DNA from: a bacterium
Lineage (GTDB): Bacteria; Myxococcota_A; UBA9042
Assembly: GCA_030425545.1 (NCBI GenBank)
Contig: JAUIAC010000006.1
Location: forward strand, 1-54,943
Reading direction: 5' to 3'
Length of the DNA: 54,943 nucleotides
Shown piece by piece: positions 1 through 54,943 of this stretch. Position 1 is the stretch's first letter, and every line of letters begins with the position of its first letter. The notes below the pieces were generated by a model that saw only the letters and a program-made list of their open reading frames with translations, did no database searches and was not told the origin of the DNA. The translations under genes and the position numbers were made by a program.

Positions 1-1199
1 CGAGCCAGCCCAGACTGCGCGAGCTCGACGCACTGACGCGCCAGCGAGCGCAGGCTCCACGACCCCACCTGTCCGTCCAGCCCGTCGCGGCACGCGGCCG
101 CTCGTAGCGCAGCGCGGTCCACGCTGCGGTCGCCGTCGCGCAGGAGCGCCATCAGCTCGGCGCGGCTCGTGGGATCCTGCAGCAGGCCCACCGACAGCGC
201 CGGCAGCGCTGGGAGCAGCTCCGGCGGGACGCAGTCTGCGGCCCGGATCTCGACGTAGCGCTTGAGCCGAACGTCGGGAAAGAGCGTCGACAGGTGGGTG
301 ATCCAGTCGTCCAGCACCGCGCCACGGCCTCGGTCCCCCTCCGACAGGAACTGGCGAAAGGTGAGCCCACGCCGCTCGGGTGAGAGGTAGGCCTTCGAGC
401 CGTCGGCCTGGACGTGGCGGACGAAGTACATCGGCACGTCGGCGGCCCACTCGACATAGTCGCGCACGGTCGCGCCCGGGTCGAAGGCTACGGCCCCCAG
501 GTCGCAGCGGGCGGCGTCGACATCGAGCCACACGTCGGCCCGCGCAGACGCCAGCCCCGTGTCGTGACCGAAGCGAAAGGGGGAGTTGGCGAAGAGCGCG
601 ATGATCACCGGCGTGGCGAGGAACCCGGCGCGCAGCAGAGACATGGCGTCCGTGCCGCTGTGGAAGTCGAGGTTCGACTGCACAGTGCACGTCAGGTGCA
701 TCATCTGCAGCCCCTTGGCCCCGACCTCCGGCATCCACGCCCGCATGATGTTGTAGCGGGCCTTGGGCATGTGAGGCTCGTCGCCAAGCCGGGTCTCAGG
801 GTTCATGCCGACGTAGGCCGAGCGGACGCCCCAGGGTTCCAGCACCGCGTCGAGCTCCGCCAGGTGGCTGTCGAGCTCTGCCTTCATGGCCGTGACGCTG
901 GCGAGCGGGGCACCGCTGAGCTCGAACTGCCCGGCGGGCTCCAGCGTGATCGAGGCGCCGTCGCGCAGCAACGCGATCGGCAGCCCGCGCTCGAGCTCGG
1001 GCTGCCAGCCGAAGCGGTCGCGCAGCCCCTGCAGCACCTGGTGAATGCCGGGTTCGCCGTCCCACGGCAGCGGCTTGCCGTCGGCTCCGACCAGGATCCG
1101 CTCGTATTCGGTGCCGACCCGGAACTGAGCCCGCGGCTTGGCGCCGGCCAGGATCCACGCCTCGCAAGGGCCGAGGTCTGCGACAGTGGGTGAAGCCAT
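1..1199 (-). CDS. gshA: Glutamate-cysteine ligase, plant/GCS2 type (3' end outside window)
   Basis: This enzyme makes gamma-glutamylcysteine from glutamate, cysteine and ATP, the first step of glutathione synthesis in the cytoplasm. The frame is open from the ATG at 1199 to the left edge of the window, giving about 399 residues without a stop, so the C-terminus is missing. The N-terminus carries FRVGTEYER (residues 26-34), matching the conserved GTE(H/Y)E substrate/metal site of this family. A stretch near residues 168-210 reads TCTVQSNLDF...LFANSPFRFG, the hallmark of plant-type ligases, and YVEIRAADCVPP follows in the C-terminal half. It is probably co-directional with the membrane protein upstream, only 7 bases away. 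Assignment is firm; the start rests on the first ATG. Confidence 0.9.
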   Translation of the reverse strand, partial: MASPTVADLGPCEAWILAGAKPRAQFRVGTEYERILVGADGKPLPWDGEPGIHQVLQGLRDRFGWQPELERGLPIALLRDGASITLEPAGQFELSGAPLASVTAMKAELDSHLAELDAVLEPWGVRSAYVGMNPETRLGDEPHMPKARYNIMRAWMPEVGAKGLQMMHLTCTVQSNLDFHSGTDAMSLLRAGFLATPVIIALFANSPFRFGHDTGLASARADVWLDVDAARCDLGAVAFDPGATVRDYVEWAADVPMYFVRHVQADGSKAYLSPERRGLTFRQFLSEGDRGRGAVLDDWITHLSTLFPDVRLKRYVEIRAADCVPPELLPALPALSVGLLQDPTSRAELMALLRDGDRSVDRAALRAAACRDGLDGQVGSWSLRSLARQCVELAQSGLA

Positions 1200-1206
1200 G
1201 GAGCCC

Positions 1207-2739
1207 TCAGTCATAGTAGAACCACTCCATGCGCCCAAAGGTCACAGCGCCGAAGAGCTGAACGACCATCCCAAGCACGATCAAGGCCTTGACCTTGCGC
1301 GAGAGGTGGCCGACCCGGAGCGCGAACACGCCCATCAACGCGGGCCAGAAGTCGAGCGCGAAGCGGTAGCCGAACTGCTGCCAGCCGTCGTTCTGGTAGA
1401 GCAGGGCCGGCGCAGCGACACAGCCCACCGCGATGGCGAGGTTGCGCACCAGGCTGGCCCGACGCCGCTCGAGGTCGGGCTCTGGCGCCGTCTCGGTGGG
1501 GTGCTGCGTGCGCCCGCCAAAGAGGGCGAAGAGCGCTGGCGTGCAGGCCAGGATGCCGAGCCCGTGACGGGTGATGTGCACGTAGGGCGCCTGGGCAGAC
1601 AGACGGGGCAGGTTGGTGAGCGCGGCGCTCAGGTTGTGGTTGAGGAAGATGAAGTTGAACAGGCCGTGGTCGCGCGTGGGCGCCCGGGTGCCTTCAAGGA
1701 GGTAGAAATGACCAAACTCCAGGGGGTTCTGCCAGCGGGCCCAGTTGAACCACGCCAAGGCCAGGCCCACCAGCGCGGCCGGCAGCGCGAAGAGGGCGAT
1801 TTTGCGTGCGGCCCGTAGGGCACCCACTCGGCCCTCACCACCGAGCCATCGCCCACCCTCGAAGAGGGCCTCCAGGGGGAAGAAGACCGACGCGAAGAGC
1901 AGCGGCGTGCGGGTGGCCACCCCCAGGCCCAGCAGCAGCCCGGCCAGCAGGGGACGGCGCGCGCCCTGGGCCGCCAGCAGGAAGAGGAAGTGGACCGTCA
2001 CGCCCATGGTCAGCGCCGTGAACCATACCGCTCCGCGGATCGCGCAGTACCAGGAGACGGTCCCGAAGGCGAACATGGCCACCAGCCACAGCCGGTCGCG
2101 AGCGCTGTGACGGAGCAAGCCCTGACCGTGGAGCCGGTTGAGCCAGTAGAGGAGGAGCATCGCCGACGCGGCGCCGAAGAGCAGGGTGAGCACGACGTCG
2201 TTGGTGTTGAAGCCGAACACCGCGACGAAGGGCATCATCACCACAGCGGGGAAGGGCGGGAAGCTGACCTTGTACTCGACGCGGTCGCAGCGGGCCCACT
2301 TCCGCTTGGGGTCGCAGCCGCGCTTCAGGTCCTTGGCCACATCGATGACCATCAGCTTGCCGTCGACGGTCCAGAACTCGTGTTTGCGGGGCCCCTTCTC
2401 GTTCTTGTAGGGGAAGACCCCGCGGACCTCTTCGCCGCCTTTGAGCACCAAGACGCGGTAGCTGGCCCAGTCGTTCCACCCCGCCTTGCCGCCGTTGGTC
2501 GCGCGCTTGATCGCCGCCTGATAGCCAGGCGGATCCCCGGGCTGAGGCTTGCCGTTGGCGTGCCGGCGGGGGGTGTCGGTGTCGACACGGCCGTTGAGGA
2601 AGGACCACGCCAGGTCTGTGAAGTGAAAGTGGGGGCTCGGCGTGGGCAGGAAATTCCACGAGGACAGGGCGTAGACGACCGTGACCACGACGCCGACGGC
2701 GAAGATGCGCAGCCGGGCCTGTGTCGACGAAGGGTCCAT
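1207..2739 (-). CDS. Multi-pass membrane protein, GT-C glycosyltransferase-like
   Basis: The product is 510 residues, with an N-terminal membrane segment (about 10-27), a roughly 140-residue hydrophilic exported loop, and then about eight to ten hydrophobic segments from residue 160 to the C-terminus. An acidic residue in the first exported loop (HFHFTDLAW) and the overall layout recall GT-C fold glycosyl- or mannosyltransferases that use lipid-phosphate sugar donors, but I see no diagnostic motif, so the function is inferred from topology only. The gene ends 7 bases before gshA and probably shares its transcript. The ATG at 2739 is preceded by a GC-rich hairpin region shared with the divergent selenoprotein gene. 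Confidence 0.6.
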   Translation of the reverse strand: MDPSSTQARLRIFAVGVVVTVVYALSSWNFLPTPSPHFHFTDLAWSFLNGRVDTDTPRRHANGKPQPGDPPGYQAAIKRATNGGKAGWNDWASYRVLVLKGGEEVRGVFPYKNEKGPRKHEFWTVDGKLMVIDVAKDLKRGCDPKRKWARCDRVEYKVSFPPFPAVVMMPFVAVFGFNTNDVVLTLLFGAASAMLLLYWLNRLHGQGLLRHSARDRLWLVAMFAFGTVSWYCAIRGAVWFTALTMGVTVHFLFLLAAQGARRPLLAGLLLGLGVATRTPLLFASVFFPLEALFEGGRWLGGEGRVGALRAARKIALFALPAALVGLALAWFNWARWQNPLEFGHFYLLEGTRAPTRDHGLFNFIFLNHNLSAALTNLPRLSAQAPYVHITRHGLGILACTPALFALFGGRTQHPTETAPEPDLERRRASLVRNLAIAVGCVAAPALLYQNDGWQQFGYRFALDFWPALMGVFALRVGHLSRKVKALIVLGMVVQLFGAVTFGRMEWFYYD

Positions 2740-2830
2740 GGAGCTCTCGAGCCGTGGGCGAGCCGTGGCACCGGGCCGAGTCGCGCGGCGGTGCAGCAGA
2801 ATCCGGAGGCGCGGGTGCTGTGCTGCCCGG

Positions 2831-2853
2831 GCCGCCCCCTCGTTCGGGGCGGC
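2831..2853. other. GC-rich hairpin between divergent genes
   Basis: An 8-bp perfect inverted repeat, GCCGCCCC (2831-2838) and GGGGCGGC (2846-2853), with a 7-base loop. It lies in the 286-base gap between the divergent membrane-protein gene and the selenoprotein gene. There is no T tract, so it is not a standard terminator; a role in the 5' leader of the minus-strand gene is possible. Confidence 0.4.
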
Positions 2854-2940
2854 GGAAGGTATCGACCGCCCTGAGGCCGGTCAATCACACCCGGCGGCGC
2901 GGGTGGGCAGGCGCGGCGCGGCACCTGGCCGCGCGGCGGC

Positions 2941-2969
2941 TTGGCGCTGCCAGAGGGGCCCGCTATGCT
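2941..2969 (+). promoter_or_regulatory. Putative sigma-70 promoter of the selenoprotein gene
   Basis: TTGGCG (2941-2946) and TATGCT (2964-2969) are separated by exactly 17 bases; each matches consensus at 4 of 6 positions. Transcription would begin near 2976, about 50 bases before the ATG at 3026, which has GGAGA upstream as ribosome binding site. The call is based on consensus and spacing only. Confidence 0.5.
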
Positions 2970-3025
2970 CCCGGCCCCAGCCGCGAGGCTGCTCGGCCGC
3001 TCGTGGCCCCTGGAGACTCCCAACG

Positions 3026-4435
3026 ATGAACAAACGGACTCTGATCGCAGGCGTGGTCGCTGTCGCGCTCGCCGCAGGCGTGGGCGTGCTCGCGACCCGA
3101 GGGGGCCAGCAGGCCACCCAACCCAAGGTCGTCGCCGCGGCGCAGCCCAAGCTGCTGACGCTCGGCCTCGACAAGGCGCTCGAGAACCAGAAGGCGCTGT
3201 TGGCCAAGGCCGACGCGCTCGAGGCCAGCGACAAGCTGCCGCTGCCCGTGGCCCACTCAGCTGGCGCGCAGCACGTCGCTGCCATCGAGGCCGCCGAGGC
3301 GAAGGTCGTCGCGCCCTCGCCGGCCGAAGACAAGCGCAGCGTGGCGCTGTGGTTCTCCGGCAACGAGATCGGCGAGACCGACCCGTGCGGTTGAGCGCGT
3401 AACCCGCTGGGCGGTCTTGCCCGGCGATCACAGTGGATGAAGGAGCGGCGGGGCCGCTATCAGGCTGTCGCCGCGCTCGACGCGGGCGGCTGGCTGGTGT
3501 CGAACCCGCGCTTTCACGGCGACAAGCCGGGGCAGACCCGCGCGCGCGCCACAGCCTTTCTCAAAAGCTTCGCGGCGATGGGCTACATCGCGGTGAACGT
3601 GGGCGCCCACGAGCTCGTGCTGCCGCCGGCGGAGCTCGCCAAGCTGGCGAAGCGCTCGCGCGTGCAGCTCATCAGCGCCAACCTGGTGGGCAAGGACGGC
3701 AAGAAGCCGCTCTTTCAGCCCGCGGTGCTCCGCAAGGTCGGCGGGCTGAAGGTCGGCGTGTTCGGGCTGATCAGCGCCAACCCCGACGGCTACGGCCCGC
3801 TGGTGGCCAAGCGCCAGCTGAAGATCACCGACCCGGTCGCCGCCGCCCGCGCTGCGGTGGCGGTGCTGCGAAGGAACGGCGCCGACATCGTGGTGTGTCT
3901 CTCGGCCCTGCGGCGGACAGAGGTCGATCTGGTCGCGGAGAAGGTGCGCGGCGTCGACGTGATCCTCGGCTCGACGGCCATGGAGCTGTCGATGCAGCTG
4001 TCTGGGACGGGCAAGGGCTACTTCGCCGACACCTATACCAAGGGCAAGTACGTCGGCGAGCTGGTGCTCGTTCCGGGCGACGACACCAAGGCGTGGGTCG
4101 CGGCGGACCTCAAGGCCAGCCTCCGTCAGCAGGAGGCCAACCTCCGCCAGCAGGTCAGCAACCTGCAGTCGCAGCTGAAGTCCGCGTCCGAGCCGGACTC
4201 GCCGATCAAGCTCACACCCGAGTCACGCAAGGTGATGCAGCGTGAGCTGGTGCGCATGCGGGCCAAGCTGCAGCGGGTCGGGTTGGAGCTGGAGGGGGAC
4301 GCCAACGTCCCGGCCGGCGCAGGGAAGCTGCGGCTCTCCATGTCCGCGCTCGACAGCAAGATCGACGACGAGCCGCGTGTGCTGCGGGCCGTCGACGCGT
4401 ACAAGAAGCGCTTCCCCTCCAAGCCTGGGCACTGA
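3026..4435 (+). CDS. Putative selenoprotein: membrane-anchored metallophosphoesterase/5'-nucleotidase-like protein with in-frame UGA (Sec123)
   Basis: One reading frame of 470 codons holds a TGA at 3392-3394 (codon 123). Residues 1-24 form a signal anchor, so the rest is probably periplasmic. Before the TGA the protein reads GETDPCG; after it, ARNPLGGLARR. UshA-like phosphoesterase relatives have EPCGC...GGLxRR there, so the TGA replaces the second Cys and would give Cys121-Gly122-Sec123. Downstream similarity to the family continues: SANLVGKDGKK, GLKVGVFGLISAN, GADIVVCLSAL and GVDVILGS, then a coiled coil near residues 350-420. The usual metal-binding residues look replaced (LSAL for LSHL, GST for GGH, GAHE for GNHE), so phosphatase activity is doubtful and a redox role is plausible. 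A SECIS-like hairpin begins 11 bases after the TGA. Without Sec insertion translation would stop at 122 residues; an automatic annotation would show two fragments. ATG 3026 has GGAGA upstream. Confidence 0.85.
3405..3426 (+). promoter_or_regulatory. Bacterial SECIS element
   Basis: The arms CGCTGGGC (3405-3412) and GCCCGGCG (3419-3426) pair over 8 bp with one G-U pair and close a six-base loop GGTCTT (3413-3418). The first loop G is the 19th base after the TGA. E. coli fdhF has the same GGUCU loop beginning at the same distance. These loop bases are the ones SelB recognises in fdhF. The codons inside the hairpin and just after it use unusual third positions for this genome (GGT, CTT, CGA, TCA), as expected if RNA structure is under selection. 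Confidence 0.85.
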
Positions 4436-4486
4436 CGGAGCGATCGCCGTCGCCGCTGGGAGCGAGGCCGTTTGCGGTGGGACCCG

Positions 4487-5230
4487 ATGACCGATGTGTA
4501 CCTCGCGCGGCTGCGCACGTTTCTGAACAGCGGCGCGTCGGCCGAGCCAGAGGCGTCCGCCCTCGCGTCCGGCGAAGCTCCCCGAGCCGCTACCGTGGCT
4601 GCGGCGTCGCTCGACGCGGGCCTTGATTTCCTCGCCGGCGACGCGCCTGACGACTTCCTCGGCGTGACCGAAGGCACGGCTGAGCCCGGCCCGGCGCTCG
4701 CCGCGGCCGCTCCCCTGTCTGGCTCTCAGAGCCCAGCGCGCGCTGCGGCGGCGGAGGCCCTGCTCGCCGGCTTGGAGGCTGCGGCGCCCTTGCCTCTGTC
4801 CGGGGTCCTCGACGCGATCGAGACGAGCGACGGAGCGCCCGACTACGACGCGACGTGGGTCGCGCTCGCGTCTGTCGCCGCTGGGGAAGGGCAGGGCACG
4901 GCGACTCGGCACGGCCGCGTGAGTCAGCTCGTGCGTGGCGCGCTTCAGAGCGGTGCGCCCGAGCTGGGCCTCTTGGCGTGCGAGGCGGTGCGTCGGCTCT
5001 CGCTCGCCGAGCTGCAAGACGCGGTCGCCCAGCTGCTCTGTGACAGCGCGGAGGGGCTCGGGTTTCGCGGGGTCGAGCTGGTGTTGGACTGTCTCGCGGA
5101 GGTGGGCGACGGACGCTGCGTGCGCTCCATGGAGGCCGCGTTGGTGAGCGCCCGCGACGTGCTCACGGAGCACCAGGCCTGGCGCGCCCGCCATATCGTC
5201 CAGCTGATCCGACGCGACCACCGCCGCTGA
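4487..5230 (+). CDS. Hypothetical protein, Ala-rich N-terminus with HEAT-like helical C-terminal half
   Basis: The product is 247 residues and I do not recognise the family. The first 100 residues are rich in Ala, Glu and Ser and probably disordered. From about residue 100 the sequence alternates amphipathic helices with leucines in register (LLACEAVRRLSLAELQD, GVELVLDCLAEVGD), resembling HEAT or armadillo-type repeats used in protein contacts. No signal peptide, so cytoplasmic. It follows the selenoprotein gene by 51 bases in the same direction and may share its transcript. ATG 4487 is preceded by GGTGGGA; an in-frame TTG at 4472 is less likely. It ends 12 bases from the convergent lamin-tail gene. 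Confidence 0.6.
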   Translation: MTDVYLARLRTFLNSGASAEPEASALASGEAPRAATVAAASLDAGLDFLAGDAPDDFLGVTEGTAEPGPALAAAAPLSGSQSPARAAAAEALLAGLEAAAPLPLSGVLDAIETSDGAPDYDATWVALASVAAGEGQGTATRHGRVSQLVRGALQSGAPELGLLACEAVRRLSLAELQDAVAQLLCDSAEGLGFRGVELVLDCLAEVGDGRCVRSMEAALVSARDVLTEHQAWRARHIVQLIRRDHRR

Positions 5231-5242
5231 GCGCTGCGGCAG

Positions 5243-8200
5243 CTACCGCCGCACAGCCCACGGCTGGGCCTGGAACCAACGCCACACCCGCTGCTTGAGC
5301 TCACGCTGCGCCCATGGCTCACCGCGCCACGAGGGCATCTCGGCAGAGAAGGCCGGCGGCGGCGGGGCGGCCGGGCCACACGAGGCGTCATTCTCAGCGC
5401 CCGGGGTGCCCTTGTCGCCAGCGCCAAAGACCTTGCTTGCGAGGCACCAGGCGGTCCCGGCGTCATTGCCCGTCGCTGTCACGAACTTCGGTGAGAGCTG
5501 AATCGCCACGCCGGACACCTTGCCCGGCCAGCCGAACTTGCCCGCGGTGGTCTGGTACTTGACCTCGTCCACCAGCGTCCCGTCGGCCTTCAAGAGCGCG
5601 ATGCGGCCGCCGCTCGAGCTGTTCGACAGCGCGATGCTGCTGCCGTAGGCCCACGCCGCGGTGACGCCGCCGTTGACCTTGGTGTCCGCCTTGATCGCCA
5701 GCACGATGCGTCCCTTGGCCGGCACCACGACCGAGCCGCTCGCGGGCTTGATCGGCACGCCGCCCTTGTCCTTGTCCTCCAGCTGCCAGCCGGTGATGTC
5801 CACGGCCTTGTCGCCCGGGTTGGTCAGCTCCAGCCACTCGCCGCTGGCGTCGCTCGTCGCCTTCGGGTCGAAGAGGATCTCGGTGATGACCACCTCGCCG
5901 GTCTGGGCTGGGCTCACGACCTCGTAGGCGCACTTGCTGGTGCATCCGTCGCCGTCCTTGGTGTTGCCGTCGTCGCACTCCTCGCCCTTCTCCTGCTTGC
6001 CGTTGCCGCAGACCGGCGCTGGCGTCTTGGCGCAGCCCACGCTGGCGTTGCCCGGCGTGCCCTTGTCGCCCTTGCCGTAGGTCGTGGTGGCGACGCACCA
6101 GCTCGCGCCCGCGTCGTTGTCCTTGGCGTTGAGCTTGGCGGGGTCGAGGTGCCAGGCCACCCCGGCCTCTGCCGCAGGCCAGCCGGCCTTGCCGTCCGCG
6201 TAGGTCACCTGGTCGATGACCGTGCCGTCGGGGTTCATCAGCGCGACGGTGTCGCCGCCGTTGCTGAGGCCGAAGCCAGACCAGGTGCCCGACGCGAGCA
6301 GGCCACCGTTGTCCGTCTTGCTGGCGTCGCTGGCCAGCACGACATAGTCGCCCGCCGGCACGATGATGCCGCTGCCGTCGCCGTAGATGACGTGGCCCGT
6401 CACGGTCACCTCGTCGGCCAGCATGTAGCCCTCGAGGTTCACGTCGGCCGTGCCCGGGTTGTAGATCTCGATCCACTCCCCCTTGCTGTCGCTCACGGCC
6501 TTGGGGTTCGACATCAGCTCGGTGATGACCAGCGCCCCCGCTGCCAGCTTCGCCGGCTCGACCGTGCACGCCGCCGAGCAGCCGTCGCCGCCGACGGTGT
6601 TGCCGTCGTCGCAGGCCTCGTCGAGCTCCACCTTCTTGTCGCCGCAGGTCGCCTTGGGCTCCTTGGTGCACGCGTCGCCGACGCCGTCGTTGTCCGAGTC
6701 GAGCTGGTCCTTGTTGGCCTTCGTGGGGCAGTTGTCGCAGGCGTTGCCGATGCCGTCCTTGTCGCTGTCCGACTGGCTCGAGTTGGCCTTGTTCGGGCAG
6801 TTGTCGGTGGCGTCGGGGGCCTCGTCGAAGTCCTTGTCCGGCGGGCACACCGCGTTGGGCTGCCCCGGGCTCCCAAAGTCGCCGGCGCCGAAGGTCGTCT
6901 TCGACTTGCACCACGCCGCGCCCTCGTCGTTGCCGGTCGCGCTCAGCATGCTGCCGCTCAGCTGCGCGCTGTAGCCTGTCTTGAACTTGGGCCAACCGCC
7001 AGCGCCTGAGACATAGACGACCTCGTCGATGACCGTCTCGCCCCAGACCAGCTGGAGCGTACCCTTGGTGTTGGGGAGCGTCGTGCTGCTGTACCCGTAG
7101 GCCATCACCACGCCGCCGTTCTTGGTCTTGTCTGCGTTGATGCCGAGCACGGCGTAGGCCTTGGCCCCGAGCTCCACCTTCGCCGTGCCAGCGTTGATCA
7201 CGTGGACCTTGCTGCCCCGCCGGAGCTCGACGCCGTTGAGGTCGAGCGTCTTGTCGGTGGGGTTGTAGACCTCGATCCACTCGCCGACGTCGTCGTTGAC
7301 CGCGGTGGTGTCGACCATGAGCTCGGTGACCACCAGCTCGCCAGCCTTCAGAGGGGTCTCGGGGTTGCATCCGGGGCTGCAGCCGTCGCCGGGGAGCGCG
7401 TTGCCGTCGTCGCACGCCTCGCCGCCGTCCTTGACGCCGTTGCCGCAGTAGACCTTCTCGCAGGCGTCGCCGATGCCGTCGCTGTTGCCGTCCTTCTGGT
7501 CCGCGTTGCCCTTCTGCGGGCAGTTGTCGCAGGCGTCGCCGACGCCGTCCTTGTCACTGTCGTCCTGGAACTTGTTCTTCACCGAGACGCAGTTGTCGAC
7601 GCCGTCGGGGATCTTGTCGTTGTCGTCGTCGAGCGTCCAACCGGCGCACGAGGGGTTGGCCTGCCCCGGGCTGCCGAGGTCGCCGTCGCCGAAGACCGAC
7701 TGCCCCCGGCACCAATAGGTCTGCCCGTCGTTGGCCTTGGCGCTGGTCTGGGTGGGGTCGAGGCTCAGCGATACGCCCGCGCTGATCTTCCAGGTCTTGT
7801 CCCAGGCCATGGTGTCGACCACCACCAGGGAGTTGTTGTTGGTCCCGTCCTTGGCCTTGTGGAAGCTGACGAGACTGAGCGTCGTCTTCGAGTTGCCGAT
7901 GGTCAGCTTGCCGTAGGCCGCGTCCACCGGCGCGCCGCCGTTGACCTTGGGGTCGAGCTTGGCGCCGAGCACCGCGTAGCCCTTGGCCTTGACCACCACC
8001 GGCTGGAGCCCGGTGACCGGCTTCCAGAAGGGCTTGTCGGTGCCGACCTGCACGCGGAGACCGTTGATGGTCACGTCGGTGTCGCCGGGGTTGTAGACCT
8101 CGAGCCACTCGCCGTTGTCGTCGCTGACCGTGGCGGGGTTGGGCAGCACCTCCGTGATCACCAGGCTGCCCTCTGCGAGCTCCGCTTCGATCTGGCAGTA

Positions 8201-9322
8201 CTTGCTGCAGCCGTCGCCGCTGAACAGGTTGCTGTCGTCGCAGGCTTCGGCCTGGCTCTTGACGCCGTCGCCGCAGCCCGGGATGGCGTCCGGCTCGCAG
8301 GCGTCGCCCACGTCGTTGCCGTCCTGGTCGGTCTGGGTCGGGTTGGGCACGTTGGGGCAGTTGTCCTTGTCGTCGACGACGCCGTCCTTGTCCGCGTCCT
8401 TGGCGTCGCAGCCGCCGTTGGCAGCGCCCGGCGTGCCCGCGTCACCCGAGGGCAGCTCGGCGGTCGCGGCACACCAGGCGGTGCTCACGTCGTTGTCTTT
8501 GGCCGTGCTCTGGTCTTTGGACAGCTGCATCGCCTTGCCGCTGAGCGAGGGCCAGCCCTTGCTCTTGTCCCACAGGACGCGGTCCACCTCGACGCCGTTG
8601 CTCTCGAGCACCAGCGCGTCGAGCGAGTTGGCCAGGTTGATCTCGCTGCCGTACGCGTGGTCGACCTTGGCGCCACCGTTGACGCTCATGTCCGCGTTGC
8701 GGCCGAACACGAAGTAGGCGCCGGCGGCCACCTTCACGGTCGCGCCGGCGCCGCCGTCTCCCTTCACCACGTACTTGTCGTTCTTGTCGTCGCGGATCAC
8801 GACGCCGGTGAGGTCGACCTCAGCGCCGCTGTCATTGCGCACCTCGAACCACTCGCCGTCACTGTCGGAGAGCTTGCCCTTGCCGTAGGGGTTGTAGTGG
8901 ATCTCGGTGATCACCAGGTCGCCTGCCTTGAGGTCCGGGCCGGGCACCCGGGTGCTGGTGTCGCCGCCGCTGTCTCCCCCCCCGTCCGTGGCGTCGCTAC
9001 ACAGGTCCTGACTGCCGGTGCAGATGCCGCCGTTGCAGCGGTCTCCGCCGGTGCACGGGTCGCCGTCGTCGCAGGTGGCCTTGTTCTGCGGGTGGGTGCA
9101 CGCCCCCTGCTCGCAGAAGTCGTCCGTGCAGGGGTCGTTGTCGTCGCAGGCGGCGCTGTCACTGCACTCGCCGCTGTCGAAGAGCACGGTGCCGTCGGAG
9201 CCCGCGTCGGTGGGCAGGCCGCCAGCGTCGTTGCCAGGCGCGTCTTCGGTGCCACACCCCACTGCGCCGAGGAGCAAGGCCGCTGAGAGGGCGAGAACAC
9301 GGGCTTTCGGAAGGACGAACAT
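5243..9322 (-). CDS. Giant lipoprotein with five lamin-tail domains, Myxococcus Cys-rich repeats and thrombospondin type-3 repeats
   Basis: A 1359-residue secreted lipoprotein. The N-terminus is a lipoprotein signal peptide ending LLGAVGC (Cys23). A Cys/Asp-rich segment (about 50-110) precedes five lamin-tail domains, each opening with a variant of the motif VITE(I/L)...GEWxE(V/I/L)xN. Between them lie four Myxococcus-type disulfide repeats, of the pattern CGxG...ACDDGN...GDGC...C, and runs of thrombospondin type-3 Ca-binding repeats such as DxDxDGxGDAC. Lamin-tail domains in secreted bacterial proteins are usually found with nucleases or adhesins; no enzymatic domain is visible here, so an adhesive or structural surface role is likely. 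The last 35 residues are basic and Trp-rich. ATG 9322 starts the signal peptide. It is divergent from the TPR gene. Confidence 0.85.
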   Translation of the reverse strand: MFVLPKARVLALSAALLLGAVGCGTEDAPGNDAGGLPTDAGSDGTVLFDSGECSDSAACDDNDPCTDDFCEQGACTHPQNKATCDDGDPCTGGDRCNGGICTGSQDLCSDATDGGGDSGGDTSTRVPGPDLKAGDLVITEIHYNPYGKGKLSDSDGEWFEVRNDSGAEVDLTGVVIRDDKNDKYVVKGDGGAGATVKVAAGAYFVFGRNADMSVNGGAKVDHAYGSEINLANSLDALVLESNGVEVDRVLWDKSKGWPSLSGKAMQLSKDQSTAKDNDVSTAWCAATAELPSGDAGTPGAANGGCDAKDADKDGVVDDKDNCPNVPNPTQTDQDGNDVGDACEPDAIPGCGDGVKSQAEACDDSNLFSGDGCSKYCQIEAELAEGSLVITEVLPNPATVSDDNGEWLEVYNPGDTDVTINGLRVQVGTDKPFWKPVTGLQPVVVKAKGYAVLGAKLDPKVNGGAPVDAAYGKLTIGNSKTTLSLVSFHKAKDGTNNNSLVVVDTMAWDKTWKISAGVSLSLDPTQTSAKANDGQTYWCRGQSVFGDGDLGSPGQANPSCAGWTLDDDNDKIPDGVDNCVSVKNKFQDDSDKDGVGDACDNCPQKGNADQKDGNSDGIGDACEKVYCGNGVKDGGEACDDGNALPGDGCSPGCNPETPLKAGELVVTELMVDTTAVNDDVGEWIEVYNPTDKTLDLNGVELRRGSKVHVINAGTAKVELGAKAYAVLGINADKTKNGGVVMAYGYSSTTLPNTKGTLQLVWGETVIDEVVYVSGAGGWPKFKTGYSAQLSGSMLSATGNDEGAAWCKSKTTFGAGDFGSPGQPNAVCPPDKDFDEAPDATDNCPNKANSSQSDSDKDGIGNACDNCPTKANKDQLDSDNDGVGDACTKEPKATCGDKKVELDEACDDGNTVGGDGCSAACTVEPAKLAAGALVITELMSNPKAVSDSKGEWIEIYNPGTADVNLEGYMLADEVTVTGHVIYGDGSGIIVPAGDYVVLASDASKTDNGGLLASGTWSGFGLSNGGDTVALMNPDGTVIDQVTYADGKAGWPAAEAGVAWHLDPAKLNAKDNDAGASWCVATTTYGKGDKGTPGNASVGCAKTPAPVCGNGKQEKGEECDDGNTKDGDGCTSKCAYEVVSPAQTGEVVITEILFDPKATSDASGEWLELTNPGDKAVDITGWQLEDKDKGGVPIKPASGSVVVPAKGRIVLAIKADTKVNGGVTAAWAYGSSIALSNSSSGGRIALLKADGTLVDEVKYQTTAGKFGWPGKVSGVAIQLSPKFVTATGNDAGTAWCLASKVFGAGDKGTPGAENDASCGPAAPPPPAFSAEMPSWRGEPWAQRELKQRVWRWFQAQPWAVRR

Positions 9323-9591
9323 GAAGGCTCCGACGGGGCAGGGCCGCAGGTGCGGTCCGCGGATGTGCGGCCGCTGCAGGAGGGCCGCAAAGCGTTGGTG
9401 GGGCGCCAGGGACGGCTGTAGGCCGACGCACGGACCCCGGCAGGGTTTCTACCAGACGCCGCGTGGGGTCGTCACATACCCCCTCGGGGACGCGACGCCA
9501 CACCGAAGCCCCGGGAGGTGCATCTCGCCTTTGGATTGACCGCGGACCGCTGCGCAGCGACCCTGCCCTCGGTCTCGCTCAGGAGCACGTC

Positions 9592-10497
9592 ATGCGCACA
9601 GCCCCCACCCGACTCTCCCAACTCGCGACGGTCTGCGTCGCCGCGGCGCTGTGCATGCCGAGCGCCTCGGCCAGCAAGGCGCCCCAGCGCGGGCAGACCG
9701 CCGAAGACGCCTTCCGCGAGGGGGTCTCCGCGCTCGGCGAGGGCAAGAGCGACGTCGCCGCCCGTCACTTTCAGCGGTGCGTCGAGCTCAAGCCCGACCT
9801 CAAGGAGTGCTGGTACAACCTCGGCCTCGCTTACGGCCGTCGTCGCGCCTTCGCGCAGGAGGCGGGCGCCTACGCCGAGGCGGTCAAGCTCGACCCGAAC
9901 TACGCCAAGGCGCACTTCAACCTGGCCGTCGTGCTCGAGGATCTCGGCAAGCAGAACGAGGCGCTGCAGCACTACGAGCGCGCGGCGGCCGCAGACCCGA
10001 AGGCGCAGGACGCGGTGCTCAACCGGGCCATGCTCCTGTTGCGCATGAAGCGGGTCGACGCGGCCATCGCGGCCTTTGAGGCGGCCACGCGGGTGAAGGC
10101 TGACAACCCGGAGGCGTGGTTCGACCTGGCGCAGGCGCGAGAGATCAAGGCAGACAAGCTCGAGGAGCCCGCGCGCACCAAGGGGCTGCGTCGGGCGGTG
10201 CAGACGTATTATAAGTGTCTCCACCACGACGCGAAGCATCACCGCGCCTACTACAACATCGGCGTGGTCCACCATCGGCTGAAGGACTACGTGTCCGAGA
10301 TCGCGGCCTATGAGAAGGCGCTGGCGCTCAACGCGACCTACACCCCGGCGCTCTACAACATGGCGTTTGCGCTGCGCGACAAGGGTGACAAGGCGGCGGC
10401 GAAGCTGGCCTTCGAGCGCTACCTCAAGGTCGCCGGCCCTCGCAAGGCCGAGAAGCGCTTCGTCGCCGCGGCCAAGGCGGAGCTGTCGCGGCTCTAG
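9592..10497 (+). CDS. Secreted tetratricopeptide-repeat protein
   Basis: The product is 301 residues with an N-terminal signal peptide (hydrophobic core near residues 10-24, likely cleaved after ASA). From about residue 35 it consists of tandem TPR units with the expected spacing of Trp/Tyr, Gly, Ala and Pro residues (for example CWYNLGLAYGRR and AHFNLAVVLEDLG), at least six in number. TPR arrays mediate protein-protein contacts; the partner is unknown. ATG 9592 has AGGAG 6 bases upstream. The stop codon TAG (10495-10497) lies inside a copy of a repeat motif, CTAGCAGAC, described separately. Confidence 0.8.
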   Translation: MRTAPTRLSQLATVCVAAALCMPSASASKAPQRGQTAEDAFREGVSALGEGKSDVAARHFQRCVELKPDLKECWYNLGLAYGRRRAFAQEAGAYAEAVKLDPNYAKAHFNLAVVLEDLGKQNEALQHYERAAAADPKAQDAVLNRAMLLLRMKRVDAAIAAFEAATRVKADNPEAWFDLAQAREIKADKLEEPARTKGLRRAVQTYYKCLHHDAKHHRAYYNIGVVHHRLKDYVSEIAAYEKALALNATYTPALYNMAFALRDKGDKAAAKLAFERYLKVAGPRKAEKRFVAAAKAELSRL

Positions 10498-10519
10498 CAG
10501 ACACCAGCAGACTGCGGCG
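10494..10519 (+). repeat. Two arms of a dispersed repeat at the 3' end of the TPR gene
   Basis: CTAGCAGAC (10494-10502) is followed after three bases by AGCAGACTGCGGCG (10506-10519). The latter is identical over 14 bases to the complement of 45514-45527 in the palindromic element 35 kb away. The TAG stop of the TPR gene is part of the first copy. A terminator-like or mobile palindromic unit degraded to single arms is one explanation. Confidence 0.6.
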
Positions 10520-10575
10520 TCGCTCCCGAGGCCGCACCGCCGCGTCTCCATCCCCAGCCAGGCCGCCCACACTCC

Positions 10576-11289
10576 ATGACGCACCCCATCGCCCTCCGTC
10601 TGGACGCTGTCCGTCGCGACGTCGACGCCGCCACGCTCGACGCTGGCCGCGCCGCTGGCTCGGTGCGGCTCATCGCGGTCAGCAAGGGGCACCCGCCCGA
10701 CGCCATCCGCGCCGCGTTCGCCGCCGGTCAGCGCGACTTCGGCGAGAGCTACGCCCGCGAGTTTCGCGACAAGCGGGCGGCGCTCAGCGATCTGGGCGAC
10801 CTCCGCTGGCACTTCATCGGTCACCTGCAGCGCAACAAGATGAAGTGGGTCGTCGGCCACGTCGCCCTGCATCACGCCGTGGACGACATGGCCGGGCTGG
10901 ACGAGCTGACGCGGCGCGCGTGGTCCCAGGAGCTGGTGCAGGACGTGCTGCTGCAGGTCAACCTCGCGGGAGAGGCCAGCAAGCGCGGCTGCACGCCGGC
11001 CGAGATCCCCGTGTTCGCGCAGGTGCTCCTGCGATCGCCGGGTCTCCGCTGGCGCGGGCTGATGACCCTGCCTCCCGCAGCGGACGATCCGAGCCCCTGG
11101 TTTGCCCAGCTGGCCGAGTGGCAGACGCGGCTACGGGCAGAGCACCGTGCGGCGCTCGCCGAGCAAGGGAGCGACCTGGACGTGCTGTCGATGGGCATGT
11201 CCGGAGACTACCGCGCCGCGATCGCCGCTGGCGCGACCCACGTCCGCGTCGGGACCGCGATTTTCGGGCCTCGGTCCTACAAACCCTAG
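10576..11289 (+). CDS. yggS: PLP homeostasis protein, YggS/PROSC family
   Basis: A 237-residue cytoplasmic pyridoxal-phosphate-binding protein of the alanine-racemase N-terminal-fold family, believed to buffer or deliver PLP rather than catalyse. The PLP lysine is Lys37 in the motif AVSKGHP. Other family signatures are FGESY (near residue 56), WHFIGHLQRNK (near 76-86), QVNLAGEASKRG (near 128-139), LMTLPP and the phosphate-binding LSMGMSGDYRAAI close to the C-terminus. Length fits the family. ATG 10576 lies 78 bases after the TPR gene. Confidence 0.93.
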   Translation: MTHPIALRLDAVRRDVDAATLDAGRAAGSVRLIAVSKGHPPDAIRAAFAAGQRDFGESYAREFRDKRAALSDLGDLRWHFIGHLQRNKMKWVVGHVALHHAVDDMAGLDELTRRAWSQELVQDVLLQVNLAGEASKRGCTPAEIPVFAQVLLRSPGLRWRGLMTLPPAADDPSPWFAQLAEWQTRLRAEHRAALAEQGSDLDVLSMGMSGDYRAAIAAGATHVRVGTAIFGPRSYKP

Positions 11290-11468
11290 CGCGGGGCTTC
11301 GCCCGCTCTGGGGGCGTCGGCGCGCCATACCTGCTTGTAAACACAGCCTGAAACGCGCCTCCAGGACACCGATCGGGCCCCACGCGTCGCCTTGACGCGG
11401 CCGCATCGGTGGCGCTACCTCCGAGGCAGCCGCTGCCGGCTGTGAAGCGGAAGGTCACGGAGGATCCC

Positions 11469-12287
11469 ATGGGCGAGCAATGCTACGTGAACCCCGCGGC
11501 GAGGGACGGGGAGCTCGTCCACGAGTACGGCCCCAACGTGCACCTCATCGCCGATCCGCTGGCGCTGACCTGGCTGAGCCGCCTGAGCCACCCGAGCTGT
11601 GTGCAGCCGGAGGTCAACCGCATCGTGACGCTGCTGTATCGCGGCCTGGTGCGCGAGGTCATCAACCGCGAGTTTCCGCGCAAGATCGTGCGTACAGAGA
11701 CGCGCATGCGGCCGCTCACGGAGCACGGCTACTACGAAGGCGAGGTCGTCGACCCGGACGTGGACGTCACATCCGTGGACATCGCCCGCGCCGGGATCCT
11801 GCCGTCGATGGTGTGCTTCGAGGCGCTCTGCGAGATCCTCTCCCCCGGCCGGGTGCGTCAGGACCACATCCTCATGAACCGGGTGACAGACGCTGAAGAC
11901 CACGTCACCGGCGCGGCCACCCACGGACGCAAGATCGCCGGCCCCATCGCCGGGCGCTTCCTGCTCTTCCCCGACCCCATGGGCGCGACCGGCGGCTCCC
12001 TCACCGAAGCCATCACGTTCTACCGGGAGCGGCTCGACGGCGCCCCGCGCCACTGCTTCGCGCTCAACCTCATCGTGACGCCCGAGTACGTGCGCAAGCT
12101 GACCTCGGCCTTCCCAGAGGGCGTGAGCATCTACGCCTACCGGCTCGACCGGGGCCTGAGCACCGAGCGGGCGCTCGCGGCGCGACCCGGCGCGTTTCCA
12201 GACGACGAGCGCGGGCTCAACGACATCCAGTACATCGTCCCAGGCGCAGGCGGCATGGGCGAGGTGATGAACAACGCGCTCTCCTGA
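11469..12287 (+). CDS. upp: Uracil phosphoribosyltransferase family protein
   Basis: It probably converts uracil and PRPP to UMP in pyrimidine salvage. The product is 272 residues, some 60 longer than the bacterial enzyme, the extra length mostly at the N-terminus and in the loop before the last helix. The PRPP loop reads DPMGATGGS starting at Asp169, and the C-terminal uracil site resembles the GLxDxxxxxPGxGxxG pattern (GLNDIQYIVPGAGGMGE). The start at ATG 11469 is chosen because GGAGG precedes it by 5 bases. It is followed after 15 bases by hpt, making a purine/pyrimidine salvage pair. The longer form resembles eukaryote-like UPRTases, so exact specificity is less sure. Confidence 0.8.
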   Translation: MGEQCYVNPAARDGELVHEYGPNVHLIADPLALTWLSRLSHPSCVQPEVNRIVTLLYRGLVREVINREFPRKIVRTETRMRPLTEHGYYEGEVVDPDVDVTSVDIARAGILPSMVCFEALCEILSPGRVRQDHILMNRVTDAEDHVTGAATHGRKIAGPIAGRFLLFPDPMGATGGSLTEAITFYRERLDGAPRHCFALNLIVTPEYVRKLTSAFPEGVSIYAYRLDRGLSTERALAARPGAFPDDERGLNDIQYIVPGAGGMGEVMNNALS

Positions 12288-12302
12288 GCAGTGAGGTGAC
12301 CC

Positions 12303-12878
12303 ATGGCCGACTCCAACGCCGACTCCGCAGCCTCGTCCGCCCTCATCGAGCGCATCGAGCCCTACCTGGAGGCCGACAAGATCCAGGCCCGCACCGCGGA
12401 GCTGGGCGCCGCGCTGAGCGCTGAGCTGCCGCAGGACTCGCCGACCGTGTTCGTCTGCGTGCTCAACGGCTCGTTCATGTTCTACGCAGATCTGCTCAAG
12501 CACATCACCACACCCACCAACACGGCCTTCCTCGCCGTGTCGAGCTATGAGGGCGGCACCAAGAGCTCAGGGGCGGTGCGGCTCACACTCGACCTCACCA
12601 TCGACATCGCGCACCGCGACGTCGTCATCGTCGAGGACATCGTCGACACCGGGCTGACCATGAGCTACCTGCTCGAGAGCCTGCGATCGCGCAAGCCGCG
12701 CTCCCTGCGCGTGTGCACGCTGCTTCACAAGCCCGCGCGCAAGAAGATCGACGTGCCCATCGACCACTGCGGCTTCACCATCGACGACGTGTTCGTGGTC
12801 GGCTACGGGCTCGACTACGACCAGCGCTACCGCGACCTGCCCTTCATCGGGGTCATGCACTTCGACCCGCCCGCCTAG
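12303..12878 (+). CDS. hpt: Hypoxanthine phosphoribosyltransferase
   Basis: It transfers phosphoribose from PRPP to hypoxanthine or guanine for purine salvage in the cytoplasm. Length (191 residues) is typical. The PRPP-binding signature VVIVEDIVDTGLT runs over residues 107-119 with Glu111, Asp112 and Asp115. The flexible-loop region SSYEGGTKSSG (80-90) and the base-binding region VGYGLDYDQRYRDLPFIGV near the C-terminus are intact. It overlaps nothing but sits between upp and a metallo-hydrolase gene with gaps of 15 and 10 bases, so the three are probably one operon. Confidence 0.95.
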   Translation: MADSNADSAASSALIERIEPYLEADKIQARTAELGAALSAELPQDSPTVFVCVLNGSFMFYADLLKHITTPTNTAFLAVSSYEGGTKSSGAVRLTLDLTIDIAHRDVVIVEDIVDTGLTMSYLLESLRSRKPRSLRVCTLLHKPARKKIDVPIDHCGFTIDDVFVVGYGLDYDQRYRDLPFIGVMHFDPPA

Positions 12879-12888
12879 GGCCGCTGAC

Positions 12889-13524
12889 GTGAAGCTCACC
12901 TTCCTCGGCCACGCGGCCTTCGCTCTCGAAGCAGGCGGCACGCGCATCTGCCTCGACCCGCACGCGCCCGGCGTGTTGGGCGGCCGCTTTCAGCTGCCTG
13001 CGATCGTCGGCCCCTTCGACGCCATCGTCGCGACCCACCGGCACGAAGACCACCTCGCCTGGCGACCCCAGCTGGGCACCGATCGGGTCGTCGACACGGA
13101 CTCCCAGGTGGGCGACGTCGCCGTGCGCTTTCGCGCTGTCCCGCACGACGCGGTCCACGGGGCGGCCATGGGGTGGGTGCGCATGGCGTCGCTCACCGCC
13201 GAGGGCCTCCGCGTCGTCCACGCGGGCGACGTGGGAAGTTGGACGGAAGCTGACGTCGCCTGGCTGCGTGGGACCGACGTGCTGCTGCTCCCCGTGGGCG
13301 GCACCTACACCCTGGACGGCCCGGGGGCCGCCGCCCTGTGCGCACGGGTGCGACCTCGCTGCGTCGTGCCCATGCACGCCCAGGACCCACGCGTCGATCT
13401 GCCCCTGCACCCGGTGGCGCCCTTCTTGGACGCGCTGGCCTGGCCGGTGGCTGAGGCGTCAGAGCTCCGACTCCCGAGCGACCTCCCAACCGCGCCGACG
13501 GCCCTCGTCCTCAGCGCGCCCTGA
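12889..13524 (+). CDS. Metallo-beta-lactamase-fold hydrolase (UPF0173/UlaG-like)
   Basis: A 211-residue cytoplasmic MBL-fold protein. The zinc-binding motif is HRHEDH at residues 50-55 (His50, His52, Asp54, His55). Further ligands are likely His150-region residues of VHAGD and the late His in VPMHAQD. The short N-terminus MKLTFLGHAAFAL is typical of UPF0173 and lactonase-like members. The substrate is unknown. The start is GTG at 12889, 10 bases after hpt. A T6 tract follows the stop at about 13553 but the hairpin before it is weak. Confidence 0.8.
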   Translation: MKLTFLGHAAFALEAGGTRICLDPHAPGVLGGRFQLPAIVGPFDAIVATHRHEDHLAWRPQLGTDRVVDTDSQVGDVAVRFRAVPHDAVHGAAMGWVRMASLTAEGLRVVHAGDVGSWTEADVAWLRGTDVLLLPVGGTYTLDGPGAAALCARVRPRCVVPMHAQDPRVDLPLHPVAPFLDALAWPVAEASELRLPSDLPTAPTALVLSAP

Positions 13525-13781
13525 CGAGGGTCCGAGACCTGCCTGCGCGCCGGTTTTTTCGCCTCCAATGCCGCTCCGTGAGATCGCCCCTCTCGCCCCC
13601 GCCCACGGCCGAGATCGACCGTCGATCCAGTCGCCAGGGAGAATCCATCGCCGCGCAGGTCCCACACGCCAACACAAACAATCCGCACGGTTACAGTGGC
13701 CAGGCGGTCAATTCCAGACCTGCCGGCGCCCCGCACACGAGAAACCTGCCCGACCTTGGGCGATTCCACCCGGCTTAGTCC
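13525..13781. other. Non-coding gap upstream of the str operon
   Basis: About 260 bases with no convincing gene on either strand. A T6 run at about 13553-13558 follows a weak GC-rich inverted region after the MBL-fold gene and might act as its terminator. Otherwise I see nothing specific. Confidence 0.4.
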
Positions 13782-13810
13782 TTGACATGCCCTTGTACAT
13801 CCAGCATAAC
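13782..13810 (+). promoter_or_regulatory. Strong sigma-70 promoter of the str-S10-spc-alpha supercluster
   Basis: TTGACA (13782-13787, perfect consensus) and CATAAC (13805-13810, 4 of 6) with a 17-base spacer. This is the best promoter in front of rpsL. Transcription would start near 13817, leaving a leader of about 300 bases. Confidence 0.7.
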
Positions 13811-14116
13811 GCGCGCCCCGCAGCCGGCCAGCAAGCCAGCTGCTTCCCGCCGAAGCCGAGGAGCCTCGCTCCTCAGGGCCACAAGCCCACAGCTCGGGCC
13901 GGATCGCGATGGTCGGTAAGTGCCTCAGGGCAAACTGCCGACCGCGGGTTGACCCATACGGTGATGGGCCAGCACGCGAACGCAACCCGGGGAACCACCG
14001 AAGACAACGTTGACCGCCTCCCTGGCGGCAAAGCTGCGGTTCACCCCGTGGCGACTGCCCTCGGGCAGTGAGCAGGCCGCCGCGCACGACGCGGCTGCAA
14101 ATGGAGCAGGTAGCCC
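13811..14116 (+). promoter_or_regulatory. Long rpsL leader with hairpins
   Basis: This 5' leader has no convincing ORF. It contains a 7-bp hairpin GAGGAGC/GCTCCTC (13858-13874, 3-base loop) and a 5-bp hairpin CCGCC/GGCGG (14014-14028). A leader this long before a ribosomal operon suggests transcript-level control, for example autoregulation, but I recognise no named motif. Confidence 0.4.
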
Positions 14117-14494
14117 ATGCCGACAATCAACCAGCTGGTCCGCAACCGCCGTAAGGCCAAGCGCAAGAAGAGCACCGCGCCCGCGCTGCAGAACTGCCCG
14201 CAGAAGCGTGGTGTGTGCACGCGCGTCTACACGACGACCCCGAAGAAGCCGAACTCGGCCCTTCGCAAGGTCGCCCGTGTGCGCCTGTCCAACGGGATTG
14301 AGGTCACGTCCTACATCCCGGGCGTGGGCCACAACCTGCAGGAGCACAGCATCGTGCTCATCCGCGGTGGACGTGTGAAGGACCTCCCGGGTGTCCGCTA
14401 CCACATCATCCGCGGCACGCTCGACGCCACCGGCGTCTCGGGCCGGAACCGGAGCCGTAGCAAGTACGGCGCCAAGAAGCCGAAGCAGAAGTAG
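14117..14494 (+). CDS. rpsL: Ribosomal protein uS12
   Basis: A 125-residue small-subunit protein at the decoding centre, where streptomycin resistance arises. It begins MPTINQLVR and holds the universal stretches [17 protein letters not shown] and [11 protein letters not shown]. The C-terminus [11 protein letters not shown] is typical. It is the first gene of the cluster and is followed after 98 bases by rpsG. Confidence 0.98.
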
Positions 14495-14516
14495 CCCAGC
14501 TACCCGCCAAACGACC

Positions 14517-14572
14517 CCGCGGCCCACGCCGCGGCCCGCACGACACGTCGTGCGACAGAGGGGCTCCGCCCC
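14517..14572 (+). promoter_or_regulatory. Three consecutive hairpins between rpsL and rpsG
   Basis: CCGCGG/CCGCGG (14517-14534), GCACGAC/GTCGTGC (14538-14553) and GGGGC/GCCCC (14560-14572) follow one another in the 98-base gap. There is no T tract. They could stabilise the upstream mRNA end or serve as a uS7 binding target as in the E. coli rpsL-rpsG spacer, though I cannot match the E. coli structure. Confidence 0.45.
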
Positions 14573-14592
14573 GACCTGTTTAGGAGACCGAC

Positions 14593-15063
14593 ATGCCACG
14601 CCGTCGCCAAGTTCCGAAGCGCCCTGTCCTGCCTGATCCCAAGTACGGCGATCGGCTGGTCACCAAGTTCACCAACTGCCTCATGCAGGACGGCAAGAAG
14701 TCCACCGCTGAGAAGCTGATGTACGAGGCGCTCTCCAAGGTCGAGAGCCGCGCGAAGGAAGACCCGGTCAAGGTCCTGCACCGCGCCATCGAGAACGTCC
14801 GCCCCGCGGTCGAGGTCAAGTCTCGCCGCGTCGGTGGCTCGACGTACCAGGTGCCGGTCGAGGTTCGCCCCGAGCGCCGCACCGCACTGGCCCTGCGCTG
14901 GCTCATCAGCTTCTCCCGCAAGCGTGGCGAGAAGGGCATGGGCGAGAAGCTCGCCAACGAGCTGCTCGAGGCAGCGATGAACCGTGGCGCCGCCGTGAAG
15001 CGCCGCGAGGACACGCACCGCATGGCTGAGGCCAACAAGGCCTTCGCCCACTACCGCTGGTAG
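14593..15063 (+). CDS. rpsG: Ribosomal protein uS7
   Basis: A 156-residue 16S-binding assembly protein of the small-subunit head. [20 protein letters not shown], the N-terminal arm, and the central [16 protein letters not shown] are family hallmarks. AGGAG lies upstream of ATG 14593. In enterobacteria this is the translational repressor of the str operon. Confidence 0.98.
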
Positions 15064-15165
15064 TCAACGCGAAGCAGGCATCCGCGACGTCACGGTGACG
15101 TCGCGCCCGACCGACGCAGTCCAACGCCTGCGTACAGCGCTCAAGCGCGCACCTCGGAGACCATC

Positions 15166-17247
15166 GTGGCACGCACCATCCCGCTCGAGACGATCCGCAA
15201 CATCGGCATCATGGCGCACATCGACGCCGGCAAGACGACGACCACCGAGCGCATCCTGTACTACACGGGCCGCTCGCATAAGATCGGCGAGGTGCACGAC
15301 GGCGCTGCGACCATGGACTTCATGGAGCAGGAGCAGGAGCGCGGGATCACGATCACGTCGGCCGCCACTCAGTGCGAGTGGAAGGGCACGACCATCAACA
15401 TCATCGACACCCCCGGCCACGTCGACTTCACGGTCGAGGTGGAGCGCGCCCTCCGCGTGCTCGACGGCGCTGTCGCGGTGTTCTGCGCGGTGGGCGGCGT
15501 CGAGCCGCAGTCCGAGACGGTGTGGCGTCAGGCCAACACCTACGGCGTCCCGCGCATCGGCTTCGTCAACAAGATGGACCGCATCGGCGCCGACTTCCTC
15601 AACGTCGTCGGCCAGGTCAAGGACCGCCTCGGCGCGAAGCCCGTGCCGATGCAGCTGCCCATCGGCGCCTACGACACCTTCACCGGCGTCGTCGACCTCA
15701 TCAGCAACCGCGCGATCATCTACAACGACGAGAGCAAGGGCGCCGAGTTCTCCTACGAGGACATCCCGGCCGACATGGCTGACGAGGTCGCCGCCTACCG
15801 CACCGAGCTCATCGAGATCGCCGCCGAGCAGGACGACGAGCTCATGAACAAGTACCTCGAGGGCGAGGAGCTCACCCCCGAGGAGATCGTCGAGGCCATC
15901 CGCATCGCCACGCTGTCGATGCAGATCGTGCCGATGTTCTGCGGCTCGGCCTTCAAGAACAAGGGCGTGCAGGAGCTGCTCGACGCGGTTCAGGCGCTGC
16001 TGCCCTCGCCGCTCGACGTGCCGCCGGTCGAAGGCTTCGCGCCCGACGACGAGGACGAGAAGCTCGTCCGCAAGGCCGACGACAAGGAGCCCTTCGCGGC
16101 CCTGGCGTTCAAGATCTGGTCGGACCCCTTCGTGGGCCACCTGACCTACATCCGCGTCTACTCCGGCTCGGCCGTGGTCGGCGACACCGTCAGCAACTCG
16201 AACAACGGCAAGAAGGAGCGCATCGGTCGCCTCATGAAGATGCACGCCGACAAGCGTGAGGACATCAAAGAGGTGTACGCCGGCGACATCGTCGCGGTCG
16301 CGGGTCTCAAGGACACCATCACCGGACACACGCTGTGTGACCGCCAGAACCCCGTGGTTCTGGAGTCGATGAACTTCCCCGAGCCCGTCATCAGCGTCGC
16401 CATCGAGCCCGACAACAAGACCGAGGAGCAGAAGCTCGGCAACGGCCTGGCCAAGCTGAGCCGCGAGGATCCCTCGTTCAACGTCAAGTCGGACGAGGAG
16501 ACCGGGCAGACCATCATCTCGGGCATGGGCGAGCTCCACCTCGAGGTCATCGTCGACCGCCTCAAGCGCGAGTTCAACGTGAACGCCCAGGTCGGCGCCC
16601 CGCAGGTGGCTTACCGCGAGACGATTCGTCAGGACTACGAGATCGACCACAAGTTCAGCAAGCAGACCGGTGGTCGTGGTCAGTACGCCCACGTGTCCCT
16701 GCGCCTCGAGCCGCAGGAGCCGGGCTTCGGCTACGAGTTCGTCGACGCCATCAAGGGTGGTGTGGTCCCGCGAGAGTACATCCCCGCGGTGGACAAGGGC
16801 ATCCAGGACGCCATGACGAGCGGCGTGCTCGCCGGCTTCCCGATGGTCGACATCAAGGCCACGCTCTACTTCGGCAGCTACCACGACGTCGACTCGAGTG
16901 AGATGGCGTTCCGGACCTGCGCGTCGATGGGCTTCAAGGAGGGCTGCCGCAAGGCCAAGCCTGTCCTGCTCGAGCCCATCTTCTCCATCGAGATCGTGAC
17001 CCCCGAAGACTACATGGGGGACGTCATCGGCGACCTCAACCGTCGTCGTGGGCGCATCAGCAACCTCGACGAGCGTAGCGGCTCCAAGGTCATCACCGGT
17101 GACGTTCCGCTCGGCGAGACCTTTGGCTACGCGACCGACCTGCGCTCCATGTCGCAGGGCCGCGCAACGTACACGATGCAGTTCTCGCACTACTCGCCCG
17201 CCCCTTCCTCGATCACGGACAACGTGATCAAGAAGCAGCAGGGTTAA
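15166..17247 (+). CDS. fusA: Elongation factor G
   Basis: A 693-residue translational GTPase catalysing ribosome translocation. The G1 loop AHIDAGKTT is at residues 17-25, followed by the switch regions RGITITSAA and DTPGHVDFT and the NKMD specificity motif. Domain IV and V features such as GRGQYAHV and [18 protein letters not shown] are present. The start is GTG at 15166. The usual tuf gene does not follow; rpsJ comes next after 29 bases. Confidence 0.98.
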
Positions 17248-17276
17248 GCGAAGCACGAACGAGGAAGGAAAGACCT

Positions 17277-17582
17277 ATGGCGACCCGCATCCGCATCCGA
17301 CTGAAAGCGTACGATCACAAGCTGCTCGACGCTTCTGTCTCCGAGATCATGACCACTGTCCGCAACACGGGCGCCCGCATCGCCGGGCCCATTCCGTTGC
17401 CGACCCGCACGAACCGCTACACGGTTCTTCGTGGTCCCCACATCGACAAGAAGAGCCGTGAGCAGTTCGAGATCCGGACCCACAAGCGGCTCATCGACAT
17501 CCTGGACCCGACCCAGCAGACGCTCGACGCGCTGATGCGTCTCGACCTGGCTGCCGGTGTCTCCGTCGAGATCAAGACCTAG
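17277..17582 (+). CDS. rpsJ: Ribosomal protein uS10
   Basis: A 101-residue small-subunit head protein, also NusB partner in antitermination. [14 protein letters not shown] and [19 protein letters not shown] are the family signature. GAGGAAGG lies 9 bases before ATG 17277. The next gene is rplD, not rplC, with only 61 bases between. Confidence 0.98.
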
Positions 17583-17643
17583 ACAGCTGACTTCAACGTC
17601 GCAGTCCAGTCTGCAACACCACGCACGAAGCGAAGAGGCAACC

Positions 17644-18264
17644 ATGGCCACCTTCAAGATGTACAACCAGAGCGCTCAGGAAGTCGGCGAGATCGAGCTG
17701 ACTGACGAGGTCTTTGGTGCCGAGATCAAGCCCCACCTCCACTGGGAGGTCGTGAAGATGCAGCGCGCGAACCGTCGCGCGGGCACCCACTCGACCAAGA
17801 CCCGTGCCGAGGTCAAGGGCTCGACCAAGAAGATCTACCGCCAGAAGGGGACGGGCAACGCCCGTCACGGTGCCAAGAAGGCGCCGATCTTCGTGGGCGG
17901 TGGTGTGGCGCACGGCCCGAAGCCGCGCGACTACAGCTACACCGTGCCGAAGAAGGTCCGCGCTGCGGCCCTTCGCTCGGCCATCAGCACCCGAGCTGCT
18001 GGCGGCGACGTCATCGTGCTCGACGGGCTGAACTACGACACGCCGAAGACGAAGGCCGCCGCGAAGCTGCTCTCGTCCCTCAACGCCAGCAACGCGCTCG
18101 TCGTGCTGCCGGCAGAGGACGGTGGGGTGCACAAGTCGTTCCGGAACCTTCCGGCGGCTAAGTACATCCGCGCTGAGGGCGTCAACGTCTACGACGTGCT
18201 CAAGTACGAGAAGTTGGTGCTGACGGCAGACGCCGCCCGCGCCCTCGAGCAGCGTCTGGGCTGA
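17644..18264 (+). CDS. rplD: Ribosomal protein uL4
   Basis: A 206-residue large-subunit protein lining the exit tunnel. The extended-loop motif GSTKKIYRQKGTGNARHG is present, followed by the globular C-terminal domain (DVIVLDGLNYDTPKTK). The ATG at 17644 has GAAGAGG upstream. It lies directly after rpsJ, where rplC normally intervenes. Confidence 0.97.
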   Translation: MATFKMYNQSAQEVGEIELTDEVFGAEIKPHLHWEVVKMQRANRRAGTHSTKTRAEVKGSTKKIYRQKGTGNARHGAKKAPIFVGGGVAHGPKPRDYSYTVPKKVRAAALRSAISTRAAGGDVIVLDGLNYDTPKTKAAAKLLSSLNASNALVVLPAEDGGVHKSFRNLPAAKYIRAEGVNVYDVLKYEKLVLTADAARALEQRLG

Positions 18265-18278
18265 GGGAGATTCGAACG

Positions 18279-18572
18279 ATGAAACTGCACCCGACGCAGA
18301 TCCTGATCCGTCCTCTGATCACTGAGAAGAACAACCTTCTCCGTGACGCGGACAATGAGTACATCTTCGAGGTTCACCTCGACGCCAACAAGAAGCAGGT
18401 TCGCGACGCTGTCGAGACCCTCTTCGCCGTCAAGGTGGCAGATGTGCGCACGCTGATTCAGCGCGGCAAGAACCGCCGCGTTGGTCAGTACCTGGGCAAG
18501 CGCCCGAACTACAAGAAGGCCATCGTCCGCCTCCACGGCGACGCTACGATCGACTTCTTCGAGGGCATCTAG
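18279..18572 (+). CDS. rplW: Ribosomal protein uL23
   Basis: A 97-residue protein at the tunnel exit, docking site for trigger factor and [14 protein letters not shown] at the start and [16 protein letters not shown] in the middle identify it. It is 14 bases from rplD and precedes rplB in the standard order. Confidence 0.97.
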
Positions 18573-18648
18573 CCGCACCAGGCCGCGAGGCCTGACGATC
18601 TTTGCCCCGAGGCTCGCCTTGGGGACTCACACGCTGGGAGACGACATC

Positions 18649-19473
<825 letters not shown>

Positions 19474-19488
19474 TAAGGGAGCACAACG

Positions 19489-19767
19489 ATGCCTCGTTCC
19501 ATCAAGAAGGGCCCGTTCGTCGACGACCACCTCATGAAGAAGGTGGCCGAGGCCAACCGCAGCGGCAACAAGCGCCCCATCAAGACCTGGTCGCGGCGTT
19601 CGACCATCTTCCCCGAGTTCGTCGGGCTGAACTTCATGGTCCACAACGGCAAGAAGTTCGTCCCGGTGTACGCCACGGAGAACATGGTCGGCCACAAGCT
19701 CGGCGAGTTCGCCCCCACCCGCACCTTCTACGGCCACGCCGCCGACAAGAAGAGCAAGCGCCGGTAG
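19489..19767 (+). CDS. rpsS: Ribosomal protein uS19
   Basis: A 92-residue small-subunit head protein. [18 protein letters not shown] and [23 protein letters not shown] are diagnostic. It follows rplB by 15 bases. Confidence 0.98.
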
Positions 19768-19826
19768 GCGACCGATGCCCAGGGCGGCACCCGCCGCTTG
19801 AAGCTCGGAACTGACGGAGAATCACA

Positions 19827-20162
19827 ATGACTACCACCAAGGCCCACCTCCGCAACCTGCGCATCGCGCCCCGTAAGGTGCGGATGGTCGTGGACCAGAT
19901 CCGCGGCAAGAACGCGGCCGAGGCCCTCGACGTGCTGCAGTTCACGCTGAAGAAGGGCGGCGAGCCCATGCGGAAGCTGCTCGACAGCGCCATCGCCAAC
20001 GCGGTGACCAACCACGCCATGGACGCCGACGCGCTTTACGTCGCCGAGGTCTTCGTGGACCAGGGCACGACCATCAAGCGCTGGCGCCCGCGCGCCATGG
20101 GCCGGGCGACCCGCATCAACAAGAAGACCAGCCACGTGACGCTGGTGCTGGGCGTCCGCTAG
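19827..20162 (+). CDS. rplV: Ribosomal protein uL22
   Basis: A 111-residue tunnel protein. [17 protein letters not shown] near the N-terminus and [18 protein letters not shown] in the beta-hairpin identify it. It stands in its usual place before rpsC. Confidence 0.97.
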
Positions 20163-20193
20163 GCCTCGGCCAGCGACCTCAACGGAGAGCATT

Positions 20194-20844
20194 ATGGGAC
20201 AGAAGACCCATCCGAACGGCCTACGCCTCGGCGTCATCCGCTCCTGGAACAGCAAGTGGTTCGAGGAGAAGAAGTACGCCCAGTGGCTGCACGAAGACCT
20301 CAAGATCCGCAAGCTCGTCAAGACCGAGATGAAGCACGCCGGCATCTCGAAGGTCGAGATCGAGCGCCGCGCCCGCCAGGTGCGCATCGGTGTCCACACC
20401 GCGCGTCCCGGCATCCTGATCGGACCGAAGGGCAAAGAGGCCGAGCGCCTCAAGGCCGTCATCGGCAAGATCACCTCGGGCGAGGTCTACCTCAGCATCC
20501 ACGAGGTGCGTCGTTCGGAGACGGACGCGCAGCTGGTCGCTGAGAACATCGCCACGCAGCTCGAGCGTCGCGTCGCTTTCCGCCGCGCCATGCGCAAGTC
20601 CATGCAGGCCGCACAGAAGTACGGCGTCAAGGGCATCCGCGTGTCGTGCAAGGGTCGCCTCGGCGGCGCTGAGATGGGCCGCTACGAGTGGTACCGCGAG
20701 GGTCGGGTGCCGCTGCACACGCTCCGCGCGGACATTCAGTACGGCGAGGCGCTCGCCAAGACCACGTACGGGATCATCGGCATCAAGACGTGGATCTACC
20801 ACGGCGATGTCATCCCCGAGCGGACCAACGCCGCCCGCGCTTAA
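20194..20844 (+). CDS. rpsC: Ribosomal protein uS3
   Basis: A 216-residue protein at the mRNA entry channel with an N-terminal KH domain ([16 protein letters not shown]) and the conserved [20 protein letters not shown] segment. ATG 20194 has GGAGAG upstream. Confidence 0.98.
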
Positions 20845-20900
20845 GCGCAGGCTGCTCCACCTGCCCCTCCTGGGGCGCATGAACTCCTAAGGAGACCGAG

Positions 20901-21317
20901 ATGTTGGCTCCCAAGCGAATCCGCTGGCGCAAAGTCCAGAAGGGTCGGAACCGCGGCACCGCGTGCCGTGGCACCGAGGTGTCCTTCGGCGACTTCGGCC
21001 TGCAGGCCGTCGAGCGCGGCTGGCTGACCAGCCGCCAGATTGAGGCGGCTCGTATCGCAATGACCCGCAAGATGCGCCGTGGCGCGAAGATCTGGATTCG
21101 GATCTTCCCCCACAAGCCCATCTCCAAGAAGCCTGCCGAGACCCGCATGGGTAAGGGTAAGGGCGGTCCGGACCACTGGGTGGCCGTCGTCAAGCCCGGG
21201 CACATGCTCTACGAGATCCAGTCGGACGACCAAGCGCTCGTCCGCGAGGCCTTCGCCCTGGCTGCGTACAAGCTTCCGCTGCGCACGCAGGTCGTCCGTC
21301 GAGGAGAACTCCGATGA
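20901..21317 (+). CDS. rplP: Ribosomal protein uL16
   Basis: A 138-residue protein near the A-site tRNA elbow. [16 protein letters not shown] and [19 protein letters not shown] are diagnostic. Its last four bases overlap the ATG of rpmC. Confidence 0.98.
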
Positions 21318-21532
21318 AGAAGAGCGTCATCAACGAGATGACCGGGCCGGAGCTGCGCCGGAGCGAGAACGAGCTCCGCGAAGAGCTGTTCCGCCTGCGT
21401 TTCCAGCACCACACCGGTCAGCTGGCCAGCCCCACGAAGCTGCGCACCACGCGCCGCGACCTGGCTCGCGTGCTGACCCGTATCCGCGCGTTCGAGTTGG
21501 GCGACATCCAGCCCACCGCGAAGGAGTCCTGA
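21314..21532 (+). CDS. rpmC: Ribosomal protein uL29
   Basis: A 72-residue two-helix protein next to the tunnel exit. [24 protein letters not shown] matches the family over its first helix. It overlaps rplP by 4 bases and is one base from rpsQ, so the three are translationally coupled. Confidence 0.96.
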
Positions 21533-21533
21533 G

Positions 21534-21881
21534 ATGTCCGAGAGCATCGAAAACGTCGAGGCGATCCCCGCCGCTCCCGAGGCCCCCGCGGCCGAGACCG
21601 CAGTCGCCGAGGCGGCCGCTCCGAGCCATGACGGTCGTCACCGTCGCCAGCTCACGGGCGTCGTGGTCTCCTCCAAGGGCGACAAGACCGCGGTGGTCAA
21701 CGTGACCCGGACCTTCCTCCACCCGCAGGTGCGCAAGTACGTGCGTCGGTCGAAGAAGTACATGGCGCACGACGAGCACAACACCTGCGGGGAAGGTGAT
21801 CACGTGATCATCGAAGAGTGCCGCCCCATGTCGAAGCGCAAGCGCTGGCGCCTGCGCTCCGTGGTGCGCAAACACATCTGA
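21534..21881 (+). CDS. rpsQ: Ribosomal protein uS17 with acidic/Ala-rich N-terminal extension
   Basis: The uS17 core ([14 protein letters not shown] through MSKRKRWRL) occupies residues 40-115. An extra N-terminal 35 residues rich in Glu, Ala and Pro precede it; usual length is about 85, here 115. The extended start follows rpmC by one base, which supports it over an internal start. The extension is probably disordered. Confidence 0.94.
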
Positions 21882-21943
21882 ACCGGTCCGCTGCGCAGCA
21901 GCTCCGGTAGCACCTCCGAAGAGGGGTGCGTTGCGAGGGTGAC

Positions 21944-22312
21944 ATGATCCAGAGCGAGTCCTTCCTCCAGGCCGCCGACAACTCGGGCGCAAAGCGTCTC
22001 CGCTGCATCAAGGTGCTCGGTGGCTCGAAGCGCAAGTATGCCTCGGTGGGTGACGTGGTCGTCTGCGCAGTGCGTGAGGCGCTGCCCCGCTCCAAGGTCA
22101 AGGTTGGTGACGTCGTTCGCGCCGTCATCGTGCGCACCGCCAAGGAAGTTGGCCGTGCGGACGGGACCTACATCAAGTTCGACGGCAACGCCGCCGTGCT
22201 CATCAACAAGCAGGGCGAGCCGATCGGCACGCGTATCTTCGGGCCTGTCGCGCGTGAGCTTCGCGCGAAGCGCTACATGAAGATCGTGTCTCTGGCCCCC
22301 GAGGTGCTCTGA
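21944..22312 (+). CDS. rplN: Ribosomal protein uL14
   Basis: A 122-residue protein at the inter-subunit face. [19 protein letters not shown] is the universal N-terminus, so the start is ATG 21944 rather than the in-frame TTG at 21926. [13 protein letters not shown] near the C-terminus agrees. Confidence 0.98.
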
Positions 22313-22339
22313 GTCTTCGGACTCGGCGCGAGGTTCATC

Positions 22340-22672
22340 ATGAGGAAGATTCGCAAGGGCGACCTGGTCGCCGTGCTCGCAGGAAAGGACAAGGGGAAGA
22401 CCGGCAAGGTCACCCGCGTCGTCAAGGACGGTGAGCGTGTTGTCGTCGAGGGCGTCAACATCCACAAGCACCACGTCAAGCCCAACCAGCAGGGTCGCGA
22501 GAGCGGCATCGTGCGGAAAGAGGCTTCGCTCCACGTGAGCAACGTGGCGCTCGTGAGCCCCACCACCGGCGCGCCGGTCCGTGTGGGCTTCGACACCGTC
22601 ATCGGCGCCAACGGCGAGCGCACCAAGGTGCGCGTCGCTCGGCAGACCGGCGAGCAGCTCGACGCGGTCTAG
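22340..22672 (+). CDS. rplX: Ribosomal protein uL24
   Basis: A 110-residue assembly initiator of the large subunit. The KOW motif [18 protein letters not shown] lies near the N-terminus and [13 protein letters not shown] follows. It stands between rplN and rplE as usual. Confidence 0.97.
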
Positions 22673-22763
22673 ACGACCTGCGTCACAACCCAACGCACGG
22701 GCCTGAAGCGGGGCGGGGCAAAGCCAGCCGACGCCGCGATCAGGCCATATCAGAGGCAGAACT

Positions 22764-23306
22764 ATGAGTCCCAGGCTGAAGACAAAGTACAAGGACGAGG
22801 TGGTCAGCACGCTGACCTCCGAGTTCAACTACGCCAACGTCATGCAGGTCCCGAAGGTCGAGAAGATCATCTTGAACTTCGGCCTTGGCGAGGCCGTGCA
22901 GAACCCCAAGGTCATCGAGCGCTGCGTCGAGCAGATGACGAAGATCGCGGGGCAGAAGCCGGTCATCACCCGGGCGAGCAAGTCCATCTCGAACTTCAAG
23001 CTTCGTGAGGGCATGCCCATCGGTGTGAAGGTGACCCTTCGCCGGACCCATATGTGGGAGTTCATGGATCGTCTGTTCAGCGTGGCCTTGCCGCGCGTCC
23101 GCGATTTCCGCGGTGTGAGCCCCAAGGCCTTCGACGGCCGCGGGAACTACACCCTGGGGATCAAGGAGCAGATCATCTTTCCCGAGATCGACTACGACAA
23201 GGTCGACAAGGTGCGCGGGCTCAACATCACAGTGGTGACGAGCGCCAACACGGACGAGGAGGGTCGCGCTTTGCTGAAGGCCCTCGGTATGCCGTTCCGC
23301 AAGTAG
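22764..23306 (+). CDS. rplE: Ribosomal protein uL5
   Basis: A 180-residue 5S-rRNA-binding protein. [21 protein letters not shown] and [20 protein letters not shown] are diagnostic. After it only 69 bases separate it from rpsH, leaving no room for rpsN. Confidence 0.98.
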
Positions 23307-23375
23307 AAGGCCCCGAGTCGGCTGCGACGCAGGAGCGCTGCACGCCGCCGAGACCTGGGCTGAGGAGAGACGAAG

Positions 23376-23777
23376 ATGGCAACGACCAACGATCCCATCT
23401 CGGACTACCTGACTCGTATTCGCAACGCCATCCAGGCGCGCCACACGTCCCTGCGTGTGCCCCGCTCCAAGATGCTGCTGCGGATCAGCGAGATCCTGAA
23501 GTCCGAGGGTTACGTCAACGACTTTGAGAACCTGGAAGACGGTCACCAGGGCACCATCGTGGTGCACCTGCGGTACCTGAGCGACCGCAGCAACGCCATC
23601 CAGGCGCTGCGTCGCGTGTCCAAGCCGAGCCGCCGTCAGTACGTCGGCGCCGGTGAGATTCCGCGGATCAAGAACGGTCTCGGCATCGCAATCCTGTCGA
23701 CGTCGCGTGGCGTCTTGACCGGTGCGGACGCTCGGAAGGCCAACGTGGGCGGCGAGCTGCTCTGCACGGTGTGGTGA
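23376..23777 (+). CDS. rpsH: Ribosomal protein uS8
   Basis: A 133-residue central-domain assembly protein and, in E. coli, the spc operon repressor. DPISDYLTRIRNAIQARH and the C-terminal GLGIAILSTSRGVLTGADAR identify it. It directly follows rplE because rpsN is absent. Confidence 0.98.
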   Translation: MATTNDPISDYLTRIRNAIQARHTSLRVPRSKMLLRISEILKSEGYVNDFENLEDGHQGTIVVHLRYLSDRSNAIQALRRVSKPSRRQYVGAGEIPRIKNGLGIAILSTSRGVLTGADARKANVGGELLCTVW

Positions 23778-23785
23778 GGTTGATC

Positions 23786-24346
23786 ATGGCTGAGAACAAG
23801 ATTGTATTGAGCCGGATCGGCAAGGCGCCGGTCGCCGTCCCGAAGGGTGTCTCCATCGACATCCAGGGCTACGACGTCACCGTGAAGGGGCCCAAGGGGA
23901 CCCTGAGCCGGACGTTCAAGGACGTGAGCTTTGAGCAGGCCGACGGCCAGGTCGTCGTGCACCCCGAGGTGCACACGCTCGCCGGCAAGGCGATGCACGG
24001 TCTGGGCCGCTCGCTCCTGAGCAACATGGTCCAGGGCTGCGCCGAGGGCTACAAGAAGGAGCTCGACGTCCAGGGCGTTGGTTTCCGCATCGACCTCGCG
24101 GGTCAGGACCTCACCTTCCTGGTGGGCTTCTCGCACCCCGTGAAGTACGCGCTCCCCAAGGGCGTGTCCGGCAAGGTCGAGGGGCAGACGCACCTGGTGC
24201 TCGAGTCCTGCGACAAGGAGCTCATCGGCCAGACGGCCGCGAGCATCCGCGCCATTCGCCCGCCGGAGCCCTACAAGGGCAAGGGCATCCGCTACTCCGA
24301 CGAGGTCGTGCGCCGCAAGGCCGGCAAGTCGGGCGGCAAGAAGTAA
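23786..24346 (+). CDS. rplF: Ribosomal protein uL6
   Basis: A 186-residue protein at the factor-binding site. SRIGKAPVAVPKGV and the conserved C-terminal PPEPYKGKGIRYSDE are present. The start is ATG 23786, 8 bases after rpsH. Confidence 0.98.
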   Translation: MAENKIVLSRIGKAPVAVPKGVSIDIQGYDVTVKGPKGTLSRTFKDVSFEQADGQVVVHPEVHTLAGKAMHGLGRSLLSNMVQGCAEGYKKELDVQGVGFRIDLAGQDLTFLVGFSHPVKYALPKGVSGKVEGQTHLVLESCDKELIGQTAASIRAIRPPEPYKGKGIRYSDEVVRRKAGKSGGKK

Positions 24347-24388
24347 TCGCGGCGGCTGACACAGCCGCCACACCAGGAGGGAGCCATC

Positions 24389-24817
24389 ATGCTCGCACCT
24401 CGATTCAACAACCGCCGGCAGCACCGCAAGTACCGCCTCCGGTTCAAGATCCGCGGCACCACCGAGCGTCCGCGGCTGAGCATCTTTCGCTCAGCGAAGC
24501 ACATCTACGCCCAGGTCATCGACGACGAGAGCGGGCGTACGCTCGCCGCCGCGTCGACGCTGGAGGACTCGTTCAACGGGTTCGACGGCGACAAGACCGC
24601 GGCCGCTGCCAAGGTCGGCGAGCTCGTCGCGGACCGCGCGGTCGCAGCTGGTGTGACCCGTCTGGTCTTCGATCGGAACGGGTTCAAGTACACCGGGCGT
24701 GTCGCCGCGGTGTCGAAGGCGGCCCACGACAAGGGTCTGCTGTCCAAGGAAGGATTCGCGCCGAAGGCTGCGGACGACGCCGCTGACGCGGCGGCCGCCA
24801 CCGGCGACCAGGAGTAG
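24389..24817 (+). CDS. rplR: Ribosomal protein uL18 with short Ala/Asp-rich tail
   Basis: A 142-residue 5S-rRNA-binding protein. [18 protein letters not shown] and [16 protein letters not shown] identify the core, which ends near residue 122. The last 20 residues are Ala- and Asp-rich and not part of the usual protein. AGGAGGG precedes ATG 24389. Confidence 0.96.
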
Positions 24818-24820
24818 ACG

Positions 24821-25363
24821 ATGAGCAACAACCGTGGAGGTGGCCGTGGCGGCCATCGCGGCCGTCGCGACCGCAACGAGCCCGACGACGGGTTCAACAG
24901 CGCAACGATCGGCATCAACCGCACCGCCAAGGTGGTGAAGGGTGGTCGGCGTTTCTCGTTCTCGGCGCTCGTCGTTGTCGGTGACGGCAAGGGCAACGTC
25001 GGTGTCGGCATGGGCAAGGCCAACGAGGTGCCCGAGGCGATCCGCAAGGGTACGCAGAAGGCCCGCAAGGCCGTGTTCGCCGTGCCGCTGGTCAAGGGCA
25101 CCATCCCGCACGACGTCGTCGGTCACCACGGTGCCGGGCGCGTGCTGCTCCTCCCCGCCAGCCAGGGTACCGGTATCATCGCCGGCGGCCCCGTGCGTGC
25201 GGTGCTCGAGCAGGCCGGCATCCGCAACATCGTGACCAAGTGCCTGGGCAGCAACAACCCGCACAACGTCGTTCGGGCCACCGTTGACGCGCTCAAGCAG
25301 CTCCGCACGATCGAGCAGGTGAGCATCGCTCGCGGCAAGTCTGTCGAAGAGATCCGCGGCTGA
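24821..25363 (+). CDS. rpsE: Ribosomal protein uS5
   Basis: A 180-residue decoding-fidelity protein. Residues 1-24 form a Gly/Arg-rich basic extension. The core motifs [20 protein letters not shown] and [19 protein letters not shown] are intact. It starts 4 bases after rplR. rpmD, the usual next gene, is not recognisable downstream. Confidence 0.97.
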
Positions 25364-25376
25364 AGCCGAGATTTGT

Positions 25377-25400
25377 GGGGGATTCGTCTCGACGTCCCCC
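25377..25400 (+). terminator. Weak terminator or attenuator hairpin after rpsE
   Basis: GGGGGA (25377-25382) and TCCCCC (25395-25400) form a 6-bp stem with a 12-base loop, followed by GCTCTCTTGC, a pyrimidine-rich but not T-only tail. It would separate the rpsE end from a promoter just downstream. Confidence 0.4.
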
Positions 25401-25419
25401 GCTCTCTTGCATTTCCCTC

Positions 25420-25448
25420 TTGCATCCCCGGGTGAGCGCGCGTATATT
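25420..25448 (+). promoter_or_regulatory. Internal promoter before rplO-secY-adk
   Basis: TTGCAT (25420-25425) and TATATT (25443-25448, 5 of 6) with a 17-base spacer, in the largest gap of the ribosomal cluster. The -10 box is flanked by a perfect 7-bp palindrome, GCGCGCG (25436-25442) and CGCGCGC (25449-25455), which could be an operator or simply a melting-limiting structure. A ribosome-binding sequence, GGAGG, follows at 25464. Confidence 0.5.
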
Positions 25449-25472
25449 CGCGCGCCCTAGCCCGGAGGGACG

Positions 25473-25643
25473 GTGAGGATCGCCCGAAGGCGAACCCTCA
25501 AGTGCCCGAAACATCCGGCGAAACCGAGGAAGATGAGGCCTGGCCTCCACCCCTCAGGGACGCAGCGGACGCACACCGCGCCCGCTCCGGCACCACGCCG
25601 CTGCACATTTCGTGCAGCCCGCCGGAACCGTCTGGAGACGACG
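25473..25643 (+). other. In-frame open extension upstream of rplO; possible leader peptide
   Basis: From GTG 25473, which has GGAGG 4 bases upstream, the frame stays open through 57 codons into rplO. The encoded stretch is Arg/Pro-rich, uses codons rare in the neighbouring genes (AGG, AAA, CGA) and does not resemble the start of uL15. It does not convincingly match uL30 either, although uL30 would belong here. I treat it as 5' leader sequence, possibly translated. Confidence 0.35.
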
Positions 25644-26093
25644 ATGAACGAGCTCAGCAACCTGCGCCCGCCAGCGGGCGCGACGAAGAAGCGGAAGCGC
25701 CTCGGTCGCGGCATCGGTTCGCGCCTCGGCAAGACCGCAGGTCGTGGCCACAAGGGCATGGGCCAGCGCAAGAGCGGCAACGTGGGCGCCTGGTTCGAGG
25801 GCGGTCAGATGCCGCTGCAGCGTCGCCTCCCGAAGGTCGGTTTCACCAACATCTTCCGCAAGCAGTGGGGGACGGTGAACATCGGCGACCTCGACCGCTT
25901 CGACGCGGGCACCAAGGTCGACGAGGCGCTCCTGCGCCAGCACGGCCTGATCAAGGGCAAGAAGCACGGCCTGAAGATCCTGGGTGACGGCGAGCTCCCC
26001 GTGGCGCTCCACATCGTCGCCGACAAGTTTACGGCCGCAGCCAAGACCAAGATCGAGGCTGCCGGCGGGACCGCGGAGGTCGTCGGTGGCTAG
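25644..26093 (+). CDS. rplO: Ribosomal protein uL15
   Basis: A 149-residue large-subunit assembly protein. [17 protein letters not shown] and the glycine-rich [21 protein letters not shown] are diagnostic. The start at ATG 25644 gives the normal length and has GGAGAC upstream. Its stop overlaps the GTG start of secY by 8 bases. Confidence 0.96.
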
Positions 26094-27420
26094 CACCATC
26101 GGAAATATCGGCAAGGTGCCGGAGCTGAAGAACCGCGTGCTCTTCACTCTGGCGATGCTTGCTGTCTATCGCATCGGCGTGTTCGTCGCGGTGCCCGGTG
26201 TCGACCGTCAGGTCGTCAGCGAGTACCTGTCGAACTCGGGCGGCGGCCTGCTGGGCATGTTCAACATGTTCACGGGTGGCGCGCTGGAGCAGGTGTCGAT
26301 CTTCGCGTTGGGCATCATGCCCTACATCTCCGCGAGCATCATCCTCCAGCTCCTCACGGTGGTCATCCCTGCCGTGGAGCGGCTGAACAAAGAGGGTGAG
26401 TCGGGGCGACGCAAGATCAACCAGTACACCCGCTACGGCACCGTCTTGCTCTCCCTCATCCAAGGCTCCTTCATGGCGAGCTGGCTCTCGGGCCTGAACA
26501 GCCAGGCCCTGGGCGCTGGCGGCTCCGCTGCCATGACGAGCGGCTTCGGCTTCTTCTTCCTGTGCGTGCTCTCTCTCACCACCGGCACCGTGTTCATCAT
26601 GTGGCTGGGCGAGCAGATCACCGCGCGCGGCATTGGCAACGGCATCTCGCTGATCATCTACGCAGGTATCGTCGCGGGCTTGCCCACGGCGCTCCAGCAG
26701 ACCTTCGCGCTCGTCAAGAGCGGGCAGATCTCGATCCCCGTGCTCGGCTTCATCTTGGTGACCGTGGTCGCGGTCATCGCGGTCATCGTCTTCTTCGAGC
26801 GTGCGCAGCGTCGGATCCCGGTCCAGTACGCGAAGCGGGTCGTCGGCAACCAGGTGATGCAGGCGCAGCAGTCGTTCTTGCCCCTCAAGGTGAACACGGC
26901 CGGCGTCATCCCGCCCATCTTCGCGTCGTCGATTCTGATGTTCCCCGCGACGCTGGCGAACTTCGCGCCCGAGAGCCAGGTGCTCGCGAGCATGTTGAAC
27001 GCGCTGGTGCCGGGGCGGACGCTCTACAACGTCGTCTACGTCGCCCTGATCATCTTCTTCTGCTACTTCTACACCGCGGTGACCTTCAACCCGGTCGACG
27101 TGGCGGACAACCTGAAGAAGGGCGGTGGCTTCGTGCCGGGCGTCCGCGCTGGCAAGAAGACCGCTGAGTACATCGACCGCGTGCTCTCCCGCCTGACCTT
27201 CGGTGGCAGCATCTACGTCGCCGCTGTGTGCGTGCTGCCGGGCTTCCTGCAGCTCGAGTTCAACGTCCCCTTCTACTTCGGTGGCACGTCGCTGCTCATC
27301 GTCGTCGGCGTGGCCATGGACACCGCACAGCAGATTGAGAGCCACCTCATCACCCGCAACTACGACGGCTTCGCCGGTCCCCGTGGCCCGCGCATGCGCG
27401 GTCGTCGCGCGGCTGCCTAG
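26086..27420 (+). CDS. secY: Protein translocase subunit SecY
   Basis: The central pore of the Sec translocon, 444 residues with ten membrane segments. [27 protein letters not shown] and the conserved cytoplasmic loops [14 protein letters not shown] and [20 protein letters not shown] are present. The start is GTG 26086 with GGAGG 6 bases upstream, inside the end of rplO; this implies translational coupling. Confidence 0.97.
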
Positions 27421-27450
27421 CGCAACCTTTACCTCCTCAAGGACTCGACT

Positions 27451-28122
27451 GTGACCACCTCTTCCCCAGATCGCATGATCCTCCTCGGCGCCCCAGGCGC
27501 TGGGAAGGGCACCGTGGCCAAGGGGCTGGTGGACCACGTTGGCGTGACCCACCTGTCGACGGGCGACATGCTCCGCGCGGCGGTGAAGGCCGGGACCGAG
27601 GTGGGCAAGCAGGCGCAGTCCTTCATGGACCGCGGCGCGCTGGTGCCCGACGAGGTGATGGTCGCGCTCATCGCTGAGCGCGTGTCGCAGGACGATTGCC
27701 TGAGCGAGAGCGGCGCAAACCGCTTCTTGCTGGACGGCTTTCCCCGGACGTTGCCGCAGGCCGACGCGCTCGACGAGCGTGGTCTGGGTCCGCAGGCGGT
27801 GATCTACCTCGACGTGCCGACGGACATCATCGTCCGGCGTCTCACGGGTCGGCGCTCCTGCCCCGACTGCGGCACACCCTTTCACGTGGACTTCAAGCCG
27901 CCGAAGGCGGACGGGGTCTGCGACGTCTGCGAGGGCACGCTCGTGCACCGCGCCGACGACCAGGAGGGCCCGATCCGCAAGCGGCTCGACACCTACACGG
28001 CGCAGACCGCGCCCTTGGTGCAGCGCTACGCGGACGTGCTGCTCACGATTGATGGCAACCAGGCGCCAGGCGCCGTCCTCGAGGCGGTGTTGGCAGCGGT
28101 TACGGGCAGGTCGCCCGAGTAG
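27451..28122 (+). CDS. adk: Adenylate kinase, zinc-lid type
   Basis: It interconverts ATP and AMP with two ADP in the cytoplasm. Length 223. The P-loop GAPGAGKGT is at residues 13-21, followed by STGDMLRAA and the DGFPRT motif. The long LID holds four cysteines (137, 140, 157, 160) in CPDC and CDVC pairs that would bind zinc. GTG start, 30 bases after secY. map and infA do not follow; rpmJ is next. Confidence 0.97.
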
Positions 28123-28226
28123 CCGAGGATTCGGCGCTCGTGGAGCTGGTCACCGGTCGGTGGCTGGGTCTGCGCAGCGCGAAGTTGAATGAGCCCCGTT
28201 TGGCTCAGGTCAGTTGGAGACACGTC

Positions 28227-28340
28227 ATGAAGGTCCGCGCTTCCGTGAAGCCGATCTGCGAGAACTGCCGCGTTGTTAAGCGCCGCGGCATCGTGCGGGT
28301 CATCTGCAGCAACCCGAAGCACAAGCAGCGTCAGGGCTGA
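28227..28340 (+). CDS. rpmJ: Ribosomal protein bL36, zinc-binding type
   Basis: A 37-residue large-subunit protein. [14 protein letters not shown] is the classic start, and the zinc ligands Cys11, Cys14, Cys27 and His32 are all present, marking the Cys+ form. GGAGA lies upstream of ATG 28227. Confidence 0.97.
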
Positions 28341-28381
28341 GGGCCACTTGGCTCTCAGACTGGACCACAAGGAGAAGACCC

Positions 28382-28750
28382 ATGGCACGTATCGCCGGTG
28401 TGGATCTGCCACGTAACAAGCGCGTTGACATCGCCCTCCGCTCCATCTACGGAGTCGGGCCGCACATCTCTGATCAGGTCTGCCGCAAGGCGGGCATCGA
28501 CGGTGCCAAGCGCACCGAGCTGCTGACCGACCAGGATGTGATTCGCATCCGCGAGATCCTCGAGACCCAGTACAAGGTCGAGGGTGATCTCCGACGTCAG
28601 GTGGCGCTCGATATCAAGCGTCTGATGGACCTCGGTTGCTACCGGGGCCTTCGTCACCGCAAGGGGCTGCCCGTTCGTGGCCAGCGCACCCACACGAACG
28701 CACGCACCCGGAAGGGCCCGCGTCGCGCCGCAATCAAGAAGAAGAAGTAG
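28382..28750 (+). CDS. rpsM: Ribosomal protein uS13
   Basis: A 122-residue small-subunit head protein. [19 protein letters not shown] and the C-terminal [20 protein letters not shown], which contacts the P-site tRNA, are diagnostic. First of the alpha-operon genes after rpmJ. Confidence 0.98.
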
Positions 28751-28762
28751 GGGAGCACACAG

Positions 28763-29161
28763 ATGGCTGGTCCGAAGAAGGGCGGAGGACGCATCAAGCG
28801 TCGCGACCGCAAGAACGTACAGACCGGCGTGGTTCACATCACGTCGACCTTCAACAACACCATCGTGACGGTCACCGACGTGGCCGGCAACGTGGTTGCC
28901 TGGTCCACGGCGGGCCGCCGTGGCTTCAAGGGTTCGCGCAAGTCGACGCCCTTCGCTGCTCAGATGGCGGCGGAAGACGCGGGTCGCAAGGCGCAGGAGC
29001 ACGGCATGAAGACTGTGTCCGTGCGGGTCAAGGGCCCGGGCAGCGGCCGCGAGGCGGCCATGCGCGCCATCAACAACATCGGCTTTCGTGTGACTTCGAT
29101 CCGCGACGTGACGCCGATTCCCCACAACGGTTGTCGTCCGCGCAAGCGCCGGCGCGTCTGA
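28763..29161 (+). CDS. rpsK: Ribosomal protein uS11
   Basis: A 132-residue platform protein. [18 protein letters not shown] and the C-terminal [19 protein letters not shown] identify it. The conserved NNGC-type sequence appears here as HNGC. Confidence 0.98.
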
Positions 29162-29180
29162 GTATCCAGGAGAAGAAGAA

Positions 29181-29810
29181 GTGGCTCGTTATTCCGGACC
29201 AGTCTGTCGTCTCTGCCGTCGAGAGGGGCTCAAGCTCTTTCTCAAGGGCGAGCGTTGTTACACCGAGAAGTGCGCCTACGAGCGCCGGGCTTACGTGCCC
29301 GGTATGCACGGCCAGGCGCGCCGCTCCAAAGTCTCTGAGTATGGCCGTCAGCTTCGCGAGAAGCAGAAGGTCAAGCGCATGTACGGCTTGATGGAGAAGC
29401 AGTTCCGTCACTACTACAAGCTGGCCGCGAAGCGGGAAGGCGTCACGGGTGAGAACCTGCTGCGCTACCTCGAGCGCCGCTTGGACAACACGGTTTACCG
29501 TCTTGGTTTCGCGGTCAGCCGCGCCGAGGCCCGCCAGATCGTGCGTCACAACCACATCCTGGTGAACGGTCGTCGCTGCAACATCCCCTCGGCGCAGGTC
29601 AAGGTGGGTGACGTCATCGAGATCCGTGAGAAGTCGCGCGAGCAGGCTCGGTTGACCGAGTCGCTCGAGGCGGTGGATCGCCGCGGCGTGCCCGCGTGGC
29701 TCGAGGCGGAGCCCAAGCACTTCAAGGGCAAGGTCACCAGCCTGCCTCAGCGTGCCGACGTGACCGCGCCCATCGAGGAGCGCCTCATCGTCGAGCTCTA
29801 CTCCAAGTAG
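29181..29810 (+). CDS. rpsD: Ribosomal protein uS4, zinc-binding type
   Basis: A 209-residue primary 16S-binding protein. The N-terminal zinc site is complete (Cys9, Cys12, Cys26, Cys31). The S4 RNA-binding domain [20 protein letters not shown] follows. The start is GTG 29181 with AGGAGAAG upstream. Confidence 0.98.
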
Positions 29811-29917
29811 TCGAGCGCGCACTCAGCACCCTGCTGGGGCACTACGCCCCCGCACCGCAGCGGCCCCTGTAGCATCGCCATCGAGGCGCCTACATCGACC
29901 GCAGTTCTGGAGGAATC

Positions 29918-31009
29918 ATGCAGCGCAACTGGCGCAATTTGATCCGCCCGAAGGCCCTTGAGGTGAGCGAGCTCACCGGGACCTACGGCAAGTTTGTCGT
30001 TCAGCCGCTCGAGCGTGGCTACGGTCAGACCCTCGGCAACGCGCTTCGGCGCGTGCTCCTCTCGAGCATCCGCGGCGCTGCGATCACCGGCATTCGTATG
30101 GCTGCGCTCGGCCGCGTCGTCCGTGAGGACGAGGCCAAGGGCAAGACCCATCGTCGCATGGTCGAGCAGATGCAGTCGGCGCTGCACGAGTTCCAGGCGC
30201 TCCCCGACATCGTCGAGGACGTGGCGGAGATCGTGCTCAACCTGAAAGAGGTGAACCTTCGCCTCGACGGTGAGCTGACCGAGTACATCCATCTCGTGGC
30301 GGTGGCTCCGGCCGACGGCGCGCCGATGGCGGTGACGGCGGGCGACCTGCAGGTCCCGGCCACGGTCACCATCCTCAACCCCGATCAGCACCTCATGACG
30401 ATCCAGCCTGGCGGCCGGGTCGAGGCCGAGCTGACCGTGCGTGAGGGGGTTGGCTACGAGTCGGCGTCGCGCCAGGGTGCGGACGGCGAGGACGTGCCGG
30501 TCGACCTCCTGCCGATCGACGCCATCTTCTCGCCGATCCGTCGCGTGAACTTCCGGGTGGACAACGCCCGCGTGGAGCAGCGCACGGACTACGACAAGCT
30601 GACGCTCGAGGTCTGGGGCAACGGCGCCATCGATCCCGAGACGGCGGTGGGCATCGCGGCCAAGATCCTGCGTGAGCAGGTCCGCGTGTTCATCGGCTTC
30701 GAGGAGCAGCAGGACGAGGAGTACGAGGAGGTCGAGGCTGCCGAGCCAGAGCCCCTGAACGAGCACCTGTACCGCCCGATCGAGGACCTCGATCTGTCGG
30801 TGCGCTCGGCCAACTGCCTGCAGAACGCCCAGATTCGCTTCATCGGCGAGCTGGTGCAGCGGTCGGAGGCGGAGATGCTGAAGACCAAGAACTTCGGTCG
30901 GAAGTCCCTCAAGGAGATCAAGGAAGTGCTCGCTGAGCTCGACCTCGAGCTCGGGATGTCTCTCGAGGGCTTCGACCCTGAGAACCGGCCTGCGGCGCTC
31001 ACCAACTAG
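29918..31009 (+). CDS. rpoA: RNA polymerase alpha subunit with N-terminal-domain insertion
   Basis: A 363-residue assembly scaffold and promoter-contact subunit. The N-terminal domain holds [14 protein letters not shown]; the C-terminal domain holds [14 protein letters not shown] and [11 protein letters not shown]. Between GAAITGIRM (ending residue 61) and ALHEF (starting residue 88) there are about 25 extra, mostly charged residues that are absent from E. coli and, as I recall, Myxococcus xanthus alpha. An acidic linker (about 265-285) joins the two domains. GGAGGA precedes ATG 29918. Confidence 0.96.
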
Positions 31010-31067
31010 CGAGCGCGGCGACAGCGCGATTCCGGCCACCGCGGCCGTGTGAATCTGGAGAAGAACC

Positions 31068-31421
31068 ATGCGACACCTGAAGTCCGGCCGCCGGCTGGGG
31101 CGCGACACTGCCCACCGCAAGTCGATGATGCTCAACCTGTGCAAGTCGCTCATCGAGCACGAGCGGATCACCACCACCGAGGCGAAGGCGAAAGAGCTTC
31201 GCAGTTGGGTGGAGCCGCTGGTCACGCTGGCGAAGGAAGACTCGGTGCACAACCGCCGGCTCGCCTTCGACAAGCTCCGTGACCGTGGGCTCGTGCACAA
31301 GCTGTTCACCGACCTCGCGCCGCGCTTCGCGACCCGCCCGGGTGGCTACACGCGCCGCATGAAGCTCGGTCCGCGCTCGGGAGACCGTGCGCCGATGAAC
31401 ATCATCGAGTTCGTGGCCTAG
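31068..31421 (+). CDS. rplQ: Ribosomal protein bL17
   Basis: A 117-residue large-subunit protein near the tunnel exit. [20 protein letters not shown] is diagnostic. It is the last gene of the cluster and is followed by an intrinsic terminator. Confidence 0.98.
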
Positions 31422-31445
31422 GCGTCCGCGCCAAACCAACGCGGG

Positions 31446-31484
31446 GGCGGGGCATGGGAGACCATGTCCCGCCTCAGCATTTTT
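31446..31484 (+). terminator. Intrinsic terminator of the ribosomal supercluster
   Basis: A 12-bp stem (31446-31457 with 31462-31473, one G-U pair) with loop GAGA, followed by TCAGCA and five T (31480-31484). It lies 25 bases after rplQ. Confidence 0.85.
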
Positions 31485-31532
31485 GGAGCACCTCGGCGCT
31501 GGCTCGGGCTGGCGACGGACGTCCGACCCGCG

Positions 31533-32192
31533 CTACTCAGCCCACTTGTAGCCGACGCCGCGGACGGTCTGCAGCCGCTCGGCCAGGGGCTCGCCCAGCT
31601 TCGCCCGGAGGCGGCGCACGTGGATGTCGACCGTGCGTGTGCCGCCGGCGTAGCGCTGGCCCCACACCCGGCTGAGGAGCACGTCTCGGCTCTGGGCGCG
31701 TCCCGCCTGCAGGACGAGGTAGCGCAGCAGGGCGAACTCCTGAGGGGTCAGCGCCAGGGCGCGGCCGTGGACGCGCGCTTCGAAGCCCTCGAGGTCCACC
31801 ACGAGCGCGCCGTGCTGGAGTGGGGCGACACGGGGCTCGCTGTCCGCGCCGATGAGCCGCTCGACCCGCGCGAGCACCTCCGCTGGTGGCGCGCGGCGGG
31901 AGACGAAGTCTGTGCACGGCATGCGGCTGGCCATGGGGAGCCACTGGTCGTCGAGGACGATCAGGGAGCGCACGCGGCCGACCACGGGGTGCTGTCTCAA
32001 GGCGCTGAGCAGGGGTCCCACCGCCGCGCCCGGCGCGGGCTCGAGCACCGCGAGCCGTGGCGGAGTGGTGATCGGGCAGCGAAACTCGCCGCGCACCAGG
32101 AGGTGCACCTCGACTCTGCAAGGGCCATACTCCAGCGCGTCTCGCACAGGCGAGCGGTCGGCGTCGGGCGTGAACAGGAAGACGGTGCGCAC
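31533..32192 (-). CDS. OmpR/PhoB-type winged-helix regulator with degenerate receiver domain
   Basis: A 219-residue protein with a receiver-like N-terminal half and a well conserved C-terminal OmpR-type winged helix (LTPQEFALLRYLVLQAGRA, RTVDIHVRRLRAKLGEP, VRGVGYKW). In the receiver, the expected phosphorylated Asp position reads LAVLEP and the conserved Lys before the last helix is missing (VSRRAPPAE). It probably works without phosphorylation. No histidine kinase is adjacent. It is divergent from lnt, and its target is unknown. Confidence 0.85.
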   Translation of the reverse strand: MRTVFLFTPDADRSPVRDALEYGPCRVEVHLLVRGEFRCPITTPPRLAVLEPAPGAAVGPLLSALRQHPVVGRVRSLIVLDDQWLPMASRMPCTDFVSRRAPPAEVLARVERLIGADSEPRVAPLQHGALVVDLEGFEARVHGRALALTPQEFALLRYLVLQAGRAQSRDVLLSRVWGQRYAGGTRTVDIHVRRLRAKLGEPLAERLQTVRGVGYKWAE

Positions 32193-32290
32193 CCGGGGAC
32201 GGTACCGCCGTGGCGCGGTGGCGCCAACCGCCCGGCAAACGGGGTTCGCAGGCTGGCCGAGCGGCTGAGGACTTGAGGGGGCGACGAAGC

Positions 32291-33835
32291 ATGGGTCTCG
32301 ATCGACGGAGCGTCGCCTTGGCGGCGGCCAGCGGCGGCCTCTTGGCGCTGGGCTACCCCGGCACGGGATGGTGGGTGCTGGCCTTTGTGGCCTACGTGCC
32401 GCTGCTCTTCGCGCTCTGGGATGTGGAGCGCCCCAAGTCGGGGTTCTTGCTCGGCTGGACCACAGGCACTGTGCTGCACGGCATCTCGTTCGCCTGGCTG
32501 CAGTTCACCATGGAAGAGATGAGCGGGCTGCCCACCGCGGTAGGGTGGCTGGTCGTGGCCCTGCACGCGGCGGCCATGGGCCTGCACCAGGCGGCGCTGG
32601 GCTGGGTCTTGGTGTGGAGCCGGGAGTGGCAGGCGAAGGCGTGGTGGCCGGCGTGGGTCGGCGCAGCGCTGATGGCGGCGGAGCTCGTCGTGCCGTGGCA
32701 GTTCCCTTGGTACCTGGGGAACATGGTCTACCTCGCGCCGACCTGGCTGCAGGCGGCCGACCTGGTGGGCGTGGTGGGTGTGTCGGGCTTGCTCATGGCG
32801 ACCAATGTGCTGGTGGCTCGGGTGCTGCGTGAGCGGTCCTGGCGGCCTGCCGCGGTCGCCTGTGTGCTGCTCGCGGCCTGGTTCGGCTATGGCGCGGCGC
32901 GGCTGGCTCAGGTCGAGGGCACGCCGGTCCAGAAGGTGTGGCGCGTCGGCATCGTGCAGCACAACCCTTCGCTGAAGGAGAAGAAGAGCCTGAAGCCGAA
33001 GCCCCGGCTGCCGATGCTGCGCCGTGCGGGGACCCTGACTCGACAGCTCCCCCTGGCGGAGCTCGACGCGGTGGTGTGGAGCGAAGGCACGCTGCCCTTT
33101 TTCTACGTCCCGACCGAGCTGAAGACTCCCGGCAGGGCGCCGCCGATCCTCAGGCGGGTCACCCGGGACGTGCAGGCGTTGGCGCGGGAGATTCGAATCC
33201 CGCTGGTGTTCGGCACGCTCCGTCGCCTGGACCCGCAGTGGACACAGCGGGCTCGCAACGCCGCGGTGATCCTGCATGAGGGTCAGCAGCAGGCCTACGA
33301 CAAGCAGCTCCTGGTGCCCTTTGGCGAGTTCTTGCCGGGGCGGGACCTGATCCCGTCGCTCAAGGACGCCATCCCCGGCGTGAGCGACCTGGGTGCGGGC
33401 GAGGGGACCGGTGTGCGCACGGTGGCGGGCGTGAAGCTGGGGCTGAGCATCTGCTACGAGGCCCTGTTCATGGGGTTCATGTGGGAGCACACGGCCCCGG
33501 CGGACCTGCTGGTCAACCTGACGGACGATGTCTGGTTCGGGCCGACCAACGCGCCCGAGCTCCACCTGATGGTGCAGATCCCGCGGGCCGTGGAGCTGCG
33601 CCGACCGTTGCTGCGCGCGACGGCGACCGGGGTGAGCGGCCTCGTGGACGCCGGCGGGCGGCTGCATGGGCGGACGCCGGTGTACGCGCAGGCGACCCGC
33701 GTCGTGAAGGCGGAGCTGCGGGATCTCGGCAGCCCCTTTCGGCTGTGGGGGCCTTGGCCGGCTCGGGCCGTGGCATTGGGCGTGGTGTTGGGGTGCGTGG
33801 CGCTCTGGAGGCGACGCCGCCACGCAGCGGCGTAG
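32291..33835 (+). CDS. lnt: Apolipoprotein N-acyltransferase
   Basis: It N-acylates the lipid-modified Cys of mature lipoproteins at the inner membrane. Length 514. About six N-terminal membrane segments precede a periplasmic nitrilase-type domain. The catalytic triad is Glu265 (WSEGT), Lys338 (YDKQLL) and Cys388 (SICYE), very close in position to E. coli Lnt. FGEFLPGR is also present. ATG 32291 is chosen because it gives the normal short N-terminus. The many lipoproteins in this window are its likely substrates. Confidence 0.95.
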   Translation: MGLDRRSVALAAASGGLLALGYPGTGWWVLAFVAYVPLLFALWDVERPKSGFLLGWTTGTVLHGISFAWLQFTMEEMSGLPTAVGWLVVALHAAAMGLHQAALGWVLVWSREWQAKAWWPAWVGAALMAAELVVPWQFPWYLGNMVYLAPTWLQAADLVGVVGVSGLLMATNVLVARVLRERSWRPAAVACVLLAAWFGYGAARLAQVEGTPVQKVWRVGIVQHNPSLKEKKSLKPKPRLPMLRRAGTLTRQLPLAELDAVVWSEGTLPFFYVPTELKTPGRAPPILRRVTRDVQALAREIRIPLVFGTLRRLDPQWTQRARNAAVILHEGQQQAYDKQLLVPFGEFLPGRDLIPSLKDAIPGVSDLGAGEGTGVRTVAGVKLGLSICYEALFMGFMWEHTAPADLLVNLTDDVWFGPTNAPELHLMVQIPRAVELRRPLLRATATGVSGLVDAGGRLHGRTPVYAQATRVVKAELRDLGSPFRLWGPWPARAVALGVVLGCVALWRRRRHAAA

Positions 33836-33921
33836 CGTCGAAGCGACACGGGGACGCGGCGTCACACGGTGCACTGCAAGGCTGGGTGTGGTAGCACGCG
33901 TGCCGCTGTCCGGAGGGGACC

Positions 33922-35007
33922 ATGGCTCGTGACAACAAGACCGCAGGCAAGGGGCGCGCTGGTCGCACCGGTAAGGGCGGGGCCCCCGGACGACGGGGTG
34001 CTGGCAAGGACGCCGCTCGGTCTGCCAAGGCGGGCCCGGACGCAGGCGCCGGGGCGTCGAAGCGCGGCCGTGCCAAGCGTGGCGGCAGCCAGAACCAGGC
34101 GCCGGCGTCGACGCCCCAGGGTGAGCGCCTGCAGAAGGTGCTGTCGCGCGCCGGCGTGGCCTCGCGGCGGGCCGCAGAGCAGTACATCCTCGACGGCCGC
34201 GTGACCGTGAACGGCGTGCTGGTCGAGACCCTCGGCACGCGGGTGGACCCGGCCCAGGACGACATTCGCGTGGACGGAGAGCGCATCCGTGGCGCGCCGC
34301 CGCGGATGGTGCTGGTGCTCAACAAGCCGGCCGGCACGCTCTGTTCGGAGAGCGACCCCGAGAAGCGTCCGCTGGTCCATCACCTGGTGCCGCGTGACAT
34401 GGCGCTGCGCACCGTGGGCCGCCTCGACTTCAACACCGAGGGCGTGCTGCTCTTCACCAACGACGGCGACCTCTCGGTGCGGCTCAGCCATCCACGCTAC
34501 GGTGTGCAGCGCACCTATGAGGCGCGCGTCCGCGGGATCCCCAATGAGGAGACCCTCGACCGGCTGGTCCGCGGGGTCATGCTCGACGACGGCGTGGCGC
34601 AGGTGGAGTCCGTCGAGGTGTTCCGGACCACGGACCGCAACGCTTGGGTGCGACTCACGCTCACCGAGGGCCGCAACCGCGAGGTCCGGCGCCTGCTCGA
34701 GCGCGTCGGCCACCCGGTGATGCGGCTGCGTCGTGTCCGCTTCGCCGGTGTCACGGCAGGCGACATGAAGCCGGGCGAGTGGCGGGTGCTCTCCGACGGA
34801 GAGGTCGCACAGCTCGAGGAGCGCGGCCACCTGGGCCGCTTCGAGCTGCCGCCGGACCCGCGGAAGCGCGGCACGCGCGTCGGTGGCGCGACGGTGGCGA
34901 CCGCCACAGACGGGAAGCGCGAGGTGCGGGCCAGCCTGCACAGCCAGGTCCAGAAGCGCCGCGGAGGCCGAGGTCGCAGCGGCGGGCGCGGCAGGGAGAG
35001 GGAGTGA
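33922..35007 (+). CDS. rluB: 23S rRNA pseudouridine synthase, RsuA/RluB family
   Basis: A 361-residue protein. Residues 1-65 are a Lys/Arg/Gly-rich extension, followed by an S4 domain (RLQKVLSRAGVASRRAAEQ) and the pseudouridine synthase domain. The catalytic Asp169 lies in GRLDFNTEG. The C-terminal 40 residues are again basic. The basic tails are common in myxobacterial homologues. RluB (U2605) is the most likely specificity; RluE or RsuA cannot be excluded. GGAGGGG precedes ATG 33922. The stop overlaps the start of wecB. Confidence 0.85.
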   Translation: MARDNKTAGKGRAGRTGKGGAPGRRGAGKDAARSAKAGPDAGAGASKRGRAKRGGSQNQAPASTPQGERLQKVLSRAGVASRRAAEQYILDGRVTVNGVLVETLGTRVDPAQDDIRVDGERIRGAPPRMVLVLNKPAGTLCSESDPEKRPLVHHLVPRDMALRTVGRLDFNTEGVLLFTNDGDLSVRLSHPRYGVQRTYEARVRGIPNEETLDRLVRGVMLDDGVAQVESVEVFRTTDRNAWVRLTLTEGRNREVRRLLERVGHPVMRLRRVRFAGVTAGDMKPGEWRVLSDGEVAQLEERGHLGRFELPPDPRKRGTRVGGATVATATDGKREVRASLHSQVQKRRGGRGRSGGRGRERE

Positions 35008-36113
35008 TGATGCAGCCACAGCGGGTCACGTGCGTCGTCGGGGCGCGACCGAACTTCATGAAGGTCGCTCCGGTGGTCGAAGAGCTGAAGGCGCGCGGCC
35101 TCGACGTGCGGCTGGTCCACACCGGGCAGCACTACGACGAGCGCATGAGCGCGGTGTTCTTCGACGACCTGGGCATGCCGCGCCCGGACGCGTTTCTACA
35201 GGTAGGTAGCGCGACGCACGCCGTGCAGACCGCGCGCGTCATGGAGCGCTTCGACGAAGACTGTGTCGCCTTCGACCCGCAGCTGGTGCTGGTGGCTGGC
35301 GACGTCAACTCGACCCTGGCCTGCGCCATCGTGGCGTCCAAGCGCGGGGTCGCGGTGGGGCACATCGAGGCGGGGCTGCGCTCGCGCGACTGGGCGATGC
35401 CGGAGGAGATCAACCGCATCCTCACGGACAACTGCTCCGACCTGCTCTTGACCCCCTCGCGCGACGCCGACGCCAACCTGCGCGCCGAGGGCGTGCCGGA
35501 CTGGCGCATCCACCGCGTCGGCAACCTGATGATCGACAGCCTGCGCAAGCACCTCGCCCGCGCCGAGGCGCTCGACATCCCCGCGGCCATGGGCGTGGCG
35601 CCGCAGGGCTACGTGGTGGCGACGCTGCATCGGCCGAGCAACGTCGACGAGCCGGCGCAGCTCGAGGCGCTGCTGGCGGCGCTGGGCGAGGTGAGCGAGC
35701 GCCTCCCCGTGCTCTTCCCGATCCATCCGCGCACCCGCGCTCGCATCGCCGACGCGGGCTTGAGCCTGGCGCCCGGCGTGCGGCTCATCGAGCCCCTCGG
35801 CTACCTGCAATTTTTGGGGTTGATGGCGGGTTGCAAGCTCATGCTCACCGACTCTGGCGGCATTCAGGAAGAGACGACCGCCCTCGGCGTGCCCTGCCTG
35901 ACCCTGCGCGACAACACCGAGCGCCCCATCACCGTGGACGAGGGCACGAACACCCTGCTGGGCGCCGTTGCCGGCCGTGTGGTGCCGGCCGTGGACGAGA
36001 TCCTCACCACGGGTGGCAAGCAGGGCCGCATCCCCGACCGGTGGGACGGGCGCGCGGCCGTGCGCGTCGGCGACCTGGTCTGCGGCGGCTTCCGCACCTT
36101 GCTCGAGGGCTGA
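35007..36113 (+). CDS. wecB: UDP-N-acetylglucosamine 2-epimerase (non-hydrolysing)
   Basis: It interconverts UDP-GlcNAc and UDP-ManNAc for surface polysaccharide synthesis in the cytoplasm. Length 368. GARPNFMKVAPVVEEL, HTGQHYDERMS, GDVNSTLA, EAGLRS, TLHRPSNVD and LTDSGGIQEE all match the family. The start ATG 35007 overlaps the rluB stop by one base (TGATG); ATG 35010 is an alternative. No other polysaccharide genes are adjacent, so it sits in a mixed operon. Confidence 0.95.
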   Translation: MMQPQRVTCVVGARPNFMKVAPVVEELKARGLDVRLVHTGQHYDERMSAVFFDDLGMPRPDAFLQVGSATHAVQTARVMERFDEDCVAFDPQLVLVAGDVNSTLACAIVASKRGVAVGHIEAGLRSRDWAMPEEINRILTDNCSDLLLTPSRDADANLRAEGVPDWRIHRVGNLMIDSLRKHLARAEALDIPAAMGVAPQGYVVATLHRPSNVDEPAQLEALLAALGEVSERLPVLFPIHPRTRARIADAGLSLAPGVRLIEPLGYLQFLGLMAGCKLMLTDSGGIQEETTALGVPCLTLRDNTERPITVDEGTNTLLGAVAGRVVPAVDEILTTGGKQGRIPDRWDGRAAVRVGDLVCGGFRTLLEG

Positions 36114-36116
36114 TTG

Positions 36117-37766
36117 GTGTCGAAGCGCGCGCTGGCGGCGGCTGGGTTCGTCGTGCTCGTCGGCGGTGTCGCCGCTTGGCTCTCGCTCCGTGGTCCGGGC
36201 CAGGGCGCCGCGCTGCGCCTGGCTGACGTGGTGCCGGCAGACGCGCGGGCGACGGTGTGGGTCGACGACGTGGGCGGGCTCTTCGACGCCCTCGGACGGG
36301 TCGGCCGCCGACTTGAAGGCGCGGAGGAGCTGCCACAGGCGCTGGGCATGGCGCTGGGGTTGGAGCGCGCCACAGGGCAAGGGGTCGACGCGGCTGGCCT
36401 GGTCGCCGACTCCCCAGCGGTGGCCTTCGTCTGGCAGGACGCGCTCTGGGCTGCCCTGGCCGTGCATCCCGGACGTGGACCCCAACACATGCGGCGGTGG
36501 CTGGCGGACCGGGGCTTTCAGGTCGCGCCGCTGGGCGCCGCGGATCGCGGCACCTGGCGGGTCACACGCGCCGGGAGTCCGGTCGCTCACGTGTGGGCCG
36601 GTGGCGGCGTCCTGCTGGCGCGCGCGCCGCTGCCCCAGGAGCTCGTCCAGGCGCTCGGGCGCGCCAAGGCGTCGGGCGACAAGGGCGCGCAGGCCCCTGC
36701 GGATCCTCCCGCATCGGACGCCCAGGCCGAGGCGGCCCACGCAGCGTGGGAGGCCGTCGACAAGGCCGCCCCCAGGGCAGGGCCTGGGCTGCTGCACCTG
36801 CGCGCGTCGTTGACCAAGGGCGACGCGCTCCGCCCCGCGATCCGCAAGCAGCTTGGGCTCGCGTCGCTCCTCTTTGGCGGCATGGTCGACGCCGTCCAAG
36901 GCGTCGACGCCGACCTCTCCCTGGGCGGCGACACGCTCGAGCTGCGGGTGCGGCTGCCCTCGGTGCCTGGGGCGTCCAAAGACACGGCGGCCTACTACGA
37001 CGGCTTCCTCTCCGGTCCAGCGCTTGAGCTGGGTGGCGTGCTGCCCGACGAGGTCGCGCTCTGGGGGCGCGCGCACGTGAACCCCAAGCTGCTCGGGATG
37101 ATCCCCGGCTTCCTGCGCGATCGCCTGCTGCCCAAGTCGCTGCTCGGCCGTCTCCACCCCCGCTTTGCCGGCGTCGACGCGCGCAACCTGTTGCTCGATC
37201 GACTCGAGGGGCGTGTGGCTGTGGGGCTCTTGGGTGTGGACGACGCCCTGCCGCTGTCCCCGGCGCAGCTGCGGCGGGTGGACCTGCGCAAGCTCGTCGG
37301 CTGGTTCGCGGCGCTGACCCTGCAGCAGCCCGCGCACGCCACCGCGCTACAGGCTGCCATGCGTGGCCCAGACGACGTCGACGTGGTCCTCGGCGCGTGG
37401 CACGGCTGGCGCGCGACGGTGGGCGGGGTCGACGTGGCGCTGCTCCGCAAGGGCAACGCGCTGCTCTGGATCTCGGGCAAGGGCGAGCTGGCGCGCTTTC
37501 AGCGGGCGGCCTCAGGGCGCTTCCCGACGCTGGGCAAGGCGGCGGGGTCGCCGTTGGAGCGCGCTGTCGCCGCCGACCAGGCCGGGTGGATCGCGTTCGG
37601 CAGCACCACGGGGCGCATCGCCCGGGCGGCCAGGCGTCGCGGCGTACCCGACGCCTTCGTGCGCATGGTGCGCGGCGTCGCGGCGCTGGCCGGCGCGGTG
37701 ACCCTCGACGCCGACGGCCTCGCTCTCCGCGTGGCGCTGCGCCCACGCGCGGTGGCGGCACCATGA
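36117..37766 (+). CDS. Exported protein of unknown function, DUF3352-like
   Basis: About 549 residues with an N-terminal signal anchor (residues 6-22). LRLADVVPADARATVWVDDVGGLF resembles the opening of DUF3352 proteins, where a mature domain begins with a similar phrase, and a repeat of the fold seems to follow in the second half (VDVVLGAWHGWRATVGGVDV). No catalytic motif is visible. It overlaps the ABC ATPase gene by 4 bases and follows wecB by 3, so it belongs to the same operon and may serve the ABC transporter. GTG 36117 is preferred over the in-frame TTG at 36114. Confidence 0.6.
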   Translation: MSKRALAAAGFVVLVGGVAAWLSLRGPGQGAALRLADVVPADARATVWVDDVGGLFDALGRVGRRLEGAEELPQALGMALGLERATGQGVDAAGLVADSPAVAFVWQDALWAALAVHPGRGPQHMRRWLADRGFQVAPLGAADRGTWRVTRAGSPVAHVWAGGGVLLARAPLPQELVQALGRAKASGDKGAQAPADPPASDAQAEAAHAAWEAVDKAAPRAGPGLLHLRASLTKGDALRPAIRKQLGLASLLFGGMVDAVQGVDADLSLGGDTLELRVRLPSVPGASKDTAAYYDGFLSGPALELGGVLPDEVALWGRAHVNPKLLGMIPGFLRDRLLPKSLLGRLHPRFAGVDARNLLLDRLEGRVAVGLLGVDDALPLSPAQLRRVDLRKLVGWFAALTLQQPAHATALQAAMRGPDDVDVVLGAWHGWRATVGGVDVALLRKGNALLWISGKGELARFQRAASGRFPTLGKAAGSPLERAVAADQAGWIAFGSTTGRIARAARRRGVPDAFVRMVRGVAALAGAVTLDADGLALRVALRPRAVAAP

Positions 37767-38485
37767 GTGACGCGCTCGCCATCCGCGCCGCAGGGCTGGG
37801 TCGCCGTTTTGGCACGCCAGACGGCGAGGTCGTGGCCCTCACCGGCGTCGACCTCACCGTGCGGGCTGGCGAGCTGGTGGGCGTGGTCGGGCGGAGCGGC
37901 GCCGGCAAGACCACGCTCCTTCAGCTGCTTGGGGCCCTGGACCGCGGCTACGAGGGCTCCCTCCAGATCGACGGACGTGAGCTTCGCGACCTCGGCGATC
38001 GCGCCCTCTCCCGCTTCCGCAACAGTCGCATCGGCTTCGTCTTTCAGGCGTTCAACCTGCTGCCAGACCTCACGGTGGGCGCCAACGTGATCCTGCCTGC
38101 CCACTTCGGCGTGCAGCTCGACGAGGCCGAGGCCACGCGGCGCGGCAAGGCCCTGCTGCAGCGGGTCGGGCTGCCGGACGTCTGGGGCAAGCGCCCGCTG
38201 ACCCTCTCGGGTGGGCAGCGGCAGCGCGTCGCCATCGCTCGGGCGCTGCTGCTGCGGCCCGCCCTGCTCCTGTGCGACGAGCCCACCGGCGCCCTCGACG
38301 CCACCACCGCGGCCGAGGTGCTGGACCTCTTCGACGAGCTGCGGCGCGAGCAGGGCACCACCTTGCTGCTGGTGACGCACGACCCGGAGGTGCAAGCCCG
38401 CTGCCCGCGCGTGGTCACCCTGGAAGCGGGGGCGGTGGCGTCGGACCGGGTCCGCGCTGAAGGTCCCGCCGCGGGGGACCCATGA
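37763..38485 (+). CDS. ABC transporter ATP-binding protein, LolD/MacB class
   Basis: A 240-residue cytoplasmic ATPase. Walker A GRSGAGKTT (residues 43-51), Q-loop FVFQAFNLLPDLTV, signature LSGGQRQR, Walker B LLLCDEPTGALD and H-loop THD are intact. The sequence is of the class that partners FtsX-type mechanotransmission permeases. Starts in an ATGA overlap with the preceding gene and ends in another with the permease gene. Confidence 0.93.
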   Translation: MSDALAIRAAGLGRRFGTPDGEVVALTGVDLTVRAGELVGVVGRSGAGKTTLLQLLGALDRGYEGSLQIDGRELRDLGDRALSRFRNSRIGFVFQAFNLLPDLTVGANVILPAHFGVQLDEAEATRRGKALLQRVGLPDVWGKRPLTLSGGQRQRVAIARALLLRPALLLCDEPTGALDATTAAEVLDLFDELRREQGTTLLLVTHDPEVQARCPRVVTLEAGAVASDRVRAEGPAAGDP

Positions 38486-40329
38486 AGGCCTCACGCCTGC
38501 TCGGGCTCGTTGGCGTGCACTTGCGTGCCAGCCGCACCAGCGCCGCGTTCGCGGTGGTGGGCGTCGCGGTGGGCGTGGCCTTTCTGTGCTTCTTCGTTGG
38601 CCTCGGCGAGGGCCTGCGCGCGCGTGTGCTGAACCGGATCTTTCCCGCAGATCAGATCGAGATCGAGCCGCGGTCCGTGCGGATCTTCGGCGTCCAAGGG
38701 ACCGTCGGGCAGGCGGCCCTGGACCAGTCCCGCATCGACCGGGTGGCCGAGATCCCAGGGGTCAAGCGCGCGCTCGGCAAGCAGAAGTCGAGCTTCCCCG
38801 CGAAGCTCTGGGGCGGGCGTGATCTCCTCGGCTACAACCTGCACACCGAGGCCTTCTTCGACGGGCTGCCTGCCGAGTTGCTCCGCCCTGAGCTGGCCGA
38901 GTTCGCCGGCGCGGCGCGGGCCGGTCCCGAGGAGCGATGCGACGTCGCTGAAGACTGCCCACCCGGGGCGCGATGTGTGGCCGGGGCGTGCGAGCGGGTG
39001 GTCTGGGCAGCGCGCTTCGACGCGTCGGACCTGAACCTCCGCTGCGTCAACACCTCCGAGTGCGGCGAGGGGCAGGCCTGCGTCGCCGGGGCGTGCGCAC
39101 CGATCTGCGGCTCGGGCCAGCCTCCTTGTGGGACCGGCAGGCGCTGCGTCCAGCCGGCCTGCAAGGCCGACACCGACTGTCCAGACGGCGTGTGCGGCGC
39201 CGCCGGGACCTGTGAGGTCGGCGCGTGTCGCCAGCCGTGTCGCCCCGACGCTGCCGAGGGCGCGCAGGGCAGCTGTCGCGCGCACCAGGCCTGCGCGCAG
39301 GGCCCGCAGGGGACCTTCTGCGCCCCGATGCGCTGTCGACTGGGCCACGTCGAGGACCAGCGCAGCTTGAAACCCAAGCGCGCGCGCGGGCGCGTGCTGG
39401 GCGCCGAGGGTGTGACAGAGCGACCCTGCCCGCCGCGGCTCTACTGCGCCGCCGACACGCCAGACAGCGTCCACGGCAGGTGTGAGTGGCCCGTGCCCAC
39501 CGTGGTGAACCCCCTGCTGCTCGAGGTCTTCAACACCGACATGGCAGCGTCGCTGAACATCGCCCGCGTCGCCTCGCCCGAGATCCTGTACGGGGTCCGC
39601 TACCACATCGCGCTGGGCGACTCGCACTTCACCCGCGACGCCCAGCGGAGTCGCCAGCAGACCAAGCAGGCCGTCGTGGTGGGCTTCTCGGCCAAGGCGC
39701 CCGAGCTGGGGGTCGCGATGCCGCTGGCCTTCGTGCGCCACCACAACGCGCGCATCCGCGGGCGTGACGCGGCCACGACCTACGACGCCGTGCTGGTCGA
39801 GGTCGCCTCCAACGAGCAGGTGGCCGCGGTGATCCAGCAGGCCGAGTCCATGGGCTTCTCGCTGAGCCGGCGGTCCCGCGTGGCGCGGACCTTCGGCACT
39901 GTGGTCTTCCTGGTGTACCTGGCGCTGGTCCTGCTCAGCCTCGTGGTGCTCGCCGTGGCCGGCGCCAACATCACGCACACGCTGGCGATGCTGGTCCACG
40001 AGCGACGGCGCGAGCTCGCCGTGCTGCGCGCGCTGGGGGGAACGCAGCTCGACATCGCGCTGCTGGTGGTGCTCGAGGGCGCGGTGCTCGGCGTCGTCGG
40101 TGGTCTGGTGGGCTGCGGCGCAGCGTGGGTGGGTGCGGCCGTGGTCGAGCGGCTCGCCGCCGACGCGCTCAAGGGTGTGCCGCTGGTGCCGGAGCACTTC
40201 TTCGACTTCCCGCCGTGGCTGTGGGCCGCTGGCATGGGCGTGGCCGTGGCGTTCTGCGTGCTCGGGTCGATCGTCCCGGCGCGACGGGCGACAAAGCTCG
40301 ATCCGGCGGCGGTGCTCTCGCAGCCGTGA
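38482..40329 (+). CDS. FtsX/MacB-type ABC permease with a 24-cysteine exported insertion
   Basis: A 615-residue permease: one N-terminal membrane segment (about 20-42), a large exported region (43-470), three C-terminal membrane segments and the cytoplasmic HERRRELAVLRALGG coupling motif characteristic of MacB/LolC proteins. Within the exported region, residues 153-334 carry 24 cysteines in repeats such as C...DCPPGARCVAGAC, which resemble the Cys-rich modules of myxobacterial lipoproteins rather than any ABC permease domain. With the ATPase it would form a homodimeric mechanotransmission transporter that does not pump through the membrane but drives periplasmic work. Confidence 0.88.
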   Translation: MKASRLLGLVGVHLRASRTSAAFAVVGVAVGVAFLCFFVGLGEGLRARVLNRIFPADQIEIEPRSVRIFGVQGTVGQAALDQSRIDRVAEIPGVKRALGKQKSSFPAKLWGGRDLLGYNLHTEAFFDGLPAELLRPELAEFAGAARAGPEERCDVAEDCPPGARCVAGACERVVWAARFDASDLNLRCVNTSECGEGQACVAGACAPICGSGQPPCGTGRRCVQPACKADTDCPDGVCGAAGTCEVGACRQPCRPDAAEGAQGSCRAHQACAQGPQGTFCAPMRCRLGHVEDQRSLKPKRARGRVLGAEGVTERPCPPRLYCAADTPDSVHGRCEWPVPTVVNPLLLEVFNTDMAASLNIARVASPEILYGVRYHIALGDSHFTRDAQRSRQQTKQAVVVGFSAKAPELGVAMPLAFVRHHNARIRGRDAATTYDAVLVEVASNEQVAAVIQQAESMGFSLSRRSRVARTFGTVVFLVYLALVLLSLVVLAVAGANITHTLAMLVHERRRELAVLRALGGTQLDIALLVVLEGAVLGVVGGLVGCGAAWVGAAVVERLAADALKGVPLVPEHFFDFPPWLWAAGMGVAVAFCVLGSIVPARRATKLDPAAVLSQP

Positions 40330-40334
40330 GCCCG

Positions 40335-40355
40335 CGACGCTCGAGCTGAGCGTCG
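40335..40355. terminator. Hairpin between convergent genes
   Basis: CGACGCTC (40335-40342) and GAGCGTCG (40348-40355) form a perfect 8-bp stem with a 5-base loop, between the ends of the permease gene and the convergent gene. There is no T tract on either side, so termination is only suggested. Confidence 0.4.
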
Positions 40356-40385
40356 GAGGCGGCCGGGCCGGGCGGGGTTCGCGGC

Positions 40386-41528
40386 TCAGGGCTGCCGCAG
40401 GAAGCGCTCGCCGAGGGCGCGCACCACGGCGTGCGGCATCGCGCCCAGGGTCGCCACCACCCGCGGGTCCCAGTGCGGCAGGCCGACGGGGTCGCCCGCT
40501 GCCGCGGCCGCGTTCAGAGGCGGCTCCCACAGCTCGCGGCGCACCCGGTTGTAGCGCGCGACACGGGCCGCCACGCGCGGCGGCGCCACGCGCGTCACAG
40601 GTTCGGGCAGCTCGCCAGGGGTGAGCCCCTGCGTGTCCGGTGCGCCGGCCTCCTCGGCTTGCTCCAGCAGGTTCGCCAGCGCGAGGGCGGGCCAGGGGCA
40701 GGGCGCCGACCGCCGCGCGGTGGTCGGCGGGAGCGCGGGGCCAGCCGCTAGCAGCGCGGTCAGCGCACCGGGCGCCGGGTCCGCGAGCGGACCGCGGTCG
40801 GCCTGCCAGGCAGCCACGGCCTCGCGCAGCGCGGCCCCGACGATGTGCACCGCGTCGTCGACGTTGGCTTGCACACACGCGGCGGGCCGCTCCCTCAAGA
40901 AGGGGCCGGCGCCAGGAGCGGGCTCCAGGCGAAGGGCCTGCACGCGCCCACGGGTGAGCATCAGGGCTTCGCCAGGCGCGACGCGTCGTGCGGACGGAGG
41001 TCGCCCGGCGTCCGCAGCTCCCGTGCCCGCTGGCGGTGCGGGCGAAGCCGTGTCCGCGCCTGCCGGCGCCAGCGCTCGCGACAACACCGCGCGGTCCGAC
41101 GCCACGACGTAGCCTCGGCCGTCGGCGAGGGGGGCCACGTACAGCGGCGCCAGGCCGAGGGCGTCGCTGCACACCAACGCGCCCGCCTGCGCCCGGTGCA
41201 GCACGGCGACGACGCCGTGGCGCCGCAGGGCCGCGAGCCCCTCGGGGCCTCGATGGGCGATCGCCTCGACACAGGCGCCGTGACCGTCCAAGCGCTCGCG
41301 CGGCACCCCCCGCTCCGTCAGCGCCGCGGCGATGTCGCGGAGGTTGAAGAGCACGCCCGTGCGGGCCCCCACCGCCCGCCCGTCGACGCTCTCGCGGATG
41401 GGCGCCTCGGTGGTCGCCAGCGTGCTGTCGGCGTCGTCGACCGAGCGCCACGTGCCGCCCAGGCGAGCGGCGATCGCGGCGCGGCGGCCGGCGTCGGGGT
41501 GGTGGATCAGGAGGAGTCGACCGTGCAT
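40386..41528 (-). CDS. Degenerate asparagine-synthetase-like protein
   Basis: About 380 residues. The first 150 resemble the glutamine amidotransferase domain of AsnB (the phrase VVAVLHRAQ...ALVCSDALGLAPLYVAPL parallels FAFALWD...LLARDRLGIKPLYYA), but there is no N-terminal catalytic Cys. Later, LREAVAAW...GALTALLAAG aligns with the region of the ATP-pyrophosphatase loop SGGLDS, which is lost, and the C-terminus WDPRVVATLGAMPHAV resembles FLDxRLVEFAxxLP. Both active sites are missing, so it is probably a non-catalytic relative. I prefer ATG 41528 (MHGRLL); an upstream GTG at 41612 is open too. Confidence 0.6.
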   Translation of the reverse strand: MHGRLLLIHHPDAGRRAAIAARLGGTWRSVDDADSTLATTEAPIRESVDGRAVGARTGVLFNLRDIAAALTERGVPRERLDGHGACVEAIAHRGPEGLAALRRHGVVAVLHRAQAGALVCSDALGLAPLYVAPLADGRGYVVASDRAVLSRALAPAGADTASPAPPAGTGAADAGRPPSARRVAPGEALMLTRGRVQALRLEPAPGAGPFLRERPAACVQANVDDAVHIVGAALREAVAAWQADRGPLADPAPGALTALLAAGPALPPTTARRSAPCPWPALALANLLEQAEEAGAPDTQGLTPGELPEPVTRVAPPRVAARVARYNRVRRELWEPPLNAAAAAGDPVGLPHWDPRVVATLGAMPHAVVRALGERFLRQP

Positions 41529-41602
41529 GGCGGCAGCATGGGCTGAGTGCGGCTGCGGCTCAACAGGTGGGGCCAGGGGGCCCATGCAGCCTGCCTTCTG
41601 TC

Positions 41603-41631
41603 TTGCATTCACCCGGGGGCGTCCCTACCCT
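41603..41631 (+). promoter_or_regulatory. Possible promoter of the Cys-rich lipoprotein gene
   Basis: TTGCAT (41603-41608) and TACCCT (41626-41631) with a 17-base spacer, about 92 bases before the ATG. The -35 box is identical to the one at 25420. Match is moderate. Confidence 0.35.
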
Positions 41632-41722
41632 CGCTGCCTGCCCAGCCCCGGCGACTCGGGAGCTGCGGGCGGCTCGGAGTGACCCGAACGCCGTCCTGCG
41701 AGGCACGTGAGCGGAGCACCCC

Positions 41723-43507
41723 ATGACTCGAATCTCCCCCAAGTTGATCGCGCTGAGCGCGCTGCTCGTGTTGGCCGCGTGCGGCTCCGACAAGGCACCC
41801 GCAGGCGGAGGCCCGACCGGCGCTGCGTGCACCCTCGACGGCGACTGCGCGGCCGGTGAGGTCTGCAAGGATCAGGTCTGCTCGCCGGCGTTCGCTGGTG
41901 GCGACGTCGCTCCAGGCTTCGACGCAGGGACGGGCGGCGCCGACACCGGCAGCAGCGACGGCGCGGCCGCGGCTGACACGGGCGGCGGCGGCAGCGCGAG
42001 CGGGGAGACCTGTGGCGCGTGCCAGAAGGACGGCGACTGCGCGACGGGGTTCACCTGCGTGCCGCTCCTCAACAGCACCGACAACAACTTCTGCGTGAAG
42101 CAGTGCGCCGCCGACGCCGAGTGCGGCCCTGGGCTGCTCTGCCAGCAGGCGACCCAGGCAGCGCAGAAGTACTGCGTGCCGCCCACGTTCAAATGCGAGG
42201 GCTGCGCTGTCACGGGCTGCGCCGCCGATGAGAAGTGCGACTTCAACGGCGCCCCCCCGACCTGCAAGAAGGTCGGCGGCGTGTGCTCCGAGTGTCAGCT
42301 GAGCAAGGACTGCGCCAACGGCCAGGTCTGCGTGAAGCAGGGCGACAGCAAGATCTGCGCACCGGACTGCGCGGGCGGCGAGAAGTGCCCGGGCAACAGC
42401 GCTTGCACGGCCTTCGACTCCGGCATCAAGGCGTGCGCCTTCGCGTCGGACAAGTGCTGCTTCGAGGCGTCGTGCACCACCAGCTCGGCCTGCCAGGGGT
42501 GTCCGGACAAGTGTGTGGCCGGCAAGTGCGTCGAGTGCACCAAGGACGGGGACTGCACCGACGGCTCCTGCCTGCTGAAGAACTTCACCTGCCAGAAGAG
42601 CAAGTGCCCCGACGACAAGCCGCAGAAGCTGGTCACCGGGGAGTGCGTCGCCTGCACCAACGACACCCACTGCGCGGCCAGCAGCGTCGGGCCCAAGTGC
42701 ATCGCCAACAAGTGCGCGCCCTCGAACCAGAACAACGAGTGCTCGGTGTGCCAGGACCCCTACCCGGGCTGCGTGGAGATCAACGGCGCGTGGTCCTGCG
42801 TCGAGTGCGCGACCGACGACGACTGCAAGAAGAAGGGCGCCGGCTCGTGCTCGGCCAAGACCTACAGCTGCAGCGGCACGACGTCGGGCTCGGGCCCCAC
42901 CTCCGGCACTTGCAAGTCGGACGCCGACTGCAGCGCTGGGACCACGGGGTTCAAGCTCAAGTGCGACACCGGCTCGGGCCTCTGCTATGACACCAACGGT
43001 CAGTGCGACAACGTCACCGCCTTCTGCAACGCCAAGGCGGGCAGCGTGTGCAAGCCCTTCGACCTGCTCGGCCTCGGCGGCGCGGGCGGCGGGCTGCCGC
43101 AGATCCCTGGCCTGCCCAGCGGCGGCGGCCTGCCGTCGTCCTCGGGCGCTGGTGTGTGCAGCTGTGGCACGTCGGGGAGCACCTCGGGCGGCTGGGACAT
43201 GTCGATCTGCAAGGCGCTCAGCCTGAACTCGTGCGACTGCGCCAAGGACTCCAAGAGCAAGGAGTGTGACCCGCTGGGTCTGGGCTCGTGCTGCCAGCAG
43301 AGCTCGGGTGGCGGCGGCGGCAACCCGCTCAGCCTCCTCGCCTGCCTCGGCCAGCTGCAGAACAACAAGCCGGATCCGGCGTGCTTCGGCGGCAAGCCCT
43401 GCGTCGACCTGAGCTGCCTGACCGCGATGACCGGCGGCGGCGGCGGCGGAGCGTCCAGCGGAGGCGGCGGCTACTGCGGCGATCCGACCGCGACGGGCAC
43501 GCCGTAG
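41723..43507 (+). CDS. Cysteine-rich lipoprotein
   Basis: A 594-residue lipoprotein with signal peptide ending LVLAAC (Cys20). A disordered Gly/Ala/Asp linker (about 55-92) is followed by many disulfide-type units of the pattern CxxDxDCxxGxxCxxxxC, similar to those in myxobacterial surface lipoproteins, and then a Gly/Ser/Pro-rich region (about 435-560). No catalytic domain is visible. A surface or adhesive role is inferred. A terminator follows after 70 bases. The repeats are similar in kind to the insertion in the permease at 38482. Confidence 0.8.
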   Translation: MTRISPKLIALSALLVLAACGSDKAPAGGGPTGAACTLDGDCAAGEVCKDQVCSPAFAGGDVAPGFDAGTGGADTGSSDGAAAADTGGGGSASGETCGACQKDGDCATGFTCVPLLNSTDNNFCVKQCAADAECGPGLLCQQATQAAQKYCVPPTFKCEGCAVTGCAADEKCDFNGAPPTCKKVGGVCSECQLSKDCANGQVCVKQGDSKICAPDCAGGEKCPGNSACTAFDSGIKACAFASDKCCFEASCTTSSACQGCPDKCVAGKCVECTKDGDCTDGSCLLKNFTCQKSKCPDDKPQKLVTGECVACTNDTHCAASSVGPKCIANKCAPSNQNNECSVCQDPYPGCVEINGAWSCVECATDDDCKKKGAGSCSAKTYSCSGTTSGSGPTSGTCKSDADCSAGTTGFKLKCDTGSGLCYDTNGQCDNVTAFCNAKAGSVCKPFDLLGLGGAGGGLPQIPGLPSGGGLPSSSGAGVCSCGTSGSTSGGWDMSICKALSLNSCDCAKDSKSKECDPLGLGSCCQQSSGGGGGNPLSLLACLGQLQNNKPDPACFGGKPCVDLSCLTAMTGGGGGGASSGGGGYCGDPTATGTP

Positions 43508-43577
43508 AGCAGACCGACGCGGCGGCGACGCCTCGAGGCGCGCGTCGCGACCCTGTCTACAGCGACTGAACGACGGA

Positions 43578-43614
43578 GACGCCGGCTTGGAGACGAGCCG
43601 GCGTCTTCCGTTTG
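43578..43614 (+). terminator. Intrinsic terminator of the Cys-rich lipoprotein gene
   Basis: GACGCCGGCT (43578-43587) and AGCCGGCGTC (43596-43605) form a perfect 10-bp stem with an 8-base loop, followed by TTCCGTTTG. The rest of the 311-base gap (43615-43818) shows nothing that I can support. Confidence 0.75.
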
Positions 43615-43818
43615 AAGCCGTCGTGGGCTTGAAAGAGAGGGCCCGTCGTAGCGCCGCTTGGCGTTCAGCGCCCAGCCCCACGAGCAGCGCCGCGCGCCGG
43701 GCGACGGCAGCAGTCCACAGCCCGAGGGCGGCCGCGTGGCCCGCTGCTGAGCAGGCCCGTCAGCGGCCACCGCAAGACGCTCAGTCCCGCGGGCGCGGCG
43801 CACCAGCCGCCACTGCGG

Positions 43819-44295
43819 CTACTTGCGTCGCCGGCGCCTCGGTGCGCGCCGCTTGCGCCGCTTGCGCAGCTTGCGCTTGTTCACACGGCGGCGAATCTTC
43901 TCGAGGCGCGCCTGCTCCTTGGCAGCCTGCTTGGCGGCGAGCCGCCTGGCGTGAGCGCGCGCCCGCTCCAATCGACGCTCCACACGCGCGACCTGACCAC
44001 GCTCGAACGCGCGATGCTGCGCCTCTGTGCAGCGCACCTGCAGGGTCTGGCCCTTGTGGATGGTCGCGTCCGGGAGGTGATTGTCCCGGATCAGCGTCTC
44101 CACGGTGGTGCCCAGCCGACGCGCCACATCGCTGAGGTAGCGCTCGTCGGTGATGGTGATCTGAAAGGTGCTGCGGGGCGCCGCCGACGGGATCACCGTC
44201 AGCCGGTGCTTGGGGGCCGAGCTCGGCGCGTCGCACGCGACCAGTCCCGGCGTGAGCAGCAGAGTGATCAGGGCGTTGGACAGTGCGCGGCGCAT
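43819..44295 (-). CDS. LysM-domain lipoprotein with polybasic C-terminal tail
   Basis: A 158-residue protein. A lipoprotein signal peptide ends PGLVAC (Cys21). Residues 44-88 form a LysM-like peptidoglycan-binding domain (FQITITDERYLSDVARRLG...LIRDNHLPD...IHKGQTLQVRC). From about residue 95 there is a helical segment of almost only Arg, Lys, Ala and Glu, ending with a tail of about 25 residues that is nearly all Arg and Lys. The tail could bind nucleic acid, lipopolysaccharide or polyanionic wall polymers. Its neighbour is the Cys-rich lipoprotein gene, facing it. Confidence 0.75.
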   Translation of the reverse strand: MRRALSNALITLLLTPGLVACDAPSSAPKHRLTVIPSAAPRSTFQITITDERYLSDVARRLGTTVETLIRDNHLPDATIHKGQTLQVRCTEAQHRAFERGQVARVERRLERARAHARRLAAKQAAKEQARLEKIRRRVNKRKLRKRRKRRAPRRRRRK

Positions 44296-44525
44296 GTGGG
44301 GGACCTCTGGCTGCCGTCGACACTAGGGGAAGGCACCACGAGCGCCACTTTTTCGAAGCTCGGCGGAGGCGGACCACGTCACGTGTCTGGCGGCGCCCGC
44401 CACGCCGGGGCTCGCCCTCGTTGAAGCGGGCAGTGGGCGGTCGTCGAGGGGAGCGTGCGACGCTCGCCTACGCTATGGTCCCCCGCGTCCGGCGAGCGTG
44501 CCGGCGGCCCATACTGGACCCACGC

Positions 44526-45125
44526 GTGACAGCCCCTTCCCAGCCCCCCGACGAGCCTCAGACGTCCGACGGCCCACCTCGTCTCACGCTGGCCATGGCG
44601 GCCGCGTTCTACGGCGTCATGTGGTCGCTAGCGCTGGTGTGGGCGTCGCTGACCACGCCAGGAGCCCCGCTGCTGTGGCGCATGCCAACCCAGGACGCCG
44701 TCACGGTCCCTTGGTGGGCTGCCGGCGTGGGGCTGGGGCTCATCCTGACGCTCGCGACCTGGGTGGCGGAGCCGCTCTGGCCCGCGCTGCGCCGGCTCAC
44801 GCGCGAGCTGGCCGGGCTGATCGGTCGCCGCCCCTGGTGGGACACCCTTGCGCTGGCCGGCCTCTCCAGCGTCGCCGAAGAGGCCTTGTTTCGCGGGCCC
44901 ATGCAGCACGCCCTGGGCTACGTGGTGACCTCGGTCCTCTTCGCTTTGGTCCACGGCGGTCCCACGCGCCGGACCTACGCGTGGGGCACCTTCGCCCTGG
45001 TCGCCGGTCTCAGCTTCGGCCTGCTCGCCGAGGCCTACGGGTCGATCTGGCCCGGGGTGGTCGCGCACTTCGTTGTCAACGCCATCAACCTGCGTAGACT
45101 GTCGCATCGCTCGGAGGCGCAGTGA
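44526..45125 (+). CDS. CPBP-family intramembrane metalloprotease (CAAX protease-like)
   Basis: About 199 residues with five or six membrane segments. The motif EEALFRGPMQ with the glutamate pair, FALVHGG and HFVVNAINL are the three active-site signatures of the Abi/CPBP family, whose members cleave peptides within or at the membrane. The start is unsure: GTG 44526 gives a compact N-terminus, while ATG 44475 is open too; neither has a clear ribosome binding site. It overlaps the next gene by 4 bases. Confidence 0.8.
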   Translation: MTAPSQPPDEPQTSDGPPRLTLAMAAAFYGVMWSLALVWASLTTPGAPLLWRMPTQDAVTVPWWAAGVGLGLILTLATWVAEPLWPALRRLTRELAGLIGRRPWWDTLALAGLSSVAEEALFRGPMQHALGYVVTSVLFALVHGGPTRRTYAWGTFALVAGLSFGLLAEAYGSIWPGVVAHFVVNAINLRRLSHRSEAQ

Positions 45126-45373
45126 CAGAGCAGGGTTTCCGCTACGCAGGCTGGCTCCTGCTCGACCTTCGCTTGACCGGCGCGCTGACCCTCTTCAGCG
45201 CAGCCCTGGCCGTGCTTGTGCTCTCGCTCTGGTTCCGCGGCCGTCGCTGGGACGAGTATGTCGTCGGCTTCGTCGCTGTGTTCAGCCTGAGCCTCATCGG
45301 CGGCGTCGTGCTGACCAACGCCATCGGCCACTTCCCGGCCCTCTCCGTCGAGTCGTTCTTCCCAGTTCGCTAG
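45122..45373 (+). CDS. Small membrane protein, two segments
   Basis: An 83-residue protein with two hydrophobic segments (about 19-38 and 47-66) joined by a short charged loop. No family recognised. The GTG start at 45122 overlaps the protease stop (GTGA), so the two are translationally coupled and the product may be a partner of the protease. Its TAG stop (45371-45373) lies in the first arm of a palindromic repeat element. Confidence 0.6.
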   Translation: MTEQGFRYAGWLLLDLRLTGALTLFSAALAVLVLSLWFRGRRWDEYVVGFVAVFSLSLIGGVVLTNAIGHFPALSVESFFPVR

Positions 45374-45530
45374 CAGACTGCGCCTTTTCTCCGTTCTTGC
45401 GGCCACGTCGGTCAGTCTGCTGGGAAGGGGAAGCCACGGCTTGCCGTGGCTGGGGGCGCTCGTAGCCCCCCCAGAAGATAAAAAAACTAGCTGATTGCGG
45501 CGACAATCAATTTCGCCGCAGTCTGCTAGC
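45369..45530. repeat. Palindromic repeat element with 14-bp terminal inverted repeats
   Basis: GCTAGCAGACTGCG (45369-45382) and its exact complement CGCAGTCTGCTAGC (45517-45530) enclose a 162-bp unit packed with hairpins: an AGCCACGG/CCGTGGCT stem near 45431, a GGGGGC/GCCCCC stem just after it, and a 17-bp stem with one mismatch at 45488-45529. CAGTCTGCT also occurs internally at 45412. There is no ORF inside. It resembles a MITE or REP-type palindromic unit. No target-site duplication is obvious. It holds the stop of the upstream gene. Confidence 0.65.
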
Positions 45531-45640
45531 CCGCTCCCGCCTGCCCGTCACGCGGTCGGCGGGCGCTCGCCGCGCACCTTGAGCCGCGTGCCGCGTCCTG
45601 TGCGGTCGCCGAGGGGCGGGGAGAGTCGTCGCCAGCCCGC

Positions 45641-45681
45641 AAAAGCGAGCGAGGCCGCCTCCAAGCAGGAGACGGCCTCGC
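45641..45681 (-). terminator. Intrinsic terminator of the triple-thioredoxin gene
   Basis: On the minus strand a 14-bp stem with one G-U pair (45668-45681 with 45649-45662) and a 5-base loop is followed by TCGCTTTTGC. It lies 34 bases after the stop codon at 45716. The stretch between the palindromic element and this terminator (45531-45640) shows nothing else. Confidence 0.8.
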
Positions 45682-45715
45682 CAACGAAGCGTTGCGGCCG
45701 AGGCCGCGGCGAGCC

Positions 45716-47686
45716 CTAGAGCTTGCCAGCCATCAGCTTGTCGATGGTCTTCGAGAACGCGGCGGGGGTGTAGCCCGCGCCCGGCTCGTACTTGCGGCCG
45801 TTGATGTACACGGTCGGCGTGCCACGCAGGCCGGCCTTGTTCCCCATGGCCATGGCCTTGGAGATGATGGCGTCGTACTTGGCCTTGTTGGCCTCGACGT
45901 CCTTCATGTCGTAGCCGAACTCCTTGGCCACCTCAGCGATCTTCTCCGGCGAGAGCTGACGCTGCACGGCGAAGAGCTTGTCGTGGACCTTGAAGAAGGC
46001 GTCCGAGCCGCCCTTCTCAAAGGCGTGCTGCGCGAGCCACGAAGCGGGGCGAGCCTGCTTGTGGAAGCTCAGCGGGTAGTGGGCGAACACCACCTTGACC
46101 TTGTCCTTGTAGCGCTTGGCGACCTCGGCCACCGGCGCGGCGACGCGGCTGCAGTAGGGGCACTGGAAGTCCGAGAACTCGATGATGGTGACCTTGGCGT
46201 TCTTCGGGCCCTTGAAGGGCAGCCCGCTGACGTCGAACTGGTTCACCTTGCTGTCGAGCTCGCTGAAGACCTTACCCTTCGCGATGATCTCCTCGTAGTA
46301 GGCTTGGCCCTTCTTCTCGCCAGCCTTCTTCAGCTCCTCGTCGATGATGGCCTTGAACATGGCGAGCGGCTGCGCGCCCACGATCTTGCGGCCGTTGATG
46401 ACGAAGTTCGGGGTGCCGCGGACCGCGACTGTCCCCGCCATCTCCATGTCCTTGACCACCTGGGCGGCCGTGGCCTTGTCCTTGCGGTCCTTGTCGAACT
46501 TGGCGAGGTCGAGGCCGAGCTCCTTGGCCCAGGCGGTGAAGTTGGCGTCGTTGAGCGCGCGCGCGTTGGCGAAGGCCTTGTCGTGGAACTCCCAGAACTT
46601 GCCCTGCTTGCCAGCGGCGATCGAGGCGTAGTGAGCAGGCTTGGCGTTGCGGTGGAAGGGCAGGGGGTGGTGCTTGAAGACCACGCGCACCTTGTCGCCG
46701 TAGGCCTTCTTGACCTCGTCGACCGTGTTCTTGCCGCGCGAGCAGAAGGGGCACTCGAAGTCCGAGAACTCGACGATGGTGACCTGAGCCTTGTCGCTGT
46801 CACCGAGGATGACGTCGTTCTTCACGTCAACCGGCACCTTCCAGATCGTGTAGCTGTCCTTCGGCGGCTTCACCGGGCCCTTGGGGGCCTGGGGACGCTG
46901 CTGCGGGGCGGCGGCGATCTTCTCGCCCTTGAAGAAGTAGCCGATGATCTTGGGGCCGTTGGACGCGTCACGCGCCTTGAACGCCTCGACCATCAGGGCC
47001 TCGCCCGTCTTGCCGGCGTCGCGGGCCTTCTTGGCGCTCTCGAGGGCGGAGTCGACCTCTTTCTTGAACGCCTCGAAGGGCTGGGCGCCCGAGAGGAGCT
47101 TGCCGTTGATGAAGAAGCCGGGGGTGCCACGGGCGCCGAGGGCGTTGGCGGCCTTCTGCTCGCGATCGATCTGCGCCGAGAGCTTGGGGTCCTTGAGCGC
47201 GGCCTCGAACTTGGCGACGTCGAGCTTGAGCTCGCCGGCCCACTTCTTGAAGTTCTCGTCGGTCAGCGCGCGCTGGTTGGCGAAGAGCTTGTCATGCATC
47301 TCCCAGAACTTGCCCTGCTGGTGAGCAGCGAGCGCCGCGAGGGCGGCCGGCTTGGCGCGGTTGTGGAAGGAGAGCGGGTTGTTGGCCCAGACCACGCGGA
47401 CCTGGTCCTTGTAGGTCGCCTTGATCTTCTTGAGGGTCGGGCCGACCCGGCTGCAGAAGGGGCACTGGAAGTCGGAGATCTCGATGATCGTCACGAGCGC
47501 GTCCTTGCCGCCCGTGACGGGCATGGTGGCAGGGATCACGGACTTCGCCGCCGCGGGGACAGCCTTGGGGGCGGTCTTGGCGGCCTTGTCCTTCTTGGGG
47601 GCTTCTTTCTTCGCCTTGTCGCCACAGCCGCTGAACGCGAGGCTCAGCACGGCGGCAGCAGCGAGGGACTTGCTGATCTTATTCAT
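45716..47686 (-). CDS. Lipoprotein with three tandem DsbA-like thioredoxin domains
   Basis: A 656-residue periplasmic lipoprotein with signal peptide ending AFSGC (Cys21) and a Lys/Ala linker to about residue 60. Three domains of the DsbA-like thioredoxin type follow. Active sites are CPFC at 75-78, CPFC at 312-315 and CPYC at 509-512. Each domain has its cis-Pro loop (RGTPGFF, RGTPNFV, RGTPTVY). Each domain resembles BdbD or DsbA-like disulfide oxidants or isomerases. Three sites on one chain could pass electrons or handle several substrates at once. Cys-rich exported proteins in this window are plausible clients. ATG 47686 begins the signal peptide. Confidence 0.9.
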   Translation of the reverse strand: MNKISKSLAAAAVLSLAFSGCGDKAKKEAPKKDKAAKTAPKAVPAAAKSVIPATMPVTGGKDALVTIIEISDFQCPFCSRVGPTLKKIKATYKDQVRVVWANNPLSFHNRAKPAALAALAAHQQGKFWEMHDKLFANQRALTDENFKKWAGELKLDVAKFEAALKDPKLSAQIDREQKAANALGARGTPGFFINGKLLSGAQPFEAFKKEVDSALESAKKARDAGKTGEALMVEAFKARDASNGPKIIGYFFKGEKIAAAPQQRPQAPKGPVKPPKDSYTIWKVPVDVKNDVILGDSDKAQVTIVEFSDFECPFCSRGKNTVDEVKKAYGDKVRVVFKHHPLPFHRNAKPAHYASIAAGKQGKFWEFHDKAFANARALNDANFTAWAKELGLDLAKFDKDRKDKATAAQVVKDMEMAGTVAVRGTPNFVINGRKIVGAQPLAMFKAIIDEELKKAGEKKGQAYYEEIIAKGKVFSELDSKVNQFDVSGLPFKGPKNAKVTIIEFSDFQCPYCSRVAAPVAEVAKRYKDKVKVVFAHYPLSFHKQARPASWLAQHAFEKGGSDAFFKVHDKLFAVQRQLSPEKIAEVAKEFGYDMKDVEANKAKYDAIISKAMAMGNKAGLRGTPTVYINGRKYEPGAGYTPAAFSKTIDKLMAGKL

Positions 47687-47777
47687 GAAACGTGGTCTCC
47701 CTGAGGGCGCAGGGACCAGTGGGCCCTCGAGCGCAGGCTTCGTACGGCGGACACCCGCCGCTGACGATTGGCGCGCG

Positions 47778-47806
47778 AGTATAGGGCCGTGGTTGTAGAC
47801 GGTCAA
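47778..47806 (-). promoter_or_regulatory. Sigma-70 promoter of the triple-thioredoxin gene
   Basis: On the minus strand TTGACC (47806-47801, 5 of 6) and TATACT (47783-47778, 5 of 6) with a 17-base spacer, about 90 bases before the ATG at 47686. One of the best promoter matches in the window. Confidence 0.75.
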
Positions 47807-47956
47807 CGATGGCGGCGTGAGAGTTGCCAGCCCGCGGTCGATCCGATGGCTAGCAACCCCGCGGCGCGGCCCGGAATTCCTGTACGTGAGCAGGGCAGGG
47901 TCGCCCCGCTTGCCACGGGCAGAGGGCGCGGCCAACCTGCCGGCCGGAGGTGAGTC

Positions 47957-48190
47957 ATGGGACAAAAGGACGTGTGCATCGAGTGCCGTGGACCCCGCCC
48001 GCCGCGCAAGGACAACCCCGCTTTTCCCTTCTGCTCCGAGCGCTGCAAGATGATCGACCTGCACCGCTGGCTGGGCGGGGAGTACCGGATTCCGGTCGGC
48101 GCTGACGCGAGCGAGCGCAGCCTGCCCGGGTCCGAAGAGCTGCTCGCAGCGCGGCTCGCTGTGGCCGCGGACGATGACCTCGTCCACTGA
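47957..48190 (+). CDS. yacG: DNA gyrase inhibitor YacG family
   Basis: A 77-residue zinc-ribbon protein. The ligands Cys7, Cys10, Cys26 and Cys30 are in the pattern CIEC...CSERC, and [16 protein letters not shown] is the family's conserved core. In E. coli YacG binds GyrB and inhibits supercoiling. Gene is divergent from the triple-thioredoxin gene; ATG 47957 has GGAGG upstream. Confidence 0.92.
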
Positions 48191-48214
48191 GCCCTGCGTG
48201 TGCGTCGTGCCCAG

Positions 48215-48259
48215 GCGTGCTGGCTGCGAGTGTGCCTGCTGCGAGCGTGCTTGCTGCGA
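48215..48259 (+). repeat. Short tandem repeat, three 15-bp units
   Basis: Three adjacent 15-base units, GCGTGCTGGCTGCGA, GTGTGCCTGCTGCGA and GCGTGCTTGCTGCGA (48215-48259), differ at one to three positions. They lie in the 167-base gap between yacG and lipB. No coding role is supported. Confidence 0.6.
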
Positions 48260-48357
48260 GCCCTTGTCGGACACACTTTGCGCGACGCCACGTGACGGCG
48301 CGTGACCACCTTCGAACCCGTCGCTTCGCACCGCGGGTTGGCCGTCTCAGCGCCGGC

Positions 48358-49077
48358 TCACAGGGGCGCCCGCACCAGCGCCTGAGCCAGGCGTCCCAGC
48401 AGGTCCGCCTCGATCTCGGCGAAGGTCGGCGTGGGCAGACCCCGGCGCTCCAGCTCACGCCAGAGGGTGGTCATGCGGACCCCGTCCAACGCGCAGGGCG
48501 TGACGAGCGCGAAGCCCTCGAGGTGCGGGTTCACGTTCAGCGCGAGGCCGTGGAAGGTCCAGCCCTTGCGCACGCCGACGCCGATGCTGGCGAGCTTGGT
48601 TCGATCGTCGCACCACACCCCCGAGAACCCGGGCCGCGTCACCGTCTCCAGGCCGGCCTGCGCGCAGGTCGCCACGATGCAGCGCTCGAGGGTGCGCACG
48701 TAGCCGCCCAGGTCTCCTAGCGGCCCGCGTCCCAGGGCGCCGGCCATGCGCGGCAGCTGCACCACGGGGTAGACGACGAGCTGGCCGGGCGCGTGGTAGG
48801 TCACCGCGCCGCCGCGGGCGATCTCGTGGACCTCGACCGGGTAGGGAGGGCGACCGGGGACCCGCAGCACGCGGCCGTGGATCGCGGCGTGCCCGCCCCG
48901 TCGACCCAGGGTGATCGTGGGCGGATGCTCCACGCTGAGGAGCACGTCGGAGGCCTCCGCTGGACGCGCGGTGAGCGCGTCCATGGCCGTCAGCGCGGTC
49001 GCGTAGGCGCAGAGGTGGCGGCCGGCCACGCTGGAGAGCGGCAGCGTCCGGTCGTCGCCGAGGAATCGAACGTCCAT
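48358..49077 (-). CDS. lipB: Octanoyl-[ACP]:protein N-octanoyltransferase
   Basis: It moves octanoate from ACP to the lipoyl domains of 2-oxoacid dehydrogenases. Length 239. RGGAVTYHAPGQLVVYPV, the lysine Lys161 in KLASIGVGVRKG and the catalytic Cys195 in CALDG are intact. ATG 49077 lies one base from the stop of the upstream gene; the longer start at 49101 would overlap it. LipA is not in the window. Confidence 0.95.
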   Translation of the reverse strand: MDVRFLGDDRTLPLSSVAGRHLCAYATALTAMDALTARPAEASDVLLSVEHPPTITLGRRGGHAAIHGRVLRVPGRPPYPVEVHEIARGGAVTYHAPGQLVVYPVVQLPRMAGALGRGPLGDLGGYVRTLERCIVATCAQAGLETVTRPGFSGVWCDDRTKLASIGVGVRKGWTFHGLALNVNPHLEGFALVTPCALDGVRMTTLWRELERRGLPTPTFAEIEADLLGRLAQALVRAPL

Positions 49078-49078
49078 G

Positions 49079-50644
49079 TCAGCGGGTGCCGAGCAGCTCA
49101 CGCAGCGTCGGGAGCTCGACGCTGTCGCGCAGCCGCCGGGGCGCGCCGGCGTGGCCCGACAGCGTCATCACCCGACCCAACACCCGGCGCCGCACGGTCG
49201 CCACCTGCCGCTGCTTGTACTCGCGGTAGCTGGCGCGGCCTCGCAGGGCCTCTTCGTGGCTGGCGCGGTCCATGATCTGGACCTCGTAGGGAAAGAAGAA
49301 CTGGATCTGCTTCTCGACACCGAGCAGGTCGAGCTCCTCCAGCATGCGCTCTCGCGCCTCGCCCGAGAGCAGCTCGTGGGCCGCAGCCTGGGCCCGCGTG
49401 AGCCGCGCCCACAGCGGGTTGGTGATGCGGATCATCTGCCGGCAGGTGAACTGAATCGAGCGGTAGCGGGCGGAGGAGTGGGCGTTCCACGCCGCCGGGC
49501 CCCCGTCGCCGGGTGGCACGCGAAAGCCCGCGACCCGGTCTGCGGCGGCGGCCTCGTCGAGCTGACCGCTGCGCACCTGCTGGGCCAGGGCCTGGACCTC
49601 GGCGGCGAGCTGGTCGACGTCGAGCAGGGAGTTCCGCGACCGGGTCGGCTTGATGTTGGCGAACATGATCGTGTGGGTCTCGAGCAGCGCGCGGACGGCG
49701 AAGAGCGCCTCCACCGGTCGGTCGACGATGATGCGCACGCCGATGTGATCGAAGAGGTCCGTCGCCACGTTCTCGGCCTTGTGCAGGAGCTTGAGCACCA
49801 CCGACCGGAGCGGCTTGGCTTCCTTGACCTCGAAGCGCTCGAGCGGCACGTCTTCGGACCGCCCCTTCAGCACCTGGGAGCCGTCCTCGCGGGTCGCGAC
49901 CTGGGCGACGAAGCGCTCCAGGATCGCCTCACGAATCTGCGGGTAGAACGCGTGCTGAAAGTAGTTCTCCACATGGGCAAAGGTGTGCATCACCCGAAGC
50001 AGGGCGCAGGCCCACGCTTGGCGGAGCTGCACGGCCGGGTCAGGCGTGGTGCGGGGATCGACCGCCGCGATGAGCAGCAGCTCCAGCACCGGCACCGCGT
50101 CCAGCCACTCCGGCACCTCGAGGTCCAGGCGACTCAGCAGCACGCCGCGCACGAACCCGATGGCCTCGGCCCGAATTCGGTCGACGACACGCTGGTGGTC
50201 CGGGTTGTCGATGTCGAAGCCGTAGCGCAGCAAGAAGGCCCGCGCCTGATGCACGTCGGCCAGCTCGAGGCGGGGTAGGTCGATGGCGGAGCGACCCCCG
50301 ATGACCGCCTGCATCGCGCCTCTGGGCGGCATGTAGCGCTGCAGGAGCGGCGGCAGGTCGTGCAGGCTGACGCTCCCCGGCGTCGCTTGGAGCGACGGGG
50401 AGGGCAGCGTGACGAGATGCGGCTCCGTGTGGGTCATGGTGGGCTTCTCGGGGGCGTAGAGCGGCGAGTCGAGCAGGGCGCTCCGTGGGCGGTCGGCGCG
50501 CGGGGGCACCGCGCTGGACGGGCGCCCTGTGGCGAGCGTCTCGCTCCCCAGCCGGCTTCCGGCGGCGGTACCGTCAGGCGAGGCCCGGGTCAGGACGACG
50601 GGGTCCGCCGCGGTCCCGTCCGCTGAGCCAGGGCCGGTCGACAT
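49079..50644 (-). CDS. RelA/SpoT-synthetase-fold-like protein (TIGR04552-like)
   Basis: About 521 residues. Residues 1-75 are Pro/Ser/Ala-rich and probably disordered. The core resembles the nucleotidyltransferase domain of (p)ppGpp synthetases: FDHIGVRIIVDRPVEALFAVRALLE parallels the RelA DxxGVRIIV stretch, KPLRSVVLKLLHKAEN the upstream helix, and EVQIMDRASHEEALRG...YREYK the EIQIRT...HxxYK region. I believe deltaproteobacterial proteins with this layout form the TIGR04552 family, of unknown function. Whether it makes alarmones is unknown. Start is uncertain: ATG 50644 or ATG 50437. lipB follows at once, so they share a transcript. Confidence 0.65.
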   Translation of the reverse strand: MSTGPGSADGTAADPVVLTRASPDGTAAGSRLGSETLATGRPSSAVPPRADRPRSALLDSPLYAPEKPTMTHTEPHLVTLPSPSLQATPGSVSLHDLPPLLQRYMPPRGAMQAVIGGRSAIDLPRLELADVHQARAFLLRYGFDIDNPDHQRVVDRIRAEAIGFVRGVLLSRLDLEVPEWLDAVPVLELLLIAAVDPRTTPDPAVQLRQAWACALLRVMHTFAHVENYFQHAFYPQIREAILERFVAQVATREDGSQVLKGRSEDVPLERFEVKEAKPLRSVVLKLLHKAENVATDLFDHIGVRIIVDRPVEALFAVRALLETHTIMFANIKPTRSRNSLLDVDQLAAEVQALAQQVRSGQLDEAAAADRVAGFRVPPGDGGPAAWNAHSSARYRSIQFTCRQMIRITNPLWARLTRAQAAAHELLSGEARERMLEELDLLGVEKQIQFFFPYEVQIMDRASHEEALRGRASYREYKQRQVATVRRRVLGRVMTLSGHAGAPRRLRDSVELPTLRELLGTR

Positions 50645-50839
50645 GGACAGATCGGTCACGTGGCGGGAACTCCCGGCAGCCACGCGGCGACAAGTCTGGC
50701 GTCGAAGACGAGGCGGCCTATACAAGACTTCGATGCGAAAGTCTCGCGAAAAGTTCGACAGTCCCGCGCTTTATTCCCGTCGTGAACGGGGGCTCGGCCG
50801 GGTCCGTTCACCGGCCGGTGGGGTGGCCAGCGCGTCAGC

Positions 50840-51412
50840 TCACGCGCGCGCCGCGCCCCCGGGGGCGATGGCCTGGGGCGACGCGCCGACGTTGCGCAAG
50901 GCCTGATCCCAGCTCTCGTCGCCGCTGTGGGCGAAGAGCAGGGAGCGATCGAGGTCGACCGGCAGCCAAGACCCTTCTTCCAGCTCACCTTCGAGCTGGC
51001 CGCCGGTCCACGACGCGCGACCGAGAAAGAGCGAGTACACCGTGGGGCCGTCGCCCTCCGAGATGTCCTGCAGGAGCTCCATGGACCACGACGCGCGCAG
51101 GCCCGGCGCGATGGCGACGCAGGGCTCGTAGTCCGGCAGCTGCTCCTCTTCCAGATAGAGCACCATGCCCGCCTCGGGCTGCACGGGCCCCCCCCACCAC
51201 ACCGGGGCTCCGCGGGTGTCCTGGGGCGACGAGAGTCCGGCGCCGTCGAGCAGCGTGGACAGGTCCACCGGTGCGCGGCGGTTGAGCACGACCCCAGAGC
51301 TGCCCGAGTCGTCGCTGTCGACCAGCAGGATGACGGTGCGAGCGAAGAAGGGGTCAGACAGCGTCGGGACCGCGACGAGCATGCCTGGTGCGAGGCGGTC
51401 TGGGCTCTTCAC
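50840..51412 (-). CDS. YqgE/AlgH family protein
   Basis: A 190-residue cytoplasmic protein of the AlgH/YqgE family, function unknown. LAPGMLVAVPTLSDPFFARTV is the typical N-terminus, GVVLNRRAP and WWGGPV follow. The end YSLFLGRASWTGGQLEGEL...WLPVDLD matches the family's GYAGWxxGQLExEL. GTG 51412 is chosen because AAGGGGA lies upstream; an earlier in-frame start would add 24 unconserved residues. Confidence 0.9.
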   Translation of the reverse strand: MKSPDRLAPGMLVAVPTLSDPFFARTVILLVDSDDSGSSGVVLNRRAPVDLSTLLDGAGLSSPQDTRGAPVWWGGPVQPEAGMVLYLEEEQLPDYEPCVAIAPGLRASWSMELLQDISEGDGPTVYSLFLGRASWTGGQLEGELEEGSWLPVDLDRSLLFAHSGDESWDQALRNVGASPQAIAPGGAARA

Positions 51413-51568
51413 TCTCGATCCCCTTGGCGCAGGTTGGCGCCGTCTGTGCGGACTGAGGGTACCCCTCCGCGCGGCGAAACCCAAACGGCATCCTGGGTTC
51501 GCGCACGCTGGCCGACCGGGGGCGCGCTCGTCGATTCCAGTGGGCGGTCCGCGGTTGGTCGCGGGGGG

Positions 51569-53548
51569 TCACGCCGCCGGGGCGACCCGCACGCGCCCGT
51601 CCCCAGCGTCGACCTCGGTGACCTTCAGATCGAGCCAGGTGCCAACGGGGCCCAGGTAGCCTGGCAGCTCGATCTCCAAGACCCGGTCGACGTCCACGGC
51701 AATGTTGCGTCCGCCGCCGCTCCCCGCGCGGACGACCTGGGCCCGCACCGATGCGCCCAGGCCTTCCCGCGCGAGGGCGAGCAGCTGGAAGTAGCGCTGG
51801 CCGCGCTTGGCGTGCGCGCGCGCTTGGCGGACCGCGGCTCGCTGCTCCGCCATGACGGCCGTGATCTCGGCGCCGCTGCGAGGCGGAGGGTCGCCGCGCA
51901 GGTGGGCGAGCAGCTGCTGGTGCGCGAGCAGGTCGGCGTAGCGCCTGAGCGGAGACGTCACCTGGACATACGCGTCCACCCCGAGGATGTCGTGGCGCCC
52001 GGCCTGCGGGCCCGCCCGGGCTGCCCCGAGGTGACCCAACATGGTCTGGACGTCCGCGGGCTCGGTGTAGAGGCCCGGCGGCAGCGGCGGGTCGGGGCGG
52101 ATGCGCTGGGTCCGGTACGGCAGCGCCAGCGCCCGGTCGCGGGCCCAACGCGCGACGGTGGCGCAGGTCTGCACCATGGACTCCGCCACCAGTCGGCGGG
52201 CCAGGCTCGACTGCGGCGCGGGGCGCAGCACAGGGGGCTCGTGGGTCGCGGCGCGGACCTCGATGTCGGCGCGATAGAGCAGGTAGGCGCCGTTGGCGAT
52301 GCGGCTGGCCTCGCCGCGCTCTGCGGCCGCCCGCAGCGCCGTCAGCCACGGGGCAGGCTCCGGCTGAGCCAGCGCATGGTCGACCTGGTCGTAGGTCAGC
52401 GCCTCCGTCACCGAGACGGTGGCCTCGTAGCAGCTGCGCAGGCTGGCCGGGCCCTCCGGGGGGATTCGGAGCTCGAAGACCAGCGCGGGCCTGGCGCCGC
52501 CCGGGGTCAGTGACGCCGCCTCGCTGACCGCGCCTGGGAGCATGGGGACCGTGTGTCGGGGATGATAGACGGTGGAGCCCTGGCGACGGGCGCGGCGGTC
52601 TACGGCAGACCCCGCGGCGACCCAGAGCGCGGGGCTCGCGATCGCCACCGTGAGCGCCACGTCGTCGCCGTCCCAGGCCGCGTGAAGGGCGTCGTCGATC
52701 TCGTGGGGGTCGAGGCTGTCGATGGCGCGAAACGCCAACGCGCAGCGCCGGGCCGGCCACTGGGGCGCGCTCGGGATCGCGGCCAGGGCGTCGGCTGGCC
52801 AGGGCGCCAGCAGGCCAGAGCGCAGCAGGGCGGCGTCTTCGTGGCCGTCCCACACGCCCAGGTTCGCGAGCGCGCGCGCCGCGCCTGTCGCCAGTCCGCG
52901 ACGGTCGGACGCGCGCGGAGACAGCGCCGCTGCCCAGTCTGGCGACGGCGGCGGCCCCCCGCGGGCCAGGCGCTCCAGCACGTGGACCAACGCCGGGTCG
53001 GGCGGCGCCGTGGTCATGCCCAGCGTCTTGAGCTCGCGCTGGGCGATGTGCAGCGCGGCGAGGGCGCGCTCGTCGGCGACCTGCGCGGCCCGCGCGTGGC
53101 GGTGGGCGACGCGCTCCGCCTCGCTGCGCAGCCGCGCGATGTGACCGTCGAGCGTCACCGTGTCGTCCTCGTCGACCGCGGCGGTGATGACGGCTGCGCG
53201 CGCCGCAGCGTCCTCGCGGTCCAGGAGCAGCTGGGCCAGGGTGCTGACCCCTGTGGCTTCGCCCAAAGTCTGTAGGGCCTCGCGGAGCGCCAGGGGCGTG
53301 AGCTCCCGGCGGAGCGCGGCCACCAGCTGGGTCGCCTCGGTCACGCTCGTGGCCCGCAGCGGCAGCGCGACGCCCTGCACGGGCCACGGGCGCACCCCGT
53401 GTGGCGTCTCCACCCGACCTTGGGTCCCCCGTGGCCGAGCGACGCGGCCGACCACGACGCCGTCGGCGCCGGGGAGCAACGCCACAGCGCCCGCCTGGGG
53501 GGCGGGGCGTGCGTCGCGCCCGGGGGGCTGTCCAGTGGCAGGGCTCAT
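51569..53548 (-). CDS. RNase II/R-family ribonuclease (RNB domain)
   Basis: A 659-residue 3'-5' exoribonuclease candidate. The RNB core has Asp277, Glu283, Asp285 and Asp286 in AIDSLDPHEIDDAL, aligning with the metal-binding Asp cluster of E. coli RNase II (201, 207, 209, 210), with Glu for Asp at the second site. RRQGSTVYHPRHTVPMLPGA and VTSPLRRYADLLAHQQL are further RNB signatures, and an S1-like C-terminal stretch follows. N-terminal 150 residues are helical and unlike the cold-shock domains of RNase R. The ATG overlaps the recD2 stop (ATGA). Confidence 0.88.
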   Translation of the reverse strand: MSPATGQPPGRDARPAPQAGAVALLPGADGVVVGRVARPRGTQGRVETPHGVRPWPVQGVALPLRATSVTEATQLVAALRRELTPLALREALQTLGEATGVSTLAQLLLDREDAAARAAVITAAVDEDDTVTLDGHIARLRSEAERVAHRHARAAQVADERALAALHIAQRELKTLGMTTAPPDPALVHVLERLARGGPPPSPDWAAALSPRASDRRGLATGAARALANLGVWDGHEDAALLRSGLLAPWPADALAAIPSAPQWPARRCALAFRAIDSLDPHEIDDALHAAWDGDDVALTVAIASPALWVAAGSAVDRRARRQGSTVYHPRHTVPMLPGAVSEAASLTPGGARPALVFELRIPPEGPASLRSCYEATVSVTEALTYDQVDHALAQPEPAPWLTALRAAAERGEASRIANGAYLLYRADIEVRAATHEPPVLRPAPQSSLARRLVAESMVQTCATVARWARDRALALPYRTQRIRPDPPLPPGLYTEPADVQTMLGHLGAARAGPQAGRHDILGVDAYVQVTSPLRRYADLLAHQQLLAHLRGDPPPRSGAEITAVMAEQRAAVRQARAHAKRGQRYFQLLALAREGLGASVRAQVVRAGSGGGRNIAVDVDRVLEIELPGYLGPVGTWLDLKVTEVDAGDGRVRVAPAA

Positions 53549-54943
53549 GTCATGTCTCCGACCTGCAGGAGCTCCGCGAGCTGGGTCGAGCGGTGCTGGG
53601 GGCGCGCGTCTCGGACCGCTCTCTCGAGCGCGGACGGGTCGCCGACCACGACGCAGAAGCGACGTGCGCGGGTCAGCGCGGTGTACACGAGGTTGCGCTG
53701 CAAGAGCAGGTGATGCTGACCGTGAAGGACCAGCACCACCGCCGGGTACTCGCTGCCCTGGGACTTGTGCACGGTGATCGCGTAGGCCGGCCTCAGATCG
53801 CCCAGCTCGGTCGGGGGGACGTCGACCTCGCGCTCGCCGAAGCGCACCTGGACGCCGCCCGCGGCGCCGGGCTCGGCCGCGCGCGCCCGGCCACCCAGGG
53901 CGCCGAGGACACGGCCGACATCGCCGTTGAAGACGTCGAGGTCGTAGTTGTTGCGGAGCTGAATGACCTTGTCGCCCGCGCGCAGGTCTCCAGCGACCAC
54001 CGCGGCGTCGGGCACCAACGCCTCGCGCAAGGCCTCGTTGAGGGCCTCTGTGCCCACGGCGCCGCGGTGGATCGGCACGAGCACCTGAATGTCGTCGACC
54101 GGGTCGAAGCCATAGCGCTGCGGCAGCCGTCGACAGACCACCTCCACCACGGTCTGGACGATGGACTCCGGTGTGCGCCGCGGGATCACGAAGAAGTCCC
54201 CGTCGCCGCCCGCCTTGTCGCTCACCGGCTGCTCCCCCTGCCGCACGCGGTGGGCGTTGCGCACGATGCTCGACTGCGCCCCTTGTCGATGCACGAGGGT
54301 GAGCCGAACCACCGGGCAGCGTCCCGACGCGATCAGGTCGTGGAGCACCGCGCCCGGACCGACGCTGGGGAGCTGGTCGACGTCGCCGACCAGGAGCAGC
54401 CGCGCGCCCGGCGCCACCGCCTCGCACAGGCTGCGCGCGAGCCGGACGTCGAGCATCGACGCCTCGTCGACGATCACGAGCTCCGCCTCGATGGGCGTGT
54501 CGGCGTCGCGGCCAAAACGGCCGGTGCTCGGGTCGACCTCGAGCAGCCGGTGCACCGTCAGCGCCTCGCCGCCCGTGGCCTCGCCCAGCCGCCTCGCGGC
54601 GCGTCCCGTGGGCGCCGCGAGGGCCACGCGCAGCTCGTCCGGGGCGCTCGCCGCCAGCACGCCTTGGATGAGCGTGGTCTTGCCGGTGCCTGGGCCGCCG
54701 GTGACCACCAGCAGCGCGCGGCTGAGCGCGGCCTGTACGGCGTCCCGCTGAGGTCCCTCGAGGGGGAAGCCGAGGGACTCGGCGGCCAGCGCCAGGCGGC
54801 GCTCCACCTCGTCGTGCTCGAGCGCCGCGCCGCGGCTCGCGGCCAGCCGCAGGAGCGCCGCCGAGAGCCGACGCTCCTCGCGGTCGAGGCGCGCGCCGGC
54901 GACCCGGTCGGCGTGCGCGTCGGGCAAGGCGACCAGCGCGCCG
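53545..54943 (-). CDS. recD2: RecD2-like ATP-dependent DNA helicase (5' end outside window)
   Basis: The frame is open to the right edge, so the N-terminus is missing; 465 residues are visible. Superfamily 1B helicase motifs are present: Walker A GGPGTGKTT, VDEAS, GDVDQLPSVGPGAVL, and the C-terminal TVHKSQGSEYPAVVLV and YTALTRARR. The N-terminal part LVALPDAHADRVAGARLDREE resembles the pin-domain approach region of RecD2 rather than the RecBCD RecD. It probably unwinds DNA 5'-3' in repair. Its stop overlaps the start of the RNB gene by 4 bases, so the two are translationally coupled. Confidence 0.88.
   Translation of the reverse strand, partial: GALVALPDAHADRVAGARLDREERRLSAALLRLAASRGAALEHDEVERRLALAAESLGFPLEGPQRDAVQAALSRALLVVTGGPGTGKTTLIQGVLAASAPDELRVALAAPTGRAARRLGEATGGEALTVHRLLEVDPSTGRFGRDADTPIEAELVIVDEASMLDVRLARSLCEAVAPGARLLLVGDVDQLPSVGPGAVLHDLIASGRCPVVRLTLVHRQGAQSSIVRNAHRVRQGEQPVSDKAGGDGDFFVIPRRTPESIVQTVVEVVCRRLPQRYGFDPVDDIQVLVPIHRGAVGTEALNEALREALVPDAAVVAGDLRAGDKVIQLRNNYDLDVFNGDVGRVLGALGGRARAAEPGAAGGVQVRFGEREVDVPPTELGDLRPAYAITVHKSQGSEYPAVVLVLHGQHHLLLQRNLVYTALTRARRFCVVVGDPSALERAVRDARPQHRSTQLAELLQVGDMT

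Follow-up and report, generated by a model that had tools for sequence, protein, structure and literature searches.

The gene at positions 3026-4435 (+ strand) of the window, as we call the whole stretch of 54,943 nucleotides analysed here, very probably encodes a selenoprotein. To the whole account, in which selenocysteine (Sec) would be inserted at an in-frame UGA by means of tRNA-Sec, SelB and a SECIS element into a protein from a divergent branch of the UshA-like CxU selenoproteins with a suggested redox role, we assign a probability of roughly 85%. According to this account, the UGA at 3392-3394 would be read as selenocysteine by the tRNA-Sec and SelB of the host, and a predicted SECIS hairpin directly after the UGA would guide the insertion.

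A first, sequence-only reading of the window had proposed one reading frame split only by this TGA, and both its coordinates and its motif were right. The frame runs from the ATG at 3026 to the TGA at 4433-4435, is open except for TGA 3392-3394 and, with that TGA translated as a residue, gives an unbroken protein of 469 residues, a predicted UshA-like selenoprotein. The TGA is residue 123, in the context DPCG-U-ARNPLGGLARR, and closes a Cys-Gly-Sec (CxU) motif at residues 121-123 (3386..3394, + strand). Close to the start, residues 6-24 (3041..3097, + strand) form a hydrophobic stretch with a mean hydropathy of 2.41 in a 19-residue window, the maximum of the protein, which we predict to be an N-terminal signal or membrane anchor.

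Long frames split by a TGA are weak evidence when taken alone, because, in DNA of this composition, 11 TGA codons in this window have 120 or more open codons before them and 300 or more after them when counted mechanically. We have therefore rejected the split frame as evidence in itself; from the alignments, it is homology that lifts the in-frame TGA above chance. As an aside, two such joins (7007 and 9322) are presumably due to chance. They lie on the strand opposite a gene (5243-9322, - strand) whose product of 1359 residues contains five stretches of Lamin Tail Domain together with thrombospondin type 3 and DUF4215 repeats.

The homologue search covered 137 genomes, from the window's own out to relatives at phylum level, and gave 122 matching rows from 77 genomes. 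We examined 88 of the 122 rows at the codon, including every row flagged with an inner TGA. The remaining 34 rows were unflagged for stops; some of these matches begin 3' of the codon, so that a TGA outside the match is possible there, and a row of the same kind in G032 turned out to have a TGA (L072). At the codon aligned to TGA 3392-3394 we found TGA in 44 of the 88 loci and Cys (TGC or TGT) in 39, with another residue or no alignment in the other five (L077, L095, L100, L107 and L108). The 44 TGA copies, the window gene among them, come from 44 distinct genomes across the phylum. The sequence-only reading had held that relatives carry Cys at position 123, and this was borne out, as was the existence of further UGA-containing orthologues. 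Two of the Cys copies are in the window's own genome: L010, identical at 137 of 372 aligned positions, and the more distant L011, with a cytochrome-like C-terminus. The first Cys of the CxU motif is present in 42 of the 44 TGA copies and replaced by Ser in L049 and by Thr in L094, so not every TGA copy has a Cys-Sec pair. Regarding other collections, the plasmid collection gave no match, the collection of genome contigs gave a single distant locus, from Anaerococcus (27%), and a profile search of the protein database added just two distant proteins, both with a cytochrome domain.

In order to see how the two sides of the TGA evolve, we looked at substitution levels in pairs of copies. pN was lower after the TGA (344 codons) than before it (95-100 codons) in 10 out of 10 compared pairs, and pN was below pS both before and after the TGA in 10 out of 10. 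By this measure, the sequence that follows the TGA codes for protein and has been kept by purifying selection. One could argue that the TGA is nevertheless a nonsense change, real or artefactual, in an ordinary Cys gene, since the assembly is fragmented (945 contigs) and TGA-split long frames recur in the window. A pseudogene or an assembly error would not be expected to put a TGA at one and the same codon of 44 genomes, to leave pN below pS downstream of it in every pair, or to come with GGCGGTCT, the conserved sequence described below, in every TGA copy versus 4 of 16 comparable Cys copies. Hence, we consider this explanation extremely unlikely.

The public databases present the gene in another way. 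The downstream piece (3437..4435, + strand) is called there as a separate protein of 332 residues (P0002), and our search of a set of 5.8 billion proteins, with the best 7997 candidates scored, also returned its 332-residue relatives P0003-P0007. P0003, P0006 and P0007 start only downstream of the UGA, and the Sec-containing part is therefore missed; P0004 and P0005 are equally long. The two named records among P0003-P0007, both from the same genus, read 'hypothetical protein [Myxococcales bacterium]', so nothing in them marks the branch as selenoproteins, and gene callers do split the gene as had been predicted. These records of the downstream part on its own, together with an ATG at 3437 only 42 nt after the TGA, could also suggest that translation stops at the UGA, with a second start at ATG 3437, and that the two pieces act as a split protein. 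However, the residues that lie between the UGA and ATG 3437 (ARNPLGGLARRSQW in the window) are conserved in Cys homologues, whose frame runs on without a stop, Cys or TGA occupies the codon in 83 of the 88 loci, and a restart is not expected to need GGCGGTCT, which makes two separate products highly improbable.

The selenoprotein reading calls for a SECIS element, and a bacterial SECIS hairpin is predicted at 3405..3426 (+ strand) from the conservation of GGCGGTCT, the pairing of the stem and a GGTCT placed as in E. coli fdhF; a SECIS-like hairpin after the TGA had been claimed before, and our data agree with it. The loop bases GGUCU at 3413-3417 occupy positions 22-26 when the U of the UGA is numbered 1. 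In all 44 TGA copies, GGCGGTCT encodes Gly-Gly-Leu shortly after the TGA, at residue +6 from it in 43 copies and at +5 in L059. Sixteen Cys copies share this Gly-Gly-Leu, and among them only 4 have GGCGGTCT and 5 have GGTCT. The differences between TGA and Cys copies give Fisher p values of 1.3e-9 and 1.3e-8, respectively, both of them optimistic because related rows do not count as independent. At other places in these TGA genes, only 14 of 146 Gly-Leu pairs are encoded by GGTCTN. In our comparison this codon-level conservation is the main evidence for the hairpin, and not its energy: the folding energy is ordinary (z -1.29, with 23 of 200 shuffles folding as well), and we rejected it as evidence.

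The stem was analysed in 43 TGA copies (41 distinct), leaving out L059, which has three bases fewer. Positions 14-21/28-35 were paired in 82.6% of cells, a level reached by 0 of 500 shuffles (76.3%), and slid registers gave at most 54.0%. Changes on both sides of a pair (for example, G-C to U-A) were found in 15 cells, and 0 of 500 shuffles had as many; on two other measures, how many pairs are changed on both sides and how many further pair types occur, 98 and 91 of 500 shuffles, respectively, did at least as well. A register slid by +3 had 24 cells with changes on both sides versus 15, and a covariation score of 0.167 versus 0.168, but only 32.6% pairing. These values should be read knowing that the tested structure was derived from the fold of one of these same sequences, which favours it. 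In the 16 Cys copies the same stem was paired in 57.8% of cells, the level of their shuffles. According to these comparisons, stem pairing is supported and covariation is supported only in part, as the controls are mixed; for that reason covariation was rejected as stand-alone proof.

Rfam gave no match to the hairpin at gathering scores and, over 3370-3460, only four chance-level matches (E 1.3-5.7). A hairpin model that we built from the TGA copies, the window hairpin itself being among them, matched one place genome-wide at E up to 1, namely the window hairpin, among the best 150 of 8094 candidates. For bacterial SECIS elements, an apical loop 16-37 nt after the UGA (PMC10778597) and an invariant G in the loop (PMC4607533) have been described. 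In the window gene the gap from the UGA to GGUCU is 18 nt, inside the published range, and in L059 it is 15 nt, outside it. The L059 copy (1373-1414, - strand), with its three bases fewer between the TGA and the loop motif, scored 29.4 bits with the hairpin model. With 44 UGA and 39 Cys copies, this family offers a useful control for work on bacterial SECIS elements, as the same peptide can be compared with and without the RNA constraint.

Reading UGA as Sec also depends on the sel genes, which the sequence-only reading expected to find in the genome; three of the components are there and one was not found. In the host assembly, 7.44 Mb in 945 contigs and 92% complete, we identified a tRNA-Sec (76.9 bits, anticodon TCA), a SelB with 244.5 bits against a cut-off of 242.25 (GTPase, SelB beta-barrel and winged-helix domains were matched, one winged-helix match falling just under its cut-off) and a SelA whose two pieces lie on separate contigs, C420 and C30. 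For SelD, the search of this 92%-complete assembly gave nothing better than a match of 20.3 bits, which we count as not found. All three same-genus genomes have SelD above cut-off, so its absence is likely due to a gap in the host assembly; the TetR-like gene adjoining selD in the same-genus genome G001 was not found in the host assembly (G000) either. In two of the same-genus genomes, G001 and G003, selD contains an in-frame TGA (L111, G001:C154:15282-16220), and from this SelD itself would probably be a selenoprotein in both.

Across the genomes searched, tRNA-Sec was detected in 38 of the 44 with a TGA copy versus 43 of the 93 others (Fisher p 5.7e-6). The six TGA-copy genomes with no convincing tRNA-Sec are G031, G038, G039, G059, G079 and G106, two of them 97% complete. 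A laxer search in these six gave best matches of 41.6-48.3 bits, two of which (48.3 and 47.0) touch the gathering score of 47, and all were counted as unproven. That SelD was not found in the host assembly could be taken as a sign that the UGA is decoded mostly as Cys, Trp or some other residue, whether through near-cognate readthrough or through an altered genetic code. Against this, tRNA-Sec, SelB and SelA are present in the host, UGA also terminates the window gene itself (4433-4435) and 13 of the 29 TGA copies with a fetched end, and at the 44 non-TGA loci we found 39 Cys and no Trp. We thus regard decoding as another residue as very unlikely, and keep selenocysteine as the probable reading of this UGA.

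Regarding the family, the sequence-only reading had called the protein a probable novel selenoprotein, and at the level of the family it was mistaken in this. UshA-like COG0737 CxU selenoproteins were listed in the 2008 marine GOS survey (PMC2398784), and UshA-like selenoproteins again in reviews of 2022 (PMC9312934) and 2026 (PMC13188914). NCBIfam has two '(seleno)protein' models, UshA_like_PCGU (NF041198) and UshA_like_Sel_2 (NF049981, family 2). Because of this listing in 2008 and the existence of these models, the window protein is not a new selenoprotein family. As a whole, the earlier reading is partly supported.

We then placed the window protein relative to these models. Against NF041198 it scored 194.3 bits, below the cut-off of 275; the Cys-Gly-Sec or Cys-Gly-Cys motif of the model is present, and the alignment reaches only profile position 377 of 519, leaving out the cytochrome-like C-terminal part, which the window protein lacks. 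Against NF049981 it gave 56.4 bits over residues 107-378, below the cut-off of 140. With Pfam the window protein had no match below E 0.01; the weak matches were of coiled-coil type, and none was to a heme family. A tree was built from 50 of the 83 homologues that have TGA or Cys at the codon, and in it the window protein falls in a branch of 26 members (17 TGA and 9 Cys) with 100/100 support, all from its own taxonomic family. None of the 26 reaches the NF041198 cut-off of 275: the highest score is 207.3 and L058 has no match at E 1e-25, all members except the window protein having been scanned from 40 residues before the codon. Among 12 homologues scanned outside the branch, only the cytochrome-fused L069 passes (296.2 bits), and the other eleven scored 149.7-271.5 bits, seven of these being truncated by the limits of the stretch used. 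Since the cut-off is strict, the separation also rests on the tree and on the missing C-terminal part. By these three comparisons the window protein belongs to a separate, divergent branch of UshA-like CxU selenoproteins and is not a member of NF041198. Among the selenoprotein papers listed for Myxococcota or for UshA-like proteins, no title or abstract opening describes this branch.

Sec and Cys seem to have been exchanged within the family. In the branch, the Cys copies L030 and L031 are nested within a group of TGA copies (support 99/97, then 97/97). L031 (2491-2535, - strand), whose Cys codon is TGT, matches the hairpin model at 38.8 bits though it is absent from the sequences of the model; for L030 the model found nothing at E up to 1. 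The simplest reading is that L031 probably represents a recent change from Sec to Cys with a leftover, decaying SECIS. In total, the model matches at this place in 4 of 13 Cys loci, the other three being L054 (25.6 bits), L058 (16.2) and L053 (15.8). Besides, three pairs of tree sisters consist of one TGA and one Cys copy: L042/L057 in G023, L040/L054 in G007 and L051/L062 in G036. As placed in the tree, these are duplicates with a divergent Sec/Cys fate.

The genes around the window gene were also compared. Its divergent upstream neighbour (1207..2739, - strand) is weakly glycosyltransferase-like (NF047440, 31.4 bits, cut-off 200) and is kept in 6 of 7 relatives' stretches. The downstream neighbour (4487..5230, + strand) encodes 247 residues with no Pfam or NCBIfam match, and a gene 36-45% identical to its product lies downstream of the homologue in 6 of the 7 stretches; both neighbours are absent in L120. 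The second gene upstream (3-1190, - strand) is glutamate-cysteine ligase-like (TIGR01436, 329.7 bits, cut-off 463.15) and is kept near the selenoprotein gene in 5 of the 7 stretches. By analogy, we have counted the proximity of this gene as consistent with a redox role, and have done the same for the cytochrome-like part carried by more distant relatives.

To what extent the protein is still a phosphoesterase is a separate matter. The sequence-only reading had called the family phosphoesterase-like, which is correct by descent: the profile matches E. coli UshA with an hhalign probability of 99.2 (E 2.6e-19, 245 columns), as well as solved 5'-nucleotidase structures. We take the metal ligands of UshA to be D41, H43, D84, N116, H217, H252 and Q254, and in counting them we accepted His at Q254. 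The window protein keeps 0 of these 7, and neither do 25 of the 26 branch members keep any. Over all 50 homologues compared, 31 keep no ligand and 19 keep one to four, one of these 19 being in the branch. In this alignment, the loss of the metal site is nearly complete in the branch and partial outside it. With none of the seven ligands kept, the name 'phosphoesterase' therefore speaks of descent and not of function. The CGU motif aligns to a gap in UshA directly after its first metal motif.

An enzyme that has remained a phosphoesterase, with Sec as a metal ligand or nucleophile, would share the Sec part with our preferred account. The profile matches to UshA and the 5'-nucleotidases speak for it, as do the one to four ligands kept by some homologues outside the branch and the residue aligned to UshA H117, which is kept in the window protein and in 18 of the 26 branch members. 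But the lack of every ligand in the window protein and in nearly all of its branch, together with the position of CGU in the alignment gap, makes a surviving phosphoesterase unlikely, though less so than the three alternatives that dispute Sec itself. The best inference from the sequence is a membrane-anchored periplasmic protein with Cys121 and Sec123 as a redox pair. The product would keep a UshA-type profile from which the seven metal ligands have gone, and would carry in their place Cys-Gly-Sec, as an insertion that directly follows what used to be the first metal-binding motif. The hydrophobic N-terminus would likely hold the protein at the membrane with its domain in the periplasm, where, judging by the motif and by analogy, the Cys-Sec pair may form a reversible selenenylsulphide as the redox centre. 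A wider evolutionary reading, which we put forward tentatively and at slightly less than even odds, is that a hydrolase fold has turned into a periplasmic selenol/thiol oxidoreductase, with the CGU loop sitting at the dismantled metal site, Sec and Cys still exchanging and a leftover SECIS in a Cys copy. Since the metal site is lost in a family that bears an esterase name, experimenters should test redox chemistry first.

In order to contextualize these results, we compared the window gene with known systems. E. coli UshA, a 5'-nucleotidase/UDP-sugar hydrolase, has a homologous N-terminal metallophosphoesterase-type domain, but the alignment to the window protein ends at UshA residue 305 of 550, and the window protein differs in lacking the metal ligands and in having CGU inserted. 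SoxB thiosulfohydrolase (TIGR04486) belongs to the same superfamily and gives a distant match of 41.4 bits, far under its cut-off of 550. Family 2 (NF049981) matches weakly over the residues given above; it is a CxxU family according to the 2026 review (PMC13188914), whereas the window protein is CxU. At the RNA level, the SECIS of E. coli fdhF shares with the window gene a GGUCU at 22-26 from the UGA and a hairpin directly downstream of it, while its stem sequence and gene family are different, and the fdhF region (L112) gave no match to the hairpin model built from the TGA copies. Finally, NF041198 has the CGU motif in the same place and a UshA-type domain. It differs from the window protein in its cytochrome-like C-terminal region, seen in L061, L068 and L090, and the cytochrome-fused copies usually have EPCGU where the window protein has DPCGU. 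The NF041198-type L069, a cytochrome-fused TGA copy from the same phylum, nonetheless has the same GGCGGTCT as the window gene.
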